Source: Homalodisca vitripennis (taxonomy: Eukaryota > Arthropoda > Insecta > Hemiptera > Cicadellidae). Taken from it: a stretch of 64,000 bases of DNA. The first letter of the stretch is position 1; each line of letters begins with the position of its first letter. Position numbers and translations under genes: made by a program. The notes under the pieces were generated by a model. It was given only the letters and a program-made list of their open reading frames with translations, ran no database searches and was not told the DNA's origin. Shown here piece by piece: positions 1-64,000 of this stretch. Location of the stretch: assembly GCF_021130785.1 (NCBI RefSeq), contig NC_060213.1, forward strand, positions 97,208,501 through 97,272,500. Reading direction: 5' to 3'.

Positions 1-415
1 AGCATATGATTTCAACTTATTAGTTTTAGTAATTTTAATGTAAACAATAAACAACAAGAACTAACTAATATTTTGATTAAATGTAAATGGCGATGAATAT
101 GAGGAAAATATGTAAGATATTTCTCACAAGTGACTAGATTTGTGTAAGTAGCTTCAACATGTGGGTTTGGCTCCTGGTAATACTCATGGGGAGAATTCTT
201 TCCTCCATTTCACAAAAGCGGTTACTTACTGCTATCAAGCTGGGCAAGTTATAAACGTTGTAAGGTTTCTTTGATATCTAAGTCTAGACCATAGTTGGTT
301 TTGTAATTGTATTGTAAAATGTATGTATTTAAATTGTAATGTGCGAGATTCTTCTTGCTAATGTAATGTAATTTATTATAACTCTTATTGTGTACTATTT
401 TTATATACATCAAAG
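1..415. other. Flank or 5' part of non-LTR element, no gene seen
   Basis: AT-rich sequence with no convincing coding potential. It may be the 5' untranslated or first-ORF region of the non-LTR element that becomes recognisable from about 416, but nothing in it fixes a boundary. Confidence 0.4.
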
Positions 416-800
416 TTGGATAATATATTGAATTGTTCGATAGTAGCAGATCAAATAACGAGTGTAAACCGCTTATTATACTATAATGGTGGACCGGGAT
501 ATAATGGTGGATGTGGAAAACGTGTTATCCTAGATTCTATGTCAGATTCATTGTATAGTGTTAAAACTGAGTTTCCTGGTTGTAAAGTATTTCTAAATAG
601 CATTCCCATAAGGCGTGATATAAGGTATAAATCTGTGTAAATTAAATGAGCAGATAGAGCTTATGTGTTCAAATTTTGGAGTACAATATGTTGATGTAAA
701 TTATTGTTTAAGACAGTATCACCTTGCCAAAAGATGGTAGGCATCTAAATAAGAAGGGAAATTTTTTACTGGGATTCATAATGTATCAGGTTCTTTTGGA
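416..800 (+). pseudogene. SGNH-esterase-like ORF1 remnant of the non-LTR element
   Basis: The frame from 416 gives a fragment containing GCKVFLNSIPIRRDIRYK. A shifted frame continues with NEQIELMCSNFGVQYVD, and a third frame gives DGRHLNKKGN near 733-762. The block 'DxxHLNxxG' near the C-terminus with a preceding 'vxxxSIPxRRD' strand is the usual end of SGNH/GDSL-type esterase domains found in ORF1 of CR1-like retrotransposons. At least two frameshifts and stops (near 638 and 740) break it. The nucleophile serine block lies upstream and was not identified. Alternative: a host esterase fragment, unlikely because it directly precedes the endonuclease. Confidence 0.55.
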
Positions 801-904
801 CATGTGTAATTTTAAACAACAAAAAAAACCACCCTCCTGAACTTGTTTCTGTTTGCTTGTCGGGAAATGGAATCATCCCTAATCCACATCCTTCAATGTA
901 GCAC

Positions 905-3900
905 AACAGGAACGTAAGCAGTCTTTCTTTGATTCGTCTTTCAACTCCTATGTAGGTGCTGCTCATAGTTATACCATAAAAATTCTACATCAGAATATTC
1001 GTGGTTTGATGACAAATCATGAAACCCTCCAGCTCTTTCTACAGGAAGAAAATCTAATGGTGGTGTGTCTAAGCGAGCATCATGTTGATCATCTTGGTAT
1101 CCTACAATTAGATGGTTATGTGGCTGCAAACTCGTATTGTAGATCTGGAATAAAAAAAGGTGGAGTAGCGATCTTTGTAAAGCTAAGAATTACATTTTTG
1201 CCCATTGATGTCGCTGCCTACTGTGTTGAAGGTGTCTGTGAGCTGGCGGCTATTTCGGTTGTGTTGAACAGTATAAAACTTCTGGTGGTCGGAGTCTATA
1301 GACCCCCCTCTAAATACAGAGAAGTTTTTTACGAAAATATCTATGGTTGCCTTTCACACATCATGAAGGGTTGTGATAATACTATTGTCCTCGGTGATTT
1401 CAACATTGATCTGGTAGTTTCTTCTAACGACTCTGAAACCCTTCTAAATTATATGTTTTCCTTTGGGCTACGTCAGATTATTCACTCGTATACCCGAGAA
1501 TTTAAGGAGTCTCGAACCTTGATTGACCATTTTTATACAGATGTATCTGAACCTTGTTTTAGGAGCTCTGTATTAGTGTCATATGTAACTGACCGTAATG
1601 CAGAGACAGCCATCGTCACCGAACTCGTCTCCAGCTTTATTCCGTAACAAACGTGTTTTTTCAGAAGAAAATATAAGGCTCTTCAAGTCATTTCTCTTAC
1701 CCAGCAGGGATCACTTCTGGCTGGTTTATACCTACCAGTTGAACCCACCACTGGGCACAGCAAAAACCGATGTGCCACTTCAATCTGGGCAACCTTATGG
1801 ATGTCCAGTAGCGGCACATCACTAACCGCAAATCTTGAGATTCTGGGGTTCATGGGCAATTCGATAAGTTTAGTCTACTGTGGAAGATGACTGTTGGAGT
1901 TGGTGGGGTTTGTTCCCTTACCTCAGAGGTTCTCGTTAACCTCAACAAGGGTGTGCCACCCCCTGCCTACTTTGACTGGAGAGGCTGGTTCAGAGCTGGC
2001 CTCCCCTTCTTCCGGGATGACTTTGAGATGTAGTGCCCTAATTATTCCTCATGGATCTCTATAGGAGGCGGCACCTACTCCCTAACCTTACCCATCCTGA
2101 ATATCCTGTCACTCCGGAAGCAGCGCAAAGGTTCTGACAGGACTAAGTGCAATTTATAAGCTTCTTGTCCTAAGAGAACAAAAAAAAAAAAGAGTCATTT
2201 CTGACCAGAGAAAACTGGGTTGATTTTTATTCTATGAATGATGTGAATAGAAAGTTTGATATCTTCTTTCGGGATATAAACTTTCATTTTAACGCCTGCT
2301 TCCCTCTAGTAAGGAGAAAAGTCTTCACGAAAAATGGTAAGTTAAAGATTAAACTAAATAGTGAAGCATTAATGCTTAGAGAAGAGTTAAAAAAGTGTTA
2401 TGTGGAGTCAAAAGATTTGCCTTCTTCTCATACATGTAGGCAGAGATATCTTGGCCTCAGAAAGTTGTATCGTAAGCTCATTCTGAAACTCAAATTAGAG
2501 AGTATAAAACAACAGCTTAACATGTCATCCAACAAGACCAAAACTCTTTGGGGCATTGTCAATCAGAGTGGAGGTTAAAAAAAACAGGATGAAAAAAGGT
2601 ACTAGTGTCCTGTAATTAGAGGTCAGTCTGGAGAGGTGGTTGACGATCCCTTGGAGGTTTGCAACATCTTCAACGATTACTTTCTTAATGTTTCACGAGT
2701 GTTAAAACATCAAACAGCAATACCTCTTCATTATTTAATATATTTCCTTTAAACTTGTTTTTCTTATCACCCACTAATCCCATTGAAACAGTAGAAGCAA
2801 TTCACAGCTTGAGAACAAAGTATTCAGCTGGATATGATGAAGTGTCATCAGCTTTGCTAAAAAAAAGGTTGCTACAGAACTTGCTAAGCCACTTTGTGAT
2901 TTGATCAATCATTCATTTTCAACAGGTGTCTTCCCAGATTGTCTAAAACTTTCTGGGTAAACCCTCTTTATAAGAAGGGCAGCAATCTGAAATGTTCCAA
3001 CTATAGGCCAGTATCGATCATCTCAACTTTTTCATAAATTATTGAAAAAGTCGTGTTAAATAGGCTATGGAGTTTTCAGAAGAGTAACAAGTTGCTATTC
3101 AGTCATCAGTATGGGTTCACCCAAGGGAAAAGTACTGTTGATGGGATGTTCTGGGTTTTCCAAAATAATGTTGACGCTATCGACTCAGGAAACCATTCTA
3201 ACGGCTTGTTCTTTGATCTAAGCAAAGCCTTCGATCTTGTTGACCATGACCTTATGCAGAATAAAATGTTTAACATGGGAATTAGAGGTATTGCTCTTCG
3301 TTGGTTTCAATCTTATCTGGTGGGAAGAACCCAGTGTGTTAAGGTGAGTTCTGTCGATTCGTCCAAAACCATCTGTAGTGCATTTTCAAAGCAAGAAACG
3401 GTCAGGAAGGGCGTCCCACAGGGTTCAATTTTGGGCCCTGTATTTTTTTAAATTTTCATCAACGACCTTTATCAGAGTTTATCTGGGCCCAATCTGTGCC
3501 TCTATGCGGATGACACATCCCTAACTTTTTCCAGCCCTTTCAAAGATTGCTTAGAGCTCAAAACATTCTTAGCAGGAAATGCACTTCTGAATTGGGTGGA
3601 ACTAAACAGATTGCAGGTGAACATCTCTAAATGACCCTCATTGAATTTTGTATACGGAACAGGCCAAACAATAGTTTACTCAGTATCCACCTGGGCGCTG
3701 AGCTAATCTTCTCTGAGGGTTAAATTTCTTGGCTTCATTATAGATTGTAACTTATCTTTCACTATGCACTTAAGAGTATGTGTGCAAGAAGGTGAGTCAA
3801 GGTATTTTTGTGCTCAGAAAGCTGTCTCGTTTTGTGTCCATTGATGTTCTTGTTACTGCGTATTATGGTATCGTTTATCCGTTTTTGTCTTATGGAGTTT

Positions 3901-4094
3901 GCATTTGGGGCACGGACAACACCAAAACCAAGTCTGTCTTCAGGCTTCAAAGGAAAGCCATGAGAATAATATCTCATGTTTTATCCCAAACTTCATGTGC
4001 AGACCTTTTTACTTTCAACAAAATTCTTACCTTCCCTTCCATTTATATTTTGGAAATCATTTCCTATCTCCATAAAAAATTTCCACCTTTTTGA
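905..4094 (+). pseudogene. Endonuclease-reverse transcriptase ORF2, broken
   Basis: The endonuclease begins near ILHQNIRGL (982-1008), with LSEHH near 1069 and GDFNID near 1393, then a domain end near 1690. After the SINE-like insertion the frame resumes through RENWVDFYSMNDVNRKFD (about 2207-2260). RT blocks include NYRPVSIIS (about 2998), QYGFTQGKST (3109), FFDLSKAFDLVDH (3210-3248), KGVPQGSILGP (3409-3441) and LYADDTS (3500-3520). A C-terminal piece, ending at 4094, has AYYGIVYPFLSYGVCIWG and a basic HVLSQTSCADLF stretch. A run of T near 3446 shifts the frame directly after block C, and stops occur near 3633. Endonuclease nicks DNA and RT primes on the nick; neither can be made from this copy. 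Confidence 0.82.
1696..2192 (+). mobile_element. SINE-like insertion with poly-A and 10-bp TSD
   Basis: A 497-bp block interrupts the endonuclease/RT ORF. It is flanked by AGTCATTTCT at 1686-1695 and 2193-2202 and ends in an A-run. Removing the block and one duplication restores a continuous reading frame across the junction, which fixes the ends. Diverged relatives lie at 16804-17275 (minus) and, as a 3' fragment, at 31219-31305 (minus). No long ORF, no clear pol III A/B boxes. Shared parts include GTCACTCCGGAAG and TCTGGGCAA. The class (5S/tRNA-less SINE, or tail of a larger LINE) is not settled. Confidence 0.78.
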
Positions 4095-4442
4095 ACAGCT
4101 TCTCCCATCACACTGCTACGGTACGAGAAGTAATCCAGATGCATTATGAACATCCCTCCACACTCTACCTCGTTTTATAAGAAACATTTGAAATATTCTG
4201 CAGTGATTTTATTTAATAGACTGCCATTAAGCTTAAAATAAAGTTGGTACAGAGTCACAATGAGGAAGTTGAGGCTGTTTCTTGCTGAAAAGGCACATTA
4301 TTCTGTAGATCATTTTCTGAATGATAAGTCTTTATAAAATAAAGTTTAGAATGATTGTTTTGATTTAATGTTTTATTGTATTAACTTTGGCATATGCATT
4401 GTTAACTTTTTCAACATGCTTAATAAAGAACTTGAACTTGGA

Positions 4443-5630
4443 ACTATTAGTCTCCCCCTAAAAATTCATAAAGAAATCAATAACTTTCCTAGGTGGTAGG
4501 CTAGGATTAATAAAATTCTAAAAATAAACTCATCCTAAATTACACAACATTAAAATTTGAAATTCAAGACAACAATAGATCAAACATAAAAAAGATTCAC
4601 AGTTTTATCTCATAAGATCACTTTCAAAGTTGCATGGTGACACGACAGTCATTCCTTGTCACCAAAATGGCTAAATTACATTTTCTTATAAAAAATAGAA
4701 ATTAATATTTTTTAACAAGCAAATGCTGAATGAATGAGTTTACTTTAACCATAGAAGCAAATCCATAATATGCCTTACAAAAATTCTGGAACATCTAGTA
4801 TCACATTAATTATAATAAATATATCATGAATAGGTCTATGATACATTATTTTAATCTCTTTCTAATGGAAGCAGCTAAGTTACGTTATTACAATAGCCAC
4901 ATGACAAAGTAGTGTAACCACCACTATAAAAAGGGATATCAATAACGGCTGAGAGCAAAGCAGCCAAATTAATAATAAATAAACCATGAATATAATGATA
5001 TCAAGAAATAAATATTTTACAGCAGAGAAAATTATAATTAGAAATATAGTTTCATACATAAGTACCTAGAGAGAATTTAAATAATAATAAACAAGGGTAT
5101 CCATGAGGTTAAAGGCCAACCCAGCAAATCATGAATTTGACGTTATTAACACATTCTGCTCATTCTCCTGAACAAAAATATGTATGGTTTAGGGAGTGCA
5201 AATGACAAATAATATGGTTCTAGAGGTATGTTCATAAATAGTTGTTTTTAATGCATTGTTTGTGTCCTGTGTGTCTTGATATCTGTGTACCTCAATATTA
5301 TCTGCGGCCGGGACTGATAACGTATCTGTTATCTGATCCCTCCAGGGCTGTGGTCCATTGCTTATGAAGATATTGTGTATGGTATTTTGGTTCGAGTAAC
5401 TGCTTGTCAACCATGGATCAACCACCCACTAGTTCGACAAATTGTAGGGAATTATGTGTGTCGGAGTGTTTTGTCGGGCATGTTAGGAGTTTACGTTTCG
5501 ACCGAAACGAGATTGTTTCCTTTTAAGGGTTCTCTATAACTATATCATTTACTATGGTCCATTTATATATTAATATTGGCTTTTACATGATTTATTATGT
5601 TTTTTACACTACATGAATTTCTTTGCATTA
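4443..5630. other. AT-rich intergenic stretch
   Basis: No credible gene; short ORFs here lack domain features. Only scattered A/T runs are seen. Confidence 0.6.
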
Positions 5631-5634
5631 GTTT

Positions 5635-5765
5635 TCAATTTATATTTCTGATCAGCCTCTCTAGAATTTGATATTTTACTGATAGATACTATCTCGAGGG
5701 ACGTTTTTCTTTCGTTGATATCAGCGCGGACTGCGGCAGCAACGAAGGTCAACATTCTGCTCATT
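5635..5765 (+). repeat. Interspersed repeat shared with 23395-23520
   Basis: About 125 bp matches, in inverse orientation, the interior of the TIR element at 23016-23767. Shared blocks include CTCTAGAATTTGATATTTTA, CTATCTCGAGGGACG and TGATATCAGCGCGG. A short piece of the same motif (CTATCTCGAGGGATGTTTTT) also lies in the arm of the foldback element at 47186. The ends of this copy are not visible. Confidence 0.6.
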
Positions 5766-6761
5766 TCAGTAATATTTTAAATTTACGTTTCCAAAGATGG
5801 CGTCGCGTCCGATGACGTCATCACGAGGTTGAATCAAGGTCACAAAGGTCGTGATGCCCGACGCGGATGTGCAACATGGAAATATTGATCCGCGCGTGAA
5901 AAGTAGTTCCAAATGTTATGTCCTACAACTTCGTTATTTCTCATTTCCGACCAGTAAAACGTTATATAGTTTTGTTCAGTAAGACGAATCCGATAAGTTA
6001 ATAACGCGATACTCGTATTTTGCCGCTCCGGCCGTTACTTTCAAAATTACCGTAACCAGAACAAAAAAATCAAGGATAAATAATAAAATATAGAAGATAA
6101 AAAAAATTACTACAACAGTTCCAAGAATTCATTAATTTCACATGTCATTGCATGATTTTCCTTGCTCTGGTATTGCATTTTACACTCCATATTCGATCAG
6201 AACATATTTTTGATTGATTTAAAATAACTTTCCACAGTGCTTGAGTCCAAAATATTGTTTTAAGAGCAAGAATTTAATTGTGTTAATAAGTTTTAAAATA
6301 TGTGAACTGGAAAATTATATGATAATCATGACAAAAGTCACATTATGAGCATAAGAATTAATATGTACAGAATGAATTTCTGATAACGAACAAAATCTTA
6401 TCCTATGAAAAAATATACAATTCTGAGAGTTCCGATGAGTACGACAGCTTTTTTTAATGTAATATTATTATAAAAATGAAACTTATCTCCAAAAGACTTA
6501 AATTTCATTAACGTCTGTGAGTAGAATAAATTAAGTCAGGTAAAGAAGTGAACTTTTAAGCCAGTACAGTTAATGAATGAAAAAGAATTGGAAAATGCGG
6601 GCCTAAATGTTATCTCAATAAAAGGCCGACAAGAAAAATTAAGAATATAGCTTTAGAAAACAGAAAAAGCACTAAAATGCAGTTAGGAGAAATGAAACAA
6701 TATCCAACATTGTTATTTGAACTCTCAAAGTTGTAGATATAAATGCCAGAAACCCAACCCA

Positions 6762-6762
<1 letters not shown>
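5766..6762. other. Intergenic stretch with a CRE-like/YY1-like patch
   Basis: No gene seen. A CpG-containing patch near 5797-5825 carries AAGATGGCG and the palindrome TGACGTCA; a similar pair recurs near 9886-9911. Otherwise AT-rich. Confidence 0.4.

Positions 6763-6816
<54 letters not shown>
6763..6816 (+). repeat. Poly-A tract, 54 nt
   Basis: Uninterrupted run of 54 A. The lysine-rich and phenylalanine-rich ORFs across it are artefacts. It could be the tail of a retroposed sequence, but no recognisable element precedes it. Confidence 0.9.
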
Positions 6817-6820
<4 letters not shown>

Positions 6821-9800
6821 TGGCTACCAAGCGGTTACAATGCATGAAAGGTCTGAAACATGGTTCCAAATTGCTGAAAAAGGTAAACCAGTAAAACTTT
6901 ATAATAACTAACCTAAAGTAGTAGTGTAGCTAACCTAACCTACCTTAGGCTAGTCTGCTTTAGGCCTGAACAATAAACCAGCATGCAAGGCCTAAACTAC
7001 ATAGCTTAGTGTAACCTTAGTAAAAAAGTCTCATATGTAAAATATTGCTGATAACAAAGTAAAATGCAGTAATTATAACGTTTTCAGGTAATGTTTACCA
7101 ATGAATCTACATTTCCAGAAATAACAAACGTTTATTATCATTTCACAATATATAAACTGCAAACAGACATAGTTAAGACTCACAGGCTCTTACTAACAAC
7201 AATAACTATGCCTAGAGGGTAAATTCAAGACTTAATGGTCAAAAATTTTTTGAAGTTAACAAGTTTTGCATATAACTATAATATACGATAAAAGCCAGTT
7301 TAAGCCTAACTAAAATATCGGAAGTATGGTGGAAGCGCAGTTAACTAAATTAATCCTAGAGATATAAACAAGAGTTAAGAAACTAATCTGATATTACTAT
7401 CATTTTGTGCGAAAGGGATCAAGTGGAGTTTCATAAAAAATGTAAGTACAGTGTGAAAATTTCTACTTTGGTCAGTTGTATGCATATCGACTTATGCTTA
7501 CATTTAAGATTTTCCACAGAATCTCTACGGGCCATTCCAATGAGGTGGTAAAAACCTACAGATTGCATCAAAAGTTCACTTTTTTGCCCTATGTCATTGT
7601 ACAAAGTTTTATGTACAAAGTACAATGTTTACAAGTACAGATATCAGACTGTTTCAAGACTTTTCAGCACCCTTGTATATCAACATCAATAGGGAATGTG
7701 TACTTCGGAAAAATTGGGAATTTTAATACATTTAATTCATATGGTTGTTTTATTTAACACTTTTTTCTTTACACTCCATTTTTAGTTGCTTTCCTGTCCT
7801 GTATATTTTTCATTTGAGAAATTATGTGAAGTAGGCAAAGTAAATATTTACCAATTAGCCTATTCACATAAAAATGTTGTTATCATTCAGTGATTTTTAA
7901 AAATCTGTTTTTATAATCCGATACTAAAATATAACCTTAATATTTTGTTTGGTAACAGCGATTTTATACATACAAATGAGCTACTGACAAAAATACAAAT
8001 TTGGATTCTGTATGTCATATGTATATCATAAAATGTTATATTCGTTTTGCAATAAGATGATAGGTAAGGGTTTTTTAAAGTTGACTTTATAACTTATTTG
8101 GTAACTTTAATGTGCAGTCAAAATTTGTTTGAACAAGTATCAAGGCATTTGGAAATTTATTAACATGCCGATGTGTATCCTAATACAACATTTGTAAGCT
8201 AATTGTGAGCAATTTATAAACAAAATTAATTTCTTTAATCAGATAATAATTCTTAAGGTGAGTCCCTATAATTTATAAACGGCAGTTAATTTAACACAAT
8301 CACGTAATTTTGGGATTGTTTTAATTATTTTGAGGTTATACTTGTCAAATGTTTACAATTGCTTACCTTTAATTGCATTTCAATGACGTTTACTAGTGTT
8401 GCCAATATTGTTAGAAATTCATTTAAATAACTACGAATATACTGTATTAACCTACTCAGACACTAGTACAAGCCGATCAAGTAAACTCAGTTCAAAACAT
8501 AGAGGGAATAGATAAACTACCGTAAGTCAATCTTTGTCTGCTAGATGGCGCTCCATTTAATGGAATTATTGCCGCTTTAAAATGTTTTACTTGGATTTTG
8601 TACTTGTAGTATCTTACTGCAGCACACGTCTGAATGAATAGTCGTTAATCGTCATTATTCAATAAAGACACTCCAATTAGGAATGAAGGTATTTCTTCTA
8701 GTCTGTGTATTCGCGAAAAGTTATAGAAACTTATACAGTGTCAAAGTAAAATATTGCTGCTTTTTACAACAGCCTGTAGTCGTTAATCCCATAGTATTTG
8801 GATTCCTACTACCAAATAGTGCATGTTTACTACTTCTGAAGATAACCTTGTTTACTCAGAAACTAAAGAAAATCCTTCGAAGATCCAGACCAACATGACG
8901 TCTCTCAAGTGCAAAGTGCACAATTTTCGGTAGTCAAAAAATCCTTTTTTGAGTTAATTTTTGACGTGTTAATGTTAAATTGCAATGAGCGTAACTTTCT
9001 TTTTAGTGTCAAAACCATTTTATGAAATGTTAAACTCTGGCTTCCACGAAATTTACATTTGAAACGTTTATAATCCTCTCACAGGTAATATTTACCTGTC
9101 TTTTGAGATGCTGAGCTATAGTTACTTATTCAACTTTCGATTAATATCTATTTGTTGTGCTGTAAAATCTGTCCTTACTTTTAATTTTAGCAAACTTCAA
9201 AGTTTAATGTTTATAACATTAAATTTGTGACTTCACGAGAACAGAAATCCATAATCACTCCTTAAAATGCATTTTTGTTAGGGAGCTGTAACTTTATTGG
9301 AACTCGCCGATCGCGGACGATTTCATCACTACAATACAAAATATTGTCCTACATATTTTTGCTATTTGGATTATTTAAACTCCTGTACAAGAATTGTCTG
9401 GCTATAATACGTGAATTTGAACATCAGATGGTACATTTGAAAACCCCCAAATTGTGAACGATAGGTGAATAGAGAAATAAGATTTACGAGATTTAGTAAT
9501 AAACATATATAATCTATTGATTAATATCCCAAATGTGTGTTTGAAACCTGCATAGAAATTAAGGCTTATGGATACTACAAATACTTGTACAACATAAATA
9601 ATTCATCTCAGGTAAAGAAACATTTATTGATTGTAGAATATAATATTACAAAATAAAATTCATGGCCTGGCCAAAAAGTTAATGTGTATACAGATATAAC
9701 ACCAAAGACATATAAATTGTCGTAATAGAAAGGTGAAGTTACCATGAACTAAAAACTGACAACACAGCCGAATTACATGGTTGCCAATTCGAACAGACAC

Positions 9801-10560
9801 GCAAATGATCAAGTGGGGCAACGCTGCTTTCTTTGTTCCCTGCTTACAGTACTCCCACCACCATTTGCTTCAATTTCCATCATGTTATGACGTCATGTAT
9901 CAAAGATGGCGGATTGTTTTAGTGGGAATTGAGTTCATAAGGAGATAAATAGAAATCTCTGAAATTGAGACTCGTGTTATTATTTCTGACATTTTGTCTA
10001 TTTGTTTGATATAATAATAAAATATTACTGATGTCTCTATTCCCCACGAAGGAAACAAAAATCTAATAACCTTGAAAATAAGTGTTAACATACTAACAAA
10101 TTTATTAAATACAAAAAAGACCTTTTTAAAATGACTTAATATTTTTGCATCAATTAGAATACATATTTAAGAGATTTACTGAAATCCATTGTTACGTTTG
10201 GGATTTTTAGAAAATTAGCAGTTAGCCTATTTCAAATAAATAACAAATGTTAAATTAGTAATGCTATTTTATTTCTGTATAAAATATTAGTGATGAAAAT
10301 AAATGATTTCACACACACATTACATACATTTCATATATTTATATCATTCTAACAATAAAAAGCATTTTATATTAGAAGTATTTCTGTAAAATAACCTAAA
10401 TATATATTACACCTATTAATATTTTAAAATTAGTATTTTGTGTAGCAAACAATTATTTAAAACATTATAAATCGTAAACATAATATATATTTTGTAAACA
10501 TTTATTAATCGATTGTATTTTTGAAATATACTCGATAGCTAGCATCCTCGTAACCTAACA
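6817..10560. other. AT-rich intergenic stretch, nothing supported
   Basis: Short ORFs at 7476-7757, 8683-8898, 9275-9457 and others have no domain signature, no start context of note and strongly AT-driven composition. A GATGACGT/AAGATGGCGG patch occurs near 9886-9911. No mobile-element ends were recognised. Confidence 0.55.
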
Positions 10561-10564
10561 CGAA

Positions 10565-10678
10565 CTAACGTGATACCTAACACGTTTTCAGCTGGTATCG
10601 AAGTCATCCAGTTGGTTAACACGACCTAACGTGATACCTAACGTGTTTTCAGCTGGTGTCAAGGTCATCCAGTTGGTT
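10565..10678 (+). repeat. Tandem repeat, two units of about 61 bp
   Basis: Two adjacent units begin CTAACGTGATACCTAAC at 10565 and 10626 and continue through TTTTCAGCTGG and GTCATCCAGTTGGTT with few differences. A further partial unit may precede at about 10552. Confidence 0.8.
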
Positions 10679-10679
10679 T

Positions 10680-13600
10680 TGTCATGTTAAAATGTGTAGA
10701 CATTAAGAATTTAACGTACATGATTTATTATTGTTGTTAGTAAAGTGCTAAATATATCACACAGACCAATCACGAGCTCTAACCTATTTACCTTATAACA
10801 TGTAGCTCACCTTAAGTATACACAGAATACTGCCACTGTCACTCACTAATAGTAAACCAGTCTTGGGCGTTAGATAAAGAAAGATGGAGAATGGTGACGC
10901 GTAGAGGAGGGGATCACAGAGCCGAATGGACTTCGGATATGTTCGGGTTCCCGACTCACCAATGCATCATGGGTACCAAGTATGCAATGCAACTCTTCTC
11001 GATTAAATGAGCGGGAAATTCAAATATTTGTCCGAAATGAAAATAAATCTACTAATTTATAAAGAACAATTGTCATGAAATAAAACATACAAAATATTAT
11101 TATTTATAAGGAATAAACGTTAAATTCCACTAAATAGCCGTAGGCTAATGGTTGTTATTGTAGGCTAATATCCCGGTTTAATTATTCCAATAATATTCTT
11201 TCTACATAAAGCAAAGTGGAAACAAATGGCTTTGCTTTGTATTTTTTACCAAACATGGTTAATTAATATTTTAATTAATTTAATTAATATACATTATACG
11301 CAATAAAATTAATTTACGAAATTTAATCCAACATTAAATCATAATTTTGTTATTGTATTTTAAAATGTTCACAGTGCTTTCTTGTTGTAATGATATATTC
11401 TAATAAATTGTATAATATACCATTTTATAAAAAATATCATTGTATGCTCAGTGTTTTATTTTGGGTTTTGAAGTAATATGACAAATTGTTTACAATATTA
11501 CTTTATAGGATTTAAATATGTTTCTATTTAAAACCAAATAGATGCTTACTTCAAAACTAAAAGTCTGAATTTAATTTATGACGAGAAGTGCTATTTATAA
11601 TCAATGTTCACTAGTGTGTTTATTTGACTTTAATTTCAACATTTTAATATACATTCTTATCGAATAACCTAAAAAATAAATTTCTACTTTGAACGAAAAA
11701 CTTCTGCACAGCTCTATAAACGAGTGCGACACGTTAGTGTACAATTATTTCTTATAGTCTAGTGGAGCTGAATTTAAAATTATTATTCGGTATATACTGA
11801 TATACATTAAATGGAGTTGGTAATTAAAATACAACTTATATGCCTATTCCCATAAAAAGTAACAAATTTTCATTATAATCTTCAAAATTAGACGATGTTT
11901 TCGTGATAATAGTAAATGTCATATTGAAAATAATATGTGAAAATGGCAACTTAAATTGAGTTAAACATTTCTTTTTTACTTTACGTTGTATTTAACTTAA
12001 TTGTAATACTGCAACAGTTACAGTTCTTTATCAAAATAATTGCACTGCATTATGCTTCATACTATCTTGTCGTTTTAGTAATTCTGAGATAATTACGTTC
12101 GAGTACCCTGATATGCACCCAATATCCTGACATGTATGAGTAAGTTGATGATTAATTATATATACACAGATCTTCGAGCTGTAATACATTTTAATTTTAA
12201 CCATTGTATAAACTATTTCAGCGTCTATATACTTTATAAAAACACATATTGCTTATACGAGTATTGTTGAATAGACAAAATGTTCAAGAAAACTAAATGC
12301 TCTATTCTATTTATATTGTACTTTAAATATTACATCTTTTCCTAAAAATAAAAACAAGCCTGTCATTAAATAATATGTATGCTAAAACAAATCACAATGA
12401 GTATAGCCTACACACCTAATGAGAGGAAATAGACGTTAGATTTACTATATTGGTATAGAAAACACTGGATACGGATCACACGTAACGTATGTGAAGGCAA
12501 TTGATATGGTAATAAAATTATCAATTTCATCCTTGTCTGGTATTGCTAGATAAAATTTATTACTAATTATTAATACCAGTTATTATTACTACTACATACC
12601 TAATACCAGCTGGGAAGAATTTAAAACGTTTCAAAACTTATGAGGTGATGGAATTCGGCTAGAATAGTGTCCTAGCCTTGCACTATTACGAAACATATAT
12701 ATTTACCCCTTCAATATGACATTTTATAGTAACGACAGCTAACAATTTTCGAGTATAAATCTTAATCTCAATTATGATTTAACTTTTTTAAAAGGTTTTT
12801 ACCAAGGTCTTTGTATTCACTCACTCTATCAACTGCTATTTAGAACAATTTACCTACATTTTAAAACTAGTTGGTAATAAAATTCACCAGGAGTCATGAA
12901 GCTAAGTATTTGTCCAGGACTCTTAATGTTCAAAATATTAGTTAGGCTAAATTTACACACGAGTGTTACCTACCAGTATCATTACGATTGTATCTGAGAT
13001 ATATTTACATCGAGAGGTCTAATTGAATCTTGTAACCTATCTATATAATTTATACAATCTATTTACATTAGTAAGGCTTATTTTACTTTAACCATCTACT
13101 AGTTAGAAAAAGACAGAAATAAAGATAAAAAAGGCCGATCTATACTAATAAAAAACCTATTTGAGTTTAAAAAATGTAAAAATTCAAAAAGGTTTGTTAC
13201 TTACTTGATAATTTGCTTTGTGCAGCTGCTCACGGCGACGTTGGACATGTCAAGATACCTTCTTGCCTCACTAATAAGTCGGACATCGTGTTTTTTCTTA
13301 TAGGTTATGATGGTTAGCTGAGGATATAGAGGGTTAAGAAAACAAAAAAAGTCGTGTACACAGTCTGTTCTATTAATATGTTATTTGATATAAAATGTTA
13401 TATACACTGAAACCTCAAAAATGTTGATTTTGTTGTATCCCATACAATTAAAGAACGGGATATGTGTAACTCAAGCAAGCAGTGCTATGCCGATTTAAGT
13501 TGAGCCCAATCTTTGAAGGACAAAATCACCCTTCACCACCGCAGCTTCGATCCTTGCCAACTGCTCACCCAACTTGTACATTTTCCCCAACCTCATCCCC

Positions 13601-13997
13601 AGAACCTCAAGCTGTCCCCAACAAAAAGAGTTGGAATTTTCGTGAATTTTGCGACACTTCTGATTTGCTTGAATACAAACAATTTTTTCAGGCTTTAATT
13701 TTAGAAATGTGTTTGAAAAATACTGTGCCATACTTATTTATTGTTATAAATAAATTAGTTTCTAATATGTTAAAATCTTTATGCTAGGTGATTATGTACA
13801 GTTATCAGCAAACACAGAGGTGCCTTCTGGGATGACCTCTGAAACTCCAAGAATGTATTAACAGTTTTAATATAAGGTTCACTTCTGTATAAATAAAATT
13901 AAAGGGGTATATTATATTATGATTATTATATAAATCAATTCTGTATATTAAAGGAGTAAGCTATCTGCTAGTTGTTTTTATAAATAAATCTGCAGCG
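10680..13997. other. AT-rich intergenic stretch
   Basis: No gene or mobile element recognised. The 13482-13787 region has overlapping ORFs on both strands but no identifiable domain. A CpG-containing patch near 10880-10980 is unremarkable otherwise. Confidence 0.5.

Positions 13998-14052
<55 letters not shown>
13998..14052 (+). repeat. Poly-T followed by (TA)n microsatellite
   Basis: 28 T in a row, then about 13 TA units. Simple-sequence DNA. Confidence 0.9.
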
Positions 14053-14960
14053 GCAGAAGATGGAGATTTAATCCAAATTAATTTTATATAGATAGGATCA
14101 AGATGTCAGAAAAGGTTTTGTATACTGTTGATCTACACTTTACATCATAAGCTACCGCTCGCTACCTCACTGTAAAAACCACTTTTCTTGCTCTGGGTGT
14201 TAACAATGGTTGGTTCTCTTGTGATCTAAAAACATTATATTTTAAAGTCTATCAATATTGAATCTGAAAAGCTCCTTACACTTGAAGAGCTCTCTAACAC
14301 AGTATTCGTAGTGCATAGGGGAATGAATACAGAAAAAAGCTGTACCGTATTGACTTGTAATTATTATTATTACTGAGCATTTATTATTCACATCATAACA
14401 AGTAATAGCTCTTAAAATAATAAGTCTTTTAGCCTACTTGTTTTTATTCACTTTATTAATTGCATATCTTCTGAACTCCAGATGACAAGCTGGTGTAGAT
14501 TAGAATCATCACATTTACTATAATGTAAATCTGTTTTGGTACACAACTTTAAAGGAGAGTTCTTCAACTAAGATTGAGGGTTCTTTCTCTAAACTATTAT
14601 CAACTTATATTTTCCTTCAATGTAATATTTCTTGGGTTTCTGCTTACATTTATTTTTGTTTATTGTCCTGGTTTAGCAATATGAATTTGGTTAGATGTAG
14701 CCTTCTCTTAGTGGACAACATTACTGTCATAGTAACAGGCACTGCTCAAACAACAGCTATAAGTATCTATAGCTGGGTTGAACAAAAATAATGATAAGGT
14801 AAAATTACAACAGTTACTTTGGGAGACTTCAAACTTCTGGGACTTTGGCTTTACACTACTCTGGGTCTAACAGATTCCCTAGTGTGGGTAATTATTAGAA
14901 TGCATATCAATATCAACTTTTTTTGTGAGACTTAAAACACTAAAGATAAAATAAATATGA
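14053..14960. other. AT-rich intergenic stretch
   Basis: Nothing supported on either strand. Confidence 0.5.
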
Positions 14961-15200
14961 CAGTGGCGTAACTAAGAGAATTATGAGGGAGTAGACCTCC
15001 CCCTTCCTGAAAGCGCTAAAAATTTAAAAAACAAATATAACAGCAATATAACTTGTTTTAAGTGATTATTTAGTTAATTTTTACTTCAAATTAGGCCTAG
15101 CTAATTTTTAAATTCAGATTTATTCCATACTGCCCCCCTTGTACTGTCTCTTCAATCAGATTCTCCCCCCCCCCCAAGCCAAGTACTAGTTACACCACTG
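14961..15200. mobile_element. CAGTGGCG-type MITE, copy 1
   Basis: Starts CAGTGGCGTAACTA and ends TAGTTACACCACTG, giving terminal inverted repeats of about 14 bp with one mismatch. Non-coding, with C-rich runs near the right end. Same family as 49629-49877, where an 8-bp duplication is intact; here no clear target duplication remains. Probably a non-autonomous hAT-group element. Confidence 0.75.
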
Positions 15201-16803
15201 AGACCTAACAAAAAGTGCCCCGATTTAAGATTTCTAGGACTCAAAAATCCATTCTTACAGAGGCAATAAAGTAATTTCTTAAAATAATTTATCTTTGGAG
15301 ATGCAAATTATAAATCCCAAGTTATAATGATGTTTCCTATTATGTGTATATAATTGCCACAATTGCTCACTTTTGTTCATAATTTTGTTTGTTTGTCCAC
15401 AGAATTCTTATAATTATACAACATCCAAGACCGAAATTCTAATGTCCACTGTTCGTAGAATTTTTTTCAATTGTGGCAAGCAATTAAGTATAATGAAATA
15501 CTAACAAAATATAAATGTTTACATTATATAAAAACAATACTAACAATACTACAAGGTTAAATGGATCTATGAGAAATTGTTGACCTTGTGTATTCCATTT
15601 AATACATTTTCACACATACAAAATTTCAGAAACAGAACATGTTTTCTGCTCGGGTAGAAGTAGAGTACTTAATAGAAAATTAATTCATTGTGTTATTGAA
15701 TCAATGATCCAGTAGGTTACACATTGCTAGTATTGGACTTCCTCATTTGTTGGCCAAACTCGAGTGCCACCCATCAGCTTGTCTTGTTGGAGACCCACTG
15801 CACTGTGATGATACAGACACTCTAGATGCTTCTTAGCAATGTGGCTTAAGAAGGAGATGAAAATGAACGAAGAAAGTGCTCTTCATGCTGTGTCATTTGA
15901 ATCCTTTGGCATTGCATCACGTTTTTCAAACTGATTACTTCATCCTGAGACATCAAAATAGTTACTGTCAGGGGCTGGGGAGGGGACCAGGGGCATGCCA
16001 AGGGAGTTTTAGTGGTTTTAGCACTTTCACAACCAAACTCTGCTCATTAAATGTCTTAAGTGACCATGTAATATTTTAATAATACTATAAATGTAAGTTT
16101 TACACATTTGTTTGATAGCACAAACATATTGCTATCCCGGGTACCAGATATCCTTGACACGCCACTGGGAGGTGAGTGCAGAGGAGCATTTGGATTTATG
16201 TGCAGTAGGACCGCAATACAAAGTACATTTATTTACAATGTACATAACCGTTTATAAACCAAAATCAGATAACAGGAACTCATGTTTGGCCAGATGTAAG
16301 GAATGAGTGTGCCCTCACCTGCTGAGTGCAAAATATGACTCCTCAAACTCAGGCAATGAAGGTACAGAAACTGCTCTATCACCCTCTTACTATAGAGAAG
16401 TTTGTCTTAAAATTGGAAAATAATTTAAAGAAACTGAAGAAAAATTATTAAAACATTTAAAAAAATAAATAAATAATTATAAATAAAAAATAAATAAATA
16501 AAAAATGTATAAATAATAAATATTATTGAGATAAATAAATAATAATTATTATTATATTGTTATTTTAATGTTGTATACATTTATATATTATTAACTTATT
16601 AAATTATTATTTAATTTATTCTTTTGAGATTTTAAGAATTTTTTATTCATTTTTTTTATTATTAAAAAAACTTAGTACGGTAACTAAAGTTTTTGGTGTG
16701 TTATGTGTAAAAATTTGGTTTGATCTGTCTTTTAGGAATATTCTAGCTGCATCAGAGACAATCTGCAATAAAATGGTTCAAAAAAAGCATAAATAGTGTT
16801 GAG
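15201..16803. other. Intergenic stretch, AT-rich low complexity at 16430-16680
   Basis: No gene supported. 16430-16680 is almost pure A/T with AAATAAATAAT-type repeats. Confidence 0.5.
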
Positions 16804-17275
16804 TTTTTTTTCACTTTGAAAAAGATCTGTGATATCTCATTGAACTTTGCCCTACAAGAACCTTTGCGCTTCCTTCAGGGTGACAGGATATTCAGGATGG
16901 GAAAGGTTGGAGGTAGCTCCTCCTGTATCCATGTATCTTATGAGATAGTACCCATGAGATAGCGAATACTACATCACAGTCATAACACATCGGAAGAAAG
17001 AGATTAGCTCTGTTCCAGTCAAAGCAGATTGGAGACAGTACTCCCTCCCCATATTCAGGTTAGCAACAGCCTGTTTATAACACTAAGGGAGCTCTATCTA
17101 ATCCAACAATTATCCTCTGACTATCAATTAACTCTTTTATCCAAATATCTGGACATTTGCAGTTATTGATGTGTTGCTCTTCGTCATCCATGGGATTGCC
17201 CAGATGTAAGTGACACATTGGTTTTTGCTGTTCCCAGTTGTTCAACTGGAAGGCAGTGAACCCTCCTCGGGTTAG
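16804..17275 (-). mobile_element. SINE-like family, copy 2
   Basis: The reverse complement matches the 1696-2192 insertion over most of its length: the CCCAGCAGGG/CCCGAGGAGGG start, CAGCAAAAACC, ATCTGGGCAA and GTCACTCCGGAAG-like end, followed by a T-run (16805-16812) that is the poly-A tail on this strand. Divergence is high, so this copy is older or from another subfamily. Confidence 0.72.
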
Positions 17276-18124
17276 TAAAAGTTGCTAAAAAGTTTACATT
17301 ATTTTTTTAGTTCTTAGTTAATTGCAGCCAATAGCATTACCATCTAACTTTTCCAGCTCACTCCACATTAAAACTATAATTACATAATTAAATTCTTGAA
17401 GTATATCAGCCTTGTTGAGGAGAGCTAGTTTATTTAAATAGAATCATCTTCAGTTTAACATCTGTTGTTGATTTTTTTAACATCTGTTGACTGAAGATAA
17501 TTCCACAGCAAAGCCAAAATATTTCAAGAATTTAATCATGACACTTTCTACCCATTGTCTGATCTTTTATTGAATTTGTGGGGTTAATTAGTAACCTCTT
17601 AGATTTGAGGAAATGTTTGTGCCAGTCTTCAAAATATCTATATTCTAGGAAATCAATTAATTTGATTTTACTGTATTAAAAATACATTGTAAAAAATCAA
17701 AATATTTGAGTTTGAATTATACTTTCCCATTACACTTCAATACACTTTTTTAATAAATTTAATGGTTTTTTTTATTTGATCCTTTAAAAATATTTAAAAC
17801 AAAGAAAAGGTTAAACGTCTACCTGTGAGTAAAAAAAAAGATAAAATTTCTAACAAAATTTAGAATAGATTATCAGAAATGGCTTCAGAGGAAAGCATTC
17901 TATTCTACTGAAGAATATTTTAGTATGTAAATGGCTGTACATTTTTGGTCTTTTTAATGTTTTTGTTGCATTGCAAAATAATTTAGACTTTAGTAAATTT
18001 TATTATAAGACCTTGAATAACAAATCACCAGTCATGTACATGATATAATGTGATATTTTTAAATAAATAAATAAAAAATTAACCAAAACATACAGCAAAC
18101 AACTTCTTTTCTTTGATAACAAGG
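17276..18124. other. AT-rich intergenic stretch
   Basis: No gene or element recognised. Confidence 0.5.
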
Positions 18125-19620
18125 CATGAATGAATAAGAATAAGAATAATTTATTCCATTGATCTGTTTACAGAAATAGGACAAGTCATTTTAAAATGTA
18201 CAATGCATACACTATGAGCTAAAAATAATTACATTAACACAAACAGTTTTTTTAATGTCAATATGAAATTTAATTAATGTAGCGACAAACAAAAAGTAAT
18301 TTAGTTAGTCTTAAATTAAAACCTAACATCAATATGGCAATTCATGAATCCCTCGATGCTGTAAAAAGGATTTTTCACTAACTAATCATATAAACTTTTT
18401 TTTAATATTTTAAAGAAAAAGTCTTGCATCATCAGGCAGCTTATTAAAAAAATATATAAAGTTTAATTTAACAAGCTTTTAGTCTCAGCTAGTCTGTGAG
18501 GCAATATATCAATATTATTGTTTCCCTAGTGTTGTATTGATGGATCTCCTATCTTGTATTAAAAAATCCAAATTAGATTTTGTATACCAAATAGGTTCTG
18601 TATGCTTTGTGGAGAGCATTTAAAAAGGGTACATGGTCTGCAAGACAATGTTCACCAAGTATAGTATTAAATAGCTTTGTATTAAAACAATATTGTCAAT
18701 GCAGGAATTATAGCATGTAGGTTGATTATTTGTAATAAAAAGATTAAGGGATCTAAGAATGTTACTAAATTTTGAAAGATCCAAATGACTATTATCATTA
18801 TTACCTATTTCAATATTAAAATCCCTAGCTATGAGTACTCTCTAGTTATTAATTAGTAACCTTTTGATAGTATGCTGAAAACAGTTAAAAAATTTGTTAA
18901 TATCTCCATTTGGAGATCTATAAATGCTCACAATAAAAATATTTAATTGTATTAATTTATACAACAAAATCTAATTCAAAATTAAATTTAAATACATCAA
19001 CAACAGAAAATTATATTGTATTTTTAACATAAATACCATCCGCTATTTTTCCTAGTTTTTCTACAGACTACAGTGGCTGGAGTAAAATTCTCTGGTACCA
19101 ATAGATCTAGTTCATTTTGTTTCAGCCAGTGTTCTGATATACAAATTAAGTTCTTTTTCTATACATAAACTTTCTAAGTACAATATTTTGTTTCTTAAAC
19201 AATACACATTTACTTGCATTAGTCTAAAAAATACTTTTGAACCTTTGTTACGCTTTTCTGAGACACTCATGGATTTTTAACTACTCGTAGCTACATCAAA
19301 CTGGGAGGAGCACACAGGTAATTGTGGATTTTGTTTGCAGAGGAGAAGTACTGATGTTGTAGGTTGTAGGAGGTAGGAGGGACCCGCTGAAGGAATGGTA
19401 TTCAGGGCAAGATTTGCTGGTATGGACGCACGCTCAGAATGGGGGTAGGAGGATGGTGACAGTGGATGTAAGGGATGCGGAAGGCTTGTTGATGCTGATG
19501 ACCTCTGTAAATGGGGTAGGCCTGCTGTTGTCAATGATGGATGTGGATGGGGCAGAACTCCGAAGGCGAAGACTGCAGTGCTTGAAATGGGCCTGATTTT
19601 GGACTCTCACGGGCACAACT
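18125..19620 (-). mobile_element. Non-LTR retrotransposon fragment, RT deleted
   Basis: Read on the minus strand: a proline/serine-rich tail of a probable first ORF (about 19620-19260), then an endonuclease (about 19230-18560), then a 3' end with a (TTATTC)n simple repeat at 18131-18157. The reverse transcriptase is missing, so this copy has an internal deletion. Terminal simple repeats of this kind are usual for CR1/Jockey-like elements. Confidence 0.7.
18560..19230 (-). pseudogene. Endonuclease domain of non-LTR element
   Basis: The minus strand gives CLRNKILYLESLCIEKELNL, then SEHWLKQNELDLL in a shifted frame, later ARDFNIEIGNNDNSHLDL (the GDFN block, with the G and first residue altered) and NNQPTCYNSCIDNIVL, the 'pTr...scIDNI' block typical of these endonucleases. 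Several stops and frameshifts are present. Inactive. Confidence 0.75.
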
Positions 19621-20299
19621 GTTGTCAGAGTCTACGAAGCTCTCACAATGAAGTGTTACTGCAAGGAGTTGTCTGTTGAACGAGAGGATCCGGTACCTGC
19701 TTAATTGCTGTTATCAGTGTGATTGTTTTCTTGAGCCGATTAACAAAATTATGATATGATATACCTCTTTTCATACAACCTCAACCTTTGGGACTGCTCA
19801 TTATAAGTAAAAAATGTATTTCAGCCCCTGTTTGCTGCTGGAATTGCACTAGTTTGCCCACAAAGTGTTGAATTTGAACATTATCCCTGTTACAACCCAT
19901 TGGTGAGCAAAAAATGTACTGATTGATAACAATCAAAACTACCAGGGGATAGGAGGATTCTGCAGAAGCCAATCATGTAAAAGTTTCTTACATTTTTGAA
20001 AATATAAATACATAATTATGGGTTTCATATTATTATACATTTTGAAAAAAACCACAATATGACTTTTCAGAGTTTTAGTTAGGTTTATCATTGTTTATCA
20101 TGGAATAATCACATATGTGAATTCCATGATAGATTGTTATCTATATGAAATTTAACAGAGCTAACATCATTTTTATATTAAAGTTTAGTTAGTTTTAACA
20201 GTAAATAAATAATTATTGTGTATTTTTTCTGGGTTATGTAATGTAGTCCTATTTGAACTAAACCAGTTAACAGCACAGTTTAAGTTTCTAAAGATTTTA
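19621..20299. other. Intergenic stretch
   Basis: No domain recognised in the short ORFs here; possibly degraded first-ORF sequence of the neighbouring non-LTR fragment. Confidence 0.4.
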
Positions 20300-20560
20300 A
20301 ATTCCTATATATTTGTGTTAACTTGTTGTAATATCTGCATAGAGAATTGTGGATGACTCCCCTGTATTTGAATAGTCATTAACGTAGATCAGAAGATCAA
20401 TCCTTGAGGAACGCCCCATTCAAATGAAATATCATTTAACCATCTATAATTTGTGTACAGTTTTTGCCTATGGGTTTTTAGATTTGATTTGATAAGATCA
20501 TATTCCTCTAATTCTAAACAATAATAGAAAACATTATGACTACACTTGGGTCAAAACAAC
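20300..20560 (-). pseudogene. Reverse transcriptase fragment (non-LTR)
   Basis: The minus strand reads EWGVPQGLI, a stop, then a shifted frame with VNDYSNTGESSTILYADIT: the GVPQGS and YADD blocks of a non-LTR RT with the second D lost. It lies upstream (on the minus strand) of the endonuclease at 18560-19230, which is the wrong order for one element, so it is a separate insertion. Confidence 0.7.
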
Positions 20561-21032
20561 TTATTAACTAAATACAGGCAATATGAGTACAATTATGATT
20601 TTTTGAAGGGAGCAAGAGCTACAGATTTAATATAATTCACTGATAATATGATTGACAAACTGGAATAAGGCTGTGTGATAAGTAAAGCATATCTAGTTAT
20701 AGTTTTGCCAATAAGGGGTGGAATAGCATGCTCAAATCTGGAAATTATTATTTTTCAACAGAAACAAACCAATTAAATGTCTTTCAGGACTAGAGACAAT
20801 TGTCGAGAATCCTTTAGGCCCAGCACAGACTACAGTTGCAAACCAGTTTAGCGCACAACTATTTGGTGACCTCGGCAATGTATTTGGAGTGGGGAGGGCC
20901 AAGACACGACCGGTTTTTGACAATCTAAAACCAGTCACATGCAACCGTAGGCCCGCAGTTTCAGTTGTGTAGCAGACTTCAGTTGCACAAGACCATGTGG
21001 TGTTTTGCCGACTGCATAGTGTCTATTTCAAC

Positions 21033-21177
21033 ACGAGTGATCAAGAACTCAACATTAAGCTCGTTGGAGCAGTGGAGAAGTATGAAGTTCTGTACAACTA
21101 GGAACTCCCAGAATATACAAGGAAAGATGTGACGGAGAAAGCATGGAAAGAAGTGTCTGCTGAAGTGGATATGCCAG
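21033..21177 (+). pseudogene. MADF-domain (Myb/SANT-like) protein of PIF/Harbinger
   Basis: The plus strand gives DQELNIKLVGAVEKYEVLYN, an in-frame TAG, then ELPEYTRKDVTEKAWKEVS and a GTAAG donor at 21178. This is the start of a MADF domain (hydrophobic-rich first helix, 'vLYn...peY', then 'aWkeV'). In PIF/Harbinger elements such a DNA-binding partner helps the transposase reach the nucleus and bind the ends. The stop and an ACG at the expected ATG position make it inactive. Confidence 0.75.
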
Positions 21178-21305
21178 GTAAGAAAATATATTATTTCATA
21201 GTTTTCAGGGAAATACTGCTAGTTGGAAGAGTACTCTACAGAAAATTCACTTTGTCTGTCTGTGTTTAGTGCATAGTGTCTGTCTGTGACATTAATCTTG
21301 TTATA

Positions 21306-21670
21306 CAGTAGAACCCCTCATATCCGGCCTCGGTTTTACCGCACCTCGGTTTATCCGGCCACTTCCCGCAAGCCAATATCGAAATTTATTTACCACGGCT
21401 TGCAGACGCGCAGTTGCACGCACTAGTCTCCCACGACTCTTGCGTTATTTTGGTGTATCTATTTGTTTACATTTTCCTGTGTTGTCCTCAGTTGAGCTAG
21501 TAGGTTTAACCTGTAAACAGTTCGTTGATTATTTCCAGTGCGGTTAGTACAGTACAGTACAATTGTTTTGTTTCGTCAAGTGCTGTGTACTGTAGGTTGG
21601 TTTATCCGGCCGAATCGTTATCCGGCCAGGGGCTTGGTCCCGTGGTGGCCGGATATGAGGGGTTCTACTG
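21306..21670. mobile_element. Pogo/Tigger-like MITE with perfect 24-bp TIRs
   Basis: Begins CAGTAGAACCCCTCATATCC and ends with the exact reverse complement over 24 bp (21647-21670). Flanked by TA on both sides (21304-21305 and 21671-21672). Non-coding, 365 bp. TIRs starting CAGTAGAACCCC with TA duplication are characteristic of pogo/Tigger-group elements. Perfect ends suggest recent activity. Nested inside the Harbinger remnant. Confidence 0.9.
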
Positions 21671-21723
21671 TACCATTTAAAGAATCTTAAAAATATATGA
21701 TTTACTTATTTTTCATCACTTAC

Positions 21724-21837
21724 TGTGGAGGGAGGTGTTTCACTCACCCAGTTACATAACATTGGGTGCTCTCTCTGTACCCTTCGCCGTCTTCGGTATT
21801 GATAGTAGTTAACGTCTTCTTCGTCTGAGTCTGACAT
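21724..21837 (-). pseudogene. PIF/Harbinger transposase, first exon
   Basis: From ATG at 21837 the minus strand reads MSDSDEEDVNYYQYRRRRRV then QREHPMLCNW, ending at a consensus GTAAGT donor (21723-21718). The acidic start followed by a run of five arginines and 'hP' is the usual N-terminus of Harbinger transposases. The exon is 38 codons and ends in phase 0. No downstream DDE exons remain: they would fall where the MITE and MADF exon now lie. Confidence 0.72.
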
Positions 21838-22034
21838 GGTAAGTGCAAACAGTCAAGCCAAGGTATTAAAAACAAACACGTTAACTTAATAAACACTCCA
21901 ATAAAGACGCAACTGATACACAACCAACCCTTCGATGTGTGTGGACAGAAGTTTTGTTTCAGTTGTAAACTAATTGCAAACACAACTTGTTTCCAACTAT
22001 AGTTGCAGCAAAGTCACTCCGTGTGCGCTGGGCC

Positions 22035-22803
22035 AGTTACATTATAAATAAGGGAGGTTATCCTACATGTAGTAAGAATTAACCAAGACAAACAGAGATT
22101 TGCAACAACATAACATTAGAAACGTAACTCAAGCTGCTTGCGTAACTGAAACGTAACGCAAGCAGCTTGCTCAGGTCGCACCTTCCCTCTTTGAAAGGCC
22201 CTTTTAATCAGAGTTGATACATACTAACCAGATCCTGGGGTAGCTTGAAATGCTTATGACCAGGAACTGAATCAATGCGTGTCTGAACCTGGGTTTAGAT
22301 CAGGCCGTATCAAGGCCTACAAGGATTGCAGTTGTAAGTTAGAAGTTGACAAATCGGCTGGAATTTACTCTCTGCCGAATTTACTCTGTAGTGTTATTGA
22401 TCTATTGTTTACCTCCACTGTTTTTACAAAGGCAACTAGTTTCGTATTTAATGGTTATGTTATGGCATTCCTGTTCTACCAATGACACGCCTGGTGGGAC
22501 ACTCACAGGCAAACAAATCAATTCACAGTGGGTTAAAGTTGAGAATCTTTTTATATCTACAAAAGGTCCGTATCCTGAAACTACAGAGCAAAATACATAG
22601 GCCTACAGAATTTCTTTTTCAAAAGTATTTTTAGGGCTACAGTATAATATGCGGCCACCAACACAATCGGATTATGATTATCAATATTATCAAATACAAC
22701 ATTTAACCTATACATTTTTATAATAAATCATTGCCAGTTTTCTTTATTTAGACTAGTGATATCATTACCAGCTGCTATTTTGTTTATGTAGGACAAAAAC
22801 AAA
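22035..22803. other. Intergenic stretch
   Basis: No gene supported; ORFs at 22279-22600 lack recognisable features. Confidence 0.45.
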
Positions 22804-23965
22804 ATGATAACGACAAGAACAATGGCGATAAATATGCGGATATTGGCTCAAAATGTTGTTATAAACACTGAGCAATATTTTAAATACTTACAAGATAATG
22901 ATCTTGCTCCTTCAAATAGGATTTTTCCAGTTTGTATTGACGAGATGAAATCTAGAATTAAAGGTAGAAATCCAATAGTTTTTCGCTGCAAAAAAAGTAA
23001 GAACAAACACTTTTTGGTACTTTGGGATTATACCGACCACACCCAGACATGAATCGTTATTTGACATTTTGCTTCTACCGATTACTAGATTCGCGTAGAA
23101 CAATATTTCGTCAATATAAAACAGGAATTGTCTTATCGCAAACCTCCCCCCCCCCATCCTCAGACAGAGGTCAAAGTCGAGCGGTCTAGTAGATAACGTG
23201 ATTGCAGAGTCTCGCCGCCCGTTCAGCTGGTGCGTCGCTTTGTTGTACTTCCATGTTTTACCCCTAAATTTCTCCAAACACAAAAATTCAACAAAAACAA
23301 ACATTACCAAACAAAAACTAAACTCTTTATTGAAAAAAAAACACTCAAAACTTGTTTTTATTCTTGATCACACTCGTCCACCCAAAATGCGAGTGCCTCC
23401 GGCCGGAGGTGCTGCCGAAGCCCGCGCTGATGTCAACAAAAGAAAAACATCCCTCAAGATAGTACCTATCAGTAAAATATCAAATTCTAGAGGGGCTGGT
23501 CAGAAATTATATAAATTGAATTGTAATGGAAAGGCAATTATGTACCGTGCAAAAAACTTAAATAATCATGTGTTGCAGTGCAGCCTGTCGTAATCGGGAT
23601 CCTCGAGAAAGATAAGATAACAGCGACAACAATACCGATCACAATACCTGGAAATGCTTGTAAGTTTGTACTTAAAGAGTTGTTTTTTCGTTCTGTCATG
23701 TTTGTTTCTATAAATTTATATTTTTGTGTTCTTCATACTGGTGTGGTCGGTATAATCCCAAAGTACCTACTTTTTATCTAAAAACGATCTTGAGAAGACT
23801 CTTTTTGAACATTCTAAATTTGGTATTATGAATATAATGAAAAATTGTGTACTATTTGATTTGAAATCAAACAAACTATGACTATTTTATTAATGAATGT
23901 ACTTTTGACGGCACCAGTAACTGCAGAAATACCATTTCAGATTGGCTTAAGTAATCGTAAGTACA
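22804..23965 (+). pseudogene. Merlin/ISXO2-like transposase fragment, split by insertion
   Basis: The frame from 22804 contains YLQDNDLAPSNRIFPVCIDEM then NPIVFRCKKSKNKHF, resembling the N-terminal zinc-ribbon-like part of ISXO2/Merlin transposases (Cys-x2-Cys blocks partly lost). A 752-bp TIR element interrupts the frame at 23016-23767. Directly after it the frame resumes with SKNDLEKTLFEH. A later stretch near 23890-23950 gives NYDYFINECTFDGTS and NTISDWLK, the 'TV.dW' block, before a GTAAGTA donor-like site. Stops and lost cysteines show it is dead. Similarity was judged by eye, so family confidence is moderate. Confidence 0.55.
23016..23767. mobile_element. Non-autonomous TIR element, 752 bp, 28-bp TIRs
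   Basis: Starts GGTACTTTGGGATTATACCG; the last 28 bp (23740-23767) are the exact reverse complement of the first 28. Flanks are CACTTTTT (23008-23015) and TACTTTTT (23768-23775), an 8-bp duplication with one mismatch, which suggests the hAT group. The interior holds the repeat shared with 5635-5765 and a CCTCCGGCCGGAGG palindrome near 23397. No transposase ORF recognised. Confidence 0.85.
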
Positions 23966-25389
23966 TTTAACGTTATTTAATGTATGTATTTTATGTAATC
24001 TGAAAAAAATACATTTATTTTTACGTATAAAAGTATAGCCTAGCTTCACTATAATACGATTTTAAAAGCATAAAACTTAATTCAGTTCCAACATTATTGC
24101 TCAAAATTAGTTCAAAGTAAAATGGTGTTTGGAAATAAATTCAAAATTAAAATCATGTTACGTTATTGACTAATTGCGGCAAGAACAGTGCCGCACGCCT
24201 TCTCTGTTTCACAAGCAGTCATGTTTATCCTTGAAATTACATGTAAGGTAAGTAGGATTAAGTAATTATATATTATATTAATAATTTTAGATTAATTTCT
24301 ACGATTGAAAACTATCAAAACCATATTGTTATTTGGTCTGACATTTTGGTTTCAGTCCTTTAGATGGTCATAAATATTGATGATTCGCATCATTTGATAA
24401 TCATCATCTGATTGTCTTGGTGGCCACTTATACTGCAGCCATTTTTAGTCATTTATAATATGGTCTATGTAGAGGTCTATACAGTGTAGGATTGAATGAA
24501 TAGCTAATTCAGTTGACTATATCTATCTCCCAAAAAGAGAGAACTGGACTCTACTACGTGGCCAGACCCAATGGAGATAGACAGGGCTAATCAACCTAAA
24601 ATAAAATAAGTATTAGTAACAAACTAGTTTTAACATACTGACAACAATAAACATTACAATTACAACATAAATAGCAAGTAACTCACTACACGGAATACTA
24701 AATAAACATACTGTTAAGAGCTAATAAACAATTAAATTAATTTTCTCGTTGGACCACAATGTTGCATGAATATAACCTCAAAGAGAGACTCTCATAAACA
24801 CAAAGAGAGACAAGAAACTCTCATAAACACAACAGGAATTCCGATCATATTAGAAAAAACTATGTTTGGCCTATTGTAACAAGCCTGCTACAACTGAACT
24901 GATGCCTGAGATCCTTGATTATAGGAAGGATCCATAATCAAGGCTGAGATGTAGTAGTCATCATCAACATTGTGCTAAATTCCAGTTACAGTTCAATGGA
25001 CACTGGACAACTGGACAAGTGGACATGGTAATGGTAATGTTTATTTTTACATTAATGTAAACAGTAACAATTGTATTTTTTTGTTTTTATCTTTTTGGGC
25101 TTTGAATTGTTATCATGAAGCCACAAAACGTTTATCTTAAAAATGTAGTTATTGATTTTAGTGAGTTGCCACATTTTTTTATCTAACTCTTATTCCATAA
25201 ATTATTTGTTAAGACACATTTTATTTCTGGGCCATTTCAAACCTCAGTACATCAAACCTTGGTAAATGTGGTGGAGTTGAACAATATTCTTTCCTCAAGT
25301 TTCCAAGCATATTACATCCGTAACATAAACAACACTCTGATTGAATATGTGATCACTGAATATTGATTTCAAACAGGCAAAACTGAAAA
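23966..25389. other. Intergenic stretch with a small tandem repeat
   Basis: No gene supported. 24779-24834 carries two copies of a unit containing AAAGAGAGAC and CTCTCATAAACACAA. A palindromic patch GATCCTTGATTATAGGAAGG and its reverse lies near 24910-24945. Confidence 0.5.
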
Positions 25390-25920
25390 AATGGGAAACA
25401 ATCGCCCGATATGCTGAATGTGGCCAAATTTAGGGACAAGAGAGTCATGTCATACATCTTAACAGAACATGACAACAACATGGTCCTCATGACGGATCGT
25501 CGTAATGTGCCGGAGAAAGAAGTCCTTGGATATTGTATAATACAATGCCAACTTAAAAGGAGTAGATAGGAATGATCGGATGCTCTCCTACTACCTTCAG
25601 TGATCATAAATCAATGCTTTGGTATAAAAAGATTTTGATTTTTCTACTTCGGATGATAATGGTGAATTCTCTAAAGCTACATAATGTTGCTAATACTGAC
25701 TACACCACGAAACTGTATGACTTCCGCCTTCAGGTCATCGAAGCACTTTTGCCACCCAAACAGGGACCTTCTCTTATGAAACAAGGGTCTGGGTAAAAGA
25801 TGTCGTCCTTGCTTGAAAGAAGGAAAGAGGGAAATGATTGTATATATGTGTGTGTAATGGGATGGAGAACCGCCATTAATTGTATGCTTTGGTTTGCTTC
25901 GATAAGCATTATTCAGAACT
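25390..25920 (+). pseudogene. piggyBac-type transposase C-terminal fragment
   Basis: Across frames the plus strand gives DKRVMSYILTEHD-like, then NVPEKEVLGYC, GVDRNDRMLSYYLQ-like residues (near 25557-25600, frame broken), MLWYKKILIFLLRMIMVNSL, LYDFRLQVIEALLP, and finally cysteine-rich RCRPCLKEGKRENDC. The order 'vP..v..Y', 'GVDr.D..l.yY', 'Wykk', 'FR..vie.Ll' and the cysteine domain fits the DDE and C-terminal part of piggyBac transposases. Several frameshifts. No TTAA-bounded ends identified. Confidence 0.72.
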
Positions 25921-26099
25921 TCAAGAATAAGAGCTTGTAACTAAGTAAATAATACAAATTTTTGAAATTTTTTTTCGTGATATGGGGTTTTAACTGAACA
26001 GATTGAAGAAGAGTTTAACGTTGGTATGAAGCAGTGGCGAACTGGGACAGATAATCATGGTAGATATGATTATATATTAAAAAAGATTATATATGAAAT

Positions 26100-27400
26100 A
26101 TAGTAAGCGAATCTTTAATTATTAATACTACGTTTGGAATTACCGATGAGAATGTCGGGCAGGTCATTAATGTAAAGAAGGAATAAAAATGTTCTTAATC
26201 CGGTTGTTACAGCCGCGAAGTTCTAAAGATATATATTGTCATTGCTTTGATTATATGCACACTGAACTCTGTTAACAAGGTAGGAATGAAACCAGTTCAA
26301 CAGGACATCATGGATGCCATATTTATCTACTTTAATAACATGCACGCTATAACGGAATTAACAGATCGAAATTTTGTCGTCTTAAATCCTGACATGAGCC
26401 ACGTGCTCACGAGCGATTCTTATGTACACGTTTGGTTTTATATTCTCATTGTTTTGCACGGTGCATTGCATGACTTGTAGTTTGGTATTTAGATTTGTTC
26501 TACCAATGGAGGGAGTGCCGATGGCCGAGTGGTCTAAGACGTTGGACTTTGAGTCTGAGTTAGAGATAGCGCAGGTTCGAATCCTATGTTACAGATAGTT
26601 GTACTTTTTATCAGTACCATCGACCTTGTACTGTATCGACTCTCCCCCTAATTCTGTTTGATAAGATCCTCGCACAGGCCAGTGGCCCATGAGGACGGAC
26701 AGAATAAGGCTTAAAATGGAATCGGTCTCTCCTTTATTCTAAAAAAAAAACAAATGGCACATAAGTTAGTAGAGTTTTAATGTAGAAATAGTGTAACAGA
26801 AGTGTGACATAAAACACAACTTACTCCTTCTCAATTCAAGGATATTAAGGTATAGTTGATATTCATAAAATCAAAATAAACTGTTAACAATAATTTGTAA
26901 AATACTAATGAATGGTGTTAAAACAGTCAAACACATTGAAGGTTATTTAATACATCCTTTACAGAAAATATTTGATGATTTCCATTTCGACACTCCTTGA
27001 TATGCATTGAAAAATATTCAAAATATTGTTAATCTTTTTTATAATAAACCGTCATAAAATACATTTCTATGTTGTCTTACAAAACACTTCCATTATAGTA
27101 TTAATTAAGTAGGCAATTGTAATATAATAGCGTTAAAAGAGAATTTTTAGAATGTAGTACAACTGGTGAATGGGTGGGATGAACATGTTATGGAGGATAT
27201 AATGGTCGATCACATCAAAAGCTTGTCTCACATCACAGATCCTAATTGAGATGGAGATTGGGGAAGATAGCATTTTCTTTCGGGAAAAATTAAATTTAGG
27301 CCAACATCCAAATTGAGAAGTAGTAAGAATATTGTTTTTATTCAATAAAGTCTTAAACAACTTTGTCGAATACTTTGTAAAAACTTAGTGGTACGGATTT
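26100..27400 (-). mobile_element. Non-LTR RT remnant split by a SINE
   Basis: On minus, 27360-27200 encodes ILTTSQFGCWP and DVRQAFDVIDHYILHNM, RT blocks 1 to 3. Lower down, 26380-26240 gives DKYGIHDVLLNWFHSYLVNR in a shifted frame, and 26200-26140 gives FLFLLYINDLPDIL. The order is right for one RT read right to left. A tRNA-derived SINE (26509-26750) and about 380 bp of other sequence lie between the halves. All parts carry stops. Confidence 0.72.
26509..26750 (+). mobile_element. tRNA-derived SINE
   Basis: Contains perfect pol III internal promoter boxes: A box TGGCCGAGTGG at 26522-26532 and B box GGTTCGAATCC at 26574-26584. The head resembles a type II (Ser/Leu-like) tRNA, but its acceptor and T stems do not pair well. 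A roughly 150-bp body follows and the block ends in ten A. AATGG occurs at both ends, a possible short target duplication. It sits inside an RT remnant on the opposite strand. Confidence 0.78.
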
Positions 27401-27738
27401 TGGTTTATATCATGGACATAGGTAATTTTTAAGTACAAGTAGTTTTGTTTATGTTTTTGTGAAATGGAAAACATCCTGAGGATGGAAGAATTATACAGAT
27501 ATGATAGTTTTTAAGACAGCTATTTTATCGAACTTCTTTATGGAATAAAATTCCAAATAAACTTAAAAGAATTGCTATTTTTTAAACATAATATCGACTG
27601 AATTTTTTCAAACGGATTAATAGTACAAAAGTGAATTTGGAATAGGAAATATTGTAGTGGTATTATAATATAGTGAAATGGCTTGATGGTGAAGTCAGAA
27701 TTGAATACAATGAGGTGTTTAAAATAGGAGCAACCATC
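27401..27738. other. AT-rich intergenic stretch
   Basis: No feature supported; the long minus-strand ORF from 28041 to 27538 runs across the hAT end and is not a gene. Confidence 0.45.
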
Positions 27739-27746
27739 TCTTAGCC

Positions 27747-29909
27747 CAGAGCTCGCCAAACTTTTGAGCCAGTGAGCCAACACAAAGTTTATAAACCCTC
27801 TGTCGAGCCCCAAGGAATAATACTGGGTCGAATAAAGTACGCAAAATTGAAATAACACCCATTTATTGCCCCTAAACATACATTTATTTGTAGTATTAAT
27901 CAAAACAGATAGGAAGTATAACAAAATAGTGTAAATGTACATTTTAATGACAAGAGCGGAACTATTTTTGGCCATCAAGTATTTTCTTTTAAAATGTGGA
28001 GAGTATATTGTAGCCGCCATTCTGATGATCCAAATCTTCATCGGTCAGCCTGTTTCTATATTTGTATTTTTTATAAACTTCATATTTAAAAAAGATACTT
28101 CACTCAAATTTGTAGAACTAAATATAGCTTTCAATTTCAATGCAGCTCGAACTACAATTGAATATTATTCTTTGGGGACTAGAGGCAAAATATTTCCAGT
28201 GGTAGTTACAGTTCTTAGAGACAGACCATTTTGTAAATCAACAACTTTTATTTCACCTGTACTCTGATCTCCACCGAAATGTTTTACAACACAAGTTGAG
28301 AATACTTATACATCATTAAATTCGAAAGAATAGTTAACGAATTGTGCTACATGTATTAAGCCTTAAAAATCCTGGAATCGTTAATAAAACTGATCTCTTT
28401 AGTCTGAAATAAATTTTACGTATTCTTCGTTATTATTAGGGTGTTGTGGAGGGTTTCGTTTGTCGCCGTTCTTTTTCAGATTAGGAAAGTGCTTTTATTC
28501 AAACTCCATGACATTCTTTTCCCACAGCTAGAGCTTTTTTTGAAAATGAAGTATACTTCTGAAATCATTCCACCGTTTTCCGTATCATTGCCTTGCAGCT
28601 GCAAGTTCAAACCATTCAACTATTCAGCTATATCAGTGAGAAAGGCAAAACCTTGTAGCCACGTGGTATCTTCGAGTTCAGTGAAGATGATCACCGCGTT
28701 CTTTGAAGAATTCCACTAATGCAGGAAGTAACTCATTGGAATGTTACAAAACTCTTCCTCTACTAAGCCAACGAACCTCTATATGAAGCATTAGATCATC
28801 ATAATAGCATTCTAATTCTTCTGTTAGTTCTAATAGATAATAATGTTAGTTTTAATAACACTGTTCATACTTAAGAACTTTCCACACAGTGACCGTTGGT
28901 GTATGATGCAAGATAAGACACACATTTTGGTATGTCACTGTCTTTACGACACAAGGCAATAAATCCCTTCTCCTCGCCTACTATTGCAGGAGCTTCATCG
29001 GCACCTATGACCACCAACTTCTTCACAGGAATATTTTCAAATTCAATACATTTTTTAAATGCCACAAATATATAATTTCCAGTAGTATGCCCAGGAATCG
29101 GTACCACCTTTCTTTAAGTTTCAAAATCTCCAAATAACATTATTAACATTATTACATAAACGGCCTACTGAGCTGTATCAACTATATCACTTGATTTGTG
29201 AAATTGCAAGGGAAAATAACTACACCGATCAAAGTCAGTTTGAAGCTACGAAATTACATCGGAGACCATAGCTTCGACTCTTCGCATCACTGTAGTAGCG
29301 GAAATCTGAACAGATTTAATAGCAGACATGATATAAGATTTGTTTTTGAAGTTATCAAATAATGTTTCTGCAGCTTCTAAAAATGCAGTTTCTATCAATT
29401 CACCATCTTCTTAGGGTTTCTATGTTAGACGAAAATCTTGGAAACCCGGAATGACGCCTAGGTGGCTGCCTTGTTCTTGTCCTGTGTCTTAAAAAAAGTT
29501 GACTGTTGATCATGTAGTTGAGATTTCAACTGCATCTCATTTACTCTTCTTATTGTTGAATTTAGTGGATAGTCTTTTTCATTATGAACGGTCGTAAAAT
29601 GACGCTCAACATTTCCTTTCTTTCCAACTGCAACACTCATTTATAAAGGAAACAAGCATTTATCTTTTACTTGCGTAAAAAAGTATAAACAAGGAAAGAG
29701 TTTAAAGGTGAAGGCATGACATACCCGGTACAGACATAACATCACTCTGTCACGCGAGTGACAACAGCTGATTGCGTACACTAGAGACGCATCAGCTACA
29801 GTAATTAAATGCCACCGCAAGCAGTTATCAACCCGATTATGGCCGTGAGCTACCAAAAACTACCCCACGATCCACCGGTGGAACGTGATTGACTGTTTGG
29901 CGACCACTA
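27747..29909 (-). mobile_element. hAT transposon, nearly complete but dead
   Basis: Left end CAGAGCTCGCCAAAC and right end (reverse) TAGTGGTCGCCAAAC form imperfect TIRs. Flanks TCTTAGCC (27739-27746) and TACTAGCC (29910-29917) are an 8-bp duplication with two mismatches. Inside on minus is a BED-finger/hAT transposase of the GTF2IRD2/SCAND3-like type, in order but broken. Length of about 2.16 kb suits a single-ORF hAT element. Confidence 0.8.
28441..29740 (-). pseudogene. hAT transposase (GTF2IRD2/ZBED-like), broken
   Basis: Read on minus: VAVGKKGNVERHFTTVHN (end of a BED zinc finger, about 29635-29580), then ELIETAFLEAAETLFDNFKN and QISATTVMRRVEAM (about 29410-29260), then VVIGADEAPAIVGEEKGF (about 29010-28950; the 'tDGApaMvG' block), and PALVEFFKERGD-like plus TTWLQGFAFLTDIAE (about 28720-28610). 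The order and blocks are those of animal hAT transposases related to GTF2IRD2 and SCAND3. Stops near 29230 and 28620 and frameshifts make it inactive. Confidence 0.78.
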
Positions 29910-29917
29910 TACTAGCC

Positions 29918-30400
29918 CATAGAACTAAGAATTTTTCTAAGTCTACTCATTTAATAGAATGTACAACTTCTTATTGTTTATCTTTCTCTCTGTTACTTTT
30001 TACAAAATACGTTGTTTCATATCCATACCCACAAATAATGAATGGTTTACACAGTTAAAGGCTTTAGAGAGGCCACAGAAGGCACCACCAATACTATTTG
30101 ACCCATCCAAGGGGCCCTGCACCCAAGGACCCACAGGGCTGCCCATGCTTTTGACTGGGCCCACACTATTAGAATTCGGGCCCTCTCTTTAAAAGTTCTA
30201 TTATCCAGAAACCACAAATCTTTAATCTCCATCTAATTTTCATGTTAGTTAGCCACGTTTTATAAGACTGTATCTTGGCATCTTCTAATTGATATACAAC
30301 CATTTTTAACTCCACAGGTATTTTAAATTTTGTAACTTTTGGTATAACATATTTTTATAGCAGATAAATAGTTGATTAATGCCAAGAGGATTTAAAATAC
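29918..30400. other. Intergenic stretch
   Basis: Short ORFs around 29959-30232 have no recognisable domain. A GGGCCC-rich patch at 30110-30185 is unexplained. Confidence 0.4.
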
Positions 30401-30439
30401 TGTATCATATTAGGATAGCCTTCAGCAGAATTTGCAAAG

Positions 30440-31150
30440 TGTTTCAATATCTTTCTTGAGAAATACTTAGGCCTATTCCTCTCTCCCTTAATGTCTCAAA
30501 GTCTGTAGTTATTCCTAAAGCAGTCTCAATGTCTTTTGTGCTTTCAATAAATAAACATACCATATATACATCTTGTATGTATTAAATATACTGAATGTTG
30601 CATTTTCCTTTTTCGTGTATGTTTTCTACAATGTCATAAGATTCCAGAATTAAATTTCAATAATTAATTATATCTACAGATGTGCCCAAAACAATGTTAT
30701 CAAATAATTTAGAAGAATAACGTATGAGGCTCTTGCTTCAGCTTTTGTAAATATATGTTTCTTACAACTGTTTGTAAGCTGAATTAATATGGGAGGCAAG
30801 TTTTGTGCAGTAGGATCTACCGAGACATGAAAGCTAAACCCTACAACAAATGTTCTGCTCTCGAACTCTATCTGGTGTCAGAAGATCCGTGTAATGAGTC
30901 TTTTGTTTTATTTATAAGTACACTCCCTATCTGGGCTGTTGCTAAAACATTTGTATGGTTGGACGACACAGTCCAATAAAGCCACAATTTGCATGCAGGA
31001 TTTAGTAACTGCATCAATACTGACCATGTTCGAGTAACAAGTGTGAACATTCCAGCACATGGTGAATATAATAATGCAGCTGAATCAATGTCTTTGATTC
31101 TTGCTTGCATACTTGTATACTCACCAGACATATTAAAGTAGTTGTCAGAT
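30440..31150 (-). pseudogene. hAT transposase fragment (DUF4371/ZMYM1-like)
   Basis: The minus-strand frame from 31131 reads MSGEYTSMQARIKDIDSAAL, then YSPCAGMFTLV, and later WSVLMQLL and SLHGSSDTR. These are the 'nMSG.y.GlQa.i', 'hCaaH.lNLv' and 'sdTRWs.RaEa' blocks of the hAT subgroup annotated as DUF4371/ZMYM1-like. Near 30500, TLRERGIGLSISQE-like residues follow in another frame. Stops and lost residues indicate a pseudogene. Distinct from the hAT element at 27747-29909. Confidence 0.72.
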
Positions 31151-31218
31151 CTCCGACCACAAACATTCTGGATGTCTATTTAAATATATTTCACTTTTGC
31201 ATGGGTGGCTCCATTGAC

Positions 31219-31305
31219 TTTTTTTGTTCTCTAAGGCCAAGAAACTTAGAAATTCCACTTCCGGAGTGACTATATTCTGGATGAGTAGGGGCTGTCTCCT
31301 GTCGA
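31219..31305 (-). mobile_element. SINE-like family, copy 3 (3' fragment)
   Basis: The reverse complement ends GTCACTCCGGAAG... then CCTTAGAGAACAAAAAAA, matching the 3' end of the 1696-2192 insertion (GTCACTCCGGAAG...CCTAAGAGAACAAAA). 5'-truncated. It sits just upstream of the hAT fragment's remaining ORF. Confidence 0.65.
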
Positions 31306-31319
31306 GATTCATGTTCTCA

Positions 31320-32150
31320 ATAAGGATCTGCTCAATGAAGCCTCAAATTGTGCTGTTGCCAAACATGAAAACTGTGCTCTGATTTAAAAAAATACAAAAC
31401 CATTAAATTACCCTATAAATAATTACGTAGTTGTTTGCATGCTATTTTTTTAATAACTTTGGTATACTAGGTAAAATTGATATTGATCTGTTTTCATCAG
31501 GGTCCGCATTTCCCCTATTTTGAAAACTGGAGTTATATCTTCATATTATCCAAACATGTAAAATTTTTCACGATATTGTATTTTTTGGTTATTTTTGCTT
31601 TGTCTGTATTGTCTATGATTGTATATTCATAAAATTTTAAAAACAATATTTAATTTACGAATAATCAGAATCATTGTAAAGATCACTTTCAATATCGAAA
31701 CAACTTGATATATTTTATCTCAAAACAATTTTATGATTTCAAGTACGTACTTGGTTTTGAACACTAAAAAAATCAATTCAAATCAAAATTAGAATATGTG
31801 GAGTTTTCTTTTCTTATATAACTTATACGTTCAATTTTGAGGAAGTTCAGTTAATTGTTTTATAGCCAGAGCAAAAATTGCTACTTTTTTAATATTTTGA
31901 CTTTTAAACATTTTTTATAGAGTGCTTTCAGCCCAAGCTGAAAGTGCGTAGTTGTTGGACTTCTACTGTTTTCATATAGATTTTATATTTAAATAGTAAC
32001 AAAGCTCAAAGAATAGTTTATTATTAGTATTCAGCAAATAATTTAACATTCCTTGGATTTTTACAGAGGCAAGTTATATATATTTTTACGCGTGTCTGGT
32101 ACTTCTAGTACAGTATAACAATCAGATACCATAATAGACAACCATCTATT
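31320..32150. other. AT-rich intergenic stretch
   Basis: No gene or element recognised. Confidence 0.5.
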
Positions 32151-32159
32151 ATGATTTAT

Positions 32160-32560
32160 GACAACAACGAAGTGATCAGACAGACACCTGCAAAACCTAC
32201 TGATACAATATCTAACACACATGATTGTGTGTAAGTATTCGCGTCTTGAAGGAACCAAATAAATTTATTTTAAATAATACACGTATAATACTTTATATCT
32301 GGTGTTGTCCTTAATATGCCTAGTTATATATTTCAACCTTGAATCGGGGGTAGAAGAAATTCAGATAAAATATTTATTATATAATCCCATTCTCAATAAA
32401 GGATTATAAGGATTATTACAACCTTCATTATAAGGATATTCGTAAATATAATTAAGGATAATATTCTAACCTTAAAATAGTCCTTCTGTCTCAATCGTAT
32501 CAAGAAGGTTCCGTAGATTTCGTGACAACAGAAATATGTATAATTTATTTCTTGTAGGAT
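32160..32560 (+). repeat. Local duplication A, copy 1 (uninterrupted)
   Basis: Matches 32756-33058 plus 34715-34840 as a direct repeat: AGTGATCAG, GATACAATATCTAACACACA, TTGAAGGAACCAAA, then AAATAGTCCTT and GTCTCAATCGTA. This copy lacks the 1.65-kb insertion and so shows the empty site near 32430-32455. Confidence 0.8.
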
Positions 32561-33059
32561 TTACATGTAATCAGTATCTCTGAAAACAGTTTGAGATAAA
32601 AAACCTTATTTGGCAAAAAACTAAGAGAATTATAACGAAAATAAAATAAGTATAAATATAAAAGGGTTTTAGCTCACGATCCATTATTCTAATATAAAGA
32701 TAACCCTATAATGTGGAGTTAATAACATTATATAGGTATATAAAACATTAATGGTAACAAAGAAGTGATCAGGCAGCCACCTGCAATAATCTCTGATACA
32801 ATATCTAACACACATGCTTTGTGTGTAAGTATTTGCATCTTGAAGGAACCAAAGAAATTTATGTCAAATAAATGTACAATACTCATATCTGTTGTTATAT
32901 TTTATATGTCTAGTTATATGACTTCAATATTAAATTGGGGGTAGAAAAATTCAGATAAAATATATATTATATAATCGAGTTAAAGCCATTTTTCAATAAA
33001 ATAATATACATTAGTTTCAGTTAGATAATGCACTTGATTACAAGGATACTCGTATATAC

Positions 33060-34714
33060 AATACTCGCCTTCGGCTCGCTGGGGGCTACGCCCCCAGGCC
33101 CCCAAAGTAAACGCTTGCAAATTCGGGGATAAGCGGAATTCGGTGACTGGTTAAGTCCGGACATTAAGTAAATGACAAGGGATTTAAAAATTGACCTTTT
33201 TCATAGATTTTTTTTCCGGATTCGTAAAAACTTTTGACTTTGAGGGCATTTTGCGGTTAAACCGTTAGAGATACGACAAAAAGTGACTGGACCTTTCTTG
33301 TTGGAAATTTAATTTTGTCTTTCGATTGTGCCCTCAGATCTGATCTACGACCTATGGTTTAGCCAGAAATGAGCTCGGGAGAAAAGTCTGCACGGGTCAG
33401 CTATCTTGAATTGTTTAGTATAAACATAATAAAAACCGACCTCAAGGCAGTATTTTAAGTCGAACAGGGGGTTTAATATCACCAGGAGACTATCTAGTCA
33501 AGGCGAGAAATTCCCTGGGTGGGTGATTAATGTTAAGGAGGTTAAGACAAGAGGGGGTTTAATTTCGTCAGGATATTGTCTGGTCATATGAACAAATTCC
33601 CAGGGGGGGTTAACGTTACCGGGGGATAAGTCTCCAGGGGGTTATCTGGTCATACCAGGATCTTCCCAGGGGGGGGGGGGTTAAGAGATTTGGTGACTGG
33701 TAAAATTCGGACATGAGGTCATGGCAGGAAATTCCCTGGGGGGGTTTAATGTTACCAGGGGGGTTAACACATCAGGGGGTTGAATGTACAGGAGGTTATC
33801 AGGTCATACCAGGAAATCCCTGGGGGGGGGGGTTAATATTACCGGGGGTTAATGACACACTTGGGCCTTTTTTAGAGGGTATTGTGTCTGTGAACATAAT
33901 AAATATTCCTCTGTCCCTATCTACTATTGACGCTTAGCTAACGCTCAGCCAACTCCCGAATTTTCACTTAATCGCGTTTTGCGGTCAAACTAAGGGAAAT
34001 ATAGTAAAAAAGTCACTGGACCTTTTTTGTAGGTCATCTTATTTCCTAAATAAAACGTTAGTCTTATTTTGACCTCCGACCAATGGTTTCGCCGCTATCG
34101 ACCCCAAAAACAAAAGTTTCGCGTAAAAGTTACAACAAAATTGTACATAATCACGTTTTTTTCGGCCAAACCAATCGAGATAGGGCAAAAGATTACTGGA
34201 CCTTTTCTGTAGATCGCGCAATTTGCTAATTTGATGGGTCAATCAGATTTGAGCTACGACCAACGGTTCGGCCGCTATCGGGCTTGAAACATTATTTTTA
34301 TCGAAAAAATCTCTGGAATTTCAAATGTTCGAGCGTTTTGTCGCTTAACCATGGAAGATAGAGCAAAAAGTCATTAGACCTTTTTTTGTAGTTCACTTCA
34401 TTCCTGACCATGAATTTTCCGTCAGATCCGAGCTAGCTCCAACGGTTCGCCCGCTATCGGGCTTACAAAAAATGCCTGCAGGGGTGAAGAATGCGCGATT
34501 TTTTGGGAATTTTTTTGAGGGGTTAAAAATGAAAAATTCTCACTTTTCGGGATTTTCCTGGTGGTTACACGTGGGAAAGCTATCTGTGTACCAAATTTCA
34601 AGTCTCTAACTCATCTGGAAGTAGGTTAGAATTAGTATACGTGAAGTGAGTGAGTCAGTCAGTCAGTCAGTTACACATGCGGTTGTATATATATTAGACG
34701 GCTGTATAAGTATT
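33060..34714 (+). mobile_element. GC/G-rich interspersed repeat of unknown class
   Basis: Starts at CTCGCCTTCGGCTCGC with a GGGGGCTACGCCCCC palindrome and ends with a (GTCA)n stretch near 34650 and an AT-rich tail. It contains four diverged copies of a roughly 145-bp unit (about 33245-33390, 33965-34110, 34150-34290, 34325-34470). Each unit has a GCGTTTTG-like start, 'aCTGGACCTTTT..TGTAG' in the middle and a 'CCAACGGTTCGCCCGCTATCGG'-like end. A G-rich block lies at 33460-33850. A fragment of the same unit occurs at 42780-42845. No ORF. Boundaries are supported by the empty site in duplication A. Possibly a Helitron-like or other non-autonomous element. Confidence 0.6.
33460..33850 (+). repeat. 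G-rich degenerate minisatellite
   Basis: Irregular repeats of GGGGGGTTAA, TTACCAGGGGG and GGTCATACCAGGA with G-runs up to 12. Several closely spaced G-runs could form quadruplexes on the plus strand. The ORF across it is an artefact. Confidence 0.75.
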
Positions 34715-34840
34715 TAGATTAATGATAATACTCTAATGTTAAAATAGTCCTTCCGTCTCAATCGTAACAAGAAATATTTTGTGACAACAGAAATATGAAT
34801 AATTTATTTGAAGGAACTAAAGAAATTTATTTAAAATTTT

Positions 34841-35386
34841 ATATATTTTACTTTTCAGTGCCTAATAATTTGTAACCTGTACCGTAATTTGGAAATTAGA
34901 TCAATGTCCAGGGCCTAGCACCTAACATTTAGTGATTCCAATTAACAGATATGTCAGATATTGTCAGAGAACATGTCAGTTCTACTCCAGTCATTCACTA
35001 CTCAAAGCAATGGACCTTGGCCTATTACATTGGCTAGGTACTGTTGTTTTATATCATGTTAAACACGCTCTCTAATGGACCGTCACTTAAAACTCGAACA
35101 TAAAGTGAAAAACTTCCTAAAGTGAAGTTTCCGGCCATTTAGAGAAATCGCAATCTCTAAACTCTGTGCAATTCCACTGCTCCATGAAATATATTTCACA
35201 CTAACTTCAACTGAGGCGATATCTGGAGCAGTGACGTGAAGGACAAACTCCCCTTTGGAACCGCGAAGGTTGCATTTTAATTGTGTAGATAGCAATATCT
35301 GCTCTCTATTCTTTCTTGGTACTCTAGGATGGGCTCAGGATTTCTCAAACAGAGAATTACTATAGTATCGAAAACGTACACAGACA
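34841..35386. other. Intergenic stretch
   Basis: No gene supported on either strand. Confidence 0.45.
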
Positions 35387-35827
35387 CAGGATTTCAGACA
35401 TTTGCCATCATTATAGGTTATAAAAGGTATAACACAACGTTTCGAGTATTGGAATCTATTCTCTTCGTCAGGACGTGGAGAAGGCATTAATACACACAAA
35501 AATAACGAATAGAAAGAAGTAAATAAGGGAAAGAGAATGGTTCAAACATACGGAAAAAGCTGCTTAGAGTCCAGTCCAGGCGTTGTCACTGCACAGGATG
35601 CAAGTCCCGATCACAAATCACAAATACGAGGATAACAATCACACATCACACCAGCACAGGCTATAGTGGGATACCCCCTTTTCGTTCCATTCTTTACTTA
35701 TTTCTATTCGTTATTCTCGTATGTATTAATATCTCCCCCACCTGACGAAGAGGATGGATTCCAATCCTCGAAACGTTGTGTTATACCTTTTATAACCTAT
35801 AACGATGGCAAATATCCGAAATCCTGT
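35387..35827. mobile_element. Foldback/MITE family F, copy 1 (full length)
   Basis: About 90-bp imperfect inverted repeats: the left arm runs from ACAGGATTTCAGACATTTGC to CTTCGTCAGG, and the right arm is its reverse (CCTGACGAAGAGGATGG to GAAATCCTGT). The centre is about 260 bp and non-coding. Related copies occur at 43731, 44700 and 57610. Confidence 0.85.
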
Positions 35828-37670
35828 TATCCTTTCAAATATTCCATCGTCAAATAACAAACTTTAAACAAAGAATATATAGACAAATTTAATTGGCGTC
35901 CTTAAGACAATTAATTGTATTAGTCATTGCTGGAAAGTCAGATTTTAAATTACCTATTCCGTTTTGTTGGTCAGTGTCATGTTTCAAATGCCTTCTAGAG
36001 CAATCCTAACATAAACAGGAACATTTGCCATAGTGTATCTGAGGTAAATGTTTATTTGTAAAAACTGTAGAATAGATTCCTTATTGCCACCTTGTTGAGA
36101 CCACTCAGAATCTTCGCACTAAAAGCGAAATGTTCTGTGGCACCAGTATCAGTGGTAACAGTTGAAGTGCCTAGCCAATTTTTATCATATTCCGAAGGAA
36201 TTCTAGGCCGTATTTCCCTCTGTGTTTTTTGAGACAAGTATAAAAGTGTCCCATGGTATCTCTGAGGAAAACTATGTTTATTAAGAAAATTTCAATCCCA
36301 GGATTCTATCCTGCCTTGCTACCCTGATTTCACATTGTGATTCTCCTAAATTGTAACGTAAATCAGATGACTAGCACGGACAAGGAAAAGTACACTAGCA
36401 TTTGTTAGCAAAGTAACGTTCATTTGAAGACAACTAGGTTTATATCTCGGTAACTTACTCCCCGTCTCCCTTTTTAAGCCCTGGTTTAAACTTGAAGACT
36501 CCTAACGTGGCCTCTGAGATAACGTTATGTTGATTTCAAAAATGCCAATTCCTGCACTCTGTCAGCTTCCTACTACTGTAGGACACATTTCAGATTGCCT
36601 TCAATAAAGACTTCAATCCCGAAGCCAAACGTGGGAAATTATATTTTATAGCATTTATGAGGTAAGGTGTAGTAATTTAAAGAAACCCGCATCTCTGAAG
36701 GTTATTTTGATTTTTCCATTAGGTTTTATTTTACTTCCATACAACGATTTACTTGTCATGTGCTGGTCCAATCTTTATGAAATTAGAGTGGGGTGGCCGG
36801 GCGACAGTACCTTTCTTTTTTAATTCAGATTCATTAAAATAGATTTAGTAGTTTGGGGGAAGTCGGTGAACGAATCTATAAAAAGGATTTAGAAACAGAT
36901 CGAATTGCATAACCTCATTCTTTTTAACTAAGTAACAAAATCCCAATTGATTGAATTATCCTGGAAGTGCCACTATACAATCTCAAAATGTAAGTAATAA
37001 ATAGACACAATGCATACTCGCGCTAGTATGCTCATGCATGAGGTTTCACAGCATCTAACTAACATGCAACCGTCTACTAATAGGTCGATTCTCATATTAC
37101 TTACCTAATATCACAGCACCTAAAGAAAGTCCCGAGAGTAGCACGGTCCAGGGTGATCTCTGCAATTAAATTTGGTTATGTATCTTTAATACATAGCAAT
37201 ATGCGATTTTGGACAGTAATTTTATATTTTACTAGAAGGCAATAAAACATAAAGAGGCGTGTATAGACAATTCATTGCTACAGAATTAAAATATCGTTAT
37301 TAATAACTAATTAATGAAAATTATATATAATTACGTACGTAATGATACCGAACCCAAACCGTTAATAATTTTAATACTAATAGATAAAAATGCATTCTTG
37401 GAATAAATTAACCTTGGAAGAACATCAACAAGCACTAAAAATTACGAAAAGCTGCAACTAATATAAAAACTAGGTAGTTGTATGCCAGACCACGTGTCAC
37501 GTAACAGGCCTCGCTAAGGTTGAATGGAAAATTTCAAGTCTATTTTATATAGCTCATTCATTCTTGAGATGTCTTGTGACAGACAGGCTAACAGAACATC
37601 ATACTGAGAAGAAATGTTTTACATTCTCGAGGTAACTTACGGATAGTTAGTTGGGCTGCATGTCATTATG
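35828..37670. other. Intergenic stretch
   Basis: No gene supported. The minus ORF 36237-36052 contains TDTGATEHF, reminiscent of a Copia-type protease motif, but nothing else supports a retroelement. Confidence 0.45.
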
Positions 37671-37674
37671 TTAC

Positions 37675-38212
37675 TACTAGCTGTTACCCGTGGCTTCGCA
37701 CGCAATCTTAGAACCAAAGTCCTTATATTACTTAGTAAAAGCAATTATGATGTAATATGATGGGAGTCCTATAAACATTTTAAAACGTAAATAGGCATAC
37801 ATCAGGTAGATATTATTTAAGTTCGTGGTAAATAGTATCAGAGTTTAACTTAATTATTATATCATGTCAAGCACTGTTTACTTATTATTGATAAAATTCA
37901 AATGTAAACAGATGTTTCAGAAAGTTTGTCGAACTATAGCTGTCAACAGCTGTCAAAATACGTTTCGTTCTTATCATAACATTCGAATGTAAACAAACTA
38001 ATTTTTCAATTTGAATTCGACTTTATTTGGTGAAATGAATATGTTATGGGTGGTAAAAATCACTCTAAATGTTAATTCTCTAAAGCTATATCTGTTCCAA
38101 ATTTCAGCACAATCCGTATAGCAGTTTCAACGTGATTCGAGGACAAACCACCAAACATCCAAATATCCAAACATTCAAACTTTCGCATTTATAATATTAG
38201 TGGGATAGCATA
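37675..38212 (+). repeat. Interspersed repeat with CCCGTGGCTTCGCACGC end
   Basis: Begins near CTAGCTGTTACCCGTGGCTT and ends near TTTCGCATTTATAATATTAG. Paired ends of this type recur in many arthropod genomes. The start motif appears again, inverted, at 42640-42672. Interior non-coding here. The class is uncertain (non-autonomous LINE- or Helitron-like). Confidence 0.55.
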
Positions 38213-39600
38213 CGTTAAAATGTCATGATTGTAGTTAGTTTGTTTAAAAATATATTTATTCTGCAATTTTCAAATTACCACCATGGTTATCCATAAGACC
38301 AATTTTAAAATGGTCGCTGATGCTCATCCAAATCACATGGAGTGACATGCACCATGTCGAACTCTATGTTGCTTACATAGTAATGATGCTTCATGCACAA
38401 TGTCATGTCTGTAGGACCTTTTTTGTTCTCCATGTATCGTACGAACAGGAAATTAAATTTCCTAACACTTCACTAACGCTCAACCAATTATGCAGAACAA
38501 GTCTGAATGAGTAACAGCAACACGTAATAAATTAGGAATTAATGATTTCTAGTAAAAGGATTGTAAAAGGATTCCTTAATACAGGTTAATGACCTGTATG
38601 TATAAAACTTTTTGGACAACATAACAACAACAGCAGTAGCACAATCCTTGCAATAAAGTTCAAACAGACATGCAGAAAGATATTTATAGAATGATAGGCT
38701 AGTAAAAATCTTAAGCGTTTAACGTGTTATTACTGCTTGAAAACAATACTTTACAGCAGTTTTGAAACCTTATATTACAACAATAAGTAATTATTATGAG
38801 CTACAACTATGTAACAGAAATAAACAACACACCACAACAATTAGAAAGGGTTACAAAGACGGCAATATCAGTCAAGATTTAACTACCTACTATCCAAAAT
38901 TATCGGGCAACAGGGGTTAAAGGTGTAGGTAACCATGATGTAATGTGAAATTTACAATTACTACAAAAGGATCTACTCTACAGTGTTAAAAATGTTAAAA
39001 TTGGTCTAGTTTTTTTTTATATAATTAAATGTACAATTTAGAATAGTTCAAGTGCTTATTGAAATATTTATCCTACAGTGTAATTTGCATTTTAAATTTA
39101 TTTATCCCAACGGTAATCGCCAATTTTATAATAATACTTGCATCAATGATGACAACTGTGAACAAAAACTTGCCTAGTTAAATATATAAATTTGTGGCAG
39201 CAACAGAGTATCAAAATGCAATAACAATACAATGCTTACAATACCATAAATATATATATTTTGCAACAGAATTGACAATTATACTAAAATTAAAATTAAA
39301 CCAAATACATAACAATGCTCTTAGTAATAAAAATAACATCAGTAAATCAACACCTACATCGCAATAAATATATAAATTAGCAACAGTATTAACATTTTAT
39401 AAGATGAAAACCAAAAACTGTACCAACAAAAGTAATGCTATAAGTACAATATATGAATTGAGCAATAGGTTGATTATTGAACGATTATACGTATAAATCA
39501 AGATTTTAACTTTATTGTTATTCTTACTACTTTTATTTTCTATTGATACTTATTTTATAATTTATTTTAATATTTCAGCCCTTGTATTTATTGACGTCGT
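38213..39600. other. AT-rich intergenic stretch
   Basis: Nothing supported. Confidence 0.5.
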
Positions 39601-40080
39601 ATAGCGATAGGTCTGCATGTACGCACAACCTAAACCTCTGGCTCTGGTGCTGATTTGTTCCGCTTCGGTCAACTCATTCGATGGGGCATTGTTGGAGACA
39701 ATACTGGGCACAATGGGCTTATACATCAACAACAAGGCTGTATATTCTCTGCTTGCCGTGTTGCCAATCCACTCTTACGCCGCCAAAGCCACAGCCTGAT
39801 GAATCTCATCGTCGCGTCTCTGACGCCGCGTCGACAATGAGATGGCTGTGGCTAATAATTGTGTGTAGGTCGCACACAGCCACAGCCACGTATTATTGAT
39901 TACGCCTCTGGACCCACTAACCTATCCAAACTCACAACACCACTACGCTTCCGATTCGCAGAGCGGCCACACCCTCTGTCGTCCATGGTTTATGTGTATT
40001 TACAGCCATTATATTACAGTCTTCGTCTCTCGCGGCATTCGGTTTGCTGTTCATATCATATTACATTAGTTATAATACCA
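39601..40080 (+). other. GC-rich island with overlapping ORFs and a hairpin
   Basis: Base composition jumps relative to the flanks, and four short plus-strand ORFs overlap in different frames (39617-40095), which usually reflects loss of stops by composition. 39785-39862 can fold: GCCACAGCC and ATCTCATCGTCGCG pair with CGCGTCGACAATGAGAT and GGCTGTGGC. No domain recognised. It could be a decayed exon, retroelement or MITE core. Confidence 0.35.
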
Positions 40081-40186
40081 GTTCCTATGCTGTAGCTCAA
40101 AATTATTTACCAAAACTAGTCTCGTAATTAACAGTAAAAAAAAATTATGGTTGCCTGTAAAGTCGGTTTTACGGGCGAAGATTTTT

Positions 40187-40825
40187 ACGTGACAACGTCT
40201 TTTTTCTCGGTAGAATATTTATTGATATGAATATTATTAAATTGCACAATAGGAACAAGGAATTGAATGAAAATAAGAATTGCACAAATTTTAACTATAG
40301 AAATATATTTTGTTTACTAAAACATTGTACATAATTTGAAATTAATTAAAATTTGTTATTGTAAATGGTAAAGTTGAATAAAAAATTTACTAAAATTGGA
40401 ATTTGAAATTCTTGCTAAACACAGTTAAATTCTAACTCCGCGCGTGGTGATTGGTCGGTTTAGTTCGTTTGTTTGGTCGCACTGTTATGACAGGTTAGAG
40501 GTTATAATTTGTTATTATTTGTCAATAGTATGACATAACCTATAAACTCAGTTTCTCAACTTTTGTGTCAATCTAACAATTAATCAATCAATCATAGTTT
40601 ACGATAATGAAATATCAGTGTACAATTATTTACCTTTATTGTTGTAGTTGTTGTAAATGACGAATCTAAGCACTCCACATTTTCACAAATAAACATAGTT
40701 ATCTGCTTTATCCCGTGCGGATCCCGTGCGGCGGACCCACTGGACGGGCATCGTAACGTTACCCGGGCGTTACACTTTTTCATGAGTGACTCCGAGCCGC
40801 AACCTAATTTAAGACGTTGTCACGT
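40187..40825. mobile_element. Putative TIR element (ACGTGACAACGTCT ends)
   Basis: ACGTGACAACGTCT at 40187-40200 is repeated exactly in reverse complement at 40812-40825. Flanking sequence is only partly inverted, so true ends may lie a little outside. The interior is non-coding with a CpG-rich part near 40430-40480 and 40710-40770. Confidence 0.45.
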
Positions 40826-41707
40826 CAAAAGATTACTGGTTTTCAAAACGTAACAATGAGAAAAATACTCTTACAGGTTTATTGACCAATAAGAATAGGC
40901 TAGTCTCAGTTACCGATACAGAAGATTCTGCACTCTACCATCTATTGGAAGGTGGTTAAACTAAAGTGTCGGTAATGCAGATCACAAACTTGAATTGAGT
41001 AAAATACAAAACTAATTTATCTCTGCTACTTTTTTATGCTTAGCCCTGATAACAAAAATAAATAGATTACATCCGAATCATCAACAGTATTACACTGTAA
41101 CTAGACACAGTATAATCTGTTCAACACTTTAATTACAATAGTTCTCGGTGAGATGCTGTAGTGTAACAGACAATACGTAGGCTATAGTGAACTGCTACAC
41201 AACTACACTACAAACTGGTACCACCGAGGTTGTCACGGACCCTGGGTTGTCTGATGGGTGTGAGCCCAGAGGAGGATTGACTTTTGCTACTCCTGTATTT
41301 AATATTAATTTTTAAAACTTTAGAAATGTTATTGTTATTGTTCAATATAACTATAAATTGATGTAATTTTGAACGCTTAAAATAATACATAGCATGAATA
41401 TTTTACTTTTATAAAAACACACTTTACTTCGGAATTCGTAATGTTCCAAAGCATTTTACCATTTGGAACACAATACAGTATTCAATGTGTGAGTTTTTTT
41501 TAGTTAGAATTGAGTAAGCTTGCCAAATAAAAAAATACACATAAGGTAATTGTTTCGTTTACAGAGAATTCTTGAACATTATGAGTTTAAGGAATTTTGA
41601 GGAGAGACGATTTCTTACTATTTGAATGCCTAGTTTGAATATTATTTTACGGAAAATTTCAAAATTTTAAACTTGTTTCATTTGACGATTAAAAATTTAA
41701 AATTTCT
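40826..41707. other. AT-rich intergenic stretch
   Basis: No gene supported. Confidence 0.5.
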
Positions 41708-42670
41708 TATATATATATATATATATATATATATTTCTTGTGTTCGTGTGTAGGTATGTGACTAAACTCCTCCCAAACGATTGGATCAATTTTGATGAAA
41801 TTTTTTGTGTGTGTTGAAGGGGATTCGAGAATGGTTTAGATTTATGATTTGGCCGATTTAAATAGTTAATTTAATTTTAATTAAATTTAAATTAAAATGT
41901 TATTTAATTTTTTATTTATATTAATATTGTTGTTGATGTTAGTGTTTTATACTGGATCCGGCAGATTGCGCTACGACACGTTATACAAAGTGAACTGATA
42001 CTTGCAGCTGTTAACACTTTCAGCTGAAGTTCATCGAAGAGGCAGAAACATTTGTTTACATTGAAATGTTAGTAACTATTGCATTACTGTATACTTCTTG
42101 ATCAGAAGTGTAACACAGATTGCAGAGACGAAGTTATTATTTAATTTTAAATTTTGATTGCGCCAATGATCAATAATCCATCGAATGCCATGGAAATGCT
42201 ATTTAACTTATACTCTCCGAAACCAACATATGAGACCATTGTTTTGGTTAGTGCAACAGCATAAATCAATTGTGGAACTGTAAATAGATGAGACCGGGGG
42301 TGAATTTAAACGACCAGAACAGACTCATATTGACCGCAGCAACTTTTGAGTTGGACGATACACTTTCGTCGTTGGGATAAAAAGGCTAACTCTTGTTGTT
42401 ACTGAAATCGTCGGAGCACTTCAATAAATTATCATGGAATGTTGGAGGAAATACGAATCTTATAAAAACTGTTTCACTTTACGACTTCAGGACCCCAAAA
42501 CACTGTTCTTTAAACTTAAATCTAAAATGGATCAGGAGATTGGAATAGCTTTGAGTGACTATCGATTATCTCAGGAGTGTTTATTATGTCATAGATAAAG
42601 AATAGATGAATATACATATTGTCCGAGTTTTCAACAGGAAAATGCGTGCGAAGCCGCGGGTAACTGCTAG

Positions 42671-42730
<60 letters not shown>
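41708..42730 (-). repeat. Interspersed repeat bounded by (TA)n microsatellites
   Basis: A roughly 935-bp segment lies between (TA)n tracts at 41708-41736 and 42673-42730. It includes the high-copy-looking block CTCCCAAACGATTGGATCAA with TTTGATGAAATTTTTTGTG, and ends with GCGTGCGAAGCCGCGGGTAA, the inverse of the start of the 37675 repeat. Non-coding. The long (TA)n ORF at 42522-42821 is an artefact. Confidence 0.55.
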
Positions 42731-42734
<4 letters not shown>

Positions 42735-42774
42735 CAATAAACATTGAATCACAAAAAGTACTTGCTCCGCCGGG

Positions 42775-42845
42775 ATATATATATGAGCGTTTTTCCGACC
42801 TAATTGTTGAAAATAGGACAAAGAGTGACTACCTTTTTTGTAGAA
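42775..42845 (+). repeat. Fragment of the 145-bp unit from the 33-kb repeat
   Basis: GAGCGTTTTTCCGACCTAAT, AATAGGACAAAGAGTGACTA and CCTTTTTTGTAGAAAATTT follow the order of the repeated units at 33245-34470. Confidence 0.55.
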
Positions 42846-43730
42846 AATTTAAAAAATGTTAAATTGTCCAGCCGTTCCCGAGGTTACTGCACAGCAGTGA
42901 ATTTGCCGATTTATTTTTTTTTTTTTTTAAGGAAAAATGCAATAATTTCAAAAATGTCTCCTGGTGGACACCTTTAAGTATTACAATTATAAACAAAATG
43001 TAACCATTATTTACAGTTCTGAAGTAGGCTACGTTTACAGAAATTGACTACATTTAATTAAATCTAATTGATATAAAAAAAATAACACGGACAGTTTTTG
43101 AGAATGCAACTGTAAATACAACCATCGATTTGTAGATATACGACATTCGTTAATGTGATCAAAATCCACATTTCTCAAGCTTTATGGAATGGTTTATGGC
43201 ATCATTAGACTATAGCATCGCTGTTTGATCATCAATATCGCACATGCGATGTACCGCTCTACACGGAGATTACTGTTGCATTATCGTGATTGCCGATTAA
43301 AGTACCAATGTTAACAACAGTCTGTTTGTGTCAAGACACTCGTTATCGACATGTAAACGTTAACCTTCGACCACCATTTAACTTCTGTACTGAAAGTGTG
43401 CCAAAGGTTTATCTCCATCGCCCGCCAGAGCTTTAAACTTTAAACCGCGACAACCTATCATACTGGCTTATCGTCTAGGCATGTCAATGTTTACAAACCT
43501 GGTCTTCGTTTGAATACAGGAAGTTTCGTTATTCCTAGCACGAATCTAAATATTAAGATTAGATTAGATTGTCAATTGACCCGCTTTTCACATTCCTGAA
43601 TTGAGTATTGTTAGTAATTCGAATTCATCAAATAAACTACATGTCTACATTTACTTAGGTCTAGTATGAATTTAATTAAACAAGAAATAAACAATTCACA
43701 ACGAATTGAATAATGATTTATAACTCAAAG
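42846..43730. other. AT-rich intergenic stretch
   Basis: No gene or element recognised. Confidence 0.5.
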
Positions 43731-43812
43731 CAGGTTTTCGGGCATTTGCCATCGTTAATGTTACTAAAATAGAACTACATTTCGGGGTTAGGAATCTTCC
43801 TCTTCATCAGGA
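43731..43812 (+). mobile_element. Foldback family F, copy 2 (single arm)
   Basis: GGGCATTTGCCATCGTTAAT to CTTCATCAGG matches the left arm of the 35387 element. No right arm found, so it is truncated. Confidence 0.65.
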
Positions 43813-44699
43813 GTCAAGACACCTTAAAACAGGTTAGAGAAACGACCTTGAGTTTTACCACATAAGAAAACACTTTTACTCACTTAATCACTTTTACGCC
43901 CTAGGTTTTGGCAGTAGAACCATTGTTTATGTCTCGTTTTAACGAGTTAATTAATAAATGCGCATTCAAAAAACTAACAACGCATTCGAATCCGTACTAA
44001 GTATATCTTTAAAATGAGATATCGCTTATAATTCTACGATCAAATATAAGGACGTAAAATTGTTTCAAGTAACGATGTTCTTATGGAGCTGAAATAAAGA
44101 TGTTCGCCAGTAGAACCGGCTCTTAAGCATAAACATTTTTTTGACCAGTGGCCATTTTTTTTGAGAAAGTGGCGATGAACTCAGAAAATCCATGTCTAAT
44201 AACTAAACAAATTGTAAAAAAGATTCAAGCATATAACAAACTAAAATGTCGATGTCCAACATTTCCAAAAACCGGTTATCTTATTAAATCATCCATCATA
44301 AATTATAGTGTTTAAACAAGGAATTAAAAGCAATTGAACATTATTTAAGGTTAGTTATTTATTACGCTATTTCTGCTAAACACGTATATTCTGTAATATT
44401 TTGACGGAGATTACTCAAAATATTGATTTAATCTACATTACAATATTATAACGACTTTTACGTTTAGTTTACAATATTAACATGTTTTACGTTTAGTTTC
44501 TTAAGTAGCTTTTAATGTATTGGAAGTTTTGATGTTATTCAAATAAAACTTACAATTAATTATTTGGTCATAGGTAACCAATCCTAAATATACAGAAAGA
44601 TGGGTTTTTATAATTTTATTTATTTACTTGTTGTAACAACAAATAATTTATTCATTTTTTTCAAATAAGTGGTACATCCTATTACAACTTAGTAGGTAT
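43813..44699. other. AT-rich intergenic stretch
   Basis: Nothing supported. Confidence 0.5.
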
Positions 44700-44818
44700 T
44701 GAAAGGATAGTGGGACTTCAGACATTTGTGATCGTTAAATGTTACAAAATGTATAACAACGTTATATTTTACACAATTTATAACGATGGCAAATTTCCGA
44801 AATCCTACTATCATTTCA
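44700..44818. mobile_element. Foldback family F, copy 3 (compact hairpin)
   Basis: Left arm GAAAGGATAGTGGGACTTC...; right arm GATGGCAAATTTCCGAAATC then CTACTATCATTTC. The two outer arms (about 50 bp) are almost directly joined, with the whole centre lost. The ends GAAAGGATAG and CTATCATTTC pair. Confidence 0.7.
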
Positions 44819-46107
44819 AACCTTCCTTCGGCAACAATTAACTTTAACAAAAGAACTGAGCGTTGCTAGAAAATGCTAAATCGAGCGTTTTTTGATACTA
44901 TACTTTTAAAAAACTATAAAACTGGTAGTTTAATATAATATGTATAAGTATTAAAACTAATTGCGTGGTTTGATTCAAGGTTAAGAAAAAAATTGTGCTG
45001 AAAAAGCTGTAAAGGACTTTGAACTTTGTAAGGAATAGTTAATTAACATAAATGTAAGTGGTTATATAAGACAATTACGTGCGTAGTTATATAAGAAATG
45101 CAGTAAAATCACAAGTACTTAGTCATTATAATGACTAACTAATCGACGAAGTAACCAAATCAAAGCCCAAATTCCAAAGACTAATGATTGCACACGCCTT
45201 ATTAGAGAATGAAACGTAATAAAGCAGCATTTATAATTAATATTATCTCAGCGGTGCAGAAATAATTATATGTCCTTGTAATCAATTCACGAGCGTTCAT
45301 AATTTTTATCTTGTTGAAAAGTATGGTCATTTCATTCTATTTTTGGATTAGCCTAATACGGAGAGTACTCGGTAATTAGTTACGAATACATTCTTTGTAT
45401 TTGGATTTTTGTTTTGATATTTCAATTAATTGTTTATAGTAGCAAATGTGGGCATATCTAGTTGCGAATGTCATGCCTCTTATAGGTAACTGACATCGAC
45501 ATTAATGACAACGACTTTTAACGTTTGTTTTATGAATGCCGAAAAGTGCCAAAAAAGTATGTAAAAATAAGTACGATTTATAAAAACACAAATTACCTGA
45601 AGCTACCAAATTAGCTAAATAAAAAATAATCCATCTAAGAAGAGAATAAAAAGGATTAGTAAATATTTTATTTTAGTCATGTGTTAACGCATTGTATAAA
45701 TAAAACGCTTTCATTTTTAATTTCCTTTCTCCAATTTTAAATACAGTTAGCATTTTTTACCTAAATATTTTCTTTCTAAACTCTGATATGTAATAACTAT
45801 GAATTTTATTGTAAAACTTGCAATGGGTATTACAAAATTATAATACATTTATAGAACCTTGTCAATAACTATAGACATATGTACAACTTAGTTGTAGTAT
45901 TTTTATTGACAGCCATATGTTTTCGTTTTACTGTTATGATAAAATGACGTTACAATTTGAATAAGGAAAAGTCACATCTAACATTTATATAAGAACAAAA
46001 TAATGTCTGTAAATTAAAATAATACAATTTCTGAAAGCGAATTTTGCTTATAAAATTAAGGCACAACACTACTAATTTTCTTCCTTAAAATTGAGTTTGG
46101 ATAGTAA
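44819..46107. other. AT-rich intergenic stretch
   Basis: No gene supported. Confidence 0.5.
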
Positions 46108-46250
46108 AAAAGGATATATACATATTGGATATATATATTTTGTGTGTGTATATATATTATATATATATATATAAAATTATTATATATTATGTATATAATT
46201 ATATATATATATTATATATATATATTAATTAATTAATGTATATATATAAT
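46108..46250. repeat. Interrupted (TA)n low-complexity tract
   Basis: Nearly all A/T with TATATATA and TATATTAT alternation. Could extrude cruciforms; otherwise simple sequence. Confidence 0.8.
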
Positions 46251-47180
46251 TCACTAAGTGCTTTGTCAAATAATAATTTTAAACCAAATTAATAACCTCT
46301 CTTCTCTGAAGTATATAAGAAAATCGAAAATAACATATAAGGAAAAGTTGAGAAAAGGTATTACACAGATGCGGCCCTCATGCATTTATTTACTGGTTGC
46401 ATAATTAATTAGACTAACCAGAAAAAAGTCTGTGATTTAGCTTATCAGAATGCTGAGTTTCCTGCTATGAATTTCAGTATGGCTTAGATGACTAGCGTTT
46501 TTGTAGTATAAAAAATTATTTTGTAGCTGTACTGGACTGTTCCTTAGCAACTGAAAAATTATTAATAGCGAAATATTGTCAAGTAAATTCTACATTTCTA
46601 TTTGCGCCCAAACATACGTCCCCTGGCGTACTGGAAGATTGCTGCAAACCGGTTTTGAATACCAATTCGCATAATTTTAGCACACCAAATTTAGACGAAC
46701 ACCTCGAGCATTCGAGATATTAATGTGGTGATTACAGACACAGAATAACATCTGAGCGAGCTAGTGAGAGAGTCATAGTTGGTTTACTCTACTAAAAGTA
46801 CTAAAGTAATGTTTTCCATATAAGCACGTGATATTTATATGTTAACACGAGCTTGCATGCAAGACCCTCAGAGATAACGATACTGTGTGTGATAAAACTG
46901 ACATCTGATGTATTGGCTATTTCTTGTATAAACCTAATATTAATGTAGCGTTTTGGCGTTATGTCTCTTGAAAACTTGTGTGTGTATAATAAAACTGTTA
47001 TTGAGATGTCACCTTCAAAAATACTCTGCAAAGGCAGGCAAGAACCCAATTACTCCATATTTATTTAATTTCGGTACTTTGGTATTATCCGGTGGTCACT
47101 CTGTCCCCATCTACTATTTATTACTAGGCTATATAAGTAGGTAAATACATTCGTGCGTATTGTAAATAGAAACATTTCAA
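46251..47180. other. Intergenic stretch
   Basis: ORFs here (46801-47144, both strands) show no domain. Confidence 0.45.
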
Positions 47181-47185
47181 GTTAA

Positions 47186-47554
47186 CTTTTACGAGCGCTC
47201 ACGTGATCTGAGCTTGAATTTAGGTGCTATCTCGAGGGATGTTTTTGTTTCTTCGCCAGAAGTGGGGGGGGGGGGTGATGCCGACGTCATAGAAGCCCAC
47301 ACTGATGACCAGGGACATTTCCGGTCAGAACTTTCCCGACCTCAGATCACGTTCAGAACGTCCTGAGACGTGATCTGAGGTTGGAAAATTTGGACGATCT
47401 GAGACGTGATCTGAGGTCGGGAAAGTTCCGACCGGAAATGTCCCTGGTCATCAGTGTAGGCTTCAGTGTCGTCATCAGGCACTTCTGACGACAAAAAACA
47501 TCCCTCATGACAGTACCAAAATTCAAGCTCAGGTCACGTGAGTACTCGTAAAAG
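47186..47554. mobile_element. TTAA-flanked foldback element, 369 bp
   Basis: TTAA lies at 47182-47185 and 47555-47558. The element starts CTTTTACGAG and ends CTCGTAAAAG, and the two halves are inverted copies of each other over nearly the full 180-bp arm length (for example CACGTGATCTGAGCTTGAAT against its reverse). The centre carries several ACGTGATCTGAGG motifs in both orientations. TTAA duplication is typical of piggyBac-group MITEs. Overlapping ORFs are shadows of the palindrome. Confidence 0.85.
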
Positions 47555-47559
47555 TTAAC

Positions 47560-48224
47560 TTTAAATTCGGTACAACTTGAAACATATTCATGACAACCAT
47601 ATAATAGATAATAATTAGTAGATAGGGACAGAGTGACCTCGCGATAATGCCAATAATGCCTTAATTTCTCTACATCTTGGAAACACACCAAATTCGAATG
47701 AGTAAACAGTAGCACTTCATTTTGGAGGCGAGTATAACTTACTCTGTTGAGCATTGTGAGTAATCATTACTTTTTGACTATCTAGTTTTTGGTCTCGGCC
47801 TGATCTCGGACCGCTTGTTTCTATTCCATTATCCTTTGCGACTCTTGCCAGTTATGTAAATAGATATTATAATTCCCGCAGGATACATCATTATGAAATA
47901 TACCTGGGCCACTTAAAGGTGAGAATATGAAGAATATTATGCACCTCAAAATTGTGTGAGTGGATATCCTCAAAATTCTGCCCATCCCCCCGAGGATAGA
48001 TTTTAAGCAAAATTAGTAAAGAACACGACTCAGTTGAATTGTATAATTCAAAATTAAAGTAAATTATATAAATCTATCAGGTATCCACACAACACCCGGA
48101 CATTACCATACTAAGCTGTTTAAACTCCACAACTGCGACAGACTCCCCATTTTATAGAACGCTCCAAATTTTGATGAATTAGTATTTTTTCAAACGGTTT
48201 CCAAAAGTTTCCAACGTCGTTTCA
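47560..48224. other. Intergenic stretch
   Basis: No gene supported; the ORF 47754-47353 runs into the foldback element. Confidence 0.45.
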
Positions 48225-48545
48225 TTACGAAGAGTCGGAATCGTAATCGACCTCTTCGGTTCGTGTCATCCTATCGGTGACGGTGTGAATGGATCTGGCT
48301 TTCCGGACTTGGGTGGTCGGTGATCCTCCTGGCTCCTGGCCTGCGTGCTCGGCGACCTCCACGTCCTGCGGGCGGTCGACCATCGCCTCCCTCACCGCGC
48401 TGATGTAGTGATGTGACAGACTAGACCGGACGATGTGACCGGTGAGTGCGGCCTCAATATTGAGTGAACGGTAAAATTTCGCCAAATTTATCACTAAAAT
48501 ACTTCCACTGATAACATAACTGACACAATTTAAAACTGGTACCAT
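48225..48545 (-). CDS. Small unassigned ORF, 106 aa, possible membrane protein
   Basis: The ATG at 48545 has a good start context (TAAAATGG). The first 25 residues are hydrophobic (VPVLNCVSYVISGSILVINL), which could be a membrane anchor or signal. The rest is polar with an acidic end, DYDSDSS. The C-terminal half is CpG- and GC-rich, unlike the surrounding AT-rich DNA, which fits real coding constraint or a host exon. No family was recognised, and no intron is needed to explain it. It could be the first exon of a longer gene or chance. It is the only candidate host gene outside the 58-61 kb cluster. Confidence 0.35.
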   Translation of the reverse strand: MVPVLNCVSYVISGSILVINLAKFYRSLNIEAALTGHIVRSSLSHHYISAVREAMVDRPQDVEVAEHAGQEPGGSPTTQVRKARSIHTVTDRMTRTEEVDYDSDSS

Positions 48546-49620
48546 TTTAGTGACAGGGACCCGTGTTGTGGATTGTTGTTTATGTTTGTCTGTCTATTCC
48601 CACAACAGCTTGGCACTGGTAGGAGTGGAATTAAAACAGCTGATTCCATAGAGGGAGAAATTTGGAATATTTAAGAAATAATTTTTCATTTTGTGTATGC
48701 AGTTTACACAAACAGACACAAAATAATTAAGGGAAAATTAGAGCCCACGTGTTTCAAGTGGAGTCTCTTGGTTGTTTTTAGATTTGTTCCCTGAAAAACA
48801 TCATATGTAAACATTTGTGACTGATTTTTATAAAATAAACGATTATTTAGCTTTCAAAGCCATAAATAAATTATTCACAATCTCTATCTACACAACTAAC
48901 ATCTTATGTAATGTAAAACATTCACGAACTTCAAGTAATCTTGTTTTATTTTATTGTGGTACAAAAGTGTATTATTTAGCTTAAGCAAATGACAATCCGT
49001 TTCCCTCCTTCCACCAACCGGTAAAGAACTTGTTAAATGATATTCTTGTGCATTAATAAAATAAAAAAGGAGCTTGTTAAAAAATAAATTGCTTGTACAT
49101 TTTGTCGCGTAATACAGTCAAAACAATAATGTCATCAATATGCATCAGTAGAACATAAATATATTACGATGCTATATAGATTGCGAACAAATGTTTGAAC
49201 CTGCTTAATGGGTTATAGCCTATATGTGTACACATTAACTTGACACAGTTGGTCTGTAATAGGAGGTTTAGGGTTATTACATTTATATTTTATGTATTGC
49301 CCGCTAAAGAACAAACATCCGTATAAAACTAGAAACACCTTTATTAGGATTCAACGCGTAAAATATAAGAATGAACATTACCCAACTGGGCAAGAGGGAC
49401 TCGTTGAACTTATTCTTAAAATCAAGATAAATGAGCAAACAACAATATAATATCTTAATTGTGATACTTATTGTAAAGCACTAACTTATTAGAAGCGCTA
49501 GAAACCAATGGGCATTTTATGCGATAGTGGTGGTTTGCGGATAGTGGAAGGATGCAACTCTTTTAAAAAGTAAAAAAAAACTTATACAATAAATTATACT
49601 GGTATTTTATTATTCTTTTG
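48546..49620. other. AT-rich intergenic stretch
   Basis: Nothing supported; possible promoter region of the 48.2-48.5 kb ORF at its left end. Confidence 0.45.
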
Positions 49621-49628
49621 GTGCGATC

Positions 49629-49877
49629 CAGTGGCGTAACTAGGACTTATATTTTGGGAGGAATGGATCTGATTGATAAGCAATCGACACTGGAGGTAGG
49701 ATATGGAATAAATATAAATTTAAATAAATTAGACACGCCTAATTTAAGTAAAATATTTAACTGCTGTATTTAAAACAAGTCGTTACTGCTGTTATACGTT
49801 TATTTTGTAAAATCTTTAGACCTTTGGGGGGCGGGTTGTTTTATTCCCCCCTCGTCACCCCCTTAGTTACGCCACTG
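49629..49877. mobile_element. CAGTGGCG-type MITE, copy 2, perfect 8-bp TSD
   Basis: Starts CAGTGGCGTAACTA and ends TAGTTACGCCACTG, a perfect 14-bp TIR. GTGCGATC flanks both sides (49621-49628 and 49878-49885). 249 bp, non-coding, with a G/C-run near the right end. The 8-bp duplication points to a hAT-type transposase. Same family as 14961-15200. Confidence 0.92.
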
Positions 49878-49885
49878 GTGCGATC

Positions 49886-50179
49886 CCAACAAATGACATT
49901 GGTCTAAATCTGTATAAAATTAGAGACTAGTTTTTAAAATCAGCTTGACTACTAATAGTATGCCTATTGTTATCTTTCAGGCGGAAATAACCTTTGATGG
50001 CGATAACCGTAGTTAAACAATGAAACTTGCCGTACAGTCTTGTTACTACTTGAGATGTTTATATCACACACCCAGGAATACGCCATCCGCAACTTTTGAT
50101 ATACATTAAACATACATATGAGCACTGGCCTAGTATTTATAGTAATACAGGATGGATTGACTGAACCCTCCACCCCACA
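49886..50179. other. Short intergenic stretch
   Basis: No gene supported. Confidence 0.4.
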
Positions 50180-50261
50180 CACCTTTTAGTAATAAATATA
50201 TAATCAAATATATTAGAGAACACCTTTTAGTAATAAATATATAATCAAATATATTAGAGAT
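50180..50261 (+). repeat. Perfect 41-bp tandem duplication
   Basis: Units 50180-50220 and 50221-50261 begin CACCTTTTAGTAATAAATAT and are identical over their length except possibly the last base. Recent replication-slippage event. Confidence 0.9.
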
Positions 50262-51987
50262 TTTTCACTAGGCCGATTAATGTTTGAAGTAATTTTCTTC
50301 TAGCCTCCAAAATTGAGGGTAGTACTCAATATTTTATCTCAAAATCTCAAGACTGCCTAGGTCACTCTGTACAGTATCACTGGCGATTTGCGCGTTCAAA
50401 AGAACAGGCGTTGGTAACTGCAAATCAACAGACTTGACAATTAAATCTGTGTTAAAAATTAAACAATAGTTAAAGAAATACACGGCATATAATTACTTGA
50501 AAATCTTCATAACGAGACGTGCCGAATTGTGTGAATCTCCCAGTCAAGATGGTAATTTAATATATTTATAAAATTTTAACACTTCATTGTCAAAAACAGT
50601 ACACGTACTTATATTGTATAAAAGTTGGCCTTAACCAGACAACATGTTTCCGAGTTATGAAGTTTCAAAGTTGTAGTTAGGTTTAAAAACGTCAAAAACC
50701 GGCACTTTCATTCGTCCTTGGCAACATAAACAATGGAAGTATTTGTTTTAAATAATTTGATTCATATTAATAAACGCAGAATTAAATAAAGTACATTTTA
50801 ATGTAGATTCCTTAATTTTAGCTCTTCAAGTTAGTTTTTTGAACTCAAAATATACTTTTTGATCCGAGATTATACCAAAGTGAGAATTCTTCCCAAGAGC
50901 CTCCTTTAGTGAAACGACCTTGAATTTTTCCTCAAGAACAATACGAACTTCAAACACTTACGCTTTTATTTTTGTTAATAGACTTATAGAATATGTCCCA
51001 TTTTAACTATATTTTTAAATATTCATCCAAACGCTTTTTTGTTAAGCGCATGCGTTTTTAATATTAAAAAAGTATAAAGTATATAATTTGAGATTTTTCT
51101 GAATAACCAAAAAAATATATAAAAACTAGAATGTGTATTAGTTTATATCTTTAAAATAAGAAATATCCCATAATTCTACAACTAAAAATAAGGGCGCAAA
51201 AGTATTTTAATGGTACTAAAATCAAGATAGCCGCCAATAAAGCCTCTTAAGTATTTCGAGGAACTAAACAACTGGTAACCTTATACTAAAAAATTCAAAA
51301 ATTTTAATTTTAATTTGATTTTTTACCTATTCTGTTGTGTGCATTTTCGTATATAATACTTGCATATTTGACTTTCATTTATTACAAAAATATACGTTTT
51401 GTAAAAGAACTAGGCCTATCCAAATTGTCAACTGATACCCTACCTCTACATGAGCTATGTCCGAAGAGGAAAAACAAAAGGTCATGGTGCAAGTATCAAA
51501 GGTCTTTGCTCTTAGTAAAAAGTACACTTACATACACAGCATGTCACCAGAGTCTGTGTCTCAGATGTAAAGCCTATTTTTAGAGATCTAACAGCAAAAG
51601 TGTTTTTTAAAACAGCGAACAGCCAAACAACTAACTTTGTAAGTCTTCTTACTTTAAAAAGGTGTATGGAATGTGGACATTACCTACATCAAAGGGGATT
51701 TGTGGGCAGTGAGAGTTTTAAAACAATCGTAAGGTGGTGTAGAGAGAAACTGTGTAGTAGGCCTCCTGCAAATTGACCGATTCGTGATTTTTGAGGCCAG
51801 AAGGGCTAATGAATAGCCAAGCAACACAAAAAAGCAACAAAAACTAAAGAAAAGTCTGCTAAATAAGGTGCAGCGCACTTTTAATGTTGCTTGGACTAAA
51901 TTACGAGTTTTCATCTACAGCTGAAAATTGGTATCTTAGAATGTAAGTACACATTTCTCCTAAACAAATTGCACTATCACTGTGAAA

Positions 51988-51989
<2 letters not shown>
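50262..51989. other. AT-rich intergenic stretch
   Basis: ORFs at 51335-51583 (+) and 51914-51684 (-) have no recognisable domain. Confidence 0.45.

Positions 51990-52040
<51 letters not shown>
51990..52040 (+). repeat. (GT)n microsatellite, about 25 units
   Basis: Uninterrupted GT dinucleotide run. Confidence 0.95.
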
Positions 52041-52043
<3 letters not shown>

Positions 52044-52249
52044 ATTAGTACAAAACATTGCTAACCTATTGCAGTAATTATTTCGTTTTATTACCACAGT
52101 TATAAAAAATACACATTTCTTGTACCTACATTTAGTATAAATGCCAATATTTAAAAAAAAGCATGATAATTATTTCTTAAATAAAGAGGTAAAAAACTGG
52201 TTAATTTGTTATAACAAGGTATAAAATCTTTATGAAAACAATCTGTGTT

Positions 52250-52735
52250 ATTTTAAGAATTCCTTTTTAAAGTGTACGAGTACATAAAACGCACAAATTA
52301 AAATGCACAGCATAGGGACTACAAAGTTACTCAGTCCTACCGTACTTTTTCATACAGTAATCTAATGGTAATTCCAATCTGAACTCTTCTCTTTAATACC
52401 CAATAAAGGAAAACGTAGGAAATGTCTGATTTTAATAGCAGTTTGGCAAAGTACTTTGTCGGCAGAATAATAAAAATAAACAATGAGGCGTTTGGAGAGA
52501 TAAGAGCTCTATACTCTGTACTATGACCTTCCCACAACCAACTGCAATGGTTCGCGATATTTGTGTAAAACACTGTGTCATTTTATCACATGCCGTTTAT
52601 ACACATATTAGTAGTTAATATTGATTGATAACAGTGTACATCACTGAAAAGGTGCATCTATGGAAAGATTGCAAGTAATTTACTTTAGTTGTACTGAAAT
52701 ATGAAACAATTTGTACTAAGATCAACTAGGTAAAA
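52250..52735 (+). repeat. Local duplication B, copy 1 (uninterrupted)
   Basis: Direct repeat of 54780-55700: ACTACAAAGTTACTCAGTCC, TCTTCTCTTTA, AATAAAGGAAAACGT, GTTTGGAGAGATAAGAGCTC, and GGTTCGCGATATTTGTGT. It lacks the 449-bp insert seen in copy 2. Confidence 0.82.
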
Positions 52736-52744
52736 TACCCTTAG

Positions 52745-53705
52745 TGCCGTCCCTAAATTACGTAACACCAAGGGGGGGGGGTTTCGGCAGCGTACGCAAC
52801 GTTACAGGGTAGTTACGTTCTACGCAGCATTGCGTAACAAGTAAATCTCAATCATTAATTACTTAAATTCGTTAAAAAAAAGTGCTCAGTTCCTCCCAAA
52901 GATTTTAGAGTTAGTATTATATTTTCCTCCCAAAAAGCAAACGTAAATAAGTCTGACCCCACCATCTAAATAAATACCTAAATGAAATCTCTTGGTGCCA
53001 AGCTTTTATCACCGAGGATTGTAACGTTTGAGCCACGTTGACAATATTTGATAAGAACTTTGTTTGGAGAAACTGCCTCCCTCACTCACACGCTCTGTTA
53101 TAGAGCCAATACTATATGGACCGGAATGTACATACCGACAGACGCGTTAAGCGTTAACCAAGCGCCCCGTAACTTCGGCGTGCAGGATTTCTTTTGGGAG
53201 GGGGTTTAAGCAGAGGGAACCTTCAAAGGTTCCGGCGTCCCGGTTATGTGGGATTGTGTTACCGCACTAAACCACTCTGCTGCCACGTCATATCGTGGTC
53301 GTACAGCACCTGGACCCTAGGTCCACCTGGACCCTAAGTCCACTGGCTGTACAGGAAGTACTGAAACATAATATTTAGCATACCCTATTTAGGGAGCGCG
53401 GTATGTGCTTAAATTCCGCGTATCTGACAGCACAAGCCGAATTCTACCAGAATATAGGCGCTCCTTGCGGTTTAAATAGTTAATTTTAAATTTCAAAAAT
53501 CCACAAACCAATACGAAACAGCATACAGTTCAAAACTAAAATTCTTTTTATTATGTCGTAGTTTTTAGAATAACATAAATTGCGGGGGATTTGATGTCAG
53601 CGTTACGTAAATATTGAGGGGGCTAATTGTTACCGTTATAAGAGGGAGAAAGGGGTCTGAAAAATCCGAATTTAGGGTTACGTAATTAAGGGATTGTTCC
53701 TTGCA
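52745..53705. mobile_element. Putative TIR element (CCCTAAATTACGTAAC ends)
   Basis: Left end GTCCCTAAATTACGTAAC and the reverse of the right end AATCCCTTAATTACGTAAC form imperfect TIRs. The interior is CpG-rich relative to the flanks, with TGGACCCTAGGTCCA-type palindromes near 53312-53345. A stretch near 53210-53290 on minus is weakly tRNA-like (GCAGAGTGGTTTAGTGCGG). No ORF. No clear target duplication. Confidence 0.55.
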
Positions 53706-54779
53706 AGTCAGTACAAGAATATCCTGCGCTATTATAAACTCTAGTTCAGTATAATAATATCACATACATCGATATCATACTAATATCAGGATATCTTTGA
53801 CATTTCGGACGACCCACATTGTATTCACTGAATCTTCAGTTAGAACTAACACTAACTAACATTTCAATTTGAACCGACTTACGCAAGCAGGTATTGCTAA
53901 CCTTTGCCACCTTCTTGATTTCCTCAATTTGTGACATCTACAAAAAATGTTTTTCCAGTAGCGAACGGTCTTATTGGTGGACTTCATCAAGAGTTTATTA
54001 ATTCAACTATTATGCGTAACACTAAAATTGTGATAGGTTATCACAGCCACGCAAGTACAGTCACACTTACATACCGCATTTACTGACAGATGAAATTAAA
54101 TATTTATATTAGTTACATAATTAATTACATAAGCAAAGCTGTCACAAGTACAACTACACCGTGTTTGCGTAATAAAATGTACACCACAAGATTATTTAAC
54201 AAGCATGGTTTTATTCCATCGGGGGATGAAAATGCATTTCGAAGTTATTTTGTATAACAGTATTGTATTCTTGTTTTATTGCTGAGCGTTAGCGAATCAC
54301 TCAGCGGGCTGGAAAACTAGTCCTCTCTGTCAATTTGTCTATCATCAGGATGTCTCGAAAAGAATCTTCCTGTAGACTTTAAACAGGAGTTTTATATGAA
54401 ACTTCATTTTGACATAGGAAAAATCGATATCGATGATGGTGCATATTCCTCCATGGGATACATAACCTATTCAAATAAGCTACTTTGAAAGGATTTCCAG
54501 TTTTTATGAATTATCTTTTGTTACTTCTAACTCTTATTTCATTTTCTGCTACGTGATTTACTTGTATATATTTTAATAATCAAAATCAATAAAAACATGC
54601 TCCTTAAAAGTACTCGATTGACCAGAAATTGAACAGAACATCTCACTCGCCGGGCGAATATGCTACGATCACAACAATAGTATCGATTTTGGAATCATTA
54701 CTGATCGTTTTTACCTGGAGATTACGTAACTGAAGAAAAAAAGCATTAATGCAACAAGTAACAATAACTAAAATATTAC
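53706..54779. other. Intergenic stretch
   Basis: No gene supported. GCTGAGCGTTAGCGAA near 54281 is a fragment of an interspersed repeat also seen (inverted) near 56101 and 56277. Confidence 0.45.
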
Positions 54780-55700
54780 GTATTAATATTTATTGTGTTA
54801 CTTTAAGAACTTTTTTTAAGTGTACGCATAGTTTTACATGCGCAGCATAGGAACTACAAAGTCACTCAATCCTAGTGTACTTTTTTCATACAGAAATCGA
54901 ATAGTAATCCCAGTCTGACCTCTTCTCTTTAGTTGATAATAAAGGAAAACGTGGGAAATATAAGGTTTTAATGGCAGTTTGGCTATACTGTGTATAATGG
55001 AACTTTGTCAAAAGATTTGTAAAGATAAACAATAAAACGTTTGGAGAAATAAGAGCTCTACAGAGTTCCAATGAGGGCCATGTCTCGTCACAGTAAGTCT
55101 GCTCTAAATCAGCTATTTATTATAAGATTTAAATAATTTGTGTGTCGTTAGAATTGAGATAAAATCCTCTTAAGACTTGTTTTCCTGTAATTCTTGAGGA
55201 AAATTACAGGTTCTTAAGATATTTAAAGTTTACAAGTTTTAATAGCGGCTATTTTCAAAATACTACATATAATTTAGTGACATTTTTTCAGTAACTGGCC
55301 TTGTTATTATAAAAATTTGAGTCAAATTTGGTATAATTTAATTTATTAGATTTTAAGATAGCCTATTTATTTTTTTATAAAAAAAAACATACAGACAGAC
55401 AGATGGGAAACTAAGTATCGGAGACCCAAGTTCATATGGTGAAATATGTTGGTCTTTACCTGAGCAATAACATGGTATACCTCTATCTAGAGAGTTACGG
55501 GACACCCTGTATACTCTGTACTTTGACCTTGCCATAACCTACCGCAATTGTTCGAGATATTTGTGTACAAATCAGTTATAATTCATGGTTTATCAAGTAT
55601 TATTAAATATTAATTATTATATATCGTTAAAAGAAGGTTATCTATGGAAAACTTACAAGTAATTTACTTTAGGTGAACTAAATTATTACAAAACTGCACT
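54780..55700 (+). repeat. Local duplication B, copy 2, with a TA-flanked insert
   Basis: Matches 52250-52735 on both sides of an inserted block at 55061-55509. Together the copies define the insertion exactly. Confidence 0.82.
55061..55509. mobile_element. TA-flanked insert, mariner/Tc1-like MITE
   Basis: Absent from duplication copy 1. TA flanks both sides (55059-55060 and 55510-55511). Starts CAGAGTTCCAATGAGGG and ends GTTACGGGACACCCTG; the inverse ends both begin CAGnGT but otherwise match poorly. Ends in ACACCCTGTA are common for insect mariner-like MITEs. 449 bp, non-coding. Confidence 0.75.
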
Positions 55701-55899
55701 AAGATGAACTAACAAAAATACAAGTGAAAACAATACAATGAAATGAATAAACATATATTTCCGTTGGCTTCCAGACGGACAGTAGTCGTTAAGAGTAATC
55801 TTTAACGGAAATTCCCATCAAATCCTCCCACTGCCTTCGGCTGTATCTGCGTTATCTATCCCTACGGAACTTTTACGAAACGAAGTTGATAAGCTTAAA

Positions 55900-57340
55900 T
55901 TATTAACATAATTATCCATTAAAAATGTTTCCGGCAATGTTTTTTTTTTTTACTGTTTACTAATTAGTAACATTTAAATACATTCCCATTTCAAGCTTTA
56001 ATAATTAATTACTAACAAAAAAGTTGTACGTACGCTGCAGCAAAATTATAACTTACTTAACAGCTCATTTCGTTCTCAAGATATCTTGCGGACAAGTAGG
56101 CTTCGCTAACGCTCAGCCAAAACCCATAAAGGAACATGCATCGTTGTTGACGTTCCCTGTATAGAAATGAATCTTGATGCAAATTTTCAAGTATGTAACT
56201 TTATTTGTTCTAATTGTAACGTAGGGTCAGAAAGACGTACTGAAAAAGTATTTTGCCAGCCTCCTGAGTGATTGTCTTCGCTAACGCTCAGCTAATTACA
56301 CGTTTTGTTATATGTTATTCAAGTTAATGTTACCCAAAACATGGTAATTTTTGTTTTGTTATACCAGATTAGCCAAATATAGAAATAACTATCTGAACAC
56401 AAAGTTAAACAAAAGATTTTAAAAGTATTGATGTGTTTTATTTGTTCTCAAATTAAAATTAAATGTAATATTCGCAATGCGTTTAGAAGTGCGGGAGAAG
56501 TGGAAGTTCGGTTTTGAAAAATTTAAGAGCTGACTGAGATCATAGCCATTATAGAACAATTGACGTAAAGAAGTAATTTTAACTCATCAAATCGATTGCA
56601 TCAAGTCGATTCAGTGATTAATGGACGGGAATTCGTTGTTTATAGGCGAACAACGATGCAGCGATGTCGGTTACGGAAATAGTACGGTTAACAGATTTGT
56701 TGACTTAGGGCGCGTGACGTCAGCAGAGGATTATACAATCAGGATACGTAACCCCAGACAAGTCTATTGCGATTGCTTCCAAGAGTTCCATTTCTACGTC
56801 TTGATCGAACCGTAAGTTAGTTTTTCAAAACAGTTTAATATGCTTTCAAGGTGCATGGCTGAGCATTGGCGAAGCGTATTACTCAAGAGGCTGAAAAAAG
56901 CATTTCTGTCTGTTTCTCTCAAGAACACATTAACCTATAAACCTATGTTGTAGTAAGTTTCATTTGCATATAGGCTAAGCACCATTGAGTTCTATGATGG
57001 CAACAAAAGACATAATGGCATTTGGCTGAGAGTTAGCGAACATTCTTATAATGGTCTTACGTGTAACCATGATGGCAATGAAATGATCACAGGATAAATA
57101 AATTTAGAAACAATCTAAGTACGATTATATGCCATTTCTACATGTGACATAGTAAGATATCTAAATGAGATGAGCCTATAATCACATGAGTGCCATACAC
57201 CATACTGAAACTCAGTGTTTCCTATATAGAAATGAAGCTTCTTGCTGAATTTTAAGTCTATAGGTTAATTCATTTTGACATGTCTTACGGACAGACATAC
57301 ATACAGACAGAAATAAGTATTTTTAGTCCCTCGTGCTATT
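55900..57340 (+). repeat. Cluster of interspersed-repeat copies (GTATAGAAATGAA family)
   Basis: Three diverged copies (ending near 56110, 56290 and 57310) share 'tATAGAAATGAAtCTTgatGCAAATTTTcAAG', a line of TTCATTT..CTCAAGATATCTTGCGGACA and (CAGA)n ends, often followed by TTCGCTAACGCTCAGC. The ORF 56621-56815 inside has no recognised domain. Class unknown. Confidence 0.55.
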
Positions 57341-57609
57341 AAAGTACTTAAAAATTCCCTGCAATTGAGTAATTCCCTAAAAACGTATTTGTTTTAATTT
57401 CATTTTATTTAGACCATTTTTATTTTTTTTATTTGTACTAGTATTACGTTTTGTAAAAATTAAAAAAAGCATGATTTTTTATTAAATTTTAATTATTGTG
57501 TACCATTTTAACGAAACATGAGTTGTATTATTAGTATTTTAGGCTTCCGAAACAAATTGAATTATATGCCATAGTTAGCATAAGAACTCCAATTTTCAAA
57601 TATAACAGG

Positions 57610-57755
57610 ATGAAAAGATTTCGGACATTTGCCATCGTTATGGTTACAAAAGGTATAACACGACGTTTCGAGGATTGGAATCTATCCTCTTCGTCAGGTG
57701 AGGGACCTTCATTTTGTACCCATAACGATGGAAAATGTCTGAAATCCTTTTGACC
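57610..57755. mobile_element. Foldback family F, copy 4
   Basis: The left arm AAAAGATTTCGGACATTTGC through CTTCGTCAGG is almost identical to the consensus. A short right arm (ATAACGATGGAAAATGTCTG, AAATCCTTTT) follows directly, so the centre and half of the right arm are deleted. Confidence 0.8.
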
Positions 57756-58139
57756 ACTATTATTTTTACCTTAAACTTTACTTCGATCATTTAACTAAGA
57801 ATATGTTGCAAGCATGTTCAAATTTATCAATAAAGCCTTCCACATCTCTGTAGTTGAAAACATAAGCGTAGATTAGAAATCATATAAATAAATTTTTATT
57901 CCAAATACCTGGATTTCCCTACATTTCCGTTGTTCTTGGGTTTTAGAATTTAAAAGAATTAAAGACTAGTCGTGGAAAATTAAATTAAAAAATAACATGT
58001 GTTTTAGTACTTTTTGTAAAATTGCTTCAAAAACATTGATTATCAACCATTGTGGCGTGTAGGCCACAAAACTATTCTGTAATACTATACTCTTCGACGA
58101 CTTCACTCTAGATCGTTTATGAAAATCTAATAACATACA
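57756..58139. other. AT-rich intergenic stretch
   Basis: No gene supported. Composition changes sharply at about 58140, where GC-richer sequence linked to the right-hand cluster begins. Confidence 0.45.
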
Positions 58140-58424
58140 GGAGTAGACCTCCCGCGGATCGAGCGCTAACATGGGCTCTTATGGGAGGGAGAAATTCCCT
58201 CATTTGCTGGAGAAATCCCTTCATGTGCGGGAGAAATTCCCTGCTCACACTCTTATCCTATGAAAATGTTCCAAATTCTGTCGAAATTATCGTGTTTTTC
58301 GGTAAAATCGGTGATTTGGGGTGTCAAAATCGTTGTTTTTCGGTAAAATCGGTGATTTGTTGGGTCCGGTGAGGGAGAAACGAGGGACGGAGGGAATTCC
58401 AATATGGCGGCGAGGGCGGGAAAA
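58140..58424. repeat. GC-richer repeat block left of the RING gene
   Basis: Contains GGGAGAAATTCCCT-type palindromic repeats (58189-58232) and two copies of GTTTTTCGGTAAAATCGGTG (near 58292 and 58334). It may belong to the left end of the integrated viral element or to its flank. AGGAGTAGACC at 58139 could be an AG-type Polinton end, but no partner is in the window. Confidence 0.4.
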
Positions 58425-58425
58425 A

Positions 58426-58598
58426 TTGGCGGGAACAGGGTAACCTAACCTCACTTTCTTGGTTTCCCGCGTATTCAATATGGCTGCGCCCATGATGAAT
58501 TGGCGGGAACAGGGGAACCTAACCTCACTTTCTTGGTTTCCCGCGTATTCAATATGGCTGCGCCCATGATGAATTGGCGGGAACAGGGGAACATAACC
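58426..58598 (+). repeat. 74-bp tandem repeat, about 2.3 units
   Basis: Units start TTGGCGGGAACAGGG at 58426, 58500 and 58574. Each carries AACCTAACCTCACTTTCTTG and CAATATGGCTGCGCCC; the first full units are almost identical. CpG-rich compared with flanks. Confidence 0.9.
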
Positions 58599-58736
58599 TC
58601 AAATGTAAAAAGGGCGGGAAAGTAAACTAAACAAGAGAAATAAAGACGAATCGTACCTTATTGTGTGATGCGGTGAGTCGATGTGGGCCTGGATGTGGTT
58701 TCGGAACATCCGTACTACGTATAGTACCCAGGTTAA

Positions 58737-58797
58737 ACATTATCCAGTATAAGAATCGGTCCAGAGAGCTGGTAGACATCCTACGACTGGATAATGT
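58737..58797 (-). terminator. 12-bp inverted repeat downstream of the RING gene
   Basis: ACATTATCCAGT (58737-58748) and ACTGGATAATGT (58786-58797) are perfect inverses with a 37-bp loop. The pair lies 74-134 bp beyond the stop codon of the RING gene. No AATAAA was seen nearby on the minus strand, so its role in 3' end formation is a guess. Confidence 0.35.
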
Positions 58798-58870
58798 CCC
58801 GTCCCTTTGGAATTTGGAATATAAATTTTGAATGTGAAGCCAATTGAATAATTAAGATAGAGGTAGAACT

Positions 58871-60633
58871 CTACCTGGGGAGATATATTGTGAATCTTCC
58901 CACAATCAGCTCACGGCACGTGGGGCATCTATCCCCCACTCTGTTGGAGCATGGACGGCAGAGTGTATGCCCACACAGTCGAAGAGCGATTGTTGGTAGA
59001 TTCGCAAAGCAAACGGGGCAGGACACTTCGCGGGGTTGAGTGGCAGGGGTTGATCCGTTGGACGGCACAGCGGTGTTTCTACGTCGGGAGTCCTCCTCCA
59101 TGCGGGTAGCTGTCTCGTATAGGAAATCCGCGAGGATGCTGCGGATTTCCTCCCAAGCGGCTGGAGCGGCGGCACGGAACTCCTCCTCGGGTCTCCGCAC
59201 CATCCACCGTTCGCGGGTTTCCTCCCAAGCGGCTGGAGCGGCGGCACGGAACTCCTCCTCCTCGGGTCTCCGCACCATCCACCGTTCGGTGTCGTAGACG
59301 GCCCCCTCACTGATGCCCTGCACCTGAGCGACTATACTCAGGGACCTTGACACCGCCCTCATTGCCTCCCATTGGGGATCTATGTCCTGTAACATAGGTA
59401 ACGAATTAAACAGATGAAACACTACGTAGTGGCATGGATAATGTAGGGAATGAAACGTACTGCAGATGGTGAGAGGAGGGGTGGCGAGCCGGCAGCCACT
59501 TCCATGGATATGAGGGACTCCTGTGAGGTGGGGTCGGGGGAGAAACCAGAGTGGAAGGAGCCACTACTGATGGGCGAGACTGTTGGTGGAGTAGACTGAT
59601 TCAACCTCCGATAGAACTGAGAGAGATCCTCAGAGGACTGTCTCCGGGTCGAGGGGTTGCGTCGGAAGTCCCAAGAAGTACTCAACTGTCAACAAGAAAT
59701 ATCCATTTTTTGATTCTGTAAACAGAGCGAAACCTGCAATATAATATGAATGCCCTATATACTAACCGAAATCGCCTCATCTGAGCTGGAATTAGATTCC
59801 TCCATCACCACCCTTTGAGTCGCCTCGTCGGGAAAAGTCGACGCCTCGGCTATAGCCCTATCGGCAGCAGCGATTAGACTCTCCTCAGAGATGTCAGAGG
59901 GGAGAGTGATGTTTGGGTTAGCATCACCGGTCCACCCGAGAGTCGATGGTTGAGACTCATCCTAAAGCACAAGTGAATTAATACATGGCGGGTCCCGCCA
60001 CCGGTTGCGGGACTTAGCAGACACGAATACTGCACGAATGGAAAATAGGATAACGGTAATCACCTCTTCAATACCGGCGCTTATGACATGCAGTCGGCCG
60101 CGTCGAGTGGTCACCCATTGCCCAGACCTGAACATCCTCTGGATCTGAGCCTCGTACTCGTTCTGAAATAGAGTTCGATTATAGGGACTGCAGTAATGCG
60201 TAATTAGTACAATACAACGGTAACAATAGTGTACTGACCCTGGTCACCTCACGCTGAAGGACAGGAAGTGTAGCCCGATCATCACCATTATTCTGAAAAA
60301 GAGAAAAATAAAGTTAGAAAAGCTGCCACACACCTAAGGAGTAAAAATTAGAGTATTGAAATGTGAGCTAACCATATTCAGATGGACTATAGACCCGCTA
60401 TCCGTAGTAAAGTATCGATCCCGGATAGCCCCGGGCACAGGGATCGGTTGACTCCTACGCAAACCGTTTGAAGTGGATGGTTGTTCCTAAAAAACACTTT
60501 ACAAGTTAGAAACAGTGTTGAGGGACAACTCGATAGAACAATAAATAATCAAAACAATAATTACCTCGAGATCGTTGCCAGCCACCACCAACAGCAACAT
60601 GGCGAAAACGGTAAAACTAGTTGCCACAGACAT
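58871..60633 (-). CDS. Spliced RING-finger protein with signal peptide (423 aa)
   Basis: Seven exons on minus: 60633-60565, 60486-60373, 60292-60239, 60162-60064, 59961-59767, 59685-59461, 59386-58871. All six introns begin GT, end AG, are 74-102 bp and fall in phase 0, giving one open frame of 423 residues. The start is the first ATG after a TATA box. Residues 1-19 (MSVATSFTVFAMLLLVVAG) look like a signal peptide or anchor. The middle is Ser/Thr/acid-rich and probably disordered. Residues about 286-334 hold a near-perfect tandem 24/25-residue duplication (ERWMVRRPEE...). Residues 375-409 form a complete C3HC4 RING: CPVC, 11 residues, CGHTLCRPC, 7 residues, CPTC. RING proteins of this layout usually act as ubiquitin E3 ligases. 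A secreted one would act outside the cell or in a host. It could be viral cargo, a captured gene or an insect effector. Confidence 0.8.
59149..59290 (-). repeat. In-frame 72-bp duplication inside the RING gene
   Basis: CCTCCCAAGCGGCTGGAGCG begins at 59149 and 59221; the units are nearly identical at DNA level, the one nearer 59290 having one extra codon. High identity implies a recent duplication. Confidence 0.9.
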
Positions 60634-60678
60634 AGCAAAGCTATCACAGCAAGTGCAGCTGCAGCCGATGCACCGCGC

Positions 60679-60685
60679 TTTTATA
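60679..60685 (-). promoter_or_regulatory. TATA box of the RING gene
   Basis: TATAAAA on the minus strand within GCGTATAAAAGCGCG, 46-52 nt upstream of the ATG at 60633. This predicts a transcript start near 60655 and a leader of about 20 nt, and makes 60633 the first usable ATG. Confidence 0.7.
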
Positions 60686-60859
60686 CGCGGACGCCTCTCC
60701 CCCACCGAGACTCGCACTTGCACCGCATTAACTGCAATTTGTGACCCACGTTTCCACACCACGGTAAGCCAGAATGGCTAGGCCGTAGGGGTCCCAGTGC
60801 GTTTTTGATTATAGTGAGTTTCCCCAGTAGGCCTATTCTCACTCTTTCACTTTACTAAT

Positions 60860-61334
60860 CACTTTACTCGGTGAAGCCTTTCAATGTGACCAGTATTTGT
60901 GTACAGCCCCAACCACCGCTGTACACGATAGCGATTCACTCCATTACAATGTATCGCTCCTCAACATATTTTTGTCTCCTGTAAGTTTCAATAGCCACTT
61001 TACTCGGTGAAGCCTTTCAATGTGACTCAAAAACTTACCGGAGAATTTTACATTTTTTAAATTTTTTTATTTTTTACAGCATCTAGAGCGAGGTACATAC
61101 CCCTGGACTTACGGAGTTTAGGCCTGCCATAGAGGTATCTGTCACACACACACACACACAACTGCTCCCGGTCTTACGGAGTTTAGGCCTGCCGTAAGAG
61201 CAGTAAAGAGCCCCAGGACTTACAGGTTTTACGCCAGCCTTAGGAGCTTACCAATCATTCACCCCGCTCTAGAATTTTTCGTATCTAACCTACAGTCAAA
61301 AGTCACTTTACTCGGTGAAGCCTTTCAATGTGAC
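60860..61334 (+). repeat. Three dispersed perfect 31-bp repeats
   Basis: Copies at 60860-60890, 60996-61026 and 61304-61334, all in the same orientation and identical, starting CACTTTACTC and ending TTTCAATGTGAC. The outer bases (CACTTT and AATGTG) partly pair, so each could form a weak stem-loop. Spacing is 136 and 308 bp. Confidence 0.9.
61108..61246 (+). repeat. Three related hairpin units
   Basis: The middle unit has CTTACGG (61173-61179) and CCGTAAG (61192-61198), a 7-bp perfect stem with a 12-nt loop AGTTTAGGCCTG. The first unit (61108) keeps the same loop with a weakened stem; the third (61219) is more diverged. All three are preceded by a CCYGGNCTTAC-like string. Confidence 0.75.
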
Positions 61335-61421
61335 CCGTCGGCGAGTCCTTTCAAGCCAACACGTCGGGATTCTCAACTAAATGCCGAACCCCTCCGCCCC
61401 TTTACTAATCACTCGCCGATA

Positions 61422-61955
61422 CTAATAAGCGTTGGTATTGTGCAGCTGTTTGTTAAGGATCTCGAAACGGCACTTTGCTGCAATCATTGCGCATTTCACA
61501 TTGGGATCCTCGGTTGACGTATGTTGTGGCAACGAGCAAGCAAACCTGTGTGTTGTTTTACAGCTACACGGATTGCCGGCCTCCTCGCACACTATATCGT
61601 CCAGTTCACGGACATCACCGTGAAACTTTCTCAAGAACTCTGCCTTCTCCAACCCGCGCGTGTAAATCACGGCAAAGGGTTTGCATAGAGTGCGAAGTAC
61701 ATTAGCTCTGTAGGGATAATCACCCTCCTCCCAAGAAATCTTATGGTAGTTATCTTCAAGCCAGCGAGCTGTTGTACGATTTTTGGCGCTCAACCGTTCT
61801 CTAGGAAAAGGTGGTTTAAATATAATTTGACATTGAAAAGAGTTTCCCACGATCGCGAGCTCTTTAAGAATAAAGGGTCTTTTATTGCCTTGAAATGCGT
61901 GAAATTCAACTACTGCCACATCCATTGGGCCAACGTTTGTACAAGGCCACTTCAA
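61422..61955 (-). CDS. Polinton-like element protein, unknown function (177 aa)
   Basis: The frame opens at ATG 61955; a second in-frame ATG (MDVAVVEFHAF) is a reasonable alternative start. Conserved-looking blocks: VVEFHAFQGN, FILKELAIVG, FKPPFPRERL, WLEDNYHKISWEEGDYPY, IYTRGLEKAEFL, and a Cys/His-rich end with CEEAGNPCSCKTTHRFAC. I recall this layout (hydrophobic 'v-E-h-GF' start, 'KElAi', 'W.egd', then C..C..H..C) from hypothetical proteins of arthropod Polinton-like elements. It weakly resembles a DnaQ-like nuclease fold start, but the catalytic acids are not clear. It overlaps the upstream ORF by 50 bp in the +1 frame. Confidence 0.65.
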   Translation of the reverse strand: MKWPCTNVGPMDVAVVEFHAFQGNKRPFILKELAIVGNSFQCQIIFKPPFPRERLSAKNRTTARWLEDNYHKISWEEGDYPYRANVLRTLCKPFAVIYTRGLEKAEFLRKFHGDVRELDDIVCEEAGNPCSCKTTHRFACSLPQHTSTEDPNVKCAMIAAKCRFEILNKQLHNTNAY

Positions 61956-62517
61956 GAGCTAATTTATGAGCTGTGGAGCAGAGGAGTCCCTGACTATCTG
62001 CTTTTGCAAATACGTCCTCCTCTACCAACCCTGATGCTAGTGCGTGAATGGTAAACCGTACAGACTCTTCGATAATAAAATTGTCTCTGAGAGCAATGTA
62101 CATCAGAGGAAGGCTGTTTGTAAACTGAGTCCATTCGGCCTCGTTAAGCGTTAAAGTATGCTCCCCGTCAAAGAGAAACACGTGCATACGACCGAAAACA
62201 TTTGTGACCTTGATATCCTCCTCCGTGTCCGATTTAATATAAAATTTGGTTTTATTCTCCAGAGCCAGGGTTATGGAATTGAAATGAGGAGTGATTTGAT
62301 TGAACACATCGTGTGACCAATAAACGCATCCCTTTTTACCCTTAAAGAGAACCCCGAGAGAGTCACCCCGATTCTTAACAAACCCTACAATTACGCATTT
62401 TGAAAGATCACTATCCAAAAAGTAGACAGATCTAAGAAAAACCCCGGTTAACGCATTGATACGCTCTTTACGTTTTGGAATCCGCGTGGGTTCCACGTCC
62501 ATAGTCTGCGACTCCAT
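61906..62517 (-). CDS. Viral-cluster ORF, unknown function (203 aa)
   Basis: ATG at 62517, TAA-type end at 61906. Contains a basic patch PKRKER near the N-terminus, VYFLDSDLSKCVIVGF, and a C-terminal region TLNEAEWTQFTNSLPLMYIA. No catalytic motif seen. Two inverted CCAAT boxes (near 62570 and 62596) and an AAAAGTAAAATTT stretch precede it, suggesting its own promoter. The last 50 bp overlap the next ORF; a frameshift between the two cannot be excluded. Judged coding from length, composition and position among the viral ORFs. Confidence 0.6.
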   Translation of the reverse strand: MESQTMDVEPTRIPKRKERINALTGVFLRSVYFLDSDLSKCVIVGFVKNRGDSLGVLFKGKKGCVYWSHDVFNQITPHFNSITLALENKTKFYIKSDTEEDIKVTNVFGRMHVFLFDGEHTLTLNEAEWTQFTNSLPLMYIALRDNFIIEESVRFTIHALASGLVEEDVFAKADSQGLLCSTAHKLALEVALYKRWPNGCGSS

Positions 62518-62586
62518 CTCAACGTCTGACGTAAATTCTCAAATTTTACTTTTAGACAGGAGAATTTCGACCAATCAGAGACGCGC

Positions 62587-63201
62587 TTATTCTGACCAAT
62601 GAGATTTTTTAGCAGGTGGTTCTTCCCCCTCCACCTCCTCCTCCCATTCGTATGTGAAAGGATCTATCGAAAAAGAGACATAAATTTTGTCACAGTCCCT
62701 CACATCCCAGGCGTCGCCATGGGATGTTAAATTAGCACAGTTGATGGTTTTAATTGTTTTCAATTTTCCGTCCTTCCACAAGGAAGCGTATACTCCGGCT
62801 TTGATACCCTTTTTATACCCTTTCAGCTTCACATCATCCTCTCTGCAAAATCTAACCCTAATTCTGTCAAAACCCGTCACATCATAAAACGCACTATTAG
62901 GTGTGAAATTAGCACAGTCGAGGTATTTACATGTCTTCATCTCTCCGTCCTTCCACAAGGAAGTGTACACTCCGGCTTTTATACCCTGTCTATACCTATT
63001 TAGAGCCTGTTTAACAGGATTATCCTCATCATCCGTGTCGTAGGCCTCGGGCTCATCGTCTACCTCAAAACAAACCTCAATTTTGTTAAAGTCCTTAACA
63101 TCATAAAAGTCGGTATAGGATGTACAATTAGTACACTCGAGGTATCCCAATAATTTCCCCTCTGCTTCTCCTTCCTTATAACTGAAAATGTATAGCGCCA
63201 T
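62587..63201 (-). CDS. Triple-repeat protein of the viral cluster (204 aa)
   Basis: Start chosen at the ATG at 63201 (MALYIFSYKEG), the first ATG after a TATA box at 63259-63269; the open frame extends 7 codons further but without an ATG. The protein has three diverged repeats of about 50 residues: each has 'y.s...dG..k....l.CaN.ts....yDV..fdkI.v.F'. Repeats 2 and 3 share GIKAGVYxSLWKDG. A short acidic linker (DDEPEAYDTDDEDN) separates 1 and 2. The pattern suggests a repeated beta-strand fold; no family was recognised. The C-terminus, PPAKKSHW, is basic. Confidence 0.65.
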   Translation of the reverse strand: MALYIFSYKEGEAEGKLLGYLECTNCTSYTDFYDVKDFNKIEVCFEVDDEPEAYDTDDEDNPVKQALNRYRQGIKAGVYTSLWKDGEMKTCKYLDCANFTPNSAFYDVTGFDRIRVRFCREDDVKLKGYKKGIKAGVYASLWKDGKLKTIKTINCANLTSHGDAWDVRDCDKIYVSFSIDPFTYEWEEEVEGEEPPAKKSHWSE

Positions 63202-63254
63202 CGTTGCGAGAGTGTTCAACACTGGGTAGGTAATGTACGTCGGCGTAGGAGTCG

Positions 63255-63330
63255 CTCAATTTATACAATTACCCCACCCTAACAATTACCCCCACCCTAA
63301 CAATTACCCCCACCCTAACAATACAGCCCC
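63255..63330 (-). promoter_or_regulatory. Promoter with TATA box and 18-bp repeats
   Basis: GTATAAATTGAGC on the minus strand (TATA near 63262-63268) lies about 60 nt before the ATG at 63201. Immediately upstream are three tandem 18-bp units AATTACCCCCACCCTAAC (plus strand, the first one base shorter), which give closely spaced G-runs on the minus strand. The array probably binds a factor or forms a quadruplex. Confidence 0.6.
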
Positions 63331-63677
63331 TGTGTTGCGGTATCACGGAAGGGTTCAAGTAGAACCTGTAATCTCGAAAGAAACGGATCGTTCATTTCAG
63401 CTAACTGATCCAAAATCGTAATCGAACCCCTAATGTATGAATCCATATAGTGACACTGACAAGTGTCAGGACCTGACGTAGCGTCGGGCCGTGCCCACGC
63501 GCATTCCTTGAAATGGCCGTATCTATAAGAGTCACTGGGCACTCTAACTGTAGGTCTAAAGCGAGCAAAGAGTCTTCGCATGCCCTCGACCTTGTAGAGT
63601 AGTTCGTTCTTTAATGTTAGGTATCGAGTCGCCTCGACCGAGTCAGGCTCGTTTAGAAAACTGTTTAGCTTCTCCAT
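63315..63677 (-). CDS. Viral-cluster ORF, unknown function (120 aa)
   Basis: ATG at 63677, with a TATA-like CTTATAAG about 36-45 nt upstream (63711-63719). Contains RRLFARFRPTVRVPSD, then a cysteine/histidine group (ECAWARPD...DTCQCHYMD) that could bind a metal, and a Leu-rich C-terminus. Short stop-to-start spacing to the capsid ORF upstream (62 bp) fits a compact viral genome. Family not recognised. Confidence 0.6.
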   Translation of the reverse strand: MEKLNSFLNEPDSVEATRYLTLKNELLYKVEGMRRLFARFRPTVRVPSDSYRYGHFKECAWARPDATSGPDTCQCHYMDSYIRGSITILDQLAEMNDPFLSRLQVLLEPFRDTATQGLYC

Positions 63678-63739
63678 GACACAGAATGAGACACATGTAC
63701 AAAATTAGCTACTTATAAGTGTTTACCCCACCACCGCTC

Positions 63740-64000
63740 CTACACCATCCGCTTAACGTTACCCGTGAGCAGAGTGTATGCCAGGTGTGAGTCATATAGT
63801 ACTAAGCAGTAAGCCGCAGTGTTTGCAGCAATAGCGTTTTTAGTCTCAAACTCCAGACGCACGTCTACGGGGCCAGTTTTTATTGAATCATTCTGCTTGG
63901 AGCAGTCAATAACATAGAGAGGTACGTTACTTTTAAACGTGTTGAAATCAACTGTAGGGGCACCTTGTATCTGGTAGTATGAGCTCTGGAATCTGGTAAA
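63740..64000 (-). CDS. Double-jelly-roll-like major capsid protein, C-terminus (partial)
   Basis: 86 residues plus stop; the gene continues beyond the right edge. Visible blocks are TRFQSSYYQIQGAPTVDFNT, NVPLYVIDCSKQNDSIKTG, PVDVRLEFETKNAIAANTAA and YCLVLYDSHLAY. A 'vplyviDcSKQnesiK...VDvrlefe....paNTaAYcLvl.d' end is, from memory of the family, the last strands of the double-jelly-roll capsid protein in arthropod Polinton/Maverick-like elements. No frameshift in the visible part. The call rests on by-eye recognition of a short segment. Confidence 0.62.
   Translation of the reverse strand, partial: FTRFQSSYYQIQGAPTVDFNTFKSNVPLYVIDCSKQNDSIKTGPVDVRLEFETKNAIAANTAAYCLVLYDSHLAYTLLTGNVKRMV

Follow-up and report, generated by a model that had tools for sequence, protein, structure and literature searches.

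The question raised by this locus is whether a gene that pairs a hydrophobic, signal-like start with a RING finger, and that lies beside viral capsid genes in the leafhopper Homalodisca vitripennis, belongs to the insect or to a virus-like element, and what its product may do there. Herein "the window" denotes the whole stretch of 64,000 nucleotides that was analysed (C7:97208501-97272500), and the genome searched for further copies comprised 2.30 Gb in 14,901 contigs. The original prediction, read by eye from the letters of the window, had pointed to expanded effector families of plant-feeding insects as one reading and to viral cargo as the other.

The RING gene is laid out on the minus strand in seven exons. 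Exon 1 (60633-60565, 69 nt, 23 codons) carries the start codon and the hydrophobic signal-like segment, and is followed by exon 2 (60486-60373, 114 nt, 38 codons), exon 3 (60292-60239, 54 nt, 18 codons), exon 4 (60162-60064, 99 nt, 33 codons), exon 5 (59961-59767, 195 nt, 65 codons), exon 6 (59685-59461, 225 nt, 75 codons) and exon 7 (59386-58871, 516 nt, 171 amino acids plus stop), the last of which comprises a fast-changing stretch (residues 1-60), a linker, a C3HC4 RING (residues 123-157) and a C-terminal tail. All seven exon lengths are multiples of three and total 423 codons plus stop, a sum taken over the exons counted singly rather than joined; the introns measure 78, 80, 76, 102, 81 and 74 nt, and all six have GT-AG ends and are in phase 0. 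Both the placement of the exons and junctions in the original prediction, with the same coordinates and codon count, and its claim that every intron is in phase 0 were thereby reproduced. For six introns, the chance of phase 0 throughout ranges from p ~0.001 with uniform phases to 0.008 with 45% phase 0, approximately the share of introns in that phase. Inspection of the sequence upstream revealed a TATA box (60678..60685, minus strand, TATAAAAG), the first base of which lies 52 bp before the ATG. A protein of another copy deposited at NCBI, J6590_092487, spans all six junctions without an insertion or deletion at any of them; its exon 1 is identical (23/23), and it differs at 5 of 239 aligned residues in exons 1-6 and at 17 of 146 in exon 7. 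The published H. vitripennis annotation (PMC8496328) used predictors trained on RNA-seq. From the comparison of sequence across copies, we infer that the gene is spliced.

The RING in exon 7 has the spacing C-x2-C-x11-C-x1-H-x2-C-x2-C-x7-C-x2-C, with all eight zinc ligands of a C3HC4 finger, and matches Pfam PF13920 at 34.7 bits (cut-off 27), so that the complete C-terminal RING originally claimed is indeed present. Its best match by sequence among solved structures is the third RING finger of MIB1 (28.3 bits), with an alignment that takes in the C-terminal tail to its last residues; the likeness between MIB1 and the leafhopper protein is limited to the RING. No BIR domain was found in six of the seven exons scanned singly (exon 3, with 18 amino acids, being too short) or in full-length J6590_092487, and no Pfam domain besides the RING scored above cut-off in the pieces of the protein scanned. 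Structure prediction for exon 7 was of low confidence (pLDDT 43). The protein is a putative ubiquitin ligase, for which an E2-dependent activity may be expected. The signal-like start, likewise claimed beforehand, corresponds to a Kyte-Doolittle (KD) mean of 2.96 over 11 residues of exon 1, without a charged residue before the core, and the highest within-exon 19-residue KD mean outside exon 1 is 1.32. Exon 1 is accordingly a predicted ER or secretory targeting segment. If that segment were cleaved as a signal peptide, the RING would end up inside the ER or extracellularly, and we know of no E2 that acts in either place; an uncleaved anchor, or the double hydrophobic stretch of the sister gene described below, could leave it in the cytosol.

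The gene is embedded in the left end of a Polinton/Maverick of adintovirus type that inserted recently and measures ~20 kb. Near 58,140 the GC content climbs from ~0.31 to mostly 0.40-0.65, and at this point lie the left copy of a target-site duplication, TACAGG (58136..58141; right copy beyond the window at C7:97287162-97287167), and a left terminal inverted repeat (58142..58601) that begins AGTAGACC and shares 458 of 460 bases with the right end of the element. The inverted repeats are 20,520 bp apart and their terminal 279 bp are 100% identical; the RING gene lies 269 bp inward of the left one. Upstream of it, all on the minus strand, follow capsid-side open reading frames for 159 amino acids (61422..61901), 203 amino acids with a MOSUB-like predicted fold (61906..62517), 204 amino acids with internal repeats (62587..63201, the gene used in the linkage counts below) and 120 amino acids (63315..63677), and then the C-terminal end of a double-jelly-roll major capsid protein (63740..64000), the rest of which lies beyond the window (L029:1-930, L029 being the DNA to its right). 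The capsid match to PF21738 reaches 81.3 bits within the window and 261.7 bits in L029, which also holds an A32-type ATPase (PF04665, 33.1 bits, cut-off 22.8), an integrase (PF00665, 36.3 bits, cut-off 32.6) and matches to a PLA2-like and a fibre-like protein; a chromodomain behind the integrase scored 20.7 bits, under its cut-off of 25.1. PolB (PF03175, 158.2 bits) comes from a different copy, L022, where it lies at the other end of the element. The model of the 61906-62517 product (pLDDT 89) matches the MOSUB of a Bos-associated insect adintovirus (E 9.2e-8, TM 0.63, 12% identity), and has no match among PDB folds at E 0.001, the best being Pur-alpha. It is on the inverted repeats, target duplication, double-jelly-roll capsid, A32 ATPase, integrase, PolB and MOSUB-like fold that the assignment rests.

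A genome search with the terminal 279 bp gave 13 inverted pairs among the 40 places listed (892 candidates), nine of them spaced 20.4-21.8 kb, and a 6-bp target duplication flanks six of the seven complete copies checked, the window copy included (the C8 copy being the one without). Among the element's open reading frames scanned, Pfam returned no adenovirus-type protease or minor capsid protein, and it had no match for the 62587-63201 product. In IMG/VR no relative was found for the capsid end, exon 7, MOSUB-like or RING alignments, and PHROGs and NCBIfam gave PHROG matches of E 0.046-0.086 only, or none. Several further observations concern the element and its surroundings. The 61906-62517 product is 59% identical to an entry filed under Klebsiella pneumoniae, which probably reflects insect sequence within that assembly. 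The terminal repeat (58142-58601) varies among copies in blocks and tandem repeats, so that three or more end types can be told apart, a pattern suggestive of shuffling among elements, and the 62587-63201 gene contains a 144-nt direct repeat at 177-nt spacing. In the host DNA ~380 bp outside the element end there is an inverted repeat (57598-57765) with 54-nt arms that are 80% complementary, and at 1006-1647 a LINE-type endonuclease-domain fragment (PF03372, 26.8 bits).

The position of the RING gene within the element is repeated across the genome. A search with exon 7 gave 165 matches, 150 of them listed (645 candidates, 150 scored), and 20 of the 24 others that have 100% exon-7 protein identity among the matches listed were fetched as near copies. 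Eighteen of the 20 are colinear with the window through 64000; the alignment of L018 ends at its contig end, and L022 departs after 60422. Similarity starts at the identical bases (window position 58142) in all 20, and the host flanks are unrelated. In the search with exon 7, the 62587-63201 gene lies no more than 6 kb upstream, in the same orientation, for 84 of the 150 matches listed (median gap 3,211 bp, 81/84 at 3.0-4.2 kb), and it lies downstream or in the opposite orientation for none; these counts are a lower bound, as alignment shows the linkage in, for example, L009 and L014, which appear unlinked among the matches listed. Starting from the capsid side (the 62587-63201 gene, 150 copies listed of 508 candidates), the window-type RING was found in 83/150. 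Of the remaining 67, six were fetched; a diverged RING gene, termed here the sister, occupies the equivalent place in five of them, and the sixth has no RING gene within the 4.5 kb fetched. A search with a sister exon, based on 84 of 150 listed places (the remainder were type-A places or fragments), located the sister RING within 6 kb downstream in 54 of the 67 (at 3.3-3.8 kb) and in two more within 9.5 kb. Taken over both types, 137 of the 150 capsid-gene copies listed are followed within 6 kb by a RING gene of the same orientation, none by one on the opposite strand, and 11 have neither type within 9.5 kb.

The colinear copies, unrelated insertion sites and capsid linkage mean that the RING gene is integral to the element rather than an insect gene beside a virus: it is a standing gene of the element, present in more than 100 copies at a fixed place between the left inverted repeat and the capsid genes. 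The viral-cargo reading is thereby strongly supported, and the paralogues, which had been proposed as a check, do adjoin capsid genes in both the window-type and sister forms, and both forms have the phase-0 layout. The expanded insect effector family is not supported, since the 20 copies fetched are scattered along with the element terminus and not arrayed in tandem, and all 11 relatives in a protein search belong to H. vitripennis. A suggestion from locus tags that RING and capsid clusters share no contig, itself weak with one representative per cluster, was overturned by the whole-genome positions. Rearranged copies also occur. L022 (C4061:15837-34197, 18.4 kb, with the PolB end) is bounded by RING exons on each side, a layout that would result if the inverted repeat had expanded to take in most of the RING gene; comparable inverted RING pairs are found on C54 and C4597 among the exon-7 matches listed, and C6:29026302-29028097 is a 1.8-kb mini-element in which two inverted termini flank an exon-7 fragment.

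Ten exons make up the sister gene (L043-L047); every exon length is divisible by three in L047, and 49 of the 50 exons across the five copies are in frame. The nine introns between them, of 71-100 nt, have GT-AG ends and are all in phase 0. The gene's first exon encodes two hydrophobic stretches, its second is of EQPST type and resembles that of the window gene, and two adjoining exons look duplicated. The original prediction would have been called into question by paralogues with a different exon structure and no signal peptide; the exon number does differ, whereas the hydrophobic start and phase 0 are kept in the sister. In the last exon, 40 of 52 residues (77%) of the RING are identical between window and sister gene against 34 of 85 (40%) in the remainder, which makes the RING the constant part, and the eight zinc ligands, the CPVC and CPTC knuckles and the IYLP tail are common to the aligned members of both subfamilies. 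The neighbour protein (61906-62517) is 62-70% identical between the window and the five sister copies, and the equivalent place of the RING gene at such a distance implies long service to the element.

Within the window subfamily, all seven exons are open in 15 of the 20 near copies, and 18 of 20 keep the window gene's splice sites, with GT-AG at all six introns; intron 4 measures 91, 102 or 120 nt among unbroken near copies, and exon lengths are kept. All seven exons are open in one of five more diverged copies (six minus B1, mutually related, so that comparisons with them are not independent), and the breakage of some exon in the other four indicates that older copies decay. Among the 18 closest sequences, a set that leaves out L009, L018 and L022, the columns that vary number 1, 2 and 8 of 424 each at codon positions 1, 2 and 3, and 10 of 477 in introns; the first two positions of exon 7 are largely fixed by the selection of copies with 100% exon-7 protein identity, and the third-position excess in exons 1-6 is not significant (5/252 vs 3/504, p=0.13). 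Against the five related diverged copies, pN/pS in exons 1-6 is 0.13-0.42 (one-sided p 0.0003-0.052). Residues 1-60 of exon 7 show 9-16 nonsynonymous and 0-2 synonymous changes in the same comparisons, i.e., pN/pS >1 with p 0.11-0.22 and significance in no single comparison, which is suggestive of diversifying selection; recombination between subfamilies could also lie behind the high ratio. Measured against one diverged copy, these residues outpace the introns (16/171 vs 17/490, p=0.004), and exons 1-6 are not significantly slower than them (14/756 vs 17/490, p=0.09). The RING changed less than the remaining exon 7 at p<0.05 in four of nine relatives with an intact RING.

Between the RING gene and the capsid-side genes there is a non-coding spacer (60852..61334) with a 39-nt repeat at 60852, 60988 and 61296 and a 30-nt repeat at 61102, 61167 and 61213. 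Five sister copies match its part 60997-61279 at 85-89% identity, compared with 72-84% for the adjoining coding DNA; this part is a possible promoter, origin or RNA, and Rfam had no match in 58100-64000.

For the role of the protein, the explanation that we consider probable as a whole is an element-resident, ER-targeted, host-directed RING ligase with variable targeting exons. Its function is most likely that of an ER-targeted E3 ligase acting on the host, with splicing, secretion and activity predicted from sequence. The gene would be transcribed in the nucleus from its own TATA box and spliced by the host; the hydrophobic exon 1 would direct the protein into the ER/secretory membrane system, where the C-terminal RING, of the aromatic-tailed kind seen in MIB1, would recruit a host E2, and the variable exons together with the start of exon 7 would select insect targets such as defence, death or trafficking proteins, the ubiquitination of which would favour replication or persistence of the element. 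Host-directed ubiquitination is the most economical proposal since viral RING ligases are well known and nothing seen ties the gene to saliva or plants. Because all exons are in phase 0, exons may be gained, lost or duplicated without a frame break, so that the targeting part can diverge fast as the RING stays; the exon turnover observed consists of seven exons in the window subfamily, ten in the sister and one adjoining pair apparently duplicated. We therefore put forward, tentatively and as a proposal that may well not hold, a modular ligase in which a constant RING and a signal-like start are combined with interchangeable phase-0 targeting exons, and in which exon duplication, exon loss and rapid substitution would serve an arms race with the insect fought from inside the secretory pathway.

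Viral RING ligases used on the host include the baculovirus IAPs, herpesvirus ICP0 and gammaherpesvirus K3/K5. The IAPs likewise have a short C-terminal RING, although their BIR was not found in the leafhopper protein, and K3/K5 likewise are targeted to membranes (a prediction here), although the leafhopper finger is C3HC4 and not RING-CH; unlike all of these, the leafhopper gene is split into 7-10 exons. Polintons/Mavericks and insect adintoviruses have in common with this element PolB, integrase, A32-type ATPase, double-jelly-roll capsid, a size of ~20 kb, inverted repeats, a 6-bp target duplication and a MOSUB-like protein, to which the leafhopper element adds a RING gene of six to nine introns with a hydrophobic start beside one inverted repeat. 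We found no report of such a gene in Polintons or adintoviruses in the open-access literature, including the accessible portions of PMC11071296, PMC11071308, PMC5803895 and PMC6431247. Nematode Mavericks carry cargo, namely wosp proteases and krma kinases, described as acquired nematode gene families (PMC10680173), and are similar in that a non-structural accessory gene spreads with the element. The leafhopper RING gene differs in having no host homologue in one protein search and in its equivalent place in two subfamilies.

Other roles for the protein can be weighed against the same observations. It might be a virion or cell-surface protein, with a structural zinc finger and a part in entry or egress instead of ubiquitination, as its signal-like start and its position adjoining the capsid genes on the same strand would allow; yet the ligands, knuckles and tail of the RING are kept in both subfamilies, and its own TATA box and introns set it apart from the long open frames of the capsid side, and we regard such a role as improbable. 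Somewhat less credit still can be given to protection of the insect or the element from other viruses, by superinfection exclusion or as a domesticated defence ligase. The high copy number and the intact reading frames of 15 of the 20 near copies leave room for such co-option, and antiviral action by Polinton-like elements has been mentioned for protists (PMC12220804), but the single short derivative inspected (C6:29026302-29028097) has an exon-7 fragment only.

It is very unlikely that the protein is a plant-directed salivary effector of the leafhopper that was captured and spread by the element, in the manner of the SPRINGs of grape phylloxera. A hydrophobic start and a RING in a plant-feeding hemipteran, with fast evolution, would fit such an origin, and secreted RING effectors are reported in grape phylloxera (PMC6892190, PMC7376646); the SPRINGs (PMC6892190) are alike in signal-like start plus RING, multiple copies and fast evolution. 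However, they often form clusters of adjacent genes, according to the same source, whereas the leafhopper gene lies inside a virus-like element and its copies are dispersed by transposition rather than tandem. It is also equally placed in five sister copies with a 62-70% identical neighbour protein. A protein search with exon 7 gave 11 relatives, the best 99% identical, and none of the 11 lay outside H. vitripennis at E 0.001 in a search limited to sequences sharing 5-residue words. No sequence kinship to the SPRINGs appeared among these matches; an origin of the RING gene in phylloxera was dropped, as all 11 are H. vitripennis proteins. To our knowledge, H. vitripennis forms no galls, which also counts against an effector of this kind. 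That the exon structure is an artefact of reading by eye and the region a decayed non-coding repeat is scarcely credible, for although an exon is broken in 5 of 20 near and 4 of 5 diverged copies, the independently annotated J6590_092487 has identical junctions, exon lengths mostly stay multiples of three while intron 4 varies, and the sister's ten exons do likewise.

The host-directed ligase bears on two wider matters. Multicopy secreted RING genes of sap-feeding insects call for the exclusion of mobile elements before they are named plant effectors. According to PMC6431247, many eukaryotic DNA viruses have Polintons near their root. The effects of Polintons on animal hosts are little known; the RING gene gives a handle on these, as its expression, targets and exon turnover are measurable, and its retention suggests that virus-like elements maintain a rapidly evolving means of dealing with the insect they inhabit.
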